Below, piece after piece: positions 1 through 64,000 of a stretch of DNA of 64,000 nt. The notes below the pieces were generated by a model. That model was not told the DNA's origin and searched no databases. It saw nothing but the letters and a program-made list of their open reading frames with translations. Position 1 is the stretch's first letter; each line of letters begins with the position of its first letter. The stretch is taken from positions 372,001 through 436,000 of the forward strand of contig JAYKXP010000008.1 of assembly GCA_037176845.1 (NCBI GenBank). The letters run 5' to 3'. The translations under genes and the position numbers were made by a program. This stretch comes from Paramarasmius palmivorus. Its lineage: Eukaryota > Basidiomycota > Agaricomycetes > Agaricales > Marasmiaceae.

Positions 1-359
1 GTCGAAAAATGGGGCTAACCTTCTGTTGACGGCTACGCGCAATTTCTATCGAGTCAATAAAATCATTCGGTGATCCTGATGACGAAGACATGCGTGCGTT
101 CGGAGTCCGGCTCGTATGGGCCATTCACCGCCTTCGTCAACATGAGCGTACTCGCTGCTCAACGCGACCTGGAAGGTGATTCACTGGCGGGTGGCACACT
201 GTACTGATAATCACGATTAAGCAAGATTCTCCATTCGTTCACCGTCGTGCGTATCTAGTTCCATGTACCGCACAGCATTTACTGAAAACGTTTCTCAAGA
301 CTCTGTCCGAATCAGCCTTCTCGAGCGTTACGGTGGCGCGCTAATCAGTTGGCTGCAGC
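1..359. other. No gene seen at left edge
   Basis: This stretch has no reading frame that I can connect to a protein family, and no tRNA or repeat was recognised. It probably holds the 3' end or spacer of an upstream gene outside the window, plus the promoter of the gene that begins at 435. Confidence 0.4.
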
Positions 360-366
360 TATAAAA
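360..366 (+). promoter_or_regulatory. TATA box of the first gene
   Basis: TATAAAA lies 69 bp before the ATG at 435. A TATA box usually sets the transcription start about 30 bp downstream, near 390, which favours the ATG at 435 over the in-frame ATG at 384. Confidence 0.45.
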
Positions 367-434
367 CAGCCTATATTCAGTCTATGGTGAACTCGGCTCC
401 ATCTTGTGCCATCATCTTCCCAGCCTCATCAGAC

Positions 435-2510
435 ATGAGTTTCGAGAACTCATCGCACTTCACTATCAAGGGCGAGCCCTCATTCAATGTCGTGCATGGA
501 GACCAATTCAATGTTGGCGCTATTCAACTCCTTGGCCAGACCGGTGCAAAGTGGACGGAGTATGATGAGGTGAGCTTGATTGGCCAACGAGGTTCTAATC
601 ATGGTAGGCTCAATAGAGACCACAGTTTGAATACGTTAAACGTGGGCACGTCATCGCACTGAAGGAAATCCATTCTATGGACATTACTCAGCTAAAGTGG
701 AACAACGGTGCATTTCTTGTACGGGACAGAACCCGGAGAAAGACATATAGCATCGATGTGATTGGCCAGCAACACAAGTTTACTGCGCTCGTATACGAAG
801 GCGGAGATGCCCGTCGTGTTTGGGAAGAAGACTTTCAGGAATGGTCGCGCACTAGGTTCTTATCTACATACCGAGGAATAGCATAACGTTGCTAAACAGC
901 GGACAGGAATACGGAATCATGGCAACTCTATGGCATAAATCGTTCGAATATCCCGATGTTGATCTTTCATCATGGTGAGTGTTCTTTTGCTGCACCATAC
1001 CAACTACGGGACAAACGTTTCGCAGACCTAATACCTTTGGCACATTTCTATGAGCATTCCTTTTGGAAAAATATCTATGTCAATTTGCTAAAGGTCAGGG
1101 TGAGGTTCGCTGATTGATTCTGCTGCTTACGTTTTGCAGGACCAAGTGAATTGTAAAACTGGGAGTAACATATGGGTGGATACAAATACAGGCCTCCTCT
1201 GCAATGGACCTGATGGGCCCCCTATTCCATTGTATGGTGCAGGCAAAAACGGCGATACTACTTCTATCACCGTTCCTTTGACGGTGGATATGCTCGATGA
1301 CGACGTTATCTTCAACTTTTTCCTGCAACTGGAGTGTAAATCCTTGCACCGTTGGCTCATAGAGTCAGCTTACTGGCAGCGATCGGGCCTCAAAGTGACT
1401 CACATACTTCGAACGCCCTCGGATAACTTTACAATCAAGGATATGGAGCGAGAACAGCGTGTTCTCGAGTCATTCTTTCCAGATATATCGTACCAAAAGC
1501 TGGCCGATGCTGTGCACGGGCTGCGTTTTGACACTATATATTCAACCAAATTAGATGCTGTCGCAAGATGGCCGCAAGTGGCAGGTTTGTCGTGGCGATG
1601 GGACTGGGGTCGGAACTGGGTGACTTCTGGGCTCAACGAAAGAACTGCACTTGGTGATGGAATGCTAAGGTCAGCTCTTTAGTGATCTTGCACTTGGATG
1701 CTAGTAGTACTAATTCTTCGGCTAGGTTTACATTAACTACCTCTGGTGCACACCACGTCCAAGTCTGGGCTCGCTTTGACCCTGGACACGAACTCGGTAA
1801 GAGTTGGCTATCGCAGTTTCCGCGCTGCGAGAATCATGACGATCTGAATTATTTTGGTATGTGCTGCTCACTCTATGCGTACAGCAAGGGTTCACCATGT
1901 CTCTCCTTCGACGGTAGTTATTGTGCCAGGATTATTGTCCCTGCATTCGACTCAACGCACCGGCGAGTACAATGGCCTTGCATGCTTTTTCAAGCTTTGC
2001 GATAACGATGTACCTCCACCAATCTACCTCTTTCTCCGCCCGTTGACTATCAAGAGCACTTCCGAAATGACCACATGGAAGAATGGATATACACGGCCCT
2101 ATTTGTGGTCCTTGAGCGAGACAGGTGAATCAGAAATGACGGCGGATGAACTCGAGGAATGGGATGTTCCCGAACTGAGCTCGTCGTCTGCGGCCCACGT
2201 CTATCTATGCTCATGGTCTCCTTCCATTTACACCATCCTACAAGATTGGCAAGTCGCCCAGGGCTTTGACCCCGCTACTCCCGAATTCGCACGTTATCTG
2301 AAATTGGCGGAGCTCGAGGTTTTTAGGACAGGGAACCGATTTGAAGAGATGGCCGAAGAACGAGGTAGGATTTTTGGGTACATTGGCCATCGTAAATCGA
2401 GTCTTATTTCATCCAACAGGATGATTCATTTGTCCGTCTTGGACGAAGCTTGGACTTTCAGTGACCAGCCAGGGCCACCAGTTGTCGGCGACCTTTCCTC
2501 CTGCCTCTAA
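435..2510 (+). CDS. Conserved fungal protein of unknown function
   Basis: The product belongs to a family I recognise as recurrent in agaricomycete genomes but without an assigned role. I read seven exons: 435-569, 626-855, 907-974, 1026-1093, 1140-1669, 1726-1856 and 1930-2510. Diagnostic stretches are FTIKGEPSFNVVHGDQ at the N-terminus, IALKEIHS, the tract YGINRSNIPMLIFHH, then LIPLAHFYEHSFW and NIWVDTNTGLLCNGPDGP. All splice in frame with canonical borders; the intron at 856 has a weak GTTCTT donor. The middle exon is rich in aromatic residues around SWRWDWG, and no signal peptide or membrane segment is visible. The start at 435 (MSFENSS) fits both the TATA position and the usual N-terminus of the family. 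Gene identity is firm; function is unknown. Confidence 0.8.
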
Positions 2511-2625
2511 ACCATGGATCATCCTGTTTTCACTGGGTTAAAGAGGGCGAATTGAGCTTTACAGATTTGTAGTACAATTACAACACACGAGCTTTCAATA
2601 TCTAAGTGTATACTGAATGCAAACA

Positions 2626-3050
2626 TTAGGCTAGGGAACACGAGTCACTGGAAACTGGAAAACGAATACAGTCAGTGGTAGCTTCGATGGCAACGGTCAT
2701 CAGTCTCTTGGTCGCCTCTTCCAAAAGATGTGCCATGGCCCTGGATTCCTGGTCCCTGTCGGAGGTGTTTTGCATGACATGCAATTGCGTTTTCAACGAC
2801 TGCTGTATCTCGAAGAAACGGTTTAGGGCCGCATCGACTTGATCCGGATACGCATGCCGTTTAGAAACACGACAGCATAGAGTCCAACGCATAGTACACA
2901 TACCGTAGTAGCATGCTTCAAAGATAGCTCCAAAAGACTGAGTAGCCGACGACACCACCTCGAGAAGAGACAATTCGGCGGAAGGGGAAGACGAGGTTTC
3001 AACAAATGGAGCCGGCTTGGGTATTAGTACAGTAGATTTGGATTTGATGG
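2626..3050 (-). CDS. Small hypothetical protein or gene remnant
   Basis: A reading frame of about 115 codons ends at 2626. It contains a helical, charged C-terminal half (VDAALNRFFEIQQ, then LLEEATKRLMTVAIEATTD) that looks like protein and not antisense noise. A possible 66-bp intron with a GTATGT donor lies near 2825-2890. Upstream the frame stays open through a Ser/Pro/Thr-rich stretch to about 3110, but I see no convincing start codon, so the 5' end is unresolved. It converges with the preceding gene, leaving 115 bp between the two stop codons. I do not recognise a family. It may be a truncated remnant. Confidence 0.3.
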
Positions 3051-3466
3051 TTGTATGCGTCTGGGCATTCGTATCCGAATCAGGCCTCGCAGAAGATTTT
3101 CGAGATGTGGACGAGTGAGTTAGCCATTTTCAAAGCTCACGAACTATCACCCAGATTTGCGAAGTATGGCAAAGTTTCACTACCCTCGAAGCAAGCTTGC
3201 AGGCGTACAGGGTAAATCGGATGAAGATTAATGGGCAAGACGAAAAACGAACAAAAACTGGCAAAAGAAACTTTCAAAACATTCATTGTTCCAAACGGTC
3301 CGTGATACAAGTGATACAAGTGGCTACTTTGAGTGTAGGGGAGAAACGGTGCGATACAGTGCGCTGTCAAGTCCAAGTTCTAATGCGAGTCTGAATAAAG
3401 TTCCAAAGGCAAGTCCAAATTCCAAATGCAAGCCCAAATCTGTTGTTCTCGTCCATCGTGGTGCGT

Positions 3467-5431
3467 TCAGCCGCTCATGCCGTTCCAATTATCCAGGCTG
3501 CTGCTGCGCTGATTGCCGTTCCCGTTGCCCATATCCATTTGGGAGTCCTCGCCTTCATACGAACCGTTTCCGCTGTACTCGTCTGTGCCTCCCAAACCGT
3601 GAGCAGGTCCAAAAGACTCCTCAATGGCGTACACGCTTTGACTGCCGGATTGGTCGGGATATACTCCATATGACCCATAGCCGCTGTTGCCAGAGTAGCC
3701 CCTATACGAACTGTTACTCCCAGTTTGACCATGTCCTCCGTTTCGGTTCCCATTAAAACCACCATCACCAGAGTTTCCACCATAGCCATTGTGACCAGCA
3801 TACCCTCCATAAAAGTCGTTTCCAGCCAAGGGAACGCCATAACCATCTCCGCCAGAGTTGTCGAAATGGCCATGTCCTCGACTCGAGTCTTGAAAGCTCC
3901 GAGCATAGTTGTCGTTACGAGAGTTGGCGCGGGAGAAGCCATTACCACCAGGGTGACTATACCAGGAGTTGTTTCCAGCTCCGCCAGAGTGGCCGACAAA
4001 GGGACCATTACGACCAGGCTGAACGTGCCCTTCATACGAAAAGTTCTTTCCGCTGGAACTACCGCCAGAGTTTCCAAAGAACTCTCCCTTGGCAGAGATT
4101 TGGGAAACTGAACTATGAGTCCTTTGGTGCGAATGCTGGTCGTCTGTGTCCATATCTTCTGGCAAGAGCGGTGGGTTTCGATAGGAATCCTCAGATTGGG
4201 ATTGTTCTGCGGATTGTCAGACGTGACCAGCGTTGCTGAACTTGCGATTGCGCATAGATGAGGTAGAGGCTGAGTTCTGATTATGTGCGTTGGATTGAAA
4301 AACGTTGCCAGCGTTGCTGGACTTGCGAGATAGGAATGAAGACGAGGAGCTGGGCTGGTGAACGCGTGCAATAGAGGGTGAGGTGGTTTGGGATGAAGAC
4401 GACATGCGCGAATCAGAGGGTGAGGTGACTTGGCGAGACTTGGATTGGCGTAAGGGGATCTGAGCTTTGGTTTCAACAAACCTGTGCGACTCTATGGAAC
4501 TTGGTTAGAGTAGGTGTATGCGGGCCCATGAATGAGTTACCTGGCTTTGACCTGGAGTTTTTCATTATTTCCAACCTCTTCAATGTGTCGACTGCTTGCA
4601 AGAGATTCTGCGTCGCAAGTAGCAACATTTCCCTACCCTTAAGATTTTGACCATTTGTTTGGTCGTCTTCTAGTTCGGAGAGGTCAGAGAGTGGGCTCTC
4701 AGAGAGCTCTTTGTCTTCGAGTCGTTTGGGGTCTATGAACATGGTTTGAGAAGAGATATGTGGGGCCAGCCTGAGGAGTCAGACAGCTATCTGGCTTGGC
4801 TTCAGAGGAACCGGAGACGTTCAAGGAGTTGAGTGATTCTGTTTTAGGTGGTCAGAAAGGTTAGATATGGAGGGACTGGCACTTGCTTATTTGCTGAGCT
4901 TCCTTCTGCATTGCCCGTAGGAATTTTGCCGTGGCGCGCTCCTGTGTCTGGGCGGTCTCGAGCGATGTCGAGCGATATCGGTCGTCTTGGTCCTCGTTTT
5001 CGGAAGATTCGAAGATTTCAGAGTCAGGTTGTGACTTGGAGAGCTCAGGTTCGTGTGTCACAGAGAACGATGTCTCGGAACGAAAAAAAAGTCGAGGATT
5101 TAGCAGACGAAGCTGAGTCGGAGACAACGAGAGTCGAAGTGGTAGAAGTTAGTTTTGATTTGCGCATCGTTGAAGATTCTTGATTTGGAGCTGACGAGCA
5201 AGTTAGCGGCCGTAGTATGCAGTTTCATCAACCAAGCAGTTACCCTTCACGTCCGTAACCGAGGCAGACGATGCGATTTCGGTAAAGCTGGGATTCCCTC
5301 GTATTATATCTGCATTACGCGTCAGGATACTGTAATGAATACGGATGGAAGCGGTACTCACTGGCAACGGTTTCTTTCCTCACATGCTCCGCTCGAAAGA
5401 CAGCCTGCTCTATATTAGTTGGAACGTTCAT
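3467..5431 (-). CDS. Glycine-rich protein with coiled region, frame broken at an A8 tract
   Basis: I read exons 5431-5362 (MNVPTNIEQAVFRAEHV), 5309-5244, and one from 5190, then two short introns near 4880 and 4770, an exon around 4742-4550, and a long last exon to 3467. The middle carries acidic/Ser stretches (SEIFESSENEDQDD) and leucine-rich helical segments (KFLRAMQKEAQQISK, LLATQNLLQAVDTLKRLE) typical of short coiled coils. The C-terminal third is very rich in Gly, Asn, Ser and Tyr (GGYAGHNGYGGNSGDGG), like low-complexity RNA-binding or phase-separating tails. The frame is lost at the eight-A run 5083-5090; one base fewer would join the N-terminus to the rest. An in-frame TGA near 4217 can be removed by a 69-bp intron with a GTCACG donor. 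No family recognised. Confidence 0.55.
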
Positions 5432-5905
5432 TCTTGAGGTATCTGCGAGTCCGAGTTAGTCGACTCGATGGTTCTTGTCCACTTGGGCTTCGGGAAGAAA
5501 AACTTTGAGGAGAGAAGATGGGAATGTAAGATGGCGAATTCGCTCGACGCTGGCCTCTTATAAGTCGACGCGTTTCCGAATTAATCAAGAATTAATTAAT
5601 CTCCAGTCAGATCTTGAAGCCTCCGACCACTTACGTCACTCTGGCATCTTTGACTGCAGACAACTGGCAACTGCTAAGCAACATAACAAAAGAACACGAT
5701 ATTGGAAGGTACACACTACTGATACAAGCACGCTCAGCGACAGCTGCATATACAGGCCATGAATGGGTAATGAACTATATGTCTTTTTTAGTCCTTTATA
5801 TGCTTTTTTTCGTCGATTTTCGGGGGATTATCTGTAGGAAACCGAACAAGTTCAAACCGAGAGTGCAGAAGGAAACTCGAGGGGAAAGCATTCTCGGAAT
5901 ACTTT
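5432..5905. other. Spacer between two minus-strand genes
   Basis: No supported gene. The region is AT-richer than its neighbours and should hold the promoter of the glycine-rich gene and the 3' end of the repeat-precursor gene. Open frames here on the plus strand have no family resemblance. Confidence 0.4.
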
Positions 5906-6674
5906 TCAATTGCGGCCACGACTTCGTCCCCTACCGCGAGACCCAGAATCGTTGCCGTGCCTGCGGGCCTCGAGATTACGTTCCCTAGATCTACCTCTGC
6001 CCCTACTTCCAGAATCGTTTCCATGCCTGCGGGCCTCGAGATTACGCTCCCTGGATCTACCTCTGCCCCTACTTCCAGAATCGTTTCCATGCCTGCGGGC
6101 CTCGAGATTACGCTCCCTGGATCTACCTCTGCCCCTACTTCCAGAGTCATTTCCATGCCTGCGTGCTTGGAGGTTACGTTCCCTAGATCTACCTCTGCCC
6201 CTGCTTCCAGAATCGTTGCCGTGTCTGCGTGCTTGGAGGTTACGATCCCTAGATCTACCTCTGCCCCTACTTCCAGAATCGTTTCCATGCCTGCGGGCAT
6301 CGAGGTTGCGCTCCCTGGATCTACCCCTGCCCCTGGAGCCAGAACCGTGTCGACGAGCAGTAAGTACGACGCGTTCACGACTACGACCACGTTCAGCGCT
6401 ATCGCCGTGACGCCTTTTCGCGACCTAACCAAGTAGTAAAGTCAGTAAGAGAGAGTTGAGAAGAAGGAGCGGCTAACCTCAATGAATTCGGTACGTCCAC
6501 GAATTTCATTACCGGTGACACTCAGCTCGTCAGTTCCAATGGGGTTGATCTATAGATTCAATGTTAGTGGCCAAAAGATGCATAAAAAAGTAAGAGGTTA
6601 TTCACCGGAATGGCGACACCGCTAGATAACACGGCAGCGACGATGAAGAGGATAAAGTTCTTCTTGAATTGCAT
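5906..6674 (-). CDS. Secreted arginine-rich tandem-repeat precursor with dibasic sites
   Basis: Three exons (6674-6606, 6549-6478, 6424-5906) with clean GT-AG borders give 219 residues. Residues 1-23 are a signal peptide (two Lys, then the hydrophobic run FILFIVAAVLSSGVAIP). A short acidic stretch follows, and residues 48-219 consist almost wholly of repeats. The motif RRHG occurs eight times, five of them opening full 22-residue units. Each unit runs RRHGNDSG, an RGRGRSRER core, then NLEA, NLQA or NLDA. The dibasic RR (KRR in the first copy) at fixed spacing resembles Kex2-type processing sites in fungal repeat precursors, which release several small peptides. The peptides would be strongly cationic. 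RG/RS runs also occur in nucleic-acid-binding proteins, but the signal peptide argues for secretion. No frame breaks. Processing and function are inference. Confidence 0.75.
5910..6360 (-). repeat. 66-bp coding tandem repeat array
   Basis: A 66-bp unit, one per 22-residue peptide, repeats about six times with few differences between copies, plus two shorter variants at the 5' end. The best-conserved stretch is the part coding for Leu-Glu-Ala-Arg-Arg-His-Gly. Copies nearest the 3' end of the gene are most alike, which suggests recent unequal exchange. Confidence 0.8.
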
Positions 6675-6744
6675 GGTTGTTAGAAGGCTTGGTCGATCTC
6701 GAGTTGTTAACTGGAGTGAAGAATATTGACGGCCAGGGAGCAGG

Positions 6745-6752
6745 TTATATAG
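6745..6752 (-). promoter_or_regulatory. TATA box of the repeat-precursor gene
   Basis: CTATATAA on the minus strand lies 71 bp before the ATG at 6674. That distance allows a transcription start near 6715 and a 5' leader of about 40 nt. Confidence 0.5.
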
Positions 6753-6759
6753 GTTTTCG

Positions 6760-8340
6760 TCCAGAGATGGGAATGAAAGACGACAATACGGAGGTTTTGA
6801 GCAAGCGCAGCGATGGTCCCACAGGTTGAAAGTATATTATTTGTCGTCAGGTGGGAGATGTACCTAGATGCAGAGAGTCCGAGTCAAATTTTGGACGTGC
6901 AAGAGGTATTAGGTCGCTCTTGCGCCACCCATCGTAATTCCCCCGCAGCACCGGGAAAGTATGGAGCCAGAACGTGTTGGTGATACATGTAGGTGATGAG
7001 AGTCCTGAACTGTAGGATTTTGTCCCACTGGTGAGAAGATGAAGTATCGAGGGAGCAAATAGATCATCAGATGGAATGATTGACGAGAATTCTTTGAGAG
7101 AAGCCATGCTTGAAGGAATGAGGGGATCTTGATGGTAATACAATGACGACGGGGTTAATACACAAAGAATGGGTGTCGAGGAAGAATTTTTGACGGGATT
7201 TTGCGTCGATGATGACCTTCTGACTACCCGCCATGTTCCGGGAAAGACCGCAGGCTTTGCATACATGGTCAAGGCTCTTCGAGTGCCGGTCGACTGCGCA
7301 GAACCTGGGACTTTTAATGCATATTTGTGAAGTGTTTAAAATTGCAACCATATGTCCTGAAAGTGGTGACTACCGCAGTCATTGTGAGATACAAAACTCG
7401 CCTTTTATTATACGCCACTCGGAGTTGGCACCTTGAAGTCGCCCTTTAGCTATAAACTATAGCATAGATACCGTGGCACTTGACGAGCTTGGCGAATGAG
7501 TGAGTGTAAGAAGCAAAGGAGTTGCCAATGCTAACGTCACGTTGTCTGGTTGATGACCGGCTAAAGCGTGTCGATCCATATCGAGCTATTTTTACCCACA
7601 GTCCCAGCTACCCTTTCGCGAATTGCCTGAGGCACTTGAGCGCTGCCTGGGGACCAAGGTCCAACAAATTCCTCTCACATACACTATCCTGCATGACACC
7701 CCTAACAGAACGCCTGCAGCTATCTCCAGTGCTCAAACTCGGTAGCTCTGTCTCGTGGTCAGAGTCAGCCTATCAATGTTTCAATGCTGCTTTGCCCATC
7801 AATCGGTCGCCTAATTAAACTCGACTGCGATGATCGTGTTGAGTTGTAAAATGTACTGCAAGTTTCTTCTCTGCTGGTGTGTAGGTCTGACTGCTCGATA
7901 GCTTGATGTTCGGAATGGTGTCATTGGCGATCAACAGCAACACTTCCATACGATGCCCGCGACAAGTAAGAATGCAGATGCCCTGCCACTTGGAGACCCT
8001 GCTGAGCTCCGCGTCGGCCGTTTAACCGATGACAGGGTCACTTACTCAGCTCGTTTTCAAGGCCGATAACGCCTCGCGACAGAATTCTATGCAAAAAAGC
8101 TGGTATTAGTCTTTGAAAAATCACTTTGAGGTCTTATTATGTGGTCTCGTTAATTAGCAGCCTCGAAAACAGACCTAGAACCCTCTAGATGAACACTGAA
8201 GGCTAATGAACACTCGGACTCAGAGGCTCGGAGAGTTACCGAAAGAACCAAGAGCCGAATGATGCCGGTAGGCACGGCACGATGCTGATCTCCTTTCGCC
8301 CTGCGATGGAGAGCTCAAAAAATGACATGACCCACGGCGA
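6760..8340. other. Long stretch without a supported gene
   Basis: The longest open frames are 6847-7272 (minus) and 7522-7818 (plus). Neither shows a domain, a consistent set of introns or family resemblance. The minus frame is Ser/Pro-rich and might be a degraded exon. I see no tRNA or transposon ends. The right end contains the MFS promoter. Confidence 0.4.
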
Positions 8341-8349
8341 TACGACATC

Positions 8350-8356
8350 TATAAAT
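8350..8356 (+). promoter_or_regulatory. TATA box of the MFS exporter gene
   Basis: TATAAAT lies 60 bp before the ATG at 8410. Confidence 0.4.
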
Positions 8357-8409
8357 TTCGCCGGTGGCCCTTCCCGTGTCCCTTCTTGTCCTCGACGTTC
8401 ACCACGGAA

Positions 8410-11401
8410 ATGGCGTCTACGCAAAAGGAAGAAGCAACGACCAATTCCCCGTCTGCCGTTGACGTGGCACCCTCAACGACCGCGAAAGCAAAGCCTGGAG
8501 AGTCCTGGAAGGCAAATGAGGAACATGTGTTACCAAAGAACAATCTACCAGTTGTCAGTAACTACCCCACTATCTACTTCTATTCTCGCTCATCCATTTT
8601 TGTCGTTTCTTTAGGTGTTTCTAGGATTAATGTGCTGTATCTTCTTGGCGGCTATAGACCAAGTCCGTTCTCCCGCTTTCCGTTTGTGTAACTTGCAAGG
8701 AAATTGAATTGGGACATCATATAGACCATAGTTGCTACTGCTCTGCCAACCATCGTGAGCGATTTGGGGGGTGGCAAGGACTATAGTTGGGTGGGAAGGT
8801 GCGCGTTCTAGCTTCCATCTCGTATTCAGCCTCCGGCTTATTCGCATTGTAGTGCATATCTTCTTGCTGCTGCGACATTATCGCCGCTTTATGGCAAACT
8901 TTCGGACATCATAGGTGCATCACGCTCATTCAATTTCCGACAACTTCCGCTAAGCTTTAACTACAGGAAGAAAACCCATATTATACGGATGCATCGTCGT
9001 GTTTCTGGTCCGTCCAATATTGTCGCACGTTTGACGAGAATGTGACTCATGCATTTAATCATAGATTGGCTCCGCACTGTGTGGTGCCGCACAAACCATG
9101 GTCTGGTTAATTGTTTGCCGTGCCGTTCAAGGCATTGGCGGAGGGGGAATCATCCAATTGGTGAGAGACTCGTGTTTAAGACGCGTTTATGACTAACCTC
9201 CGCCATTAAGGTAAATATCACGGTTAGCGATATCGTGCCTCTGCAGGAGTACGTGCACTTTCAAGCTCAGTGAAGCTTAACTAATGAATATGATAGGCGT
9301 GGCAAATATGGTGGCCTTATTGGATCAACTTGGGGCATAGCAAGGTATGTACGCTGTGAGCTTCTGCGGTCAAGGTTAAATGAAATTGTCTAGTGTTGTC
9401 GGGCCTCTACTTGGAGGTGTAAGTGGCATTTCCAGAATGGCCTCCACACCTGTTCAAATTTGATATCTACCAGGTCTTCACCGACCACGTAAGCTGGAGA
9501 TGGTGAGTCCTGGAAACGCAACATTCCTTCCTTTTGCTGACTCATATCCCAGGTGTTTCTGGATCAACTTGTATAGTTACTTCCTTTTCACCTCAAGGCA
9601 ACACCTAATAGTCTCTCGCTAGGCCAACTGGCGGTGCCGCTGTCATCCTCCTTTTCATTTTCCTCAACCTCAACCCTGTCAAGCAAAAGTCCTTTAACCA
9701 GCATGTCCAAGAATTCGACTTTATCGGCCTCTGGCTGATCATTGTCGGCGTAGTATGCTTGCTTCTTGGCTTTAGCTTCAGCGAGACTGAGTGTAAGTAT
9801 CCTGAACGTGTTCAATACGAAGCACTACTGATGTATTACAACAGGGAAATCTGCAAAAACTATCGCTCTCTTAGTTGTTGGCGGGGCTGTGTTGATTACA
9901 GCTGGTGTATATGAAGCCTTCACGACCAAATCTGCTATTGTCCCACCAAGGCTGTTCAAGGTATGTTTCTATTATAGTGAGCATAGAAATGGTGTTTACC
10001 GACCAACTAGACCCGAACCACTTCGATCATATTGATATCGGTTTTCCTGCATGCTGTGACGTTCTTTACCGGTGCGTAATTGGCGTTTAGTTACCTGGCG
10101 ACACGCGCTTACCTGCGAAACATAGGTGCATACTACCTTCCCCTCTACTATCAGATCTTGGGAGCTTCTGCCACTGGGGCCGGTGTAAAGTAAGTTGTAT
10201 TCACCCGTCCCTCAGAATCTTCATCAACTGACATACCCTGGTAAAAAGAATGCTGCCATTCTCGCTTGGCGGTGCTCTTATTTCTGCGGTCTCTGGTATC
10301 ATCGTCACGAGGTTTGGAGAGTATAGAATTGTTATGTGGATTGCATGGGCCATCTTTACGCTCGGTTACGGATTGATGACAATGTTGGACAGCCATTCGA
10401 ACATGTGAGTGTTGTTTGTCCCACTCTAGTTCCGTAGCTGGCTCTGAGCGTGGAATGCTCGTAGAGCGGAACAGGTTCTCTACCCGTTGGTAGCAGCTGC
10501 AGGGCTCGGATGTCTCTTCCAGGTGAGTTGATGTGATTTCGCGATGAATCAGACCGATACGGGAATGTTGACGTCCAATGCTAGACGCCGTTGATTGGTT
10601 TGCAGGCGGCTATGCCTATCAAGGATATGGCAACCAGTACAGCCGCCTTCGGTTTCATTAGGTGGGTTATGAATGTATTGCAGTGTCTCCGGGTCATCAT
10701 TGATGATCTTCGTAATAATAGAACTCTAGGCGGAACTGTGGGTATCGCCATCGGACAGGCCATCTGGTCGAGTGTGAGTGGTGTTCCTGCGGACTGAGAA
10801 GCATGCTTAGCTGACACTCACGCTTATTCTTAGACTCTGCGAAATAGACTGGACGACATACCCAACCTCTCTATCGATACATCCAGCGGTGCTCTCAGCC
10901 AGAGCGTCAGACATTTGAAAGAGATACCGGTCAGTTCAGGTTCCTAGGTTCCCAGTGCTTCCCGCTGATGCGCCTGTACAGGATGCCAATACACGTTCGG
11001 CAGTTATACAAGCCTATGCCAAGTCGATAAGTTCAATTTGGGTAGCCTGCACGCCCATCATAGGCGTTGGATTCTTGATGGGTATGTTCCTTCTATTACC
11101 TGTCTTGTTTGTGGCATTGAATTTTCTACCTGGACTTCCTCTAGTTCTATTTATACGGCGATATACACTGAAACGCACCATTGTGCAAGGTGGTAATGAT
11201 AAGACCAAGGTAAATGACGAAGAAAAGGGCGTGCCACCAACAACAGGGACAGCTCCTTCAGATGATGACGTTCATCCCGATTCCAAAACGGTTGAGGAAG
11301 CACCAACAAAGGATGCTGCGACCAGGTCAACAAAGTCCGCCAGCGTGGATGAAAACCTTCCAGAAGAAAAGAAGATTGACGGAGATGGCCGGCGTCCGTA
11401 G
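8410..11401 (+). CDS. 14-TM major facilitator exporter, DHA2 drug:H+ antiporter type
   Basis: About 14 short introns interrupt this gene; spliced, it gives roughly 590 residues without a frame break. The hallmark of the DHA2 subfamily, AAIDQTIVATALPTIVSDLG, sits in TM1. Motif A follows (GKLSDIIGRKP in the TM2-3 loop), then RAVQGIGGGGI in TM4 and the antiporter motif C region WGIASVVGPLLGGVFTD in TM5. The C-terminal half has the TM11-14 pattern (VLYPLVAAAGLGCLF, PLIGLQAAMP, SIWVACTPIIGVGFLM). A cytosolic tail of about 80 residues is Lys/Asp/Thr-rich. Proteins of this type sit in the plasma or vacuolar membrane and export drugs or secondary metabolites by proton antiport; the substrate cannot be read from sequence. 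No biosynthetic cluster is adjacent, though a flavin monooxygenase lies 2.4 kb downstream beyond GID4. The start MASTQKEE is the first ATG in frame. Confidence 0.9.
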
Positions 11402-11725
11402 TGGGAGTTTTTGGAATTTTTCTGTTACGATGGGGGACCTATTAGAGGCATGTTCACGTACCCTATGGTTATGCACGGGACATAGAGCTACTTGTATTCT
11501 TAATGCATGAAGATGAATTTTGAGATGTCTGGATGCAGTGCCGAGACTGTCCATGTAGACGGATCTGGAACCGAATTCAAAAGAATCAGACCGTTGACAG
11601 GGCAGGAAAGTGTGGGGAAAGGCGCTGCTGTCCACGTGCCAGCTAGGTGGAATGAATAGTCCCCCGGCCGCTCTCAGTCTCACCACTCTTCCTCATCAAC
11701 CACTTTTTTCTTTTCTTCAACAGCA
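11402..11725. other. Spacer between MFS gene and GID4
   Basis: No gene is visible. It should hold the MFS 3' end and the GID4 promoter; a pyrimidine-rich tract (11690-11722) runs up to the GID4 start, as is common in basidiomycete promoters. Confidence 0.4.
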
Positions 11726-13172
11726 ATGCCGACAGAGTATACGCATGGGGACCAAGTTCCAGTCGAATCTCAGCCAGCTCAAATCAAGTTATGTACCCAC
11801 TGTCATCGTGCGGTAGAACCTGGAAACTCGGTCTTCGTCGTCGGTGCAGAGGCTATCCTTTGTGCTGGATGCCAGACTCAAAGTCATCTTCTTTTCCCTT
11901 CTCGATCTCCTCAGGCGCCGGCGTCGCCTCTAGTCGACATTGATCCTCGGTCATCCCCGACATGCGGTGAACCTGTGTATACAGCGCGTGACAACTCACG
12001 GTGTACAACAGACCCGTTTGAGGCTAGTGACAGCCTGGAACCGCTGCTGTCGAGCCCCGAATCCATTTATCACGAAGCTGTGGTCATACCCTCTTATCAA
12101 GTGAAACCTTCGCTGTCCGCTCTTCACACCCCAGTCAAGCCCCACCCTATTATCACCTCGACCACATCACTCCCCATCATCCATTCGCAGCCTCAGAGTC
12201 GACCGCAGAGGCATGAGCGACCGTATCTGGCGCCCAGCCCGCTCACGGACATCTCTCGCCTTCGAGTGCGGTCTCAGACACACCATTGTCTGTATCCCGG
12301 AGCTATCTTCCAGGGAACACAGAAGAGTGGTCGGAATAGTTATGATGTGACTGTAACGATTGTGGTGCGTGTGTTTAGCTCGTGGCCTTGTGCATGTTTG
12401 CCTTATGTCTCGGAATAGGATGTGGACTTTACCTCTTCCTTCCTATGTGGATACCTTCGCATATGCGGCCTTACAAACGACTATCCTGAGCTGACGACGT
12501 ATTTTGACGCTGAGATTATCGGAAGCCGATATGGCTTCTTGACGCAGAACTGGGGGGCTACTGAGCAAGAAGATCTTGTACATTGGTCCCGCTTTCCTGC
12601 ATTCCGACATGTTAAACACGAACTTCAAAAACCTCAGTTGACCATGTGTGACCGGGACAGGGGTGCAGTCTTCATGAGGTGGAAGGAAAAGTTCTTGGTT
12701 CCTGATCATCGAGTACAAGATATTACTGGAGCTAGTTTCGCTGGTAAGGTTCCGATTCACACTATTTTGGGCTTTCTTCTTATCCCGTATGCATAGGCTT
12801 CTACTATGTCTGTGTTGATTTCAACCCGTCAACATCGAAAGCCTCGGACTCGGATCATATGCCTCTCACTCCAGAAAATGACGAGATAGATCCGTCTGCA
12901 ATTGCGCCGCCCCAGAAGGTCGAATTCCCTCGTCGTCGCCGTGACTCGAGCACTCGAAGGCGAGGCCGTTCGGCATCTGCCACTCGTGTACATACGACAC
13001 CGACAGCTACTATGAGCGGATTCTACTACCATCAAAACTCCGAGCCGTGCGTAGAACTCTTTGCTTCTCGTGGCATATGCCAACGTTCTAACGACGATAC
13101 CCATATAGCTATCAGCAGTTGTCCTTATCCCATGTTCCAGAGAGCACGAGTGGAAGCTTCGAGTTCGCATGA
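11726..13172 (+). CDS. GID4: GID4/Vid24, substrate receptor of the GID ubiquitin ligase
   Basis: Gid4 recognises N-terminal proline degrons and brings gluconeogenic enzymes to the GID/CTLH ubiquitin ligase when glucose returns. Four exons splice cleanly, with introns at about 12365-12419, 12746-12796 and 13050-13115. The beta-barrel domain begins at LYPGAIFQGTQKSGRNSYDV, continues through SFLCGYLRICGLTNDYPELT and YFDAEIIGSRYGFLT, and ends near FAGFYYVCVDF. The protein stops with SGSFEFA, close to the usual end of the family. There is an insert of about 50 residues rich in Arg/Ser between the barrel and the last exon. The N-terminal 200 residues are Pro/Ser-rich and carry CTHC...CAGC, a CX2C-X19-CX2C pair that could bind zinc and is not part of the Gid4 fold. 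Confidence 0.92.
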
Positions 13173-13819
13173 TTGGGTTCTTCGCATTCTATTCGCCATT
13201 CCAATAGCATTATCCCCGCTCTCATGTACACTATCCTCGCTTTCTCGGGACCTCCCACATCTGCTTTATTTTCTTCATAGTACCGTATACCTCGCTTTGA
13301 TCATGTATTGACTTTCTTCTATCTTACGCACTCAGGTCGGTAACCTAATGTTCCGGACAGATAGGCCTTGTGATGCGAGAAGCTGCGACTGGTGTCGGGT
13401 GCAATGGCATTGACATCGTACATGACATTTGCTATGGTGTACTGAACTCGCTAATTTGCTGCGTATTACAATGTCCTGCGTACCCTGATTTGCCTCTGAT
13501 CCCTAGGCCTTCCTTCTGCCTAGACTGATGTCGAGTCAGATAGCGTCCTCAAAAGGTGGCTTTGAAGATATTGTGCGCTATACTAGGGGTGGCGCAACCT
13601 CGCAGCTCGCAAGGAAGTGTTTCGGCCTAGTTCACATGATGAGGCGTTGAATGATCCTGATCCAAGTTGGAGCTTCCCTTTTTATTACCACGGATACAGA
13701 AGCATTTGATTCTTCGGTAGTCGGGAAAAGGTTTGACGAGAAGAATATTTATTCCTGCTACCCCAGAGCTACATACCCACCACTACTCGATACCCTCGAC
13801 GCAGTGGAACTTTGTAACA
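13173..13819. other. Spacer between GID4 and the monooxygenase gene
   Basis: No supported gene, RNA or repeat. Likely the 3' region of GID4 and the promoter of the flavin monooxygenase. Confidence 0.4.
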
Positions 13820-16248
13820 ATGCCGGAGAAGAATAGCTCTGGCGACGGCCGGGGTCCTCGCGTTGTGATTGTAGGCGCTGGGTACGTCATCAATGTGAAT
13901 TGAACCGCCTTCGAATTCTTACTTTCTCTCCGGTTAGTCTTGCCGGGATTTCGACCGCGGTATACCTGAGGAAGCAGCTGCCGTCTTTTGATAACTTTAC
14001 TGTGAGTTCACAGTTTCTCGTCCATGTAAATACCCGATTCTAACAGCTTCATAGATATACGAAAGGGCTTCTTCGTGAGTCTCTGCTAGTTGGTTTTCGG
14101 GTTCTGGCCTGAGATTTTCCCCGTTGTAGGGCTGGTGGTACCTGGAGAGTATGTGAACGACAGGATTTACGTTGACTTGCAATGCTAACCACCAAGAACC
14201 CAGGACAACACGTACCCAGGTGCGCAGAGCAGAAATTGTCTTGAAAAGCTAGTCTAACTTCATTACGATGCAGGATGCGGAGTCGATGTCGGTGCCATTG
14301 GTACAGTCTTTCAACAGAATTAAATCCAAATTGGACCTCGTACTATGTCAGTCAACCCGAAATTCGAGCTTACTGGCAAAGTCTTTTCGACAAGTACGAC
14401 CTACAAGCGAAAACCGTCTTCAACACTTCGATAACTCGCGCAAAGTGGCATAGTGACACGCACAGCTACACCTTGTTTTTGCATGACGAAGTGACTGGTC
14501 AAGATAGACAAGAAGAAGCTGAAGTTGTGATTTATGCTATTGGGGGCTTTATGAGCCCGATGTTCCCAAAGGACATTCCTGGGACTGAGACCTTCAAAGG
14601 GGTCGCGTTTCATTCTGCACGGTGGAGGCATGATGTCGATCTCAAAGAGAAGAGGGTTGGTGTCATTGGAAACGGCTGTTCCGCGTGCGTTTTCTGCTCC
14701 TATAGAACGCGTTTCAACGGGTGTTTGACCTGGTTTTTAGGGCACAATTTGTTCCGGTCATATCGTCGGATCCTTCGGTTAAAGTTATCAATTTTTGTAG
14801 AACCCCTCAGTGGTTTCTTCCACGAGTTGAGCATTGTCATCTGACCCCAGTGTTCGAGGTATTGACTGTTTTTTACAAGGGCAACTACAGCTATCCGTCA
14901 TGGATTCGATGGATTTTCAAGTATTTCCCAATCGTCATGCGACTGTACCGAAGTTACTTGATGGCTGTTGTAAGGGTTTCTTGTCCAGCTATACTTTGTG
15001 TATCCCTAAAGTTCATGTTTTAGAGTGACATTGGCTACTTGGTCTTCAACAAGTCCAACAAGCGGACTGTGGCAGCGACGCGTCGGGTTCTTATCACCAT
15101 TTCTGGCTTTCAGGGTCATTGAACTGATATCCGCTCAGATGTTTATTCGCTATATTGAGAAGATGGCGCCAAAGGATAAGGTCGAGGAGCTAGTCCCCAA
15201 ATATCGTGAGTCCTATTAGTATTAAGGAGATGTTCATGAAGCTGATTCGTGGACAGCTGTTGGTTGCAAACGCATCATTATCGATCCGGATTACTTGACT
15301 GCTCTCGGGCGACCGAACGTGGAACTTACATGGAGTCCCATAGAGTGTGTTGCTCCAGATGGACTCAAATTGCGTTCGGGAGAGGTAGTTCCTCTTGATG
15401 TGGGTATCACTTACTTCGCGCGGCGAACAGGCACTGATCACAACTGTATGCCTTCAGGTGATAATCTTTGGAACAGGCTACTCTATCGTGCGTTTGGCCT
15501 CTCCGTGAGATACTCTGCCTTCAGCTTCTTTACACAGGAATCGGGATTAAATATCGAGGGAGTGGACGGTGTCACCGTACGCGATTACTTCCAATCCAAA
15601 GGCGGGCCGACAGCCTATGTCGGAAGCGCAATACCCGGCTTCCCGAACATGTTCATTCTTGTCGGTGAGTCGTTCTTCCTTTACCTGCCTTTCTACCTGA
15701 TTTACCTGAACTTCAACCAGGGCCAAATGTAGCCACTGGGCATGCATCTCTGATATTCAGCCAAGAATGCCAGGTGAACTGACATCATATCACTCGAATC
15801 ACATCAGGAACTAAAAGTCTCCACAGATACAGATGGCCGTTAACATAATCAAGGCCATTGTTGATGGGAAGATTCAATCTGCGCAGAGTATTTATCACCC
15901 CTCCTTGCCCTGAGCACACTTTCTGATCCCTGTCGGACAGTAACACACACTGCTTGCGATGATTACAACGACTGGCTTCAGAAACAATTGGATATTTCCG
16001 TGTGGCAAGACTGTAATTCATACTATCATGTTGCAGGGACACACAACAGCAAGATTGTTGCGCTATATCCTGGCTCGGTAACGTCGTTCTGGTGGCGGAC
16101 CCGAAAGTTGAATCCGTCTCATTGGCACGTCGAAGGTGCCACTACTAGTGATTGGACTGGGAATAGTAGGGCAACGATTAGGACCGCGCTGACTAGCCTT
16201 GGGGTAGTTTGTATATCCGCATTGTTGTATCTATACCAGTACAAGTAG
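13820..16248 (+). CDS. FAD/NADPH monooxygenase, Baeyer-Villiger type, one frame break
   Basis: Such enzymes oxidise ketones or aldehydes with O2 and NADPH. The N-terminus RVVIVGAGLAGISTAVYL is the FAD-binding Rossmann loop. HWYSLSTELNPNWTSYY follows, then FKGVAFHSARW, matching the Baeyer-Villiger fingerprint FxGxxxHxxxW, then the N(A)DP loop RVGVIGNGCSA. Later blocks are VIIFGTGYSI and YVGSAIPGFPNMFILVGPN. I count about 14 introns. The frame slips by one base near 14290-14298, between CGVDV and HWYSL; one extra base there (for example a longer C run) would restore it. The last exon ends in a hydrophobic segment (LTSLGVVCISALLYLYQY), a likely C-terminal membrane anchor, which is uncommon for the family. 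The natural substrate is unknown. It could serve detoxification or a secondary pathway with the nearby exporter, but no other pathway genes are near. Confidence 0.85.
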
Positions 16249-16414
16249 AGGATATGTACCACATATGAGCAGGTGGAATGATTGAGCGCTCGGAAATATT
16301 TGTTACCTTTTATATATAACAGGTTCGGACTGTCCCGAACCACTTTGTTGGCTTCCACCACTTAATCCGTGGCCAAAGGCCTTTCCGTTCTTTCCCTCCT
16401 CTCTGTTTCCTACC

Positions 16415-18363
16415 ATGACATCTCATTCTCACTCGTCTGCTACTGCAAATGTCGTCGGTGTCCACTATAGAGTTGGGAAGAAGATCGGAGAGGGTTCCTT
16501 TGGTGTTATTTTCGAAGGCATGCTTATTGCTGCGCTCTCTTGCCTCGTTTTTGCCTGACTTTTTTTTCTGCTTTCTGGATAACAGGAACTAACCTACTCA
16601 ACTCTCAGACGGTGGCTATAAAGTTTGTGCGTGGCAAGAGTATTTTGGTCGTGCAATGGATCGCTGACACCCCACCTTCGTCATAGGAACCTAGAAAAGC
16701 TGAAGCGCCTCAACTTCGGGACGAATGTCGTTCTTATCGCATTCTGGCTGGGTGTAGTGAGTGGAACGTCGTATCGGCGAAGGGGGAACTGTGTTGACGC
16801 TGGGGTGTTATAGCTGGAATACCTCAAATCTATCATTTTGGTCAAGAAGGTCTACACAACATTCTAGTCATCGATCTTTTGGGGCCTAGTCTTGAAGATC
16901 TCTTCGACATGTGCGGGAGGAAATTCTCAATCAAGACCGTCTGCATGGCCGCTCGTCAAATGGTCCGTTTTACACGAGCCGTATCTCGCCTACCACTCAT
17001 CCTTCGACCTCTAGATCTCCCGGGTCCAGACTATCCACGAAAAGAACTTAATATACCGCGACATCAAACCCGACAACTTTTTGATTGGCAAGCCAGGAAC
17101 TAAGGGTGCTAATAGTAAGCAGCCTTCCCGTCTTGTCCAGCTGCCCACGTTCTCACGTCACATCTAGTCATTCACGTTGTCGACTTTGGTATGGCGAAGC
17201 AGTACCGTGACCCTAAAACCAAGCAGCATATTCCATACCGGGAACGAAAGAGTCTGAGCGGAACAGCTCGGTACATGAGTATAAATACTCACTTAGGGAG
17301 AGGTTGGTTTATTCTCGGTGACTGTGGGGCTCTAGCTGACAATCATCTGCCACAGAACAGTCAAGAAGAGACGACTTGGAAGCTCTCGGGCATGTTTTTA
17401 TGTACTTCTTGCGGGGTAGCCTACCGTGGCAGGGCCTCAAGGCTGCAACCAACAAACAAAAGTACGAAAAGATAGGAGAGAAGAAGCAAACGACCCCGAT
17501 CAAAGAACTGTGTGAGGGCTTCCCAGGTATGGAGCTAACACTGCGCAGTTACTATCTACTGACCCATTCTCCAGAGGAGTTCGGGATATACCTCAACTAC
17601 GTCCGCAAGCTGGGATTCGAAGAAACACCTGATTATGATTTCTTGCGCGAACTCTTTGCTAAAGTCATGAAGAACAACGGCGATGTCGATGACGGTGTCT
17701 TCGATTGGAATCTACTAAATGGTGCGTACCCCCGCTGATTTTATGCGGACCTGCGCTGACCCTATCACAGGAGGTAAAGGCTGGGAAGCATCTGCGGTCA
17801 GTACCGCTTCTGAGCCTTTCATCAACGATATAAACTTACTATTATAGGGTCATCAACAAATTATATCTCAAATGCAGAATCAAGGACTGACTGCGTCTCC
17901 CCATGATCGTCGGAGAGAACAACGCGGCGATGATAGAAGGAGAGCTTCTCAAGGCGGAAATATTACTTCTCCTTCACCTGCTCTGGTACGAAACGGTTCC
18001 AAACAGCGGAAAAACTCAAATTTAGCCGCTGGTGGTAACACGCCCGGGCAGCTCACTCCCCATTCTGCTGCTGCACAGGTTAACGTCCCAATTGGAACCC
18101 CACAACGAGGGAGTGCGCAACATCCATACGCGAACGCGACGGGAGGATTCGATTATAATGGAGATGAGTACGGAGGACAACAACAGCCGTATGGGAGAGT
18201 GTCACCGATGATTTCAAGTGCAGCTGCACCCCCAGCATTGAGCAGCGTGCGGGCGACCGGTGGTGATGTCGGTGTTGCGGGAGGTGGCTATGACAGACAA
18301 GACATTGAAGATCCACCCCGGAAGAACACACTTTTCAGAATCCTTACGTGCCGATGTGGTTAG
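16415..18363 (+). CDS. Casein kinase I (Yck/CK1 family)
   Basis: Kinase features in order: the glycine loop [22 protein letters not shown] with the catalytic lysine, the hinge [13 protein letters not shown], the catalytic loop [25 protein letters not shown], the CK1-specific [14 protein letters not shown], then [14 protein letters not shown] and SLPWQGLKA. About eight introns are needed; the first has a GC donor at 16518. The tail after the kinase domain (about 190 residues) is rich in Gln, Gly, Ser and Pro. It ends FRILTCRCG, with two cysteines next to the C-terminus that could be palmitoylated, as in membrane-bound Yck1/Yck2 of yeast. Those kinases act in glucose sensing, endocytosis and polarity. 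The gene is intact. Confidence 0.93.
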
Positions 18364-18662
18364 ATCGGACATCTTCATCCTCATGTTCACGATTTATGGC
18401 ATATTCCACGACGTTTTCTCTATACCCCATCATCTACCCATAATCTGCTCTTGGTTCTTCACTTGGTTTTTGATGTCATTTGGTGTTACTGGAAAGTTTA
18501 TGTTAACAGAGTTGATACTTTAATGACATTGTTGACAATGGTTGTGTATACGACAATAAGTCCAAGGATACACTGAGGAAAGGATACAAGATTACGAGGC
18601 TACTCCGATACAAAGATTATAGGTACGTATATGAATAGAAACACCATTCAGACACCTCCGTC

Positions 18663-21600
18663 TCAGAACAAAGCAAGTTCATCGAACTCATCGTCCTGAT
18701 TATCACCCACGACGTCCACATATGATTGAGAACGGGGGCGCGAGGTCGATTCGGAGCCAGCTGGATCTACCGTCACATCCTTTCTTGGGTTGCACGATGC
18801 CGCAGAGATTGAAGTTTCGACGTGTTCGCTGGGTCCGCGAGGGGGTATCTGCCAGAATATCTCATTGTCCAATGCCTTAGATTGTGGATCAGGTGACGAA
18901 TTTGTCGGGGTCTGGAAAGATATCGTCAGATAATAGACCTGGAAGAATGTGTCTGCGGCAGTAGCACTTACTTGTAGACCTGGAACTAGTCCATTGATGT
19001 GGAAGGTAGACAGATCACTACGAATTGTATCACTGTATATATCTCACATTAGTGTTCATCCTCACGCGCTAATCATTTTTCTTGGGGACACTTACTCATA
19101 GTTCCGTTCTTGTGTCGCTGTGTACCCCGGGGCTACGGAAGCCGGTGAAGGATCTTGCGGATTCGAATGTCGGAGCATCTTGAGGCCTCTCGCAACGACC
19201 GAAAGCTGGTCTTGGATGTGAATCAATAACAAGCTCCTCACATTGTTGTCTAAAGCACCAAATTTACTCTGACAACAGCCAAAATCCAAGAGACGTCGTC
19301 AAGTACCTGAAGCTATGCCGGACGACGGGCTTCTCTGAGCCGGCCCCGAAGCATCTACAGCAATTTGATCGTCCATATTCCGCCGTAAGTATGCCGTCTC
19401 CTGTAGGCATTGGTATAACTGACGCTGAATGTCATTGAGGCTATCTCTACGCCAAGACAGATTTCAGTAGGACCCAGAAAAGATACGCTGAGAACTTACG
19501 ATGGAGTTGGACTGATCGAACTACTTGCCGTAGGAACCGACGCAAGATTTTCGGAAATAGGCTTCTCAAAATCTGGGATGTCACCGTGAACAGCCAAATC
19601 TCGTTCCTTTCCCTTTTCGCTATTTGTCTGTGGCATCTCGTTGCCATTTATCGCAGTCGACTCGCCCAACTTCGGTGATATTGACGAATTCTTGTCATCT
19701 GTCATACTGCTTGACGCTGGACGTGAACCATTTCGGGATTTTCCGCGTTTGGAACGTGATGTCGGCGTATCTGGCTGTGAAGTAGTGGAAGGGCCCTGTG
19801 TGAACTGAGCACATTACTGGGATCCTGACCTGTTGTCTGACAGTTACCTTTGGACGTTTAGCAGCCTTTAGTTCTCCAACGAAGACACAATCCAAAACAA
19901 AAGTCTTCCGTTTCCTGCGGTGGCCTTGGTAATTTCGGTCGTCAACATCATGATCAGATGTCGCAGCTAATTGTGAGGTCGAAGGATCTTGCTAGAGAAT
20001 TTATGAATACATATAACCGTATGACGCTCATTTTTAAGAACTCACGCTTGCGTCCGGCTCGATAGTTACATCCTCAGGAGTCTGTGCCAGTTTTAATCAA
20101 ATCCTGGAGAGTAATGCGAGGAGGATTCACCTCGATGAGCAGAATCTTCTTATCATACCAGCCTCCTTGACAAAACTTTGGATTGAAAGGTTTACACGTT
20201 GTGAAGGCTCGTGCAAGATTGCTTAGCTGTGTGGCAAAATCTGGCTTTGTCCCTTTCCTCTCTGCTTCGGTATAAGCCCTAGTGTGTCATCATAACGTTC
20301 TCGAGCCTCTTGATGGAGGCGGTGGTGGTCAGCATTACGTCCATGCAGGGATTGCAGGGCATGCAGTTTACAGTGCAGCAAGTGCAAGTAGCAAAGAGAG
20401 CGGTGGCAGTCCTTGCAGTAAACAACCCTCTCACTGAGAGCGTAGTGTGACGACTCTCCCTTTCTCCCTGGAGAGCATATTCTGGTTTCCTCCTATATGT
20501 ACAGCATATGAAACAACAGCACTGATTATCGAGGTAATTTTCTCACCTGCATCTGGCTTCGCCGCGCGAGAAGGAGGCCACACCCAGAGAAAATGCCGTT
20601 CCTCGAAGCCAACGATAGAAGTTCACTAATGCGGGGGTGTAAGCACTACTGAGTGAATGTCAAGACAGCGTCACACACCCTTCTGGCTTCAGCTTCACTG
20701 CTCGAAAATCCCGATTTTCCGAGTAGAATAATTCCAAAGCATCTTGTGCTTTCCTGCGAGCATCCAAGAGGTTCTCAAACGCCTGGCACTGTACAGGTCT
20801 TAAATCTCGACATTTGCATGTGCGCCCCTCCACGAAACACCCTGGGCACAACAAGAAACCGTCAACAATGTTTTCAGATGGCTCATTCACACACTTTCCA
20901 CAATGCAAGAAGCCGTGGAAAATGTCTGCGCCGCAGAAATCGCAGCTCAGATTGGAGGAGGGGGATGGTAGCGTGCTCATGGCTTTGTGATGGGGAGAGT
21001 ATTCGTCACGAAGGATATCGTCGAAGAGGTGTAAAAATGTTGCAAGGTGTTTTACGTGTTTTTCCTGAGAACTATATGGGTAACAGGCAGTATAAGCTAG
21101 ACACAGGGGCTTACATGGCCATTACTGCGTAAATCCGCAGTCAACTTCACAATTGTATGGAATATGATGGCTTTGACCTTGTAGGTCTCCCGTCGACAAA
21201 CCCTGTATAATGAATGATTGACATGATCTAGCGCAGGGTAGAATGTAACACACCTTCGATAGAGAGGCAGTTCATGATATAGGGCCATCTGCAGCCCCTT
21301 GAATGTCATCCGTGACCAGGACACTTTGATAGTGATGCCACCGTGATTGACAACTTGGTGGCAGCTCCTCGGTGGCACTAAGACGAGGTCTCCCAGTTTC
21401 TGTTCGGCAACATAGAAACGAATGGGTGCCTTTGCCGCCTCAGTGTAAGTCAGAACATGGGTTTCGTGTTCAAGGGTCTGCTTAAGTGAAGCAAAAAAAT
21501 CAGTAGCATTACGGGAGTCTTCGCTTTCCGTCATAAACCAAAAGGAGCTTCCACTGGTTTCAGTGTACACCATGAGATTATGGCCTGACGATGCGCAAAG

Positions 21601-22295
21601 ATCTTTATGAGAAGGCGTGTATGTGTCTCCTGTCCCAAGATAGCACATAAGATGTTCTACCTGGCCCTATTCATAGTTGCCATGAGCTCCGTCACACTTG
21701 TGAAAGGCCGTATAACGAACCTCAAGTTTGTTCAGATAGTTGTAAGGCGAATCGGGTAGCAAGGATTGGGGTATAGCGCCTGCCTTGTGCAGCCATTGAT
21801 TCCATTGTTCAGGGCAAGGCGCGTCTTTTCCGTAGAAACGCACTTCCTCTGAGGCATACGTTGAGTCAATGGATCGCAACCAAGATGTAATGACAGACCT
21901 CCGGGACATGTGTAGGGTTCAATCGTTCTGGCGTGTTCAATAAATGTGGAAAGAGGAATGGTAGTGTCTTCGCTATTATGGACGTTCCTGACGTCAATAT
22001 CTGAAGGCCTTGTTAGATGGGGGTATTCGAGTGAGGAAATCGCGGCTCACCAGTGGGCCCGTTCTCCAACAGCCATTCTGGCGAAAAAAGTTGCGCCGAC
22101 CCCGACCACTTGGGATGTTTATGCACGTCCTCGATGATGAGAGGAATTCCCGAGCGTTCGTGCTCTTCGAATGCTTCTCTTCAGGTTTTCGTGGTCTAGC
22201 GACGAAATGCGTGGAACCGGTTTGAGACCGGAATCAACCAGCTTTTCGAGCGACCAGCCTTTGCAACTGGTACGAGGAAATACTTGCGGCTGCAT
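18663..22295 (-). CDS. JmjC-domain protein with C-terminal Cys-rich region; two frame breaks
   Basis: The N-terminal half is a JmjC (cupin) domain of the histone-demethylase type. It shows SGIPLIIEDVHKHPKW, the iron-binding HxD in TPSHKDLCASSGHNLM, SSFWFMTESED, and the distal histidine region LVPPRSCHQVVNHGG. A Cys-rich segment follows: CDFCGADIFHGFLHCGKC, then CPGCFVEGRTCKC, and later YCKDCHRSLCYLHLLHCKLH; these are probably zinc fingers. The rest is polar and disordered, with a basic KR-rich patch (HRRKRKTFV), and it ends DDEFDELALF. About 14 introns. Two breaks disturb the frame: one base near 22171-22183, between ISSLDHENLK and AFEEHERSG, and a two-base excess in a CA-type run near 20281-20287, between ERYDDT and AYTEAE. 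Iron(II)/2-oxoglutarate chemistry on chromatin is expected from the family, but the substrate residue is unknown. Start MQPQVFPRTS is the best ATG. Confidence 0.8.
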
Positions 22296-22530
22296 GGTGG
22301 TTTCCAGTAAAATTGAGTTCACTATCAGAGTCGAAAAGGCTGATTGGAACCTAGAGGATTCATCGAGGACGAAGAGTAGAAGAAAAAGCCTAGATCGCCT
22401 GTCACAACAGGGGCTTGCGTGATCTACTATCGCGACAGAAAAAGGTAACAAGACTACAATCAAGTATCATGGTCATAATTCAGCGCCAGCTTCTATCCTA
22501 CTGTCAAAATGTAGCAAGAATCGCTATCAC

Positions 22531-24198
22531 TTATGTGTAACGAATACGTAGTGATAGACTAAGAGGTAGTGTGCTAGCAGTAACCGTGATCTCTCCGCCT
22601 TCAGGTACAAATTCCGACAACTTTTTCTCCAAGTTCGGTCGCGTAGCTTGCTCGAGTTGGGGAGGTGCTTGAAGATACAGTTGTGCAGTCGGTGTCGACA
22701 AAGATGGTTTCTTGATTTGACTATGGAAAGCATAAGCATGTGTCCAACATGGAAGAAACGCTGAAGCAATACGTACATTCCCTGGTTCTCAGTTAACATC
22801 TCGATCAGTTGTTCGACCGTGATGTCTTGACCGACTGACATCTCTAAAGCTTCTCCACCGCAAACAGGACAGTCCTCTCTCTTCTCGTGCTCAAAAGTGT
22901 ATGAGTACACGCCTTCTGTTCCGATCAACATGAAGTAGTTATTCAGATAGGCCGCAGAGCTGGTCGCAATCTTGAAGGCTTCATTACAACACGATGCTAA
23001 TGACAATGATCCATTAGAGGATGAGCCAGGCTCGTCTGTTGAAAACATACCCGCGATGATTGCATTCGTAGAAGCTATTGCTGGTATAATGTTCTTAACG
23101 ACACCCTGAGTTAAGGACCACGTCACGCCTTCTATCTTGAACTCCTTCGCTCGTGCAGCAGCAGTATTGTACAGCCAGCTGATATGCTCCGGATCGTCGG
23201 TATCCATCTTCTTGTCTGGAATTTGTCGCGTCAATATAACGCCGACAGTGTGATACTAGTAGCAGAAAACATGCCTCCGAAGATACGTGGCCATTCCAAA
23301 ACTGACGCCCATTCTATACAGTGTTCGGGAAGTCGAGGAGTATTTGCGATGGTACATATAGGGAAGGCGGTAGGCTTGTTCAGCATGTCGAGCGAGCACT
23401 CATAACACGACGTTATTGTGGGTAAAATAACACGGGCCTGCCCCTTGAAACCTGGCCATGATATCAGAAGACTGACTGAGAAATGAGTACCATGTATGTA
23501 CCTTCAGTGCCTCCATCAATAAGTGGTTTCAAGCTTTCTGGGTTTTCTGGATCCACAAGGTTGACGAGGGTAGCATTTATCCACCGACGAGCTTCCACTG
23601 AGTCTAATCCGCAGATAACGAGATTGAATTGAAGGTAATAGTCATCGTCCTTGTCTTGTATCTTGCCATAGTATCTGGAAGAACAGTCAACTTTCAAAGT
23701 GATATACAAGCACAATACGTTGCTCACGGTGTCACTTTTACACCTGGTACACGCTTCATTATGAATTCTGCCGCAACAGTGGCCTTGGGTTTGCCTACAT
23801 CCTTAGGTCTGTAGTGTCATCAAAATCTGACCAGATGGTACAATCGCGAACACCACACATACCTGAATAAAAATTGTCTATTGAGGTTACTAATGTCGAT
23901 GGTGTCCATATCGATTACATGGATATCCTTGAACCCCGTTAGGGCCAAGTTGGCCAGGATCTCACAACCAAGACCTCCCGCACCAATGACAAGAATCTTT
24001 GCTTCATTTCTCAAGAAATTCTTCACCTGAGCAAATAAAGAGCCAGTAAGTCATGGGGTTTACAGGCCGGAAGAGAATCGCCTACACCATCGCCCGCCAT
24101 AAATGCTTCATCGGTGCGGGGCCTGGAACGTCCAGAATTTGATCTATGTGATAGTAGCGACCTTCCCAGTCCTGAGATGTTGAGCTAGAGTCTGCCAT
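22531..24198 (-). CDS. UBA3: UBA3, catalytic subunit of the NEDD8-activating enzyme
   Basis: Uba3 pairs with Ula1/NAE1 to adenylate and activate NEDD8/Rub1 for cullin modification. The nucleotide-binding loop is [20 protein letters not shown], followed by [19 protein letters not shown]. The catalytic cysteine lies in [20 protein letters not shown]. Structural zinc cysteines are SCYECS and DCPVCGG. The C-terminus has [20 protein letters not shown] and ends SLRIRYT, as expected for the ubiquitin-fold part that recruits the E2. Eight exons join without a frame break. One intron, after [14 protein letters not shown], has a GC donor (23274-23273). It runs head to head with RCL1, with 305 bp between the two start codons. 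Confidence 0.95.
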
Positions 24199-24503
24199 GA
24201 CTGACTGGCGCAAGAATTTGATTGAATGTGGATTGGGTAGATGAGAGGCGTGGTGGGTGTCGAGGTGAAAGAAGAGTACTGAGCTTACTCAGCGCCGTTC
24301 AAACCACTTGACTTCACCGACCGTTTCTTGTCTCCGTGGCCTTCACCAGACCCACATAAACAGCTATATTTCTGCATTTTCTAATCATTTCCTTTGGGAT
24401 TTTGTGGACCCGATGCATTTAAAGCCTGACCTGCGACGCGTGTGTACGCGACTTGAAATGGATAACGCGGCTTATGTCATTGCAAGAAATTTTGACCAGG
24501 ACG
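24199..24503. promoter_or_regulatory. Divergent promoter region between UBA3 and RCL1
   Basis: The only space between two genes transcribed away from each other, so it should contain both promoters. I see no clear TATA box. Confidence 0.4.
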
Positions 24504-25956
24504 ATGTCTAGCACAGGAGTTGTCCACTATAGCGGTCACCAATACATTCGGCACCGTCTCGTTCTCTCAATACTCAGCGGAAAACCTGTTCGAATAGATA
24601 AAATTCGGTCTGATGACAAGAATCCCGGTCTACGAGGTATGGATCAATATGTAATTTCTTTGCAGTGAGCGCAAGTTCTCAGTTCTTTTGTAGATTTCGA
24701 AGTTAGCCTTTTGCGGCTCCTGGAAAAAGTAACGAATGGAACTGTTATTGAGATATCAGTGACGGGTATGTGATTGTTTCTTGGTGCAGTGAATGCCCTA
24801 CTTACTGTGAACAAGGTACTGCCATCCTATTAAAACCCGGAATCATCTCTGGAGGACCCATAAGTCATGATTGCCCACTATCGCGATCTGTCGGGTATTT
24901 CCTTGAACCCATCATCATGTTGGCACCGTTTTCAAAAAAGCCCATGCAGCTCACGCTACGGGGTATCACCACAGACGACCAGGATCTTTCCGTGCGTTGT
25001 TTCTCACCTCTACTCCCGCAATCTCCTCATATCGAAGTAGGCAGATCTCATAAGAACGGTTACACTACCTCACCTTCAGCTATTCGGCATCTCAGACGGA
25101 CTAGAGCTCCGAGTACGTCCAAGGTCCTTACCATAACTCTTCTGTTCTCACGTCCTTTCAGATAAAAAGGCGCGGAGCTCCGCCAGGAGGAGGAGGGGAA
25201 GTTCAGTTTTTGTGTCCCGTCGTGAAGCAAGTCAAGACGTTGAACTTTGTGGAGCCGGGCAGAATAAAGCGTATACGAGGAATCGCGTCAGCACGGTCTT
25301 TCTCGCTCTTTGTGCCCCACACTCATTCTAGACAGTCATGCCGTGCGGGTCAACCCCCAGTTCTCCAACAGGATGATCGAGGCATCAAGATCAATACTCA
25401 ACCGCTATATACCGGACATTTACCTGTACTCAGATGTCTATAAAGGAGATGAGAGTGGAAAGTGCGACCCTTTTTGCTAGGAGTTAGTCGACCCACTGAC
25501 CCCGATCCTTAGATCCCCTGGATATGCCCTGAGTCTCGTAGCGGAATCAACGACATCTGCGCTCTATTGTTCGGAAGGAACATCTGAGGCTGGAGTAGCA
25601 CCTGAAGACATAGCACTGCAGGCAACTCGAGCGTTATTAGAAGAAATCAAGAAAGGCGGATGCGTCGACCAAAAACATCAATCCCTTGTCCTAATCATGA
25701 TGGTTCTAGGCAGTGAAGACGTTGGTCGATGTCGAATGAGCGTACCGACCCCGAGGAGGTGAGGCCTGCCACCAGCATTTCACCGATTCCTATACTGACC
25801 TTCCCTTTTAGCGTTCAACTCCTACGGGATATCAAGGATTTCTTTGGGACATCTTTTAAAATCGTACCCGCGGATTCGAGTGATGGGGATTCGCAACAGT
25901 TGATATATTCATGTTATGGTACTGGTTATGTTAACGCTAACCGGACGCTTGCATAG
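24504..25956 (+). CDS. RCL1: RCL1, RNA 3'-phosphate cyclase-like ribosome biogenesis factor
   Basis: Rcl1 works with Bms1 in the nucleolus during 18S rRNA processing and lacks the cyclase activity of its relatives. The start is MSSTGVVHYSGHQYIRHRLV, then LVLSILSGKPVRIDKIR. Middle blocks are LKPGIISGGPISHDCPLSRS and RTVTLPHLQLFGISDGLEL, then PPGGGGEVQF. Later come RHAVRVNPQFSNRM and YSDVYKGDESGKSPGYALSL. The end, YSCYGTGYVNANRTLA, is the signature C-terminus of the family. About seven exons, all GT-AG, with no frame break. Its stop codon lies 119 bp from that of the convergent gene at 26076. Confidence 0.95.
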
Positions 25957-26075
25957 ACGTAGACCACACTTTTCTACCCGTTAGTGCATATTCTTTATGT
26001 ATCACTTCTCCTACGATTAGGAGTGCGCGTTCTAGCTTCAAAGCTTAAGCAACAGGTATTAGCAGGCGCTAAGAG

Positions 26076-26816
26076 TCAAGACTCTTTCATCTGAATTACA
26101 GGGATGAAAGCTTCCACTGTTTTGTCATATTCCGCTCCTAATGCCCATGTTCCATATCCCGTCCAGGCCAACTTGAGGTTGGAGTCGAAGAACAATATCT
26201 GAGCTTCGTTCTCCTGGAGATAGAAGCCAGACACCCGCGGAGCAGGGCCCAGATATTCATCTGTTAACTAGTAAGTCCCACCAAGTAAAGCTTCAAATCG
26301 AATGGGTAACATACGACGTCGAGGCGAAATAGTATCATTTGAGACGTAGTTGTTGGCTACGCGTTCGTCGTTACCAGGTGGTTCACTGTAATAGTAATAG
26401 GCTTTGACGAATAGATCTTGGCCCTTCCTGAAGGAGATCTAAAAGCAGTTTTTCAAGATGCGTAAAGGCCAAGTATTGGATGCCTGCTACCTTGGTCGCT
26501 GGTACAGGACCGCGGATGGCTCTCGGATGGCTCCATGTGGTCGAAAAATCTGGGGACATAGTAACACTCCGTCACAAGGAGCTATCGCTTGCTGCAAAGG
26601 ATATTTTTCCAGCGGGCATGCCTAGATCAAAGTAAGAATGATGTACAGAAGAACCAAAAAGTTTGACTCTTGCCTGTGAAGTCAGTTTATTCCATTGTTC
26701 GTCGACTAGGGATTTCTTCTCGTCATGGGCTTGAGCTTGCCTTTCTTCTTTTCATCCCGTTTTGCGTTGAAAGACTTGATTGATTCTTCGTCCCAGTTTC
26801 TACGAGCAGTAAACAT
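26076..26816 (-). pseudogene. Conserved orphan protein gene with a stop and a frame slip
   Basis: Exons read in order MFTARRNWDEESIKSF..., LVDEQWNKLTSQ, MPAGKISFAASDSS, TTWSHPRAIRGPVPATK, FRKGQDLFVKAYYYYSEPPG, SPRRRHEYLGPAPRVSGFYL and GYGTWALGAEYDKTVEAFI, with a stop at 26076. The last part looks strongly conserved and I believe it is a known but unnamed fungal family. Two defects are visible. The frame slips by one base in the A/G run at 26741-26753, and an in-frame TGA lies at 26572-26574 between DSSL and RSVT. CGA to TGA is a single transition. The intron after LTSQ has a GC donor (26673-26672). If the TGA is real, the shorter ORF from the ATG at 26559 would still encode about 128 residues. 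Whether this is decay or consensus error is open. Confidence 0.55.
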
Positions 26817-27170
26817 AGTAATAGTTGGCTAGGTGACTCATAACCAGAAGCGCCTAAAAAGCTCACGTTCAAGCAATTCAAGCGCCCTAGGCCTCTACAT
26901 AAGTTACGAGCTATATATTCTTACTCGAACGGAGTCGCATTTGAAGACTACTCGGAGATCACCCAGATTATCGAGTTAGACTCTGGGATACCAGACAAAT
27001 TCAGAGCTGAGTGTATTGACGGATACAACGATACAATGTTTGATGTATAGTGCTACAGTGCATTCTGCGTTTGTTACGCTTTTCCTATGACTCGAGCCTA
27101 AGCTTTGAATTGGAGAGACGGGTGAATCAAAAACAAGAATACTTACTGAAACTGAGTATATAGTACAAGT
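26817..27170. other. Spacer with no recognised gene
   Basis: No supported reading frame; AT-rich in parts. It should include the promoter of the orphan gene and the 3' end of MET8. Confidence 0.4.
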
Positions 27171-27989
27171 TCATGTTCGACGAGAAAGCGACATGAATGT
27201 GAAGGCAAGTGCAGCGCCTGTAACGAACCCAACGGAAGCGGGAAGCAAACTTGAACTTGCAAAGGCACTCGCACCACCACTTTTGGCTAGGGCCGTTGTT
27301 GACAGACGCTTGCCGCCTAATGCCTCTACCGAGGGGACGCACTCCTTTTCCCAACCTTCATCCAACAGATCCTGCATCATTGACTCGTCCAGTTGAGTGA
27401 AATCGGACATGTCCCACTGGTTACAGAGCTGCGTCATCCATTTCATCCTCTTACGGCCAATAGAACCTCCCACTCCTGGTGCTCTATCCTTGAGCTTTTG
27501 ACCGCAATTCTCCAATTTTCGTGATAGCTTCCCCTTCATATCCGGACAACCCTGCCTGCAGCTTCTTCTTTATCAAACCAGACAGTCTCGGACCGTTCCC
27601 ATTAGTGGATATCATGACCTGAAGAGGCCCATCCCGTATTTGAGCACCAAAGAAGAAGTCACAGAGGTCGGGAATATCGGCAGCATTGACGGGCACTTGG
27701 TTGACCTGCACAGCTCGACAATTTCGCGGGAACGCTGAGTATCGTCAATGGCGGTAAGAACCAGGTCAACGTTTTGCAAGTCAGATAAACCTTCAAAACG
27801 GCGGTCGTGATATGTGATGCGCTGGGGAAATTGCTCGATGAATTGTTTGGTTCGACTGTGGAGACCCTTCTGGGGAGAGAGTACGGTAATTCGCGCGTCT
27901 GTGCCTAGAACAGATTCAATTCGTTGTGAAGCGACTTCTCCACCACCGACGATGAGCACTGTCTTGCCCTTGAGTTGCCATGCAATCAT
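27171..27989 (-). CDS. MET8: MET8, siroheme synthase (precorrin-2 dehydrogenase/ferrochelatase); two frame breaks
   Basis: Met8 oxidises precorrin-2 to sirohydrochlorin with NAD+ and inserts iron, giving siroheme for sulfite and nitrite reductases. The NAD loop is KTVLIVGGGEVASQRIESVL. Then come VDLVLTAIDDTQ and VNAADIPDLCDFFFG, which holds the conserved Asp of the active site, and the block VMISTNGNGPRLSGLIKKKL. The distal motif is RAPGVGGSIGRKRMKW. The ATG at 27989 (MIAWQLKGK) is the first usable one, but a dozen residues (...LGNGGGSL) upstream stay in frame and resemble the usual N-terminus, so a small upstream exon is likely. The frame slips near 27695-27702 and again near 27495-27499 (a T4/A4 run). 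The tail ends in a hydrophobic segment (LLPASVGFVTGAALAFTFMS), a possible membrane anchor. Confidence 0.88.
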
Positions 27990-28657
27990 TAACGAGCCCC
28001 CACCATTTCCAAGCTGGACAGTATCTTGTCGTTCCTTTTGTCTGCCATCCCGAGTTTCTGGAGTGTCAAAACATACCGTCAGTCCAGAAAGAGAAAATAT
28101 TGCGGGAAGACTCACTAGTACTCACTCTTTGAGCTCAATACAAGGATGCAGACACCAGACGTGACGTGATGAAGACAAGTCGAGACTGACGCTCACGTGT
28201 ATGTACGTCTTCTCAACCTTAACCTGCAGCAGCTCAGACGTCGACCATCCCTTTCGGTATTCAAAACTCCCGAAGTCGAGACGGTGCGAGGACGGATTCA
28301 GACATGCTAGGAGAGGTATTCGCACTCCAGATCTCCCTAGACTCGTCCGATTGACAACCCCTTTTCCAGGATAGCGGCATCTCTGCTGGTTATTTCTGAA
28401 TTTGCAGAATAGGTCAAATGCACGTACAGTTGCAATATATTCGCGAAAATTCACCTCGAGAGGTTTTGCCTGGTTCACCTACAGTTATGCCCTTGGTTTA
28501 CAAGAAAGTAAAAAACACCGATGGCAACGCACAAAGGTACTCCCGATCCATTTGCAATCTCCACCACCTCGATCGAGAATTAGATCAGTGAGACTCCTGT
28601 ATCTACGGACAGTCGTATAAATGTCGCCGTCGTTACTTGAGATGTTGTACCTCTCCC
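27990..28657. other. Divergent promoter region of MET8 and the seven-TM gene
   Basis: The stretch includes the probable 5' end of MET8 (the open frame runs to 28115 without an ATG). I see no other supported gene; the small ORFs on both strands lack any family resemblance. Confidence 0.4.
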
Positions 28658-30170
28658 ATGGCTATCGACGTAGGATTTCACACTGAGGAGCCTTTCGAAG
28701 AGCTCTATGTCTCTCGGGGAGATATTGTGCTCGGTAGCATCGCTTTTGGTTTCTTTGTACGTGTTCTCTGGCTCTGAATGATATTCACTTCTCTGATTAC
28801 ACATCTCAATAGCTTGGCTTTCTGGTTAACGTAGCATGGACCGCGGTCCTGGAAACCAAACGCGCTGGCAGGGTGAATCATCTCCACTTCTCTTCTATGC
28901 AATGACTGACCGAGCAAGAATGAACTAGCTTACTCCCTACATTGCCATGATCTGGCTTGAAATTCTTGGGTATGAATCTTTCTGTCGCTTCTTTCGGTGA
29001 ATGGCTCTCATTAGATCGATTTCAAGGAACACCGTTTTCTCCGTCACAACCTGGTGCTACTTGTACAAGATTATCCCTCCCGGACTCGGCATCTTCACTC
29101 TTGTCATCGTCTGCTGGATTACCCAGGTTCAATGTCTTATGCTTATCATCGTCAATCGATTGTGTATCTTGTTGTCGAATGAGAAGAAACGGGTGAGCTC
29201 TACTCCCGGTCCATAGCCAACAAGTTTGATACTTATTGATGTTTCTGTAGCTTTTACTCAAAGTTGCCGTCGCTGGGCTTGTGACTCTCATTTCTCTCTC
29301 GACGGCTTGCATCTGTATGTCAAAACTCTCACCTTTGCGTAGTCATGACCTTACATCTACCAATAGGGATTCCGGCACAACTGCAGATCAATCATACTTT
29401 CATCCACGTAGGTACTTCTGCAGCACGTTCAACTTTTGCTTAAGCCCTATTTCAGCTCAACCATTGGTGGGACAAGTTTGAGAAATGTGTTTATCTTTGC
29501 CTAGATCTCACCTTGAACATCATGTTCATTGTGATGGTAAAAAGACGTCTATTTCACATGGATTGAACAAGTACAAGAAAGTGATGAGGTGAGTATGCTG
29601 TCTAGTAGTTGTGACACTGGCTGACACTGGCTCTTAGGTTCAACGAGTACATTATCTTTGTGTCAATCAGCATGGATATTCTTCTGTTGGGTGTCACGGC
29701 GTTGCCTAACCCCTACGTCTATGTCCAGGTAAAGTTCACCCTGTCCATTTTCAATCATTCACTAAGTACAGGCTTGCTAGTTCCACCCTGTCACATACAT
29801 TGTCAAGCTCGCTATCGAGATGTCTATGTCTCGTGAGTCATGGTCCTCTAGTCAGAATCGTTTTCATACTAATATTCTGCGTCAAGGTCTCCTCATCAAG
29901 GTCGCCAAGTCCTCGGGTATCAACGTTTACAACGAAGAGCGTGGCGAAAAGATGTTTGAAGGCGCAAGTACCAGTTCTCCCGCGAACAAGACTTATGGCG
30001 GGAATACCCAAGTTCAGCCAATGTACGTCTGTGCTGATTGTTCTCGTAACATGGTTATCCTTATATTGTCCTCCCTCAGTGCTGTATCGGTGCACAACAC
30101 GGTATATACCCATCAGGAGGATGGTTATGAACTGGACGATAGAAAGGCTGCCGCTCCATCTGATGTCTAG
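28658..30170 (+). CDS. Seven-TM fungal integral membrane protein of unknown function
   Basis: About nine exons join in frame. Hydrophobic segments in order include VLGSIAFGFFLGFLVNVAW, PYIAMIWLEILG, NTVFSVTTWCYLYK, LGIFTLVIVCWITQVQCLML, VAVAGLVTLISLSTACIWIP, CVYLCLDLTLNIMFIVMV and YIIFVSISMDILLLG, giving seven membrane helices. Conserved short motifs are QVQCLMLIIVNR, IPAQLQI, KYKKVMRFN and VQFHPVTYIVKLAIEMSM, which I recognise from a widespread ascomycete/basidiomycete family with no assigned role. It is not a Ste3 pheromone receptor and has no CFEM domain, so not Pth11. The cytosolic tail (NVYNEERGE onward) is polar. The start MAIDVGFHTEEP follows a 5' region with no better ATG. Confidence 0.8.
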
Positions 30171-31475
30171 GAATTCTAATTATCATCGTCGGGCATTCAT
30201 TTATACAACCTCTCGTTTTCCGACTTGCGTATCCTTTTTTTCACCTATGTGTAAATGTATTTACATACTGCCAGACTCAGTAATGTTGGGCAGTAAGGGG
30301 ATAATTTGGTCTAGTATTATGTACCAAACGTTAAAAATTTCAAGTTGATTGCTGACAGTGATGCATTGACGCGTCGCTCAAGTCCAACTCTGGACAAGCG
30401 TTCAAATTCACTCACTCACTCACCACCACCAAAAGGGAAAAGCCGAACATCTCTCAACGCCCACAAGAATCATCGTTGGGTGCTTTTTGTTGCTGCTTTG
30501 TCGTAATCGCTGGAAGAGGTTGGCAAAAGAGGTGGTTGGGAAGTCGTGAGTTTCGTCTCTAACATCTCTCGCGTTTGCTCGAGCTTATCCTCCGCGTTGC
30601 AGCTGGAGATGTCACAGGGATGTCACTTGAACCAGACCTGATTTGACACTAAGTCCTTCAGTATGCTACAACTCGAGGTTACAACCAAAATATTCCCGTG
30701 CAAAAACTTGATTGGGACAGTAGCTCTCATCCCAAATTTCGACATCAGCAGCCTGGGAATACAAAGCTTGCTTCTTGGCCGTATGTTCGACTACACTGAT
30801 TGAGAACTAGTTACACTTCCTAAATCCCTGCACGCTGAAGCCAGCGAGATCAAACTACGAACAAGAGTCGTGACAGCTGGCCGCTAGCAACTTGGACCTC
30901 GAGACAAACAGCCGGTTCCTGCGCTCGAACCGAGCGCACAAATTCAATTCTTCCTTTCAGGAGTCGGGTGATCTGGATCTGGCAGCAAGGAGCATGAAAA
31001 GGGCTTGGTTTCTCTGGGCGACGATTTTTGCGGAGGAGGCACCATCCGAGAGTGTGCTGGCGAGAATATGTTGGTGAAACGAACCTAGCGATGATATCGT
31101 TTGCAAACACTGACGGGCAAGCTGGTGAGCCGTGTTTACTTCGGATATCTGGGTGAATGTGGGCCCTTCAAGTTTCGATGTCTTTTCTGGCCGGTTAAAT
31201 CACCGATCAACGTGGAAGGAAAGTCGAGACGAATATTGGTGCTCAATGCTAGCCAGAAGGATTCAAGCAATACAGAGGCGCGCAAACTACCAAACTACTA
31301 CTCTTTGTCTTTACCTCTGTTGCTCAATATGCCGTAGTACAGGCTACGACGAAGAAAGCAGGGAGGCATTTAGCCAGAGCAACTCCTGAAGGGCTAGCGC
31401 TGAATCGCCTTCGAAGTCTAAGACTTACTGGACAGACATTCCCCAGTTCCACGGTACTGGTTTTCAGGTCTTTCA
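30171..31475. other. Gene-free stretch of about 1.3 kb
   Basis: No frame here is longer than about 90 codons with any protein character. No repeats or tRNA recognised. It holds the 3' region of the seven-TM gene and the promoter of the small secreted protein. Confidence 0.4.
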
Positions 31476-31482
31476 TATAAAT
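31476..31482 (+). promoter_or_regulatory. TATA box of the small secreted protein gene
   Basis: TATAAAT lies 72 bp before the ATG at 31548, allowing a transcription start near 31510. Confidence 0.45.
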
Positions 31483-31547
31483 TCTAAACACTTCTCCACA
31501 GGCAACTTTAACAGTTCGCAGTTGCACACTTCCTCGCATCAACAATC

Positions 31548-31988
31548 ATGACCCGTCTCTTGACCTCCATCCTTACCGTGTTGAGCATGATCGCTCTTGT
31601 TTGCTCTTTCCCCCTTAGCCGACGGAATGAAGGCTGGAATCAATGTACTACGCGTGGAATGTCATATTGCTGCAATGCTCTCAGTCTGGGAGTTCTGAGT
31701 TGTATCGCAGGTACCTCGTGGTATGTCTTGACCATTTCGTTTGATAGTAGCAGCCAATACTAAAGTACTTATAGTACCAGTGGAGCCGTATATTGCTGTC
31801 ACAATGACAACGACCAGATTGGCTGGTTCAATATCGATATCAAGAATTGTGAAAAGAATGAACGGCCTGTATATGGTCTGTTCAGTAACGTTGCGCGTAG
31901 CGTCAATGGCTTCGAGCCGAGGGAGGAGAAGGACACTGAGATTAGAGCGGTGCATCCTGCATTCTGGAAGTTGTCAAGGAAAGGATAA
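31548..31988 (+). CDS. Small secreted eight-cysteine protein, hydrophobin-like spacing
   Basis: Two exons (31548-31720 and 31775-31988; donor GTATGT) give 128 residues. The first 20 or so form a signal peptide (RLLTSILTVLSMIALVCSFP), followed by SRR, a possible Kex2 site. Eight cysteines then follow the order C-CC-C-C-CC-C: C-X7-CC-X9-C-X5-C-X6-CC-X16-C. That is the hydrophobin cysteine order, but the CC-to-C and C-to-C gaps (9 and 5) are far shorter than in class I or II hydrophobins, and the C-terminal tail of about 45 charged residues after the last Cys is too long and not hydrophobic. It is therefore better called a cysteine-rich secreted protein with four probable disulfides, of unknown role, possibly an effector or wall protein. 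Confidence 0.72.
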
Positions 31989-32157
31989 AGAGTTGATGAA
32001 TGCATAAAAAGAGTTGCCTGTATTACTACGACTACGAGTTTCAAGTAGAAATGAATTGAACTTAGCTTCAGTGTTGGGCGCTAAGTTCTAATTCCTTAGC
32101 GCTCAATTTTGTATCACGTGTAACCTTTCAACCTTGTTTCTCCACCTCCAGTCGCAG

Positions 32158-32188
32158 CCAGTAAGACCCCATCGCTCGTCATCACGTG
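32158..32188 (+). repeat. Left terminal inverted repeat
   Basis: 31 bp starting CCAGTAAGACCCC and ending CATCACGTG; exact reverse complement of 32588-32618. Pairing stops on both sides of these coordinates. Confidence 0.9.
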
Positions 32189-32238
32189 AGACGGTGCCCG
32201 ATATCAATTGACCTGTCAACCAATTTAGATAAGGCGCT

Positions 32239-32318
32239 TGGCGGAGTGGTAAGTTGCAGTATCCGCTTACCTTTTGCTTCCCTTAGGCACAGTGTTCGAG
32301 TCCTCTAAAGTACATTTT
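32239..32318 (+). other. Pol III promoter-like tRNA relic inside the TIR element
   Basis: TGGCGGAGTGG (32239-32249) fits the tRNA A box and GTTCGAGTCC (32294-32303) fits the B box, with a spacing of about 44 bp like Leu/Ser tRNAs. A T4 run at 32315-32318 could end a short pol III transcript. The T-arm and acceptor bases do not pair, so this is not a working tRNA; a tRNA-derived promoter is the likeliest origin. Confidence 0.4.
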
Positions 32319-32587
32319 GTATTCAGCGCGAAGCGCGTCGGTTAGGGGTCTGGGTTAGGGGTTAGGGCTAGTTTTCCTGCCCGCGTAGCGGGCTCCAGGC
32401 GCGAAGCGCCCCTCGCTGGGGGTAAGGGCGAAGCACTTTTAGGAGGGGGGTGCAGGGGGGAACCCCCCGCAAAAGGGTTAGGGTCTTGCAGATATTTAGT
32501 GGGGGGTACGGGGGGGAACCCCCCGCAGAGACTCAGAGAGTGTGTTTGGGAGGCGGGAACATGTTACCAAAAAAGGTCTAATTACAC

Positions 32588-32618
32588 CACGTGATGACGA
32601 GCGATGGGGTCTTACTGG
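32588..32618 (-). repeat. Right terminal inverted repeat
   Basis: 31 bp starting CACGTGATGACG and ending CTTACTGG; exact reverse complement of the left repeat. Confidence 0.9.
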
Positions 32619-32675
32619 GCCAGTTCCACCTCCACCTTCAAAGTCTCCTTCCGAATCCATATATCCACTGTCAAG

Positions 32676-33900
32676 ATGCCAAAGGCCGATATAAACAAGG
32701 CAGGATGGGAGCAGAGTGAATTTCCGATTCTTTGTGAAACTTGTGAGTCTTTTTTAAGGTTCTCAACTCGAAAAAAGCTAATTAGTCACCACCAGGCCTT
32801 GGGGATAACCCATTCATAAGAATGGTGTGTCTTTTTTCGAAATCTCTTCAGCGACTCTCGTATCTTACCACGAAATCAGTCAAAGCAAGAATTTGGTCGA
32901 TCATGTGGTACATGCGCTAGGCCATTCACAGTATTTCGATGGAACCCTGGCTCAGGTAGTCGCTTCAAAACCACTGTCATCTGTCAAACTTGCGCAAAAA
33001 TCAAGAATGTCTGTCAAACATGCCTCCTCGACTTGGAATACGGGCTACCGACTCAAGTTCGAGATACAGCGTTGGGGTATCAGAGTGAGCGCCAACTAGT
33101 GACATTAATCGGGAGTATTATGCTCAAAATATGGAGAGTAAGGTGCGTCGACAGACTTCATATATTTTGCATACATCCTAATTCTCTTAAATAATAGTTG
33201 GAGGGCAACAAATCAGGGCTCGATAATGGAAAAGCACAGTCTGCTGGGAAAGAAATGTTGAAGCAACTCGCTCGCTCCGATCCTTATTACAAGCGTAACC
33301 GACCCAAGATCTGCTCGTTCTTCGTTAAGGGCGAGTGTACACGAGGGGACGAGTGCCCATACCGCCATGAAAAGCCCGCAGACAACGAACTGGCCCACCA
33401 AAACATTACAAGACCGATATTATGGCCGCAGTGACCCAGTCGCAAACAAGATCCTTTCACAGTATTCAGAAAGTCAGGGTCTTAAACCACCGGAAGACGA
33501 AAGCATTGTCAGTTGTATCGGTCTCTACCGCTCTAGCTGTTTACTGACAGAAGATACCACACTAGATGTCCCTTTTCCTCTCATCATTAGCATCCGAATC
33601 GACGGAGCAGAGTATACGAGCACGCATTTTACAGTCCTTGCCTTCAATAGACTCCACGAAGCTCAAGTCGGTAGTTCACGTAGCCAAAACGAGGTATGTG
33701 TTTTGCTCTGTGGACAGGGCAGCGTGAGTAACAAGACTTATGACAGGTGTGCTTTCGTCAACTTCAAAGACCGCGAAACCGCAGAGCGTGCTGCACAGGC
33801 GTGGGCTGCGGGACTCGAGATTGACGACCAGCAAGTAGCTGTCAAGTGGGGTCGAAGTCGGCCTAAACCTGCCGCTGCATCGGTCGCAACCTCTGCATGA
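32676..33900 (+). CDS. RBM22: RBM22/Slt11 (Ecm2, Cwf5) splicing factor; two frame breaks
   Basis: This protein binds U6 snRNA and the intron in the catalytic spliceosome. The N-terminus ([20 protein letters not shown]) begins a set of zinc-binding cysteines: CETC, CGTC, CQTC, CQTC. The CCCH finger is [19 protein letters not shown]. The RRM runs from [20 protein letters not shown] to [20 protein letters not shown] and ends near [10 protein letters not shown]. At least four introns. The frame slips by one base near 33089-33093 (between LGYQSER and [10 protein letters not shown]) and near 33404-33411 (between ELAHQN and [11 protein letters not shown]). Both flanks match the family closely, so these look like sequence errors in an essential gene. 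A TIR element ends 57 bp before the ATG. Confidence 0.92.
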
Positions 33901-34033
33901 AGTGGTTAGCTTCGGTTTCTATGTATTATCTACATCGTACTCGGTAATTTATTGTTGTACCATGGCCATACTTGATTGATCCAGTTTAACAGAGGGCATA
34001 GGATCTGAGTAATCTCCTGACAAAAACCTGCTT

Positions 34034-35291
34034 TCACTTGGTAATGAAGCCTCCTGCAATGAATGCTGCCAACCATGCAAGACTGGCAGAGATTTCGCTG
34101 CCACTGACCAACGCCCGACCAAGATTGACCAGTGCGGGACCAGCTAATGTATGTTTCAGCACAAAGAAGGATACCATTCGTCGGATACACGTACGGCAGA
34201 TTCCAGATATACCCCAACCAACACCGAAGAGTGCTGCCCCAGCTACGAGCTTGGTGTCGATTGCTCCACCCGTTGGTATAGACCATTTTCCACCTAACCG
34301 CGGTCTTTCGGGACCTCGACAGAAGCGGTATAGACAGAAGGATACCGGCAGCGCCCCAGCTGCCAGACACATAAGTGAAGGGTCAAATGCAGGGTGCATT
34401 GGGAGAAGAAGGAAGGAGAGAACTTTCGTTGGCTCGCTTAGCTCCGATAAACGCAAAGCCAGGGCGAACTCGACGCTAGTGGCCCAGAATGTCACAAGGC
34501 GAGGGAAGGTGGTGATGGAAGTATCGCATTGGGCCTGGGCTCGAGAATCGGTGTTTTCGGAAGGTGGTGACGGCGTCTGTCGATCAAAAACGCGTCAGTC
34601 AATGACTTCAAATGAACATCTAATATTGACACTGACACGAAGATATAATAGCAATACGAGCAAAAAAGGTATCGCTTGGGCGATCAACAAGGAGTTTGCG
34701 TAGCTGCTGAGAGCCAAAGGTTCGGCTTCATTTCGAGCCGGGAGATTGGCGTGGAGCGTTCGGGCCACTGGTACACCAGTAGCGAAGAACATGAGTGTCG
34801 CGGTCAGAGATCTGCTGGTCTAGGTGAGTTTCATATTCCATCGTTGTATTGTATAACTCGCCTTTTCGATAATCTGGATAGACCAGCAATCATATGCCTA
34901 TAATAAGGATGAGAGACCAGGGTCTGTGAAATCATACACGACATACCCCGATGTGCACCCATTTGCCATCTACAAAGGATGCATGAGAATGATTGTAGTG
35001 AACGCTGAATAGACATACCCTAGTTCCTACACCGACCAAGAATCCCGATAGGAGAACTAGAGGCATCCCAGGAAGCTCCAAACGCGGAGCTTGACCTTCC
35101 AAGAACCCTGCAACAATACCTCCTGTGACCAGCCCAATAACCGCAGCCCATCCCTCTTTACTTCCACGAACTGCACGATGAACGAAGCCCGATATACCGA
35201 AGACGTTTCCGTTCAATACCAGAAGGGCGTGTACAGGGAGCGAGAGACCGATGCCTCCTATTAAAGAGCGTAATGGCGTTGGGGTAGACAT
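34034..35291 (-). CDS. YeeE/YedE-family membrane protein (sulfur compound transport)
   Basis: Family members are bacterial and fungal membrane proteins linked to uptake of thiosulfate or related sulfur compounds. The spliced protein is almost wholly hydrophobic with about eight to nine membrane spans (for example GGIGLSLPVHALLVLNG, WAAVIGLVTGGIVAGFL, GMPLVLLSGFLVGVGTRVC). The two family repeats are visible: GFLVGVGTRVC...GCTxGH-like in the first half (GHMIAGLSRLS replaces the usual CTSGHMICG core) and GAALFGVGWGISGICPGPALV in the second half. The first repeat therefore appears to lack one conserved cysteine. Four exons, one intron with a GC donor (34861-34860) and excellent flanks. The stop codon is 133 bp from the RBM22 stop (convergent). 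Sulfur role is family knowledge, not proof. Confidence 0.85.
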
Positions 35292-35829
35292 GTTTGGACT
35301 AGAGCTAGAGAGATATTTGAGCCATGTCAGTGTTTATAAGGATTTGCCGCTCCAGCCTCCGGAAATTGAGCCTGAGACGATTGCACGTGAGGATGACTGT
35401 AATGCATGTAATGCCTCGGGGAAATCAATATTTCCTGGTTGATCCCGAATTCGCTTGAGTATCTGTTACCTGGAACGGTCTGCAACGTGCTTGATGCCAA
35501 ACGGAAGCTCGGAGGCCTTGGGATCATCTGTGGTCTCGACGAGCAGTTCGGCTTGAGCTCGGGAGACGGTGACGAAGCCGGGCTCGGAGGTCTTGAGATT
35601 GGCCTAACGATGACACGGCTAATCCTTTAGAGGATCATACACCAGTTACACCAGTAGATCATTCGGGATGTCGGGTGGCTGTATGTGGTTTTAAAGGTAA
35701 GAAAAATTCAACAGTTTGCCCAGTCTCAACCACCTGACCGGCATTTGTTTCAGATTCCTTTGTTCTTTGCGTGATACGCCACTGCTTCGATTCGTCCATT
35801 CACCGCTCAGAACCACCAGGAAAGCAGAG
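35292..35829. promoter_or_regulatory. Divergent promoter region, YeeE/YedE and SGNH esterase
   Basis: The two genes are transcribed apart from this 538-bp stretch. No other gene is visible and no TATA box stands out. Confidence 0.35.
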
Positions 35830-36970
35830 ATGTCGAAGATAATCCAGGTTGCAAACGATTGGCCTTCGTTTTCTGGCTTGAGAAAACTAGTTATCTTGTG
35901 AGTCCAATACTGTCTAGTTACTGTACCTTATCTTGCTGATGATTCAATCCCAGTGGTGACTCTTACAGCTCTGTAGGGTACAAGGGAAGCAGCTTGCCCA
36001 ATGCCTCAAAGCCCCTTGGTGTAGACTTCCCAGGCGTCAATGGTGCGATGTGGAATGAGGCAGGTATGTTCTGTCTCGACGCTTCGCGAGTGGCCTTCTT
36101 ATCTCGATATCTCTACGTCCAGGGACACCCAATTGGGTTGGCCACCTCATCACTCAATATGCACCTGAACCACGTTACAACCCACATGCTACTGTCCAAG
36201 ACAAAGCCTACAGAGAAAACCCACTCCTGGTCTATGATTATGCGATTGGTGGAAATACAATGAGCGGGGTAGAGTTTCAGATTCAAACCTATTTTCTCCC
36301 TAAGGACTTGAAGAGATTGGGACAAGGAAGCTCATGGGATCCAAAATCTGCGCTTTTTGGTTAGTGTGAGCACGATCGTTCAGCCAACAGGACCCTCACA
36401 GAACACAGTTACATGGGTTGGGATCAATGACTGCGCGTCAGTTTGACTGCTTATGTTTTCCTGCTCCTTGCACTGATATCGCCATAGTTACTCGCACGAA
36501 CATGGTGACTCGGTTAAATGGCTATTTTCCCTGCAGAAGAAGCTATATTCAGAAGCTGGTGCTCGAAATTTCATGTTCATCGATGTCCCACCTGTCCATC
36601 GGTCTCCAGCAGGTAAGCAAATGGTGCATTTTCTGATTCTTACTGGCTGGCTGCTCATCTAGTCTTTGTAGTCCGTGCAGGCATGGAGGAGTCGGCTAGC
36701 AGGTCCAACAAGAGCTGGAACAACATGTTACAGTCCGGGGCCTTAAACTTTGCGAAATTGCATAGCGACGCAACCGTCCTTCTTTACTCGTCTGCTGCCT
36801 TGTTCAACACTGTATTGGACGATCCCTACTCATATGGCTTTGACGCTGCCGAGATTCGGAAAGGCTGGGGCAAGTTCTGGCATGATAATCTTCATCCCAC
36901 TACCAAGGTCCATGATATTTTGGCTGAGGACATTGCACGCTTTCTAGCTAGTGTAGAAAAGAAGGAATAG
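35830..36970 (+). CDS. SGNH/GDSL hydrolase, CE16-type carbohydrate esterase
   Basis: Six exons join in frame. Block I, LVIFGDSYSSVGY, holds the catalytic Ser. Next come NWVGHLVTQYAPEPRYN and YDYAIGGNTM (block II with Gly), the block III Asn in FVTWVGINDCAY, and finally FWHDNLHPTTKVHD with the catalytic Asp and His. MFIDVPPVHRSPA is typical of fungal CE16-like acetyl esterases. There is no signal peptide: the protein starts MSKIIQVANDWPSF, so it is probably intracellular or uses another start. These enzymes remove acetyl groups from xylo-oligosaccharides or similar small substrates. ATG2 starts 175 bp downstream on the same strand. Confidence 0.88.
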
Positions 36971-37145
36971 AGCCGTGAATACTATACACTTGCTGAACAC
37001 GTTTCCACATGGCAGTGCCGCCTCCGCGGCAGAGTGACGAGATACCGAGTTATCACTGAGTTATCTGTTACCTTATCCATTCTCGTGTGCATAACCGGAC
37101 GTGCTGCCAGCTCTTCTTCACGAGCCTCAATGTCCTAAGCCAGAG

Positions 37146-40100
37146 ATGTCCTCCTGGCTACCTTCATGGCTACCTAGCCTTCCAAGTCTTCCATCTACTA
37201 GCTACTTTTCATTGCCGTCCAGCATCCAAGGACGCTTCATTTCGTTCATTCTCAAACGATGCCTCGGTCATCTTCTTAAGCCAGGCCAGCTGGATCCTCA
37301 TCAGATAGATTCTCAAGTTGGGTCTGGGTATATTCAAGTAAATGACGTGGAGTTGGATACAAATGTGCGTGTGCTTCTAGTTCTTGTAATTGGGAATGTT
37401 CTAAGTGTCACAATTAGGCTGTCAATGACCTTCTAACTGGTTTACCAGTTGAGCTCGTCGAAGGATCAGCAGCGTCCGTTACTGCGCGAATTCCGTTACC
37501 GAATCCTCTCACAGCGACAATCGGCTTCTCTCTCACCGCACTCCACCTAATATTCAGAATACGTCCCATTGAACGTGTTACACCTCTCCACCATGAAGTC
37601 AACCTATCAGACTCGGTAGCTTCATATGCAGAGTCATTCATACACGACGAACTGAATACTGCAGAAGAAGCTACTCTGAAGCGGTCCTTCAGACAAGAGT
37701 TTGATGATCAAGTCGAGGAGGATGATCACGTACCTGGGGGTATCAACCCATTCCTACAGAATCCAGAAGAGGCAGAGATTTCCGACACAGATCCTGAAGG
37801 AATTTCGATATTTGCCATCCTCATTGAACGACTCTTGGCCAGATTCGAATGTGATGCGACAGATACGAAAATCACCATTATTCACCCTGGATGCAGTAGA
37901 ACAACAATGTCCATTTCAGATATTCGTTATCGCACGGAAGTGAGAGAAGAGGAGAACGAGCGCGGGCAGGTCTCTGATGACAGTCGTGGCGAGAAACGAA
38001 CTGTGTCCATTTCAGGCGTTACACTTCGCATTCACGACCTCCAGACGAAGGAGCCTATCACACGTTCATCCTCGTTCTCTCAGTCCAAGACAGAGACGCC
38101 TCCTTCGCCAACATCTTCCGAGTCATCAATGGATGATAATGCGCAATGGGCAATGTCGCAGTCGCTTGCTTTCCTTCCGCCAAGGGCTCCTTCCCCCGAG
38201 AGTTCAGTCTCCGGTAGTATGTATCAAAGTGCCATCTCAACACAATCATCGAGCACAGAAACTGCCGATACAGTCGAACCTCAGCCAACGGAGCCTCCCA
38301 TGGAGTTGAAGGAGGATCTCGTTCTTTCTTTTGGAACAGAACCATTGCTCATTCAATTGACAACACCTCCTCTTAGTACCCTTCACACAGGCAAGGCTTT
38401 CACAGATGCCGTTCGGCTGTCCGTAAAGGTTGGCGTCATCAGAGCTGCACTGCGTGCGTGGCATATTCGAAGCATGGTGCAGTTGGTGGACGCGTTCAAG
38501 CCTCCATCGACCCCCAAGTCATCGACAAAGGAAGCTTCACAAGCCTCAGCCTCGTATGGAGGTGTAGAGATCCAGGTATCTGTCGATGTTGGTGGTTTTG
38601 TCATGGTATTACTTCCCCGTCCAATCGAACGGTCAGATGACTCTCCAGCATTGGAACGATTCTTCGCGCACCCTCTGGTCCCTCCCCATCTCTCGCAAGG
38701 ATACATTCGACTCCATATCGATACAATAACATCAACGACAACCATCAGCCCGTCTAAAGCCATATCCATGTCATCTATACTCTCTATTTCGGATCTATCA
38801 CTTTTCTCTTTTCAACTCATTGCTCGGAGCGAAGACACTCAGAAACATATCGCAATACCACTCTTCATCACCGACCGTCTACTATCCTCTCAGTACTCGT
38901 CTTCTCATCGACACCCTGGTTCACCTCTTGGCTCAGACGAGTCGGTGGAGATGCCAATGTTTGAGGTCGTTGACTGGACGAGCGAGGAAAATTATCACAG
39001 TGGCGTAAAACTCTCCCATTGGAGAGTCAAGCAAAAGCAGCCAGCCGTACGCCGGAGCTCTGCGTCGAGCGCTCACGTCGGTATAACGCCGGCCGTATCA
39101 CTTTCATTCAATAAGAAGCTGCGGAATTCCGTCCAGGTCAGCGAGATTGAGGTGAAGACGACATCTTTCCACGCCTTCGTTGATATCCGTGCTGTGGGAG
39201 CTGAGAACGGAGTTTTGGCTTTCTTTGATGACATAAAGAGTGCACTGTCATCTTCGCCTCAAGACAGCCCCCCAGATACGCCGATAGCTACCGGTCGAGG
39301 GCAAGGGCAAGGGCCAACTAGTATGCTGCAGAGTCAGGTGTTGAAGGAACTGGATCTAGATCTGAATTACCTTGAAGAGTATAGATCTAGAGAGCCTAAA
39401 CGTACCGCTATGAAGTCTAAGAAGGTATGTGCATCACGTTGGGCTTTTTGACATATCAATACTCATAGCTTTCTCAGCACATCGAGGAACCCACGCTTGC
39501 CGTGAAAGTGACTATACCGATGATTCGAGTCCAGGCTCGATGTCCTCCAGCTCCAGGAAAGCAGCCTAGGTCTGGTGCACTCGTCGTGGATTTGCATGAC
39601 ATCAACCTGTCTATGGGCGAAAAGTCTTCTGGTCCAAAGGGTACATCTTTTGGCCAGAAAACCCAAGCTCACGCCTTGGAGGGCAATGTCGCGCTATCGA
39701 CAGAATTCGGAAGAATCTTAGTTTCTTTGGCCCGGTCTGGGAGCGAGATCGCTATTGGAATCCTTTCGTTGGGTCCTTTACTCAGAAGTGATTCAGTTGA
39801 GGGGTCTCAAATTCTGGCGGAGGAGATCAAACCTCAAGTCGCATTAACGCAATCAATCCCCCGGAAAACGGACGCTTCTGTCACTTCTACTTTAAACCTC
39901 ATTCTCCCTTCTGTCATTGCGAATGTTTCCAAGGAGATCGTCGATGGTTTACAGTATTGGGCAGATGATGTTTCCCAGACTCTACAAAATTCTTTTGATA
40001 ACGGGAAGCAGGCCGACTTTGGCAGCAGAGATACAAGTATCATAGGCAGTAAATACTTTGTCGCCTCGAGAGCGGGCAGTGGGGATGGCAGTACTTTCGA

Positions 40101-43100
40101 GGCAAACGAGAAGAAAGACGATGTTGCCGTGAAGGTAGTGATACATGAAAGTGAGTGCCTTCCAGTTGGTCTGTGGATATACTGACACGACTTCAGCCTT
40201 TATCCGCATTTTATTACCTCGGAAGCAGTCACCCGGAAGCCCAACAGTCCCCTTTGATGTCTTGGCTTCAGACGTTGACGTGTTAGTGGAGGTCAAGCCA
40301 GAGGGAAAGGTATGATTGATACACGGGCAGTAAACTGACGCTGACTCGCGCGTTTTAGGACCAGATGGTAATCACGTTGGCAGTCATGGAACTATCTGTG
40401 CGGAATCATGCCTCTGCCCCACAAAATGTCACTCTACTCTCGTTAAGTTCCCCTCGCAATCTTGTACGTGATATCATACGTAAGTGCCTTTCATCTTCTG
40501 ACTAACTTCAGCAGCTGGTTGCTTCAAAGCCGCTTTTGAAATTACGATTCACGTCTCTTACGATTCCCGAGTCTACCTCCAAGGAATCCCGGGTACGGGT
40601 TTCGCTTTGGGGCTTTACATTCAACTTTTCACCTGACATATCCTGGATCACTGATCTGGTCGCCTTCGCTAGTGCACCTCCGGGCGTAAGTTGCTCATAT
40701 CATTACTTCCATCCTCTTCCACTGACTTGGAAACAGGCTTTCGAAACTGTTGTCCCAAGCGAGCGGACGAAGATCAATTTGAAAATTGGCAATGGATCCA
40801 TAAAGGTGACTGCGCCTAAGCATCCCGGGGCATTTATTTTGCATATAGGCGAAGTAGAGTTCTCCACGGAAATTAGTGGAAGTTCGACCACGAACGACCT
40901 CAATTTTGCTGTGACGTCTGTTGCATTCCTGGCGATAGATGATGTCGCCGACGTAAACCCATCAGCTTCTAGTGAAGGGTTGGCTTTATGGGTGGTACGT
41001 ACATCAGCAATGCCTAAGTTCTGAGCTCATCAAACAATTAGAAACGAGGATACGCCTTGTTGACTGAGATCAAGGGTTTACAACTTGGCATTCATAGTAA
41101 CAAAGACCCGGCGACCCCGGATACGAAGGTGAAACACTTTTGTGCTTCTCTGACACTGTGCTGATTCACGTTTAGATTCTGGTGGACGGCCTTCGACTTC
41201 GGCTGCACCTTTGTGCAGATACAATGAGCGCAGTGACTGTCTTCATATCCGACTTGGTTTCCGCATTTTCACCTGAGGTCAAGGATCAGTACGTTTTCAA
41301 GTTTCTGATGTATAGTGATCACGTCCACTGACTAACAAATCCCAGGCGGCCGAAACCAAAACGACGACCAAAGGTCATATCTCATGAACAGACAGAACCC
41401 AATGAGAACATGTTATGTATGATTTCCCTTCCTGCCACTAAATGAAATTCTGACCGATTTCAGCTTCCGTCGATGACCTGGCCTTCAAAAGAGTCCCACA
41501 GATTGGCCCGGCTCCTGACATGATATACGATGATCTTCCGACGAATCCAGACTACCTCGACGAGTCTTTCGGAGCAGCTGCGGGGTTACGAGAGATGCGT
41601 GATGAAGATCTGGATGATTTTGATGACAATGACATCGTGCCATCCACTTCTGGCGATGTTCCTGGTCTTGTTTCCAAGGTCGGCGGAGAAACCATTCGCA
41701 TGCTGCGACCGGAAGGCTTGCGTATAGTGGATAATTACTTCGAGAACTTACCACCTGAGACGACTAATGAACCTGCAAAGTTTGTCTATCTTTTCCATCG
41801 TACTACCATCGAGTCTGACGATCCGCAGAGATACCACCCTTCAAGTCAACATTCGTAACACGGACGTCAACGTGTTTTTGTACGATGGATACGACTGGGT
41901 TTATACTCGAAAGACCATCGAAAACGAAATGAAAGAAATGCGTAAGCGACTGGCGAAAATCCGACAACTAGTTGCAAGCGGCCAAACTCAGGACCCAGAT
42001 GCCGAGGAGACAAGTGCACTCCTCTTCAACTCGGTATACATAGGCCTACAGCACGATGTAAACGATCTTGAGCCGAACGATCTGGTGGCCGCTATCGACG
42101 AAGAACTTCAGGAGGATGCAGAGACAGCGACTCAAAGCTCATGGCAATCTCTGCCACCACCAGCGCCAGGCAAACAGAATACACTCTCGACCCGTGCCAC
42201 TGGTCGCCGTCTTACACGGTCCAAGGGTCCTAGCATTGAATTCCATGCATCCGGTCTCAACACTGTGTTTGACCAGTATCCACCGAAGGAAGAAATGATC
42301 TCGAAAGTCTTTGTTACTATTGAGAATCTCGAGATCCTGGATCATATAAAAACTTCGACGTGGAAGAAGTTCCTGACAGCTTTGCGGTCTGACTCGAGAG
42401 GAAATATCCGCGAAACAGGTTCAAGTATGGTCAAGCTCGAGCTACGTACGTTACGACCAGTTCCCGATGACCCGTCCGAAGAAAACAGGCTTAGAGTACG
42501 TACAGATTTCCATTGTCTGCTAAGTTCGCTAATTAGGCACTCCTAGGCTAAGATATTGCCCCTGCGTCTACATGTCGATCAGGATGCTTTAGATTTCCTC
42601 AAGAAGTTCTTTAGTTTCAAGGATCCGCGAGACGTAACCCCCCCAGGAGATCCTGACGATGGCATCTATTTCCGTAAGGGCCATCGTTCATTGATAACTT
42701 TGCCGGCTTATTAATCATGACCAATTTTCTATAGAACTTGCGGAGATTTTCCCGGTCGACTTGAAGCTAGACTACAAACCTCGAAGGGTCGATTATCGTG
42801 CTTTGCGAGAAGGACGAACTATCGAGTTAATGAACTTCTTCCATTTTGACGGAGCTGAGATGACTCTGCGACATATCACCTTATCTGGGGTGAGTGAAGT
42901 GATTTCTCGGCTACATTGTAAAAAGGGCTAACATTTTATCAGATCACCGGGTGGCCTCGCCTTGGTGAACTATTGAACGACCTTTGGACGCCGGACGTGA
43001 AGGCCACTCAACTAGTGGACGTTATATCTGGGGTTTCCCCCATTAGATCTGTCGTCAACGTTGGCTCAGGCATAGCGGATCTAGTTCTTCTTCCAATTTC

Positions 43101-43708
43101 CCAATACAAGAAAGATGGACGTATCGTCAGGGGCGTTCAGAAGGGAACAACTGCATTTGTCAAATCTACTGCTACTGAGGCGATCAAGCTTGGTGCACGC
43201 CTAGCGACTGGAACACAAGTTATTCTCGAACACGCGGAGGGAGTTCTAGGTAATGAGTTCAGGCAACCTATTACTGCAGAGACTCTTCAGCTTCCAAATA
43301 CTGGGGAGTACGTCAGTACTCTTGATCCTGAAGAGTTCTCGGAGGAAGACCTGGATTTGATCAGCAAGTATGCTGAACAACCGATGAATGTGAAAGAAGG
43401 GATTCAATCGGCGTACAAGAGCTTGCAAAGGAACCTCAATTCGGCTGCGCAAACCATACTAGCAGTGCCCATGGAGGTATATGAACGCTCTGGCAACGAG
43501 GTGAGTGAACACTGGCATCAGTTCATTGGGCAATCGCTGACCTTTTTCAAAGGGCCCAGTTCGATCTGTAATACGTGCTGTGCCAATCGCTGTGTTAAAG
43601 CCAATGATTGGAGCAAGCGAGGCGGTCAGCAAAACGTTGCTCGGCCTGCACAATTCCATGGATCCTAACCTTCGCCACGATTATGACGCCAAATACAAAC
43701 ACCGATGA
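37146..43708 (+). CDS. ATG2: ATG2, autophagy lipid-transfer protein
   Basis: Atg2 bridges the ER and the growing phagophore, moving lipid for autophagosome expansion together with Atg18 and Atg9. The product is close to 2,000 residues, in about a dozen exons. The N-terminus ([19 protein letters not shown], then [15 protein letters not shown]) is the chorein-type lipid-entry region. A Ser/Pro-rich loop follows (about residues 270-400). The middle block [17 protein letters not shown] and the C-terminal block ATG_C are diagnostic: [20 protein letters not shown], then [34 protein letters not shown] and [15 protein letters not shown]. All introns checked are GT-AG and the reading frame is unbroken. 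It ends [15 protein letters not shown]. The start [14 protein letters not shown] fits other basidiomycete Atg2 proteins. Confidence 0.95.
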
Positions 43709-43813
43709 TCTAGACATTGCACATGTACTTTCCTCAGCACGCATCCATATTGTATTACCAGAGATGGTGTAGATGATATGTGTAAACAGATACTGTACAA
43801 ACAAACATAGGAA

Positions 43814-44618
43814 TCAGTCTATATCCATCGTCATCGAACGGCCTTCGCTCGGGACAAGGGCACTCCGCGATTTCGATGACACCTTGATTTTCTCCTTCAC
43901 CATCGAAGGCTCCGCCATAGATGTGTCCATTGGTTCGACAAGTTTTGTTGAGGATGCTTTTGCAGCTTCGAGGGTCTTCTTGCGATGGGCTCTCTGCTTT
44001 TCGCGACTGGCTGCCATTCTAGTCCATGGGTGAGCTGACAAAAACAAAGCTAATACATATTGTAGTAACGCACCTGTTCTTCCAGAATGCATGCTCCCTC
44101 TTCTTTTTTATCTCTCCGACCCGCTTCATGGCCTGTATTGTCGTCTGTACAAGGTCGCGATCGTAGCGAACAGGAACATTTCTTCGTTTCTCGAAATCGA
44201 TAGTCGAATCCTTCGAACAGACAACAGGTGAGGGTAAATCATAGTGATTCAGTAGAGGGACGCACGATAGTCATTTCTTTGCCCGCAGCCTTCCTGAACG
44301 CTTTTGTCCATCTCACTTTACGAGGATTACGCTTCATTCTAAACAATGTTGCTTCATTGGTATGGCATAACATCAGCTTTTAACCAGATTCCGCTCACTT
44401 GAAATTCTTATGGCATCTTTGGGAGAATATTAGAGAATAGTATCGCAAAACAACAGAAAACTCACTTTGATGTACAAAACCTGAAAACTTTTGCATCGTT
44501 TCTGACAAATGCCGTACCTGTGAAGGATAAGAAAGATAATGTAGAAATAACATGTATAGAGCTCACCATGTCCAGGGTATACGCTTGTAGAGCAAAAGTA
44601 GCACTTTTCAATCCGCAT
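43814..44618 (-). CDS. RLP24: RLP24, ribosome biogenesis factor (eL24-like)
   Basis: Rlp24 holds the place of eL24 on nuclear pre-60S particles and recruits the AAA ATPase Drg1 in the cytoplasm. The first exon codes [18 protein letters not shown], the second [17 protein letters not shown], giving the zinc-binding CxxC...C pattern. Later come [17 protein letters not shown], then [38 protein letters not shown] and a basic, Lys-rich tail. Six exons, all GT-AG, frame intact. The C-terminal tail (about 40 residues, Ser/Lys/Met-rich) carries the region that contacts Drg1 in yeast. ATG2 converges from the left with 105 bp between stops. Confidence 0.95.
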
Positions 44619-44912
44619 GTTGCGAGAAGAGGACCACTGGGACGAGAGTAGAAAGAAAGATGTGTTTCGGCGCTTAGCAAAAATAGCACGTGCTGATTTA
44701 AGCGCGCGCCTTACTAAGATCGGTGAGGCTGAGGCGCTTGTAGCTCCTGATCTTCAGGCCTTCAGGATATCAAGCTTTCAAGGTTCAGAAGCACGCGTTG
44801 CTCAGGGTTTATTTAGCATCTCGTACATAAAATTAAGGAATGTAAGTACACAGTAGATGATCACACCAGCGAAAACACAGTAAAGTAGAACACAACAGTA
44901 CTATAATATGAA

Positions 44913-47900
44913 TCAAGACCAACCAGAACCTTGGCCACTACCCCAATTTGATGATTGTTGTATCATAGTTGCCCGAGAAGGATGTAATCCATGAGGTAGA
45001 GGAGGAGGACCAGGACGATGAGATGGTGTTTGGTAGCCGTACGTAGATGGTGTTTGTCCGTGGGGAGGTCCATAATGGGAAGGGGTTGCTCCTGAATACG
45101 GTGCGGGAGTAGAACCACCGTAAGGATTGGGTGTTCTTCCCACTGGTCGAACCGACGTTCTTCCAGGTGTGGCATGCCCACTTGGACGACCTGGAGTACG
45201 GCCACCATACGGGGTTTTTCCACCAGCGGCAGCATTGGCCATATTTTGAGACTCGTGAAGATGCCTACATACGAGTAAGTAGAAGATCCAGGTATGAAAG
45301 GAAAATTGTAACTCACCGAACTTTGAAAGCATCACAAAGTTCAGGAACGCCGACAGCAGCAGCCTCAAAGAGATAATATGCCTCCGGGGCGACACGTACC
45401 GGCTAAACCGTATTTAATACACTTTCACATTTAGGAACAAAGGACGTACCCATGTTTGGACCGATGATTGTTTATTCGCCAAGAAGCAGAGATTGAAATG
45501 ACCGGGTCTCTTGCTATTCAGTGCGAATCCGTACATACTCTTGGCTGGATTGGCGGCCAATTGGTTCTTTAGGAACAGATCTGTCGGGTGATTCTCTACC
45601 TCAGTATTGAACATCGGGATAATAAGAGACACATACGAAGTTCGTCTTCGGAGCCAGGCTTGAACCGATCATGAGCCATGAGTTCTTCAACTCGGCGGGC
45701 CATCGCCTGAACGTGATTGACAATCAACTCATCCAGATCACTGTAAATGTGAGTGCTATCGACAACGAGTTGGTTCCCAAGTGTTTGGCCATTCGGGTCG
45801 GCACCTCGGTCAGTAACATCTGGGTTCAAGTGGATTAGAGCAATAGCCAGACAAATGGTGACAACATACCTATGTGCTGGTAGAGACCATTGTCAACCTT
45901 CCAGGTGACTGCCAAATGATCATAACCCTTCGATGATGGGCGAATAACAACATCACCGCGCTGCTGCTTCTCCAAATACTGTTCGGCTTGCAGTGTGTTG
46001 AAGTTGTGGAAGTTCGGATGCTTAATGACCCGGCGCTTCTTATCAACCTCTTGTCTCTTCTTCCGGGCCAACATTTCAACATCTTTCTGGTGGCGCGAAT
46101 GATCCCAGCTATCGTCTGGACGGACCCTGCGGAACTGTTCATCTCCACCAGCGAGATCTCCCTGACGTGCTGACAATTCAACACAGAAATAGTCATTGGG
46201 CAGATCTATCTTCACGTCAATAATCACAGCAGGTAGGCTCTGGCCCTTCGGTAGATTGGGTTTGACAGACGTGTCGTCGGAAAGCCACTCGTTGTTTATC
46301 TGACCCTCGATACCAGAATCAAGGCGAACAGAAGCGCCGCCGGGCCGCATCCGGTACACTTGGACCGAAGTGATATGTCCGACTCGTAGCGTCTTGTTGC
46401 TTTCACCACTGAGCATAGTCAGCACTTCCCATCCTGTTACAGGAGGGAAAGGCTCTCTCTGTTCTGCGAATGGTTTCAACAACTCGCTGCGAATGACGTT
46501 GAGGGTATGCCTCTTTTGATCCTGGTTTGCTTGGAACAGGCTGACAGCGAATTCATCGAGGTTCAGTTCGGAGAGCTTTTTCTCGGCGTCGTCGTCGTGC
46601 ATGATAACATTGACGACGTGAGAGGGATGTTCGTCGTGTATATCCTCTTCGTCTAGTTCGAGAGCGTCTGTAGCCATCTTTCGAGCGAGTTCATAGTCCT
46701 CTGGATGAATTCGGGTGTTGTCGAGGGGGTCAGGGGCTAATTCGTCGTCCATACGATGTTTAATGCGCATATCTTCTACTTCTTGGTGGATTCGCAGGAA
46801 GCCAGTAGCATTGAGGAAAATCTTTGTCGTTAGAACACCATTCCTGATGAACTGATTCCTATTGACGAGGCTTCCTCCCTGTAAGAGAAGCAATGAGTAG
46901 AGAAAAAAATCAAGACGATCAGACATACTAGTCCATCAATCTTCGAGACAAGCTCGCGAGCCTTTCTCGGTCCAAGGCCACACACAAAAGGAAGCAGATG
47001 TCGATAATACGAATCAGCCACCGCGCGGTTGATATCAACCCCAACTTTGTTGGTAACGTTTACTAGGGCACGTTCCAAGGCAGTAAGGAGCTTCTCTTTC
47101 GGTACCTATTCGTATCATGAGTATCAGTAATCCGTACAAGCAGATACAGGAGGAACTTGCCAGATGTTGATCATCTTCAATGAAGGTAATGGCGGTGATA
47201 TCCGACCCAAGAGCTGCATACTCGTTGAGAGGATTCTGGGCATACCGGGCCAGACCAACACAATATCGGGCAATCGGAGATATCGAACTAAACTCCTCCT
47301 TGGCACGTGCACTGTGGTGGTAGATCCGAGCAAGCTCATCGGGAACGTAAAGGACAGGAATGTCGAAGGCTGGTTCTACATCTGGCCCGCTGTTTTCCGA
47401 CCGACCAGTGACAATCTCCTTGACTCGCTGAGACAATTTGGTTGTGGCCATGGAGAAACCACCAATGACAATGATGTCAGGTTTCCTTCTTCGAATGAAA
47501 TCAGTGAACTCGTCGCGAGACTCTTCATCCACCAAATTGTCTATTTTGACGGCCTCTCGCATACGCCCCTCGTCGTCCATGTAAACGCTGGTAATAGCAT
47601 CCTTGTGAGGATCGCCCTTGCCCCAAGAGACGGCCATCACCGTGGGAGTGTCACCAAATTGCATATGTCGGGTGGCGATGGGAGCGACGTCAATGCGCTA
47701 GATATAATCGGGTAAGAAAATTTATAAGATAATGTGGCGCGTTTTCTTACCTTGACTAGTTGAGCACTGCATTCATTGGCAAGATAATCTTCAGCTTCCT
47801 CCCTGATGAACTCTCGCACCCATTTGACGCCAGCAGGCATGAGATGCTGCTCGATCGTTTCCTGTACTACCCGTGATCGTTCTTCGTTCCATGCCTTCGC

Positions 47901-50168
47901 GTTTTCACTGAAGCTACTCGATGCAAACGCCTCATTTAGACGGAGTTCGAAGGCTGATTTCGCCTCAGGTTGCAACTGTATTGAGATATTGACCAGGTGC
48001 TCTTGCTCCGCTCGAAGGATGTATAGGAACTGCGAAGAGCTGAGCAATTCTGCGATGCTTTTGTGATAGAGATATTTGAATTTCTGTTGGGTCACGAGTC
48101 AGCACAAGAGGCAGACTTTACAGTGAATCAAGCTCACAAAGTAAGGATGTGTCTCATTGATTTTCATAACACCCCTTTCGGTCGGTTCGACAGATACCAG
48201 CGCACTTGTCTCGAACTCTTTCCTCATTGCCTTTCGTAACAACGGATCCTTGCCTAGTTCAGTTGCAAGGATCATTCGTGCTCGCCGAAGCATCTCTTCT
48301 GGGGTTTGAGCCTTCATAGGATCGCTGTCAACGTATTGATCCGCAAGTACTTGGGGATGTAAATCGTTATCTTCGACAAAGTGGAGTTGTTGCATCGCCA
48401 TGAAATTGAGAACGATCTCGTGTGATTGGATACCGAAGGCCTAACAAGCGAGACATGAGCATTGATGTGTAAGTACGGATTGAGATGAGAAAGCTTACAT
48501 CGGCCAGTTTGGAAGCAATGCTCTTCTTGGCAAATTCATACGCCGAAACACGGCTGGGCATTTTATGCTTCTTGACCTCCGGTTCTTCGTCATCGTGGAA
48601 GTGAATCGAGTTATCCTCTTGACGCTTGTCCTTGTATTTCATCAACAACCACTCAGTCACGTCGGCAACGACCTCAACGCTGCTTGTCGCAGGAAGAATC
48701 TCCTCGTTGTAGTAGGAGTCATCTACTCCGAGCCTGCTGTATGATGCATTCAAGGATTGACGCCTCTCTAGGAGTGACCGATACTTCTGGCCGAGAGTAT
48801 AGATGCGCCATAATTCATGAAGATTAAGAAGAGGTACTCGATTGCGAATATCCTCGACATCAAAGTGGTATAGGTGGTCGTGCTTGTGGGTCCAGATATA
48901 CGGCACTTCGAATTCTTCCAAGAAGAGGGCCCGAAGAACGAATGTGACTGCAAGGACGAGTGAAGCGCTGTACTTCTTGAATTGGCCTTCGAGAGAGAAA
49001 AACTGCCTCGTCTTCTCGGGAGATATACGTTCTGACACCCATTGGGCGGCACCATTGATATCTTCGTGACCAAGAGGCTGGTGGATTGACATTGTGGCAG
49101 TGGACAGCAGCGAAGAAGTCGCCAATTGCATACGCTCAGGAGTATCCTGCGCGCGTATCAAGTTGTCATCCTCAGTGAGCAAGTAATCGCGTATCTCGGA
49201 AGGCTCAAAGACCTAAAAGCACGATTGTGAGTGCGATGATTTCGCTCTATAAACGAAACACATACGTCAGCAATGTTAAGGTCGGTTTTGGCGACTTCTT
49301 CTTCAGCTTCCTCTTCGTCACCAGCGAGAGCCCAGTCGTACTCATGTCCGTCTCCAAAGACATCGTGAATTTCCGCCCAAGCACTATGACGGAAGTTAGT
49401 AAAGGATTTATCTGGTCCAAAGACTTTGGCTTACTTCGCGTCAATACCCGCCATTTCAGGAAGCGCTCCGCGAGCTTTACGCCGCATCTCCGCCTGTTGC
49501 TTTTTCCTCTCCTTCCTCTGTGCCTCCCTGTCCCTTTCATCTAAACCTTCTTCTTCGTCGTATTCAATAAAGTCGTCAATGTCCCCATCCGCATCGTCGT
49601 CGTCTTCGTCCCTGCCGGCATCTTCCCATATACTTTGAATGTCTTGTACCTTGGGCAATTGTTCGTCGTCTAAATCGTCGTCAGATGATTCAACGACATT
49701 CTTCCGCCTACTTGAGGATGAAGGGGAAGGTGAGTCGCGCCGACGCTTTAAGCGTGTAAGCCGACTTTTTTTGAAGGAGGCACCAGTGTTTTCTTCGAGT
49801 AGATCCAAATCATCCTCTTCTAGACCATCCTCATCGTCTGAACCTATTGCAATGTGAGACGACCAAGAACACAGGAGAAGAAAAGGACGTACGTCTGCGA
49901 TGTTTCTTCTTCCTTCTCTTGCGTCTCTCATGCCGCTCCTCTGGCTCTTCTTCTTCCTCTTCTTCATCGTCATCTGCAATGAATCCATCTCTTATGCGTC
50001 GTTCCTCCTCTTCGTCATCTTCCTCCTCTTCTGAACTATCGTCTGCCTGCCCCGGCATGATATCGTCGCCCTCTCCTTCTTCGTCATCTTCTTCCGGTCT
50101 TGGGTAGCATCTTCCATTGGCTCGTCCTCTTGAGGAGGGTGCATAACTTGATCTTCCTCTGCAGACAT
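44913..50168 (-). CDS. SPT6: SPT6, transcription elongation factor and histone chaperone; one frame break
   Basis: Spt6 travels with RNA polymerase II and reassembles nucleosomes. The product is roughly 1,560 residues. Order of parts: an acidic N-terminus (EEEEDDEEEERRIRDGF, DDLDLLEENTGASFKKSRL); the helix-turn-helix and YqgF-like core (TPTVMAVSWGKGDPHKDAI, PDIIVIGGFSMATTKL); HhH (LLPFVCGLGPRKARELV); S1 (RVGHITSVQVYRMRPGGAS); tandem SH2 ([20 protein letters not shown]) near the C-terminus; and a Gly/Pro/Thr tail with repeated G-x-TP units (GGRTPGRPSGHATPGRT). The tail resembles the CTR of Spt5 and may be a phospho-TP region. About eleven introns. The start MSAEEDQVMHPPQ at 50168 slips out of frame near 50093-50101, where one extra base in the CC run would link it to the acidic region. 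Confidence 0.94.
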
Positions 50169-50298
50169 GGTGGAAGAAAAGAGAGAATGAGGTGGGCGTT
50201 CACCTAGGCGTTCGTACTCTTGTTCACACCGCCTATACCTTATTGTTACATAAGCACCGGCAGGCGTGAGACTCCTTGCACACTGACTCCCTCGAACG
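50169..50298. promoter_or_regulatory. Short divergent promoter, SPT6 and deaminase
   Basis: Only 130 bp separate the start codons of two divergent genes; both promoters must lie here or extend into the genes. Confidence 0.45.
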
Positions 50299-50816
50299 AT
50301 GGCGAACAGCGAAGATCATCTTCATTATCTCCGCCTTGCTTTGGCTGAAGCAGAAAAATGCACGCCTACTCCCACCGCATTTTGTGTCGGCTGTGCTATA
50401 GTCTACAATATCCCCAGAAATCAGGCTCTCCCGTGGTCCTATCCACAGGTTATTCCAGAGAGCTTCCAGGTAATACACACGCGGAGGCGAATGCTTTAAC
50501 GAAATTCGAGTCATTGTCGCAACCGGAGCTGGAAAAGTTATCCGGAAACTTAGCGTCCCTGCCCAAAAGCGAAATTCTCGCTCAGGCAGACGTGTACACT
50601 ACCATGGAACCATGTTCAGTTCGAACGTCGGGCTTACCACCGTGTGCTGATGCTCTCATTGCGGCCAAAGTAAAGAGGTGCATCATTGGAGTTAGCGAGC
50701 CGGATGATTTTGTGACGTGCGAAGGAGCGCAGAAATTGAAAGATGCAGGTGTAGAGGTTGTATGGGTCAAGGGTCTCGAGGAGGAATGCTTAAAAGTTGC
50801 TCGACGTGGACACTGA
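50299..50816 (+). CDS. CMP/dCMP-type deaminase, DRAP deaminase-like; one frame break
   Basis: The zinc site is complete: THAEANAL (His and catalytic Glu) and TMEPCSVRTSGLPPC, the PC-X6-PPC signature of riboflavin-pathway and tRNA-type deaminases. The N-terminus reads HLHYLRLALAEAEKC, then AFCVGCAIV. VLSTGYSRELPGN follows in another frame, with one base lacking near 50430-50433 (a C run). No intron fits instead. After the zinc site come ADALIAAKVKRCIIGVSEPD and VVWVKGLEEECLKVARRGH. The full length, about 170 residues, equals the deaminase domain alone, so it lacks the pseudouridine synthase part of yeast Rib2. Deamination of the pyrimidine intermediate in riboflavin synthesis is the likely role but is not proven by sequence. 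Confidence 0.82.
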
Positions 50817-50954
50817 TACACTATCGATTGAATCCCAATCATGTCCTTCGTGGCCTCTCTTCCTCGTAGTTTCTTCCCCGTCGAACCTCATCAACGGAAT
50901 ATTAGCCTTGGAAAGAATTTAAACCCTGGTTTCTACGTATCTGGTGTAAATAGA

Positions 50955-53213
50955 TTATCGACAGATTATACAAACGCGACCATAATCCCCATTGCCTTTC
51001 CCTTCGCCGATCGCTACCAGCCACTTCTCAATCTCAGGCCACCCTGTCTGGAACCGAACAGCCAATTCGTCGGTGTGACGTTCGCCATCCAGAAGTCCTG
51101 GCAAATCAGGCGGATAGGGTAATACCGCAGCAGCTGTAGCATCACTCTTGCTCAACACACCATTAATCGTGCGGACGACAGGCGCAGATGGCGAACGAGA
51201 TATTCGAGGTCGTGGAGGCGCCAGTGTCATTTTCTTGAAATTCGGTGAATTAGGGGGAACATGAAGTAAGAGAGGTTGTTGAGTGACTTCGTGGCCAGTA
51301 TGGTGGGGCGTTCGAGCATTTAGCCCCATTAGCTGACTATCATGTAATGGGTTCGGCGCCCCCTAGTAAAACACCTGGAGGATTAGTGAACTGAATCCCC
51401 TGTGCCTCTGGGTTCGCGTTGTATCCAAGAGGTACGGGGACTGGCTGCCACAGAAACCCGGTTTTGGTCTCTACTGCGCAGATGCTCCAGAATCCGTTCT
51501 GCAGCACTGGACCTTCTGGATCGAGTTTGCTGGGCTGCTGGTCCAGAATTATCTGAAGAAGGCGATGATAAACCAAAGGGCGATGTAGTCCCAGTATATC
51601 CTTTAGGCGTGAGCGGAGGACTATACGCTTGTTCGGCATTTATTGATGGTATTACCGCATTACCAGGAAGGTGTAAAGACCGCCCACGAAGGAGTGTTGT
51701 CTGGTGACGAGAAGGGCTTGTCGGAGGAGTGAACTGACTAGGTGCCCCCAGCTGTAAGGGCGTGCCTGTTAAGGATTGCACCCGTTTACGGTCGGAAGTG
51801 ATGTCAGGCGCGCCTTCTCCATCCGGGATTTCAACTGGCAGAAGGACAGGCCAGCGATGCACCCTACGTAAGAACCCTTTTATCACACCAAAGCTAGTGA
51901 ATCGTCGAACATCGATTCCGAGCTCATGCACGGAATGTGACTCCATCCACTCAAATACGGTCTTGCCAGGCTTCATGCGCGAATATAGGTGTAGCAAAGT
52001 AGGCCAGTCTGGGACGGGATATCCTAGTGCGAGTGTATTAGGAATAGAACATGCGAACCCTGAAGATGAGAATAGCGCACCCGGCTTCGTGGAGTATGGC
52101 CCACATTCTTCCTTTACATGTGCCTCCTGAGCAAGCCATTGAATACTTCTAGATAGCGTATACATGTTTGAATACTGGAAGATGTCAATGGTCATGATCA
52201 CTTGATAGTAACTGTGTCATTAAATGAGACGAGCACCCAAACAGCGGCAGAAACACGAATACGTACAGAAGATGCGAGATGGCCGCTCGAGTTAACTTGA
52301 TATCGCAGTCAGCAAGCGACGCGATCCGACTGATGTGGTTAACGCCATTGATATGTCTGCAAACCTGGATGATGTTCATATCCCCGAAATGAAATGACTC
52401 GAACGATGAATGTACCTTAGCCATGGTTATATCCCAATTATCTTCTATACGTTTGGACAGGTTAATCAGTGCTACCGGAACCATCCAGTCATGCACATGC
52501 GGCGGATTAGGATAGAATGGGAAAATCTTCAGTTCTATTGAATTGAACTGGTCGATAGGTATCGAGGTCTCAGAGTAGGAGTTGAGATCTTCATACAGCT
52601 GTTCGAGAATTGCGTGTATACTCTGAGAAGTCTGAGATGAGGAGAGGAAATCAGACTCTTCCTGTGACATTTCAGTCAATTCAGCCACACTAACAATGGA
52701 AGAGTAAAGATGCACCTCACAATTCGTCAAAACCCGACTAATCTTCCGGACGATTGGTTCGTAACAGCTGAGATCAGCTGTCCGTTCGAACACGAAGCAT
52801 AAGTTGAACCTGAAGAAGTTGCGCTGATATTTCTCCCCTTCCAGCTGAACAGGGAACCCGATTATCCGATGGCGTTTGGTCGCACATACGACTAGTCTTC
52901 CACACAGCGCTGGTGGTGGTATTACATACTTTGAAACCTCCTCAAAGTTGAACAAAGTATTCTGGGAACGTTTGCTGGGCGACAGTAGACTTCGAGTCGA
53001 ACGATGCTCTGTCGGAGATGTGGCTGTTGCAGGTAAAGGGAGTTGTGAACCAAGATTCGGAGATGAAGGATTTGAGAACGGTGTTTGGGGCTGGGGAGAA
53101 GCTATCAATCCTTCTGGGACCTGATACAGAATCTTTGGGCCAGTGACAACGTCGAAACCTGCATAGAAAACGGACTGGATGCGGGGAAGAAAAGAGTCGC
53201 TATCCGTGCCCAT
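50955..53213 (-). CDS. NPR2: NPR2, GATOR1/SEACIT subunit (nitrogen permease regulator 2)
   Basis: Npr2 with Npr3 and Iml1 turns down TORC1 when amino acids are scarce. The first exon is unmistakable: RIQSVFYAGFDVVTGPKILY, then IIGFPVQLEGEKYQRNFFRF and FNLCFVFERTADLSCYEPIV. Later parts are YYQVIMTIDIFQYSNMYTLS, then a Ser/Pro-rich insert of about 130 residues. The end is PGLLDGERHTDELAVRFQTG followed by WPEIEKWLVAIGEGKGNGDY, as in the family. The junction between the insert and the C-terminal block (about 51330-51400) is unclear: the nearest GT-AG intron would be 29 bp, so either an unusual intron or a one-base frame slip is present. The start at 53213 lies 23 bp from the start of OGG1. Confidence 0.9.
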
Positions 53214-53236
53214 TGTCGTGAGACACAAACAAGGAA
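53214..53236. promoter_or_regulatory. 23-bp spacer between divergent NPR2 and OGG1 start codons
   Basis: The two ATGs face away from each other with only 23 bp between. Both transcripts must start inside or very close to the opposite gene, so 5' leaders are very short or overlap. Confidence 0.7.
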
Positions 53237-54680
53237 ATGACTTTCACCGCGACCACCACCTCGGCGGCTATACCACACGGCTTCAGGGCTCTTCCACTCC
53301 CTCTCCTACAGCTTTCTCTCGCAGCTGTTCTCAAATGTGGTCAATCCTTTCGATGGACAATCTTTTCGGATCCTACTGAATACCGTCTTTGCTTGCAAGA
53401 CCGAGTGGTTTGTCTGCGGCAGTCACCGACCCATCTCCTCTACCGCGAAGTGTTCCCAGATCCTCAACCTCAAGAGTCTCAGCTCGCTTTGAAGGAGGCA
53501 GAGACCCTAGCGTGGCTCAAGGATTACTTTCAGGTGAGAACAGACGCGTTTGTAAAACGAAAAATGCACTGATATTGAAACATAAGCTTGATGTGGACCT
53601 TTTAAAGCTCTATGACGAGTGGAGTGGAAGAGACAAAGTTTTTATGAATGTGAAGGACCGATTCAGTGGCATTCGCATGTTAAGACAGGACCCATGGGAG
53701 AACCTCATATCGTGAGTTCGACGCGTCAACACGATATGGAACGTCGTGCTAATCACGTTTTCTGCACGTAGCTTCATCTGTTCGTCGAATAACAACATTT
53801 CACGCATCAGTAAGATGGTACAGAATCTCTGTAAAGAATTCTCGCTGCCCTTGCTCTCCCTTGTCGATCCAGATGCCGTGACACTAAACAACTACCACCC
53901 CTTTCCTCCACCTGCGGTCCTAGCAAAGCCTGAAGTGGCGTCTGTTTTACGTGGCTTAGGCTTTGGATATCGTGCCGAATTCATTCAGAAGACTGCTCAG
54001 ATGCTTGTTGACGTACATGGTGATGCATCAGAGACATGGTTGCAAGGCCTGCGCCTTCGGTCCACTGAATGCGCAAGGACCGAGCTCCTGAAATTCATGG
54101 GTGTCGGCCGAAAGGTTGCGGACTGTGTCCTGCTCATGAGCCTGGACAAGGTACGTACTTGTCATCAGGGAAAGTGATCCTCAAGTCTTATATTATGGAA
54201 CAGAGAGAAGTGATACCCTGTGATACACACGTGCACCAAATTGCCGTGAAGTACTACGGTGTCAAAGGGTCCTCTGGGAAGACCAACATGACCCCAAAAT
54301 TATATGAAGAGATTAATACAAAGCTAGTCAAGGTTTGGGGCGACTACGCTGGCTGGGCGCATTCTGTCCGTTATCTTCTTTTTCTTAGAAAACTCTCAGG
54401 AACTTAAGCGTTATACTTCTAGGTTCTTTTTACATCAGATCTGAAGTCATTCGCGACTTATGGGGCCACTGCGGAAAGTACTCCTGCAACACCACAACGG
54501 AAGCGGCCTCGGAATGCCCATAAAGATATTGTAGCTTTACCGACACCCCCTGCCACACCTGTGGAGTCGGTAGGAGGCGATCGCAACACTAGCGTCGTGG
54601 ACATACACGATGACTCTGGTGATCAAGCTGCCATGACCCTTGCAGAAAGAGTAAAGAAAAGGCGTAGACGGGGGGTATAA
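53237..54680 (+). CDS. OGG1: OGG1, 8-oxoguanine DNA glycosylase/lyase
   Basis: Ogg1 removes 8-oxoguanine opposite cytosine and nicks the strand. The N-terminal part reads LAAVLKCGQSFRWTIF, the usual block around the first beta sheet. The HhH-GPD region is MGVGRKVADCVLLMSLDKRE; its Lys is the catalytic base and the Asp of VIPCDTHVHQIA follows (Cys replaces the common Val before it). DPWENLISFICSSNNNISRI is the block that inserts into DNA. Five introns, all GT-AG, frame intact. After the catalytic domain a basic C-terminal tail of about 90 residues (RKRPRNAHKD, KKRRRRGV) looks like a nuclear localisation signal. Roughly 400 residues, normal for fungi. Confidence 0.95.
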
Positions 54681-57015
54681 AGATACATGTTGTACTCCTA
54701 ACACCTCTTCTATGGGGAAACTGGAGGGAATTACGGAATATAGCTTCAATCATACAAGCTTATGGTCACGATGTCCTGATGAAGTAGTTGCGACTGTGGT
54801 GTGGATGCGGGCGCTTAAATGGCGCTTATCTCATATTTTTCAAGATACCTTCTAGGTTCCACATTGTACTACGGCGATTCCTGGCCCCGGACATGCTGTT
54901 GACCGCATCATCCGATGTCTCTTCCAGGGAAGCCCTACGTCCCCGACGGAACAGCCGCCCTTCAACGCATCTCGAATTGTGCTTTTCCAGTTGCATGAAT
55001 ATCTTCGCCTCGCCACAGAATTAATGGCGATGCTCGAGTCCGGGGCGCTCCCCTTATAATGTATATTTAATGCAGAAGGTGTAGTCTCCACTTCGTATCA
55101 CTGTCTGATACCGAATTTACATACAGCATTTCCGTATTTCGAAATCGAAGCACATTTTTGTTCTCCGCACAACAAGAACATTGTCATCTGCCTCTAATCG
55201 TGTGTCATTTGCCGTGGCAAGCGCGGCTTCTGCCCTATCAGATACGTCGTCACTCACCTCGCCGGAACTTCTTTATCCATGTAGCCATCAGTGCAGGAGA
55301 ATGGACGTTTAATCTCGAAGATGCGAAATGTGTAATTCGAACCACTTTGCTGTCCTCAGCTGATGTATTTCACTCTAGATACCGACACATCTTGAACGGC
55401 ATGACGACTGATATGGTCGAAACTTGGGAAAACACTGGAATCAGACATGATTGGGCGATCATCGGGCTCTCATAAGTAAATCCTAAACCATTATTGCAAC
55501 TTTCATTTCTTTCTCTTCTTCCTCAACCCTGGACAACATGAGTGACACTGTCGTTCCGCTCATACAGCTCACCTCTCCGTCATGACTCATGTACACCGGT
55601 ATCCCGACGGAGGATGGCATAGATACGACAGGTGACATGTCCCAGTGGGCTTGGTGCGCTGTTTGCCCACTCAGATCCAAGAGATCTATGTCGGACAGTT
55701 CTGTTCTCAAGATGTCTGAAGCTTATACAAGAAAGGATATCGGGACAAATAGAAAGTCGGCGCGCCGTGGCCCGGACTGCTCTGGTTTGTCCCAGCTCTA
55801 TGTTTACGCTACGAATCTCACCTGTGACATTGTAGCCGCCCGAGTCATCTCTGATTCACACCGGGAACGGAAATTATTCCGCTCGAAGGAACAGCAAACA
55901 GAAATGGAATACGTTAGCCAATAACTCAACTTGCTGGAGATATTCGGTGATATTATATTTTTCAGGTGAGGAAATTTCCAGATATGGAAGTTTCACCGAG
56001 ATTATCGAGATTATTGGCAGTGATCGCTGAATGATCCCAGCTCTTTTCAGTTTTGGCTCATATACGTTGGATATGCGCCATATCTACGCAGAATCCTTCC
56101 GAGCAGAATATTTTACACTTACGGTGTGATTGTGTTGTTGCCAGTGTTGGTCAAGGTCGGCATGATGAGTGATGCTGATTGCCCATCACAGACAACATCA
56201 AGGACAGCTTTCTGGATTCCATTCTCCTGTCTAAAACGGTGAGCAAACCTTCTGTTTTCGGTCCAGCCGCATTTATAGACGTCCTGGAAGTAGTCCAGGG
56301 TGGCGTTGAATGCTCCTTTTGAGTTCGAGCCTCAGGAAGTGTTTGACAACGGTCAGGGGCGTTGTAGGATGGAGTGTGTGCTGTTAATGTCGGTCTCTTT
56401 ATGGCGCAAAGGATCCCATGATTCGTTTTCTGGGAACAATGTCCCGCATGGTCTGGTTACAAGACTACTACAACTCTCGACATGCTTATATCTTCAGTGG
56501 CAGATTTCATTTCGGATGATTTTTCGCAGATCTCCTTCCAAGATCTATCCCATGGAAGGGATCTGTTGTGTGGTATTTTTCCTTTGTTATCGAATTCTGC
56601 CTTAGATCCACAAGTCTATTCTGAAGCTTCTTAGTTTCCTACGCAGAAGAGCGATATCATTGGGCGACTTTGACTCGGATGAGGCACCTCTAATGCAAAA
56701 CTCGACATCATTTCTTCGAATGTTGTCCTCATTTGTCCGACACTTGATAGTGAGAGGTTCCTTTCACTAAAAAGGCATAGGCCAGATAAAGTTTCATTGT
56801 TTCGACGCAGGGTGGATCTTCTATTCTCCGCGAGGCGACTTCCGTGAGGACGACATAGTATCTTCACATATAGGTTGCCTGCCTCCCGGTAACGCAACAA
56901 CCCCCCAAATTCATCCACCGCCTTTATGGTCCTTGCTGCTCATCTGCACCGCTCGCAGCTCGTTTATTTTGTTGTTGCCTTCACATTCGAATCCATCTTC
57001 TCTCTCCTGATCTCA
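54681..57015. other. 2.3-kb stretch of unresolved, possibly degenerate coding sequence
   Basis: No intact gene. Open stretches look protein-like on both strands between about 56110 and 56580. On the minus strand one frame gives ESWDPLRHKETDINSTHS, then two TGA codons, then NATLDYFQDVYKCGWTEN running to a stop near 56120. Neither can be tied to a family and no start or splice set makes a whole gene. A frame at 55158-55475 (plus) is equally orphan. A decayed gene is possible, as is chance. Confidence 0.35.
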
Positions 57016-58276
57016 ATGACATCCTTATTTGAAAAGCTCCGGGGTACGGCACGTAGGCGTTCTTACAGGACTATCCCAACCCTTCCTCTGGACATCGTCG
57101 ACATTATTTTCCAGAAATTGGAATTGGACAACGCGACTCTCGACTCGTGTAGTCTCGTTTGCCGGACCTGGGCCTGCTACACTCGCCCCCATCGTTTCTC
57201 GAGAACTATTGTCGTCAACCGGGCAAAACTGGTCAAACTATTGCGCCTCCTGGACTCTCCCCATTGTACGCTCCGCCCATACGTACGATCGATGACCATG
57301 GATCAAGCAGTGCTTAATGGCGGGGCGTGGATGGAGTCATTCTTCGCCCTCATTAGAAGGAAGGACATTCCGCTCCAGGAACTCACAGTTCCCGTCTTAC
57401 CGTCTGGTCTCAACATGTCCTTCCTTCGTCCTAGCGTCATTCCATTGCGGTCCCTGCATATCAACGTCAAAGAAAGCACCGTCGCAGAGACCATGCAATT
57501 TGTGTCACTGTTCTGCGACTCCTTAGAGAGTTTGTCTCTGAGGGGATGCTCAACAGGGCTTCCGACTGGCTCCACACATCGATACGGCGAATGGAGACAC
57601 ATAGCGTATCCAGTATGCCTCTTCACTCGTCTTCGAAATCTTCATATAGAAGGAGTGCAGTGGATGACGGGGTACATGGAATGGTTCAAACAGTGTGCAG
57701 GATTCTGTCGTTTGTCCGGCCTCTACTTAAGCTTCGGCTACTTTGGTGATGCCTGCCGCATTGGCAATGGAATAAACCATGGTGATGCTGACCTGTGTGT
57801 TGGATCCTTCCTTGTGAACGCCTGTGGCGCCATTCAGTATTTGACACTGGACTACGACTGGTCTTCCCCTGTCTCTCGTAAGGCTTATCTCTGCGCAAAT
57901 GCATGTCACGTATCTAATACAGAGTTTAGAGCTGGATCTTAACACCCTGCCGAGACTGTCCCAGCTCAGTGTCATTTGGCACGGGAGGTCGAGCAGAGAC
58001 ATTAACGCAGTGGCTGATCTCATATCTTCCGCTCGTATGTCTTCGCTGTTCAGCATCCATTTGTCGAATTTGGACTTCGATGGTGGCTTCAAGAAGTCTT
58101 CAGTTGTATCGGCGTGGTCGCGGTTAGACGCCGCCCTCTCCCGAACCCATCCTGCGGTGTTTCCGTGCCTACGCATTGTCGAAGTCTCGCCGGCGCGGCT
58201 TCTTGCCTTATTACCAGGATGCAAAAGAACAGTTGGACTGTATTCCAGCCGCTCGTCACGTAAGACTGCATGGTAA
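57016..58276 (+). CDS. F-box protein
   Basis: The F-box is clear near the N-terminus: IPTLPLDIVDIIFQKLELDN, then SCSLVCRTWACYTRPHRF. It would bind Skp1 and bring a substrate to an SCF ubiquitin ligase; the rest (about 380 residues) holds leucine-rich stretches (VIPLRSLHINVKES, CDSLESLSLRGCS, LRNLHIEGVQW), like the many lineage-specific F-box/LRR proteins of Agaricomycetes. The frame changes near 57880-57925: either a GC-AG intron of about 42 bp or a one-base slip joins DYDWSSPVS to SLELDLNTLPRLSQL. An upstream in-frame ATG at 56926 would add 30 hydrophobic residues; MTSLFEKL at 57016 is the likelier start. Confidence 0.8.
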
Positions 58277-58915
58277 GGAGCCACCGTTTTATTTTAGGCT
58301 CTACTCGGAGGAGACTTAGCTGCACTTTTATTAGGAAATTCTCCTGGAAAAACAGTAGTATCTTGTCAACGCCTTACGATGGGACCTACGACTAAGCGCT
58401 CACCGTATGGCTTGAGCCTTATGGGGCGGGTATCAGGGTTCGGGACTGAGTATGTGGTATTGCAGAAGAGGTCGTTTGCTATAATGATGCCGTCCAGTGT
58501 CGGTCACTCATGGTATCGACACGCGAGGCTTACTTAAGATTCTTGAACAACTTGGAGGTTATACTACCTAACTAGTAGATAGAAATCAACTTGCACGGGA
58601 ATGATAGGCCGTCGTGATAGAGCTTTATGACCCATAAGTACACCGCAAATATTTCGGGCCGCAAAAATCAGATTCAGGTTGGTATGTTTAAATTCCAGTC
58701 GCCTAGATGTGAATAGAGCCAGATGAAACCCCCCAGGCCACATGCATGAGCTTGGCAAGCGTCGTGTCTGGGATCAATCTGGGAGGGTTGTTTGTCCGAG
58801 AGTCGGTTGTCCTCGTGGTGTTGCCGGTCGCATTTCCTCTTTGGGAAATTCTGTGGTCGCGTCTGTCCCTTGTGTGTCCCCATCTCAGTCTAGTCAGACA
58901 CTCCCAAGGCCAGCC
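58277..58915. other. Spacer between the F-box and chromodomain genes
   Basis: No supported gene. The right end, with CT-rich tracts, is presumably the promoter of the chromodomain gene. Confidence 0.4.
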
Positions 58916-61230
58916 ATGAGCGACGATAATCAGTATGAAGTCGGTCAGTTACACTCATAGGTACCCACAGAATCATCACTGACGACCTGAACAGAATCCA
59001 TATTACGGGCTCGGGTGGCGAAGAAATCCCCTCGTAGCAAGTTCGTTGTCTGGGTAAGCTCCGTGGCAAACGTGTGTCTTCACTATCTCATCAGACTTGT
59101 AGCAATATCTTGTCAAAGTTGGCTTTCGTTTTTATGTGCTAGCGAGGAATTTCTAACTTTCTCGTATTAGTGGAAAGGCTATGATGACCCGGAAGAAAAT
59201 ACGTGAGTGTGACTTCACTAGACTCCAGAGGCTTCAACAACAGGCTAATTTCGCTGGCCAAGATGGGAACCCGTCGATTCTTTTGAAGGTTCAGAGCATT
59301 TTGTGGAAGCATTTTGGACGAAAACAAAGACTGGCGGGCGAGATAGAGAGGACTTGAGTTTGTTTGAGGTTGGAGAAGAGTTTGCACCGAACAATGGTGA
59401 GTCGGTGATCTATGCTTCCAGAACGCGAAAGAATTAATATCAAAGCTTTTGATACCTCAAGCAAGGAAAACGTCGCGCAAGTCATTGAAAGGCGACGACC
59501 CTTCGTCATCAACAACCAAGCCCATCTCTTCACGCAAGCGGAAACGCGACCAGACACCGCCATCCAACTCGCCAACATCTAAGCGCGGAAGGCCACGCAC
59601 AAGAAAGCGGGCTAGGAATGGTCGTCATAAAGAAAGCTCCCCAGAACCCCCTCTGTCTCCATCCCAGTATTCAGATCGCGATGCTTCCTTTGAACTCGAC
59701 GCGAAAGAAATCGGCCACGAAATGCAGGAGACACCCCCCGCAGAATCAATCCCTGACTCTGAACCAGAATCAGTAGAAGCCGAGAGACCGCCACGATATC
59801 GGAAGAGGGGGAGTGGGTCATCGAAAGCTCCTGCAAGTCCAGATGGGAGTGTCTCGGACATGTCACCTTATCCAGACCACCGGAACGAAGAGGCTTCTCC
59901 GCAATCTTCGATGCCAGCACATCATGCTCGAGTTGCGAACCCATTGGTCAAAATGATTGATGAGGTAGACGAAGATACGATGGAAACCGCTATCTCTACA
60001 AAGGCGCGCTTGTATACAACTACGACGGGCGGGGCATCTTCTGTGCAATCATCTCGCAAATATCCCAAACCTGGTCCTACCTCTAGAGTTGGCAAGAAGA
60101 GTACAAGCTCACTACTGACTGTCCAGAAAGGAAAACTGACTACTGTGAAGGGCAAATACGTCCCTTCGAAGTCCGGTGACCCTTCAGGTAGCGAGCTTGC
60201 ACTTGCTGTCGAGGAAGAATCACACACCTGGGAACAGACTGGCACCGTAGACGAGCCTACTTCGTCAAAGCATCAACAGGTTCCGGCGAGCGGCCAACAA
60301 CTTCTGGAGTTGGCGCGCCCAGATGCCTCAGGCGACGATGAGCTTGAGGATTATGAGGAGGGTACCAACGGAGATCTCAGTAACTCAAACCAGGCAGGGC
60401 AATCGGAATCACTGTTCCAGCAAAGGTGCGACTTTGTTCACCTTATTTTGTTTCTGGTTCTTACTTGTGAAGTTGTGCGATAGTCTGACGAGGGCGAAGG
60501 ACAAGCTCTTACCTTCTTCATTGACTTCATCGTTCAGTAATGCTGTAACAGCTTTCAGAAGATCAATTTTTGACCCCTTGTATGTATCTACCTTTCTTCT
60601 TTTTAGGTTTCCGATTCTCATCCGTTGTCCATATCAAGGTCAAGTCCCTCTAGCTGCACGCCACCTGATCTCACCAATGGTAACAATGCCGATAGGTAGG
60701 ATTAGCAGCCCCCTCATGCGTCTTGCTTCTCATAGAAATTTCAGCATACCATTCTTTCTGAACCTTGATGTGTCCGTCACCGTTCCAGTGGTTTTGAATA
60801 AATCCCTAACATCTGGGAACATCAAGGCCAATACCTCGAATGATCCTCCAGGGAAGTTTTATGGCACAAACTCCGCACTTGCCTTATTGGATACTCTACG
60901 CACTGGCGGACCGTCTGCTCAAGGTCTCCCTCAGTACAAAGTGTACAGAGGCACAACAACAGCTGTTCAACGAGTTCCGAGAAAAGCTTGCTTCCAATCA
61001 GCTTGTACGTTTTTCTAAGTTTCCGGCTTCCGAAGTGACTCACTGATTACCTGTAGTTCGTGGCAATGGCAGGGAGCGATGTCCTCACATTCTGCTCTTC
61101 AACTAGTACATTGATCTCCCAGCGATTAAACTTTCCTGCATCCTTCGTGTCAGGACCGGGTAATATTCTTGTCAGTCGAGTGATGATACAAGACCATTCA
61201 GCTTATGCGAATGTTGCTCTTGGGATTTGA
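58916..61230 (+). CDS. Chromodomain and AT-hook protein
   Basis: The chromodomain is split over the first four exons: QYEVESILRARV, KKSPRSKFVVWWKGYDD, NTWEPVDSFEGSEHFV. The aromatic cage residues (Tyr, Trp, Trp) expected for methyl-lysine reading are present. After the domain comes a basic stretch with an AT-hook, SKRGRPRTRKRARN, then about 270 polar, acidic-and-Ser/Pro residues. C-terminal parts are helical (AQQQLFNEFREKLASNQL) and end VAMAGSDVLTFC...VALGI. The link between the disordered region and this end (about 60600-60870) is uncertain: two frames overlap and either an intron or a one-base slip is needed. It is not a plain HP1, because no chromoshadow domain is evident. A heterochromatin or Polycomb-like reader is the likely role. 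Confidence 0.78.
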
Positions 61231-61491
61231 AACTGTAGCCACTGTATTTTCTTATCTTTAATAGTTTCTCGTCATCCGTAATGGCAATAGCATGACTGAA
61301 TACACGTATCGAATGGCTCGAGTTATGGGTACCACAAGGCATTGAGACCGACATGGTGGCTGTGTATTGTGAGAACACGATCACATGATCCAGACGTGAC
61401 TCAGCCGGAACCGCGCACCTTCCCTGTTTATTGTCAGCGTCCATGTCAACGTTCCTCTTCTTCTGTTAGTCTTTACCCATTATTGGTCGAA
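61231..61491. other. Spacer and promoter of the RAD54-type gene
   Basis: No gene is visible; a pyrimidine-rich run lies close to the start codon at 61492. Confidence 0.35.
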
Positions 61492-64000
61492 ATGTTGAGA
61501 AGAGCGCCTACAACTACAGATGGAAAGGTCGTTGACCGACTGCAAGAAAGCACTAGAGTCAACAAGCCTTTCAAACCTCCAGCAAGTGCCAAACCAGCCT
61601 CAGATCGTGTTCAGCCTCAGAGGAAACGGAAACGTGTCTCGTACGCGGGCCAAGCAAAGGATGATGACGACGATGACTCAGATAGCGGAAAGAAGAAGAA
61701 GAAAAAGAAGGACGACAGGGATGGGAACTGGATGAATGAAGACGAGTTGTTGGCTGCCGTGAAACAGTATCCTGTATTCAAACCGAAACCCTTTGACCAA
61801 GTATTTGCCGCTCAGAGGCGCTTCTCAATGCCGACGATGAGGAATAAGGACGGTGAATGTGTCGCCCTTGTACCCTCAAACATCTCCCTTGGTATTCGTC
61901 CCCAGGCGAAATTGTTACCTCGACCTCTGCACGATCCGATGGCCGACCATGCAATTGTTCTATACGATCCCACCATTGATGATCGAGAGACAGACGAGGA
62001 GAGGAGAGAACGAGAGAAGGAGGAAGCGAAGGAGAGGGCAGCGAAGGAGGCTTTAGAGAAGAGTGCAGGGATGTACAACCCTCACAAGAGCCTAAAGACC
62101 ATGCTGGGTGAAGACAAAGTAAAGAAGGAGAAGGTAGCGAAGATACCTGTAGTCATTGATCCTCGTTTGACAAAGGTTCTGCGTCCGCATCAGGTTGATG
62201 GTGTGAAGGTGAGTAGCTGTATTTCTATCTTTCTGAGCATACTACTTACCTTCGGTGTAGTTCTTGTACAAATGCACCACCGGAATGCTTGTAGACAACC
62301 AATATGGCTGTATCATGGCAGACGAAATGGGTCTAGGGAAAACACTTCAGTGCATTGCACTCATGTGGACACTGATAAAACAGTCTCCGCATCCTGGCAA
62401 ACCTACTATCGAGAAATGTATTATTGCTTGTCCATCGAGTCTGGTGCGGAATTGGGCAAACGAACTTGGTGAGGGCAATCCGTGACCTCGCGAATAAACA
62501 TACTAAATTGTGACGACAGACAAATGGCTTGGGAAAAGATGCCATCAATGCTCTTGCTGTTGACGGGAAAGGTGGCAAGGCTGAACTCATAACGAAGGTC
62601 ACACAGTGGGTCGCTGCAACTGGTCGAAATGTCATTCAGCCAGGTACGAGCTCAGCTCTCAGGTGCTCACACATGTGTAACGACGCGTTTACAGTGATGA
62701 TTGTTTCGTACGAAACTTTGCGAACGCTTTCGGAATACCTTGCAAATTGCACTATCGGTCTTCTTCTCTGTGACGAAGGCCACCGGTTGAAGAACTCCGG
62801 TTAGTGGTACCATACCATTGTGAACTTTACTTACACGCGTTTGCACACACACACCAGAATCGCTGACTTTCCAATCACTCAATGCCCTAAACGTGAAAAG
62901 ACGTGTCATTCTCACAGGAACGCCGATACAAGTGAGTCTACCATGTGCATACAACGTGTACGGTGTGGGACGTTCCTGATATGTATGACAGAACGATCTT
63001 TCGGAATACTTCTCACTCCTCAACTTTGCAAATCCCAACTTCTTAGGAACAAAGAACGATTTTAGGAAGAACTTTGAGAATTCAATCATCCGAGGACGAG
63101 ATGCATCGGCTAGTGACCAGGTGAAAGCGGAGTCTGAAAAGAAACTGAAGGAGCTAGGTGGTTTGGTTACCAAGTTCATCATTCGGAGAACGAACGACTT
63201 GCTTTCCAAATATCGTATGCTATTGTTTCCTCGGTTCGATTCCAAAGACGTCTCATTCTTCTCCAACAGTTCCGGTCAAATACGAACACGTCGTGTTCTG
63301 TGGCTTGTCGGACTTTCAGCTATCTTTATACCGCCTTTTTATCTCTTCTCCTGAGATCAAGGCCCTACTCCGTGGAGCGGATTCACAACCTCTCAAGGCA
63401 ATCAACATCCTAAAGAAGCTATGCAACCACCCAGAGCTACTGAACCTTCCGGACGATCTGAGAGGTTCTGATAGCCTCATTCCAGAGGGATTTCAAGGTG
63501 CCGGGAGCACGGCTAGGAACAAGTCTCAGACCGTGCGGTGTGACTGGGGCGGCAAATTCTTGGTTCTGGAAAGGTATTTTCGCGATTATTTTCCTTCGTC
63601 TTGGTATCTAAGGCTTGGCCAGGTTCTTACACCATCTTAAGACCCATACGAACGACAAGATTGTTCTTATCAGCAACTACACCCAAACGCTGGACTTGTT
63701 CGAGAAGCTGTGCAGGTCCAAGAAGTGAGTTTGGCCTCGAGTTTTTTTTTTTTTTGCTGCGGCAAAGAATTGACTATGGCTTGCAGGTATGGCTACTTCC
63801 GATTAGACGGGACGATGAGTATCGTCAAGCGGCAAAAACTCGTCGACCAGTTTAATAATCCTGAAGGGAAAGAATTTATCTTCCTACTCAGTAGCAAGGC
63901 TGGTGGATGTGGTATCAACCTCATTGGTGCTAACCGTCTCATACTTTTTGACCCTGGTAAGTGATGCTTTGGTTCATTGTCGTGTGGCACTAACACGGGA
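61492..64000 (+). CDS. RAD54: RAD54-type SNF2 helicase, cut by the window edge
   Basis: Rad54 drives Rad51 filaments and remodels chromatin in homologous recombination. The start is [12 protein letters not shown], then a basic N-terminal region ([14 protein letters not shown]) and [14 protein letters not shown]. Helicase motifs follow in order: I ([16 protein letters not shown]), Ia ([15 protein letters not shown]), II ([12 protein letters not shown]), III ([20 protein letters not shown]), IV ([15 protein letters not shown]), V ([20 protein letters not shown]). [15 protein letters not shown] and [18 protein letters not shown] are typical of Rad54. All introns read are GT-AG and in frame. The last exon seen ends at about 63956 with LILFDP, before motif VI, which lies beyond the window; the 3' end is therefore missing. 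One intron holds a run of about 16 T at 63740-63756. Confidence 0.93.

What the first reader, a model, noticed from the sequence alone, without database searches (positions are those of the whole stretch)
5906..6674. Secreted precursor made of eight arginine-rich repeats with dibasic sites
The sequence shows a signal peptide and eight RRHG-headed repeats with a 22-residue period and a cationic RGRGRSR core. Fungal Kex2-processed repeat proteins (such as those feeding ribosomal peptides, pheromones or effectors) share this plan, but I do not recognise this repeat. Near-identical 66-bp units imply recent amplification. If Kex2 cuts after RR, one gene would yield several near-identical cationic peptides of about 20 residues.
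Basis: partly seen in the sequence, partly recalled or inferred. Interest (0 to 1): 0.85.

Follow-up and report, generated by a model that had tools for sequence, protein, structure and literature searches.

The report
Mushroom gene encoding repeated secreted peptide
This gene of a cacao-infecting mushroom appears to encode a secreted chain of eight similar short peptides, probably cut apart by a processing protease, and related genes in other mushrooms are often misread in public gene models.

Summary
On the minus strand (window 6674-5906) lies a three-exon gene for a 219-residue protein: signal peptide, short pro-region, eight RRHG-headed repeats. The genome is that of Paramarasmius palmivorus. 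With this species, 14 named species carry RHG units. [quoted passage not shown] I found this family in no main text that I searched (supplements were not open to me). Two corrections. First, the best-conserved part is the head RHG(D/S), not the arginine-rich core, which shrinks to RHGDSHG in most Psilocybe units. Second, the cutting signal looks like aliphatic-x-x-R before RHG: 75 of 78 junctions fit, counting nine with an inserted x-Pro dipeptide. That predicts LEAR|RHG, one residue earlier than 'after RR', with x-Pro removed by a STE13-like peptidase; cutting after RR stays possible. The C286 copy (probably the other haplotype) has six units with mostly synonymous differences. A linear secreted peptide, perhaps a signal, is likeliest; function, expression and cleavage are untested.

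The parts
6606..6674 (-). exon 1: signal peptide MQFKKNFILFIVAAVLSSGVAIP
   Evidence: start and splice site shared with copies C286 and C42
6550..6605 (-). intron 1, 56 nt, GT..AG
   Evidence: inferred, no RNA
6478..6549 (-). exon 2: pro-region INPIGTDELSVTGNEIRGRTEFIE
6425..6477 (-). intron 2, 53 nt, GT..AG
   Evidence: inferred, no RNA
5906..6424 (-). exon 3: VAK + eight repeat units + stop
6356..6415 (-). unit 1 RRHGDSAERGRSRERVVLTA (20 aa), preceded by VAK; predicted cut VAKR|RHG
   Evidence: position derived from exon 3
6296..6355 (-). unit 2 RRHGSGSRGRGRSRERNLDA (20 aa); predicted cut LTAR|RHG
   Evidence: position derived from exon 3
5966..6295 (-). units 3-7, five near-identical 22-aa units RRHGNDSGSRGRGRSR(D/E)RNL(Q/E)A of 66 bp
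   Evidence: position derived from exon 3
5909..5965 (-). unit 8, C-terminal RRHGNDSGSRGRGRSRGRN (19 aa), same protein sequence in the C286 copy
   Evidence: position derived from exon 3
6745..6751 (-). TATA-like sequence about 70 nt before the ATG
   Evidence: read by eye; no promoter scan was run

Best explanation
A single-gene precursor of several linear secreted peptides (a KEX2-processed repeat protein) of a family found across Agaricomycetes. SHOWN by sequence: gene structure, coding frame, repeat array, related precursors elsewhere, conserved junction pattern. INFERRED: the signal peptide takes the protein into the secretory pathway; a Kex2-like protease cuts after the R of aliphatic-x-x-R (VAKR|RHG, LTAR|RHG, LQAR|RHG, LEAR|RHG), a carboxypeptidase of the Kex1 kind trims the C-terminal R, and peptides of about 20 residues such as RHGNDSGSRGRGRSRERNLEA are released. 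In relatives with LxxR|xP|RHG a STE13-like dipeptidyl peptidase removes x-Pro, giving the same RHG start; in relatives with a second RR inside the unit a further cut would give short peptides such as RHGDSHG. My best guess for the role is an endogenous linear signalling peptide of mushroom-forming fungi, with copy number free to vary while the sequence is held by purifying selection; this last step is the weakest (about 0.4 on its own; coat peptide or antimicrobial about 0.2 each, host effector about 0.1). The confidence below is for the processed-precursor reading in either register; the earlier register alone I put at about 0.5.
For: Coding frame and purifying selection on the repeats. Three searches gave relatives (sequences); 10 of the 15 named database models used start M-x-F-(K/N) like the window protein. 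Junctions: 75 of 78 in 18 sequences of 14 species have [LIVFM]xxR directly before [RK]HG (66) or before xP[RK]HG (9); of 388 other R residues 34 have such a residue at -3. The residue class was my choice; L, I or V, which are in the published P4 list, make up 71 of the 75, F 3 and M 1, in 28 different four-residue contexts. The next best register reaches 7 of 78, or 10 with x-Pro kept, which are the nine x-Pro sites plus one: the aliphatic-x-x-R module moves as a whole when x-Pro is present. x is D, G, S, A or M. Unnamed fragments: 24 of 24 junctions have the R and 23 the aliphatic residue. LxxR as expanded Kex2 motif: PMC8528282 (passages). Cleavage after single R and XP/XA removal seen for other KEPs in Pichia: PMC9769878 (results parts 1 and 2 of 3 and discussion read). 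The genome has matches to P_proprotein (2), DPPIV_N (2 on one contig) and Peptidase_S10 (46).
Against: No transcript, peptide or cleavage data. Junctions come from related repeats, found partly because they contain RRHG, so 75 of 78 are not independent cases. In the preferred register P2 is Ala in 54 of 75 sites and K, R or T in 18; Ala is not among the best P2 residues given in PMC8528282. Kex2 sites cut in one in-vitro study had few positive residues after the cut (PMC2515848, passages), which speaks against R there. Three of 78 junctions do not fit (one reads VFAR-DS-RHG; two lie in one doubtful Sphaerobolus model). No x-Pro occurs in the window gene or its two genomic relatives. The leader is less constrained (C8 versus C42: 6 synonymous, 14 non-synonymous codons). 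P_proprotein, DPPIV_N and S10 matches are family hits; orthology to Kex2, Ste13 and Kex1 was not tested.
Confidence: 0.77

Rival explanations
1. Same precursor, but Kex2 cuts after the second basic residue (RR|HG, PR|HG, KRR|HG), so that mature peptides start with His-Gly. (This shares the processed-precursor reading above and differs by one residue.)
For: R directly before H or its replacement in 73 of 78 junctions; RR in 62 and PR in 9; Arg and Pro are listed among accepted P2 residues (PMC8528282); H after the cut avoids a positive residue there (PMC2515848).
Against: Does not explain the aliphatic-x-x-R module that ends one residue earlier in 75 of 78 junctions and shifts with x-Pro; four junctions read RK (three in C42, one in Ramaria); KRRHG units already hold an aliphatic-x-K-R site one residue earlier.
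Confidence: 0.32
2. The protein is secreted but stays whole, as a disordered arginine-rich wall or matrix protein; the repeats are structural.
For: RG/RS-rich low-complexity repeats; no cleavage data.
Against: Conserved protease-like junctions with an optional x-Pro dipeptide, while core length and composition vary between species.
Confidence: 0.1
3. A processed peptide whose role is antimicrobial or host-directed, made by a plant-associated fungus.
For: Net positive core in this species; M. palmivorus is named among the causes of thread blight of cacao (PMC8581569, abstract start in the listing; that it is the same species is recalled).
Against: Relatives in fungi not known to me as plant pathogens (Psilocybe, Sphaerobolus, Trametes; lifestyles recalled); little of the core in some of them; conservation rather than diversification between C8 and C286; synthetic peptides of other agaricomycete KEPs showed no antibacterial activity (PMC9769878).
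Confidence: 0.25
4. Modified RiPP precursor of the ustiloxin (dikaritin) kind.
For: Kex2-type repeat precursor; UstYa genes exist in this genome (36 matches).
Against: None of the 36 UstYa matches listed is on contigs C8, C286 or C42 (the search warns that counts of large families are lower bounds); the core has no Tyr.
Confidence: 0.03
5. The public model is right: the alternative frame (PAGMETILEVGAEVDLG repeats) is the protein and RRHG is the shadow frame.
For: The frame is open in this copy and NCBI lists it (P0001).
Against: Third-position bias in the RRHG frame; stops in the alternative frame in C286 and C42; RRHG conserved in other species.
Confidence: 0.01

Closest known systems
KEX2-processed repeat proteins (KEPs), Le Marquer 2019 PMC6339444, Umemura 2020 PMC7329392, Vogt 2022 PMC9769878
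   Same: Signal peptide, three or more repeats of at least 8 residues between basic sites, repeats clustered in one region; no UstYa match on the contig.
   Different: The repeat (RHG(D/S)...) is none of the motifs named in the passages I read; the sites look like LxxR rather than plain KR/RR.
STE13-signature KEPs of Basidiomycota and ascomycete alpha-pheromone precursors
   Same: An x-Pro dipeptide between the inferred cut and the core in some relatives (9 of 78 junctions).
   Different: No x-Pro in the window gene or its two genomic relatives; no Trp-ended core; a single dipeptide, not a run.
Rep1 (repellent) of Ustilago maydis
   Same: Repeat precursor cut into short secreted peptides.
   Different: Rep1 peptides form amyloid-like hyphal surface fibrils (PMC8528282); these units are hydrophilic and charged.
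Kex2 pro-domain-processed effectors (PMC8528282)
   Same: LxxR as cleavage motif.
   Different: There a single pro-domain is removed from a protein; here the motif recurs at every unit.

Membership tests
KEP (PMC6339444, PMC7329392) | signal peptide for secretion | tested here: met
   Hydropathy of residues 1-47, not SignalP; similar leader in relatives.
KEP (PMC6339444, PMC7329392) | at least 3 repeats of at least 8 residues between KR/KK/RK/RR sites | tested here: met
   Eight units of 19-22 residues, RR at each head; criteria read.
KEP (PMC6339444) | repeats make up at least 15% of the protein | tested here: met
   Residues 51-219 of 219.
KEP (PMC6339444) | no transmembrane segment after the signal peptide | not tested
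   TMHMM not available; hydropathy was computed for residues 1-47 only.
KEP | actual cleavage by Kex2 and release of peptides | not testable with these tools
   Needs mass spectrometry.
STE13-processed (alpha-pheromone-like) KEP | XP or XA dipeptide after the Kex2 site | tested here: not met
   Absent in C8, C286 and C42; present in 9 of 78 junctions, in Cubamyces (2 species), Lentinus, Trametes (2 species), Sphaerobolus and Mycena.
Dikaritin / ustiloxin-type RiPP | UstYa (DUF3328) gene near the precursor gene | tested here: not met
   36 matches listed in the genome, none on C8, C286 or C42.
Any Pfam family | match to a Pfam-A model | tested here: not met
   0 families at E 0.1 for each of the window protein, P0001, P0003, P0019, P0020.

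The most novel reading that the evidence does not exclude
RHG(D/S) peptides are a conserved secreted peptide signal of mushroom-forming fungi, kept across orders of Agaricomycetes and overlooked because gene predictors read the repeats in the wrong frame. They are cut at LxxR instead of dibasic sites, with an optional STE13-trimmed x-Pro that restores the same N-terminus, and an uncharacterised receptor in the same fungi would read them.
Probability: 0.25. Interest if true: 0.75.

Novelty: new member of a known kind. Interest (0 to 1): 0.5.

Why it matters
KEPs are common in fungi but their functions are largely unknown (PMC9769878, abstract), and most types were found in a single genus (PMC7329392, section 6 read). 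A KEP family present in several orders of Agaricomycetes (orders recalled) is a good candidate for a basic function, and relatives occur close to mushrooms already used for KEP peptidomics (Lentinula). The LxxR register changes the peptide that one should synthesise or look for (RHG..., not HG...). It also suggests that surveys on faulty gene models can miss such precursors.

Tried and rejected
Alternative reading frame of the public model: rejected. RNA structure in the repeat exon: no more stable than shuffles (z +1.35, 96 of 100 shuffles fold at least as well). Biosynthetic cluster: 15 window ORFs (5, 10) of the 75 listed were scanned against Pfam; over the family cut-off came Vac_ImportDeg (12422-12796) and FMO-like with one related oxygenase model on the same fragment (14275-14844). 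Most exons remain unidentified, so a cluster with unknown enzymes is not excluded, though no UstYa match lies on this contig. Absence of inner dibasic pairs as evidence for processing: considered and not used, because a 20-residue core with six R lacks adjacent R by chance in about 13% (hand calculation) and units are not independent. One search's per-species 'dibasic' column was computed after removing x-Pro and is not used; one search gives the plain counts. Whether C286 is the other haplotype or a segmental duplication: two long collinear blocks (11.9 kb at 89.9%, 8.5 kb at 95.3%) and weaker pieces (66-78%), while two other window stretches were found once only; the haplotype reading is likely, not shown. 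Structure prediction was not run; I judged it of little use for a low-complexity protein. Homologue searches scored only the 7,984-7,989 candidates sharing most words, so missing species mean nothing. Literature: string searches for the repeat showed nothing that looked relevant by title; only 20 of 116 matching papers were listed; the one paper (finger millet) was not read. 'RRHG' and 'HGDS' do not occur in the main texts of the three KEP papers; their supplements could not be opened, so the family may be listed there.

Full report
WHAT IS THERE. The minus strand of window 6674-5906 encodes MQFKKNFILFIVAAVLSSGVAIP / INPIGTDELSVTGNEIRGRTEFIE / VAK followed by eight units headed RRHG. The window's contig has the same length (1,059,973) as the contig behind a database protein whose first 63 residues are identical, VNI00_003213 of Paramarasmius palmivorus, an agaric of the family Marasmiaceae.

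THE FRAME. Two frames are open over the repeats. The public model leaves the RRHG frame inside unit 1 and continues in the other frame (P0001; frame shown). Over the ten pairs of units 3-7 the changes at codon positions 1, 2 and 3 of the RRHG frame are 6, 0 and 56; against the C286 copy the repeats show 61 synonymous and 9 non-synonymous codon differences, against C42 59 and 35; the other frame is broken by one stop in C286 and three in C42. Under random change about 27% of changes would be synonymous. The pairing of units in these alignments is a choice, so the p values are rough. The unambiguous parts are small and agree: last unit C8/C286 2 synonymous and 0 non-synonymous; first 23 codons of exon 3 2 and 1 against C286, 9 and 4 against C42. 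The leader shows no such constraint against C42 (6 and 14).

COPIES IN THE GENOME. Three loci were found: C8 (the window), C286 and C42. C286 is a 36-kb contig collinear with the window region in two long blocks (89.9% and 95.3% identity) with weaker pieces further on, so probably the other haplotype; its precursor has six units (165 residues), C42's has six (172 residues). First and last units correspond between C8 and C286 while the middle differs in number and type, as expected for unequal exchange inside the array.

RELATIVES. One single-sequence and two profile searches returned 8, 26 and 21 proteins at E cut-offs of 0.001, 0.01 and 0.01; these overlap and include metagenomic fragments without names, and only the candidates sharing most words were scored. 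Fifteen database proteins from 13 other named species, plus the three P. palmivorus copies, were used for counting: 18 sequences, 14 species, 78 units, 69 distinct when counted per species. Pilatotrama (P0015) was left out because its model has no RHG unit, P0001 because its frame is wrong, and 13 further proteins, nearly all unnamed fragments, were counted apart (24 junctions; 24 have R at the expected place and 23 the aliphatic residue as well). Lineages include Polyporales, Hymenochaetales, Gomphales, Geastrales and Agaricales (placement recalled except for P. palmivorus).

PUBLIC MODELS ARE OFTEN OUT OF FRAME. For ten database models I tested whether the part without RHG units can be read as another frame of an ideal repeat that I chose for each: in eight (P0001, P0002, P0004, P0005, P0008, P0009, P0013, P0015) the longest readable +1-frame stretch exceeded all 20 shuffles of the same residues, by a small margin in P0015 (15 against 11); in two short tails (P0006, P0027) it did not. 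Only for P0001 is this shown on DNA.

WHAT IS CONSERVED. Species-weighted, the residue before H is R in 96%, then H 97%, G 99%, then mostly D or S; the position before that R is R in 78% and P in 19%; the arginine-rich part is variable. The values for R, H and G are raised by how units were found. Most Psilocybe units are RRHGDSHGRRELDA, almost without the core.

WHERE IT IS CUT. In 66 of 78 junctions the residues before [RK]HG are aliphatic-x-x-R (LEAR, LQAR, LTAR, LAAR, VAKR, LTKR, LGKR, LTRR and so on); in nine more, aliphatic-x-x-R is followed by x-Pro and then RHG; three do not fit. The first position is L 48, I 13, V 10, F 3, M 1; I chose the class [LIVFM] with the sequences in view. Of 388 R residues elsewhere 34 have such a residue at -3, and no other register of those scanned (-8 to +11) exceeds 7 of 78 with x-Pro removed. 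LxxR is the expanded Kex2 motif used for fungal effector pro-domains (PMC8528282, passages). I therefore prefer LxxR|RHG, with STE13-type removal of x-Pro where present. Against it: P2 would be Ala in 54 of 75 sites, which is not among the best P2 residues listed; positive residues after the cut were rare among Kex2 sites cleaved in vitro (PMC2515848, passages); and RR (62) or PR (9) before the H suit a cut after the second residue. So RR|HG remains a serious rival, and both cuts may occur.

MACHINERY AND SETTING. The genome has matches to P_proprotein (2), DPPIV_N (2 on one contig) and Peptidase_S10 (46); these show families, not orthologues. None of 36 UstYa matches lies on C8, C286 or C42. 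Fifteen window ORFs scanned against Pfam gave a GID4-like (Vac_ImportDeg) gene and an FMO-like fragment over the cut-offs.

FAMILY MEMBERSHIP AND NOVELTY. It meets the tested sequence criteria for KEPs; cleavage and the transmembrane criterion are untested. KEP is a class by architecture, not by descent. The repeat is not among the conserved motifs listed in the section of PMC6339444 that I read, nor in the type table and motif description of PMC7329392 (logos are figures and not held), and the strings RRHG and HGDS are absent from the three main texts. Supplements were out of reach, so I call it a new member of a known kind.

ROLE. Breadth across fungi of different lifestyles (recalled), purifying selection on the repeats and lack of a UstYa neighbour favour a linear endogenous or ecological signal over a host-specific effector; the evidence is indirect. 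Knock-outs of six other KEP genes in Coprinopsis showed no difference in mycelial growth or fruiting (PMC9769878).

Noticed in passing
L026 (G000:C22:479240-479557) and L027 (G000:C100:30427-30738): Another repeat precursor in the same genome, in two copies: hydrophobic start, then units with LEAR followed by S, T or A (ALEARSNGGSSDPTPHPRRAILEARSDGQKPTPRALEAR). If LEAR is its cutting site, it is a monobasic LxxR site.
   Followed up: partly
P0003, P0009, P0017, P0018, P0026 (Lentinus brumalis and unnamed proteins): Between units there are intron-like stretches (for example RRD-VSSCLHYP...FNQ-LEARRHG), as if some relatives carry one repeat per exon, unlike the intronless array here.
   Followed up: no
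window 5943-6334: The +1 frame of the repeat array (minus strand) stays open in this copy, which is what the public gene model follows; the same misreading seems to affect seven other database models of the ten tested.
   Followed up: partly
window 2853-5905 versus C286 11863-13056: Downstream of the gene the two collinear contigs differ: about 3 kb here against about 1.2 kb in C286, with an ORF of 334 aa (3475-4479, minus) without Pfam match in the longer version.
   Followed up: no
window 11726-12796 (+) and 14275-14844 (+): A Vac_ImportDeg (GID4-like) gene and an FMO-like gene fragment lie within 9 kb of the peptide gene.
   Followed up: no
G000:C31:374606-374956 and C85:31728-32078: Two UstYa matches with the same score, length and open frame, perhaps further duplicated or uncollapsed haplotype contigs.
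   Followed up: no
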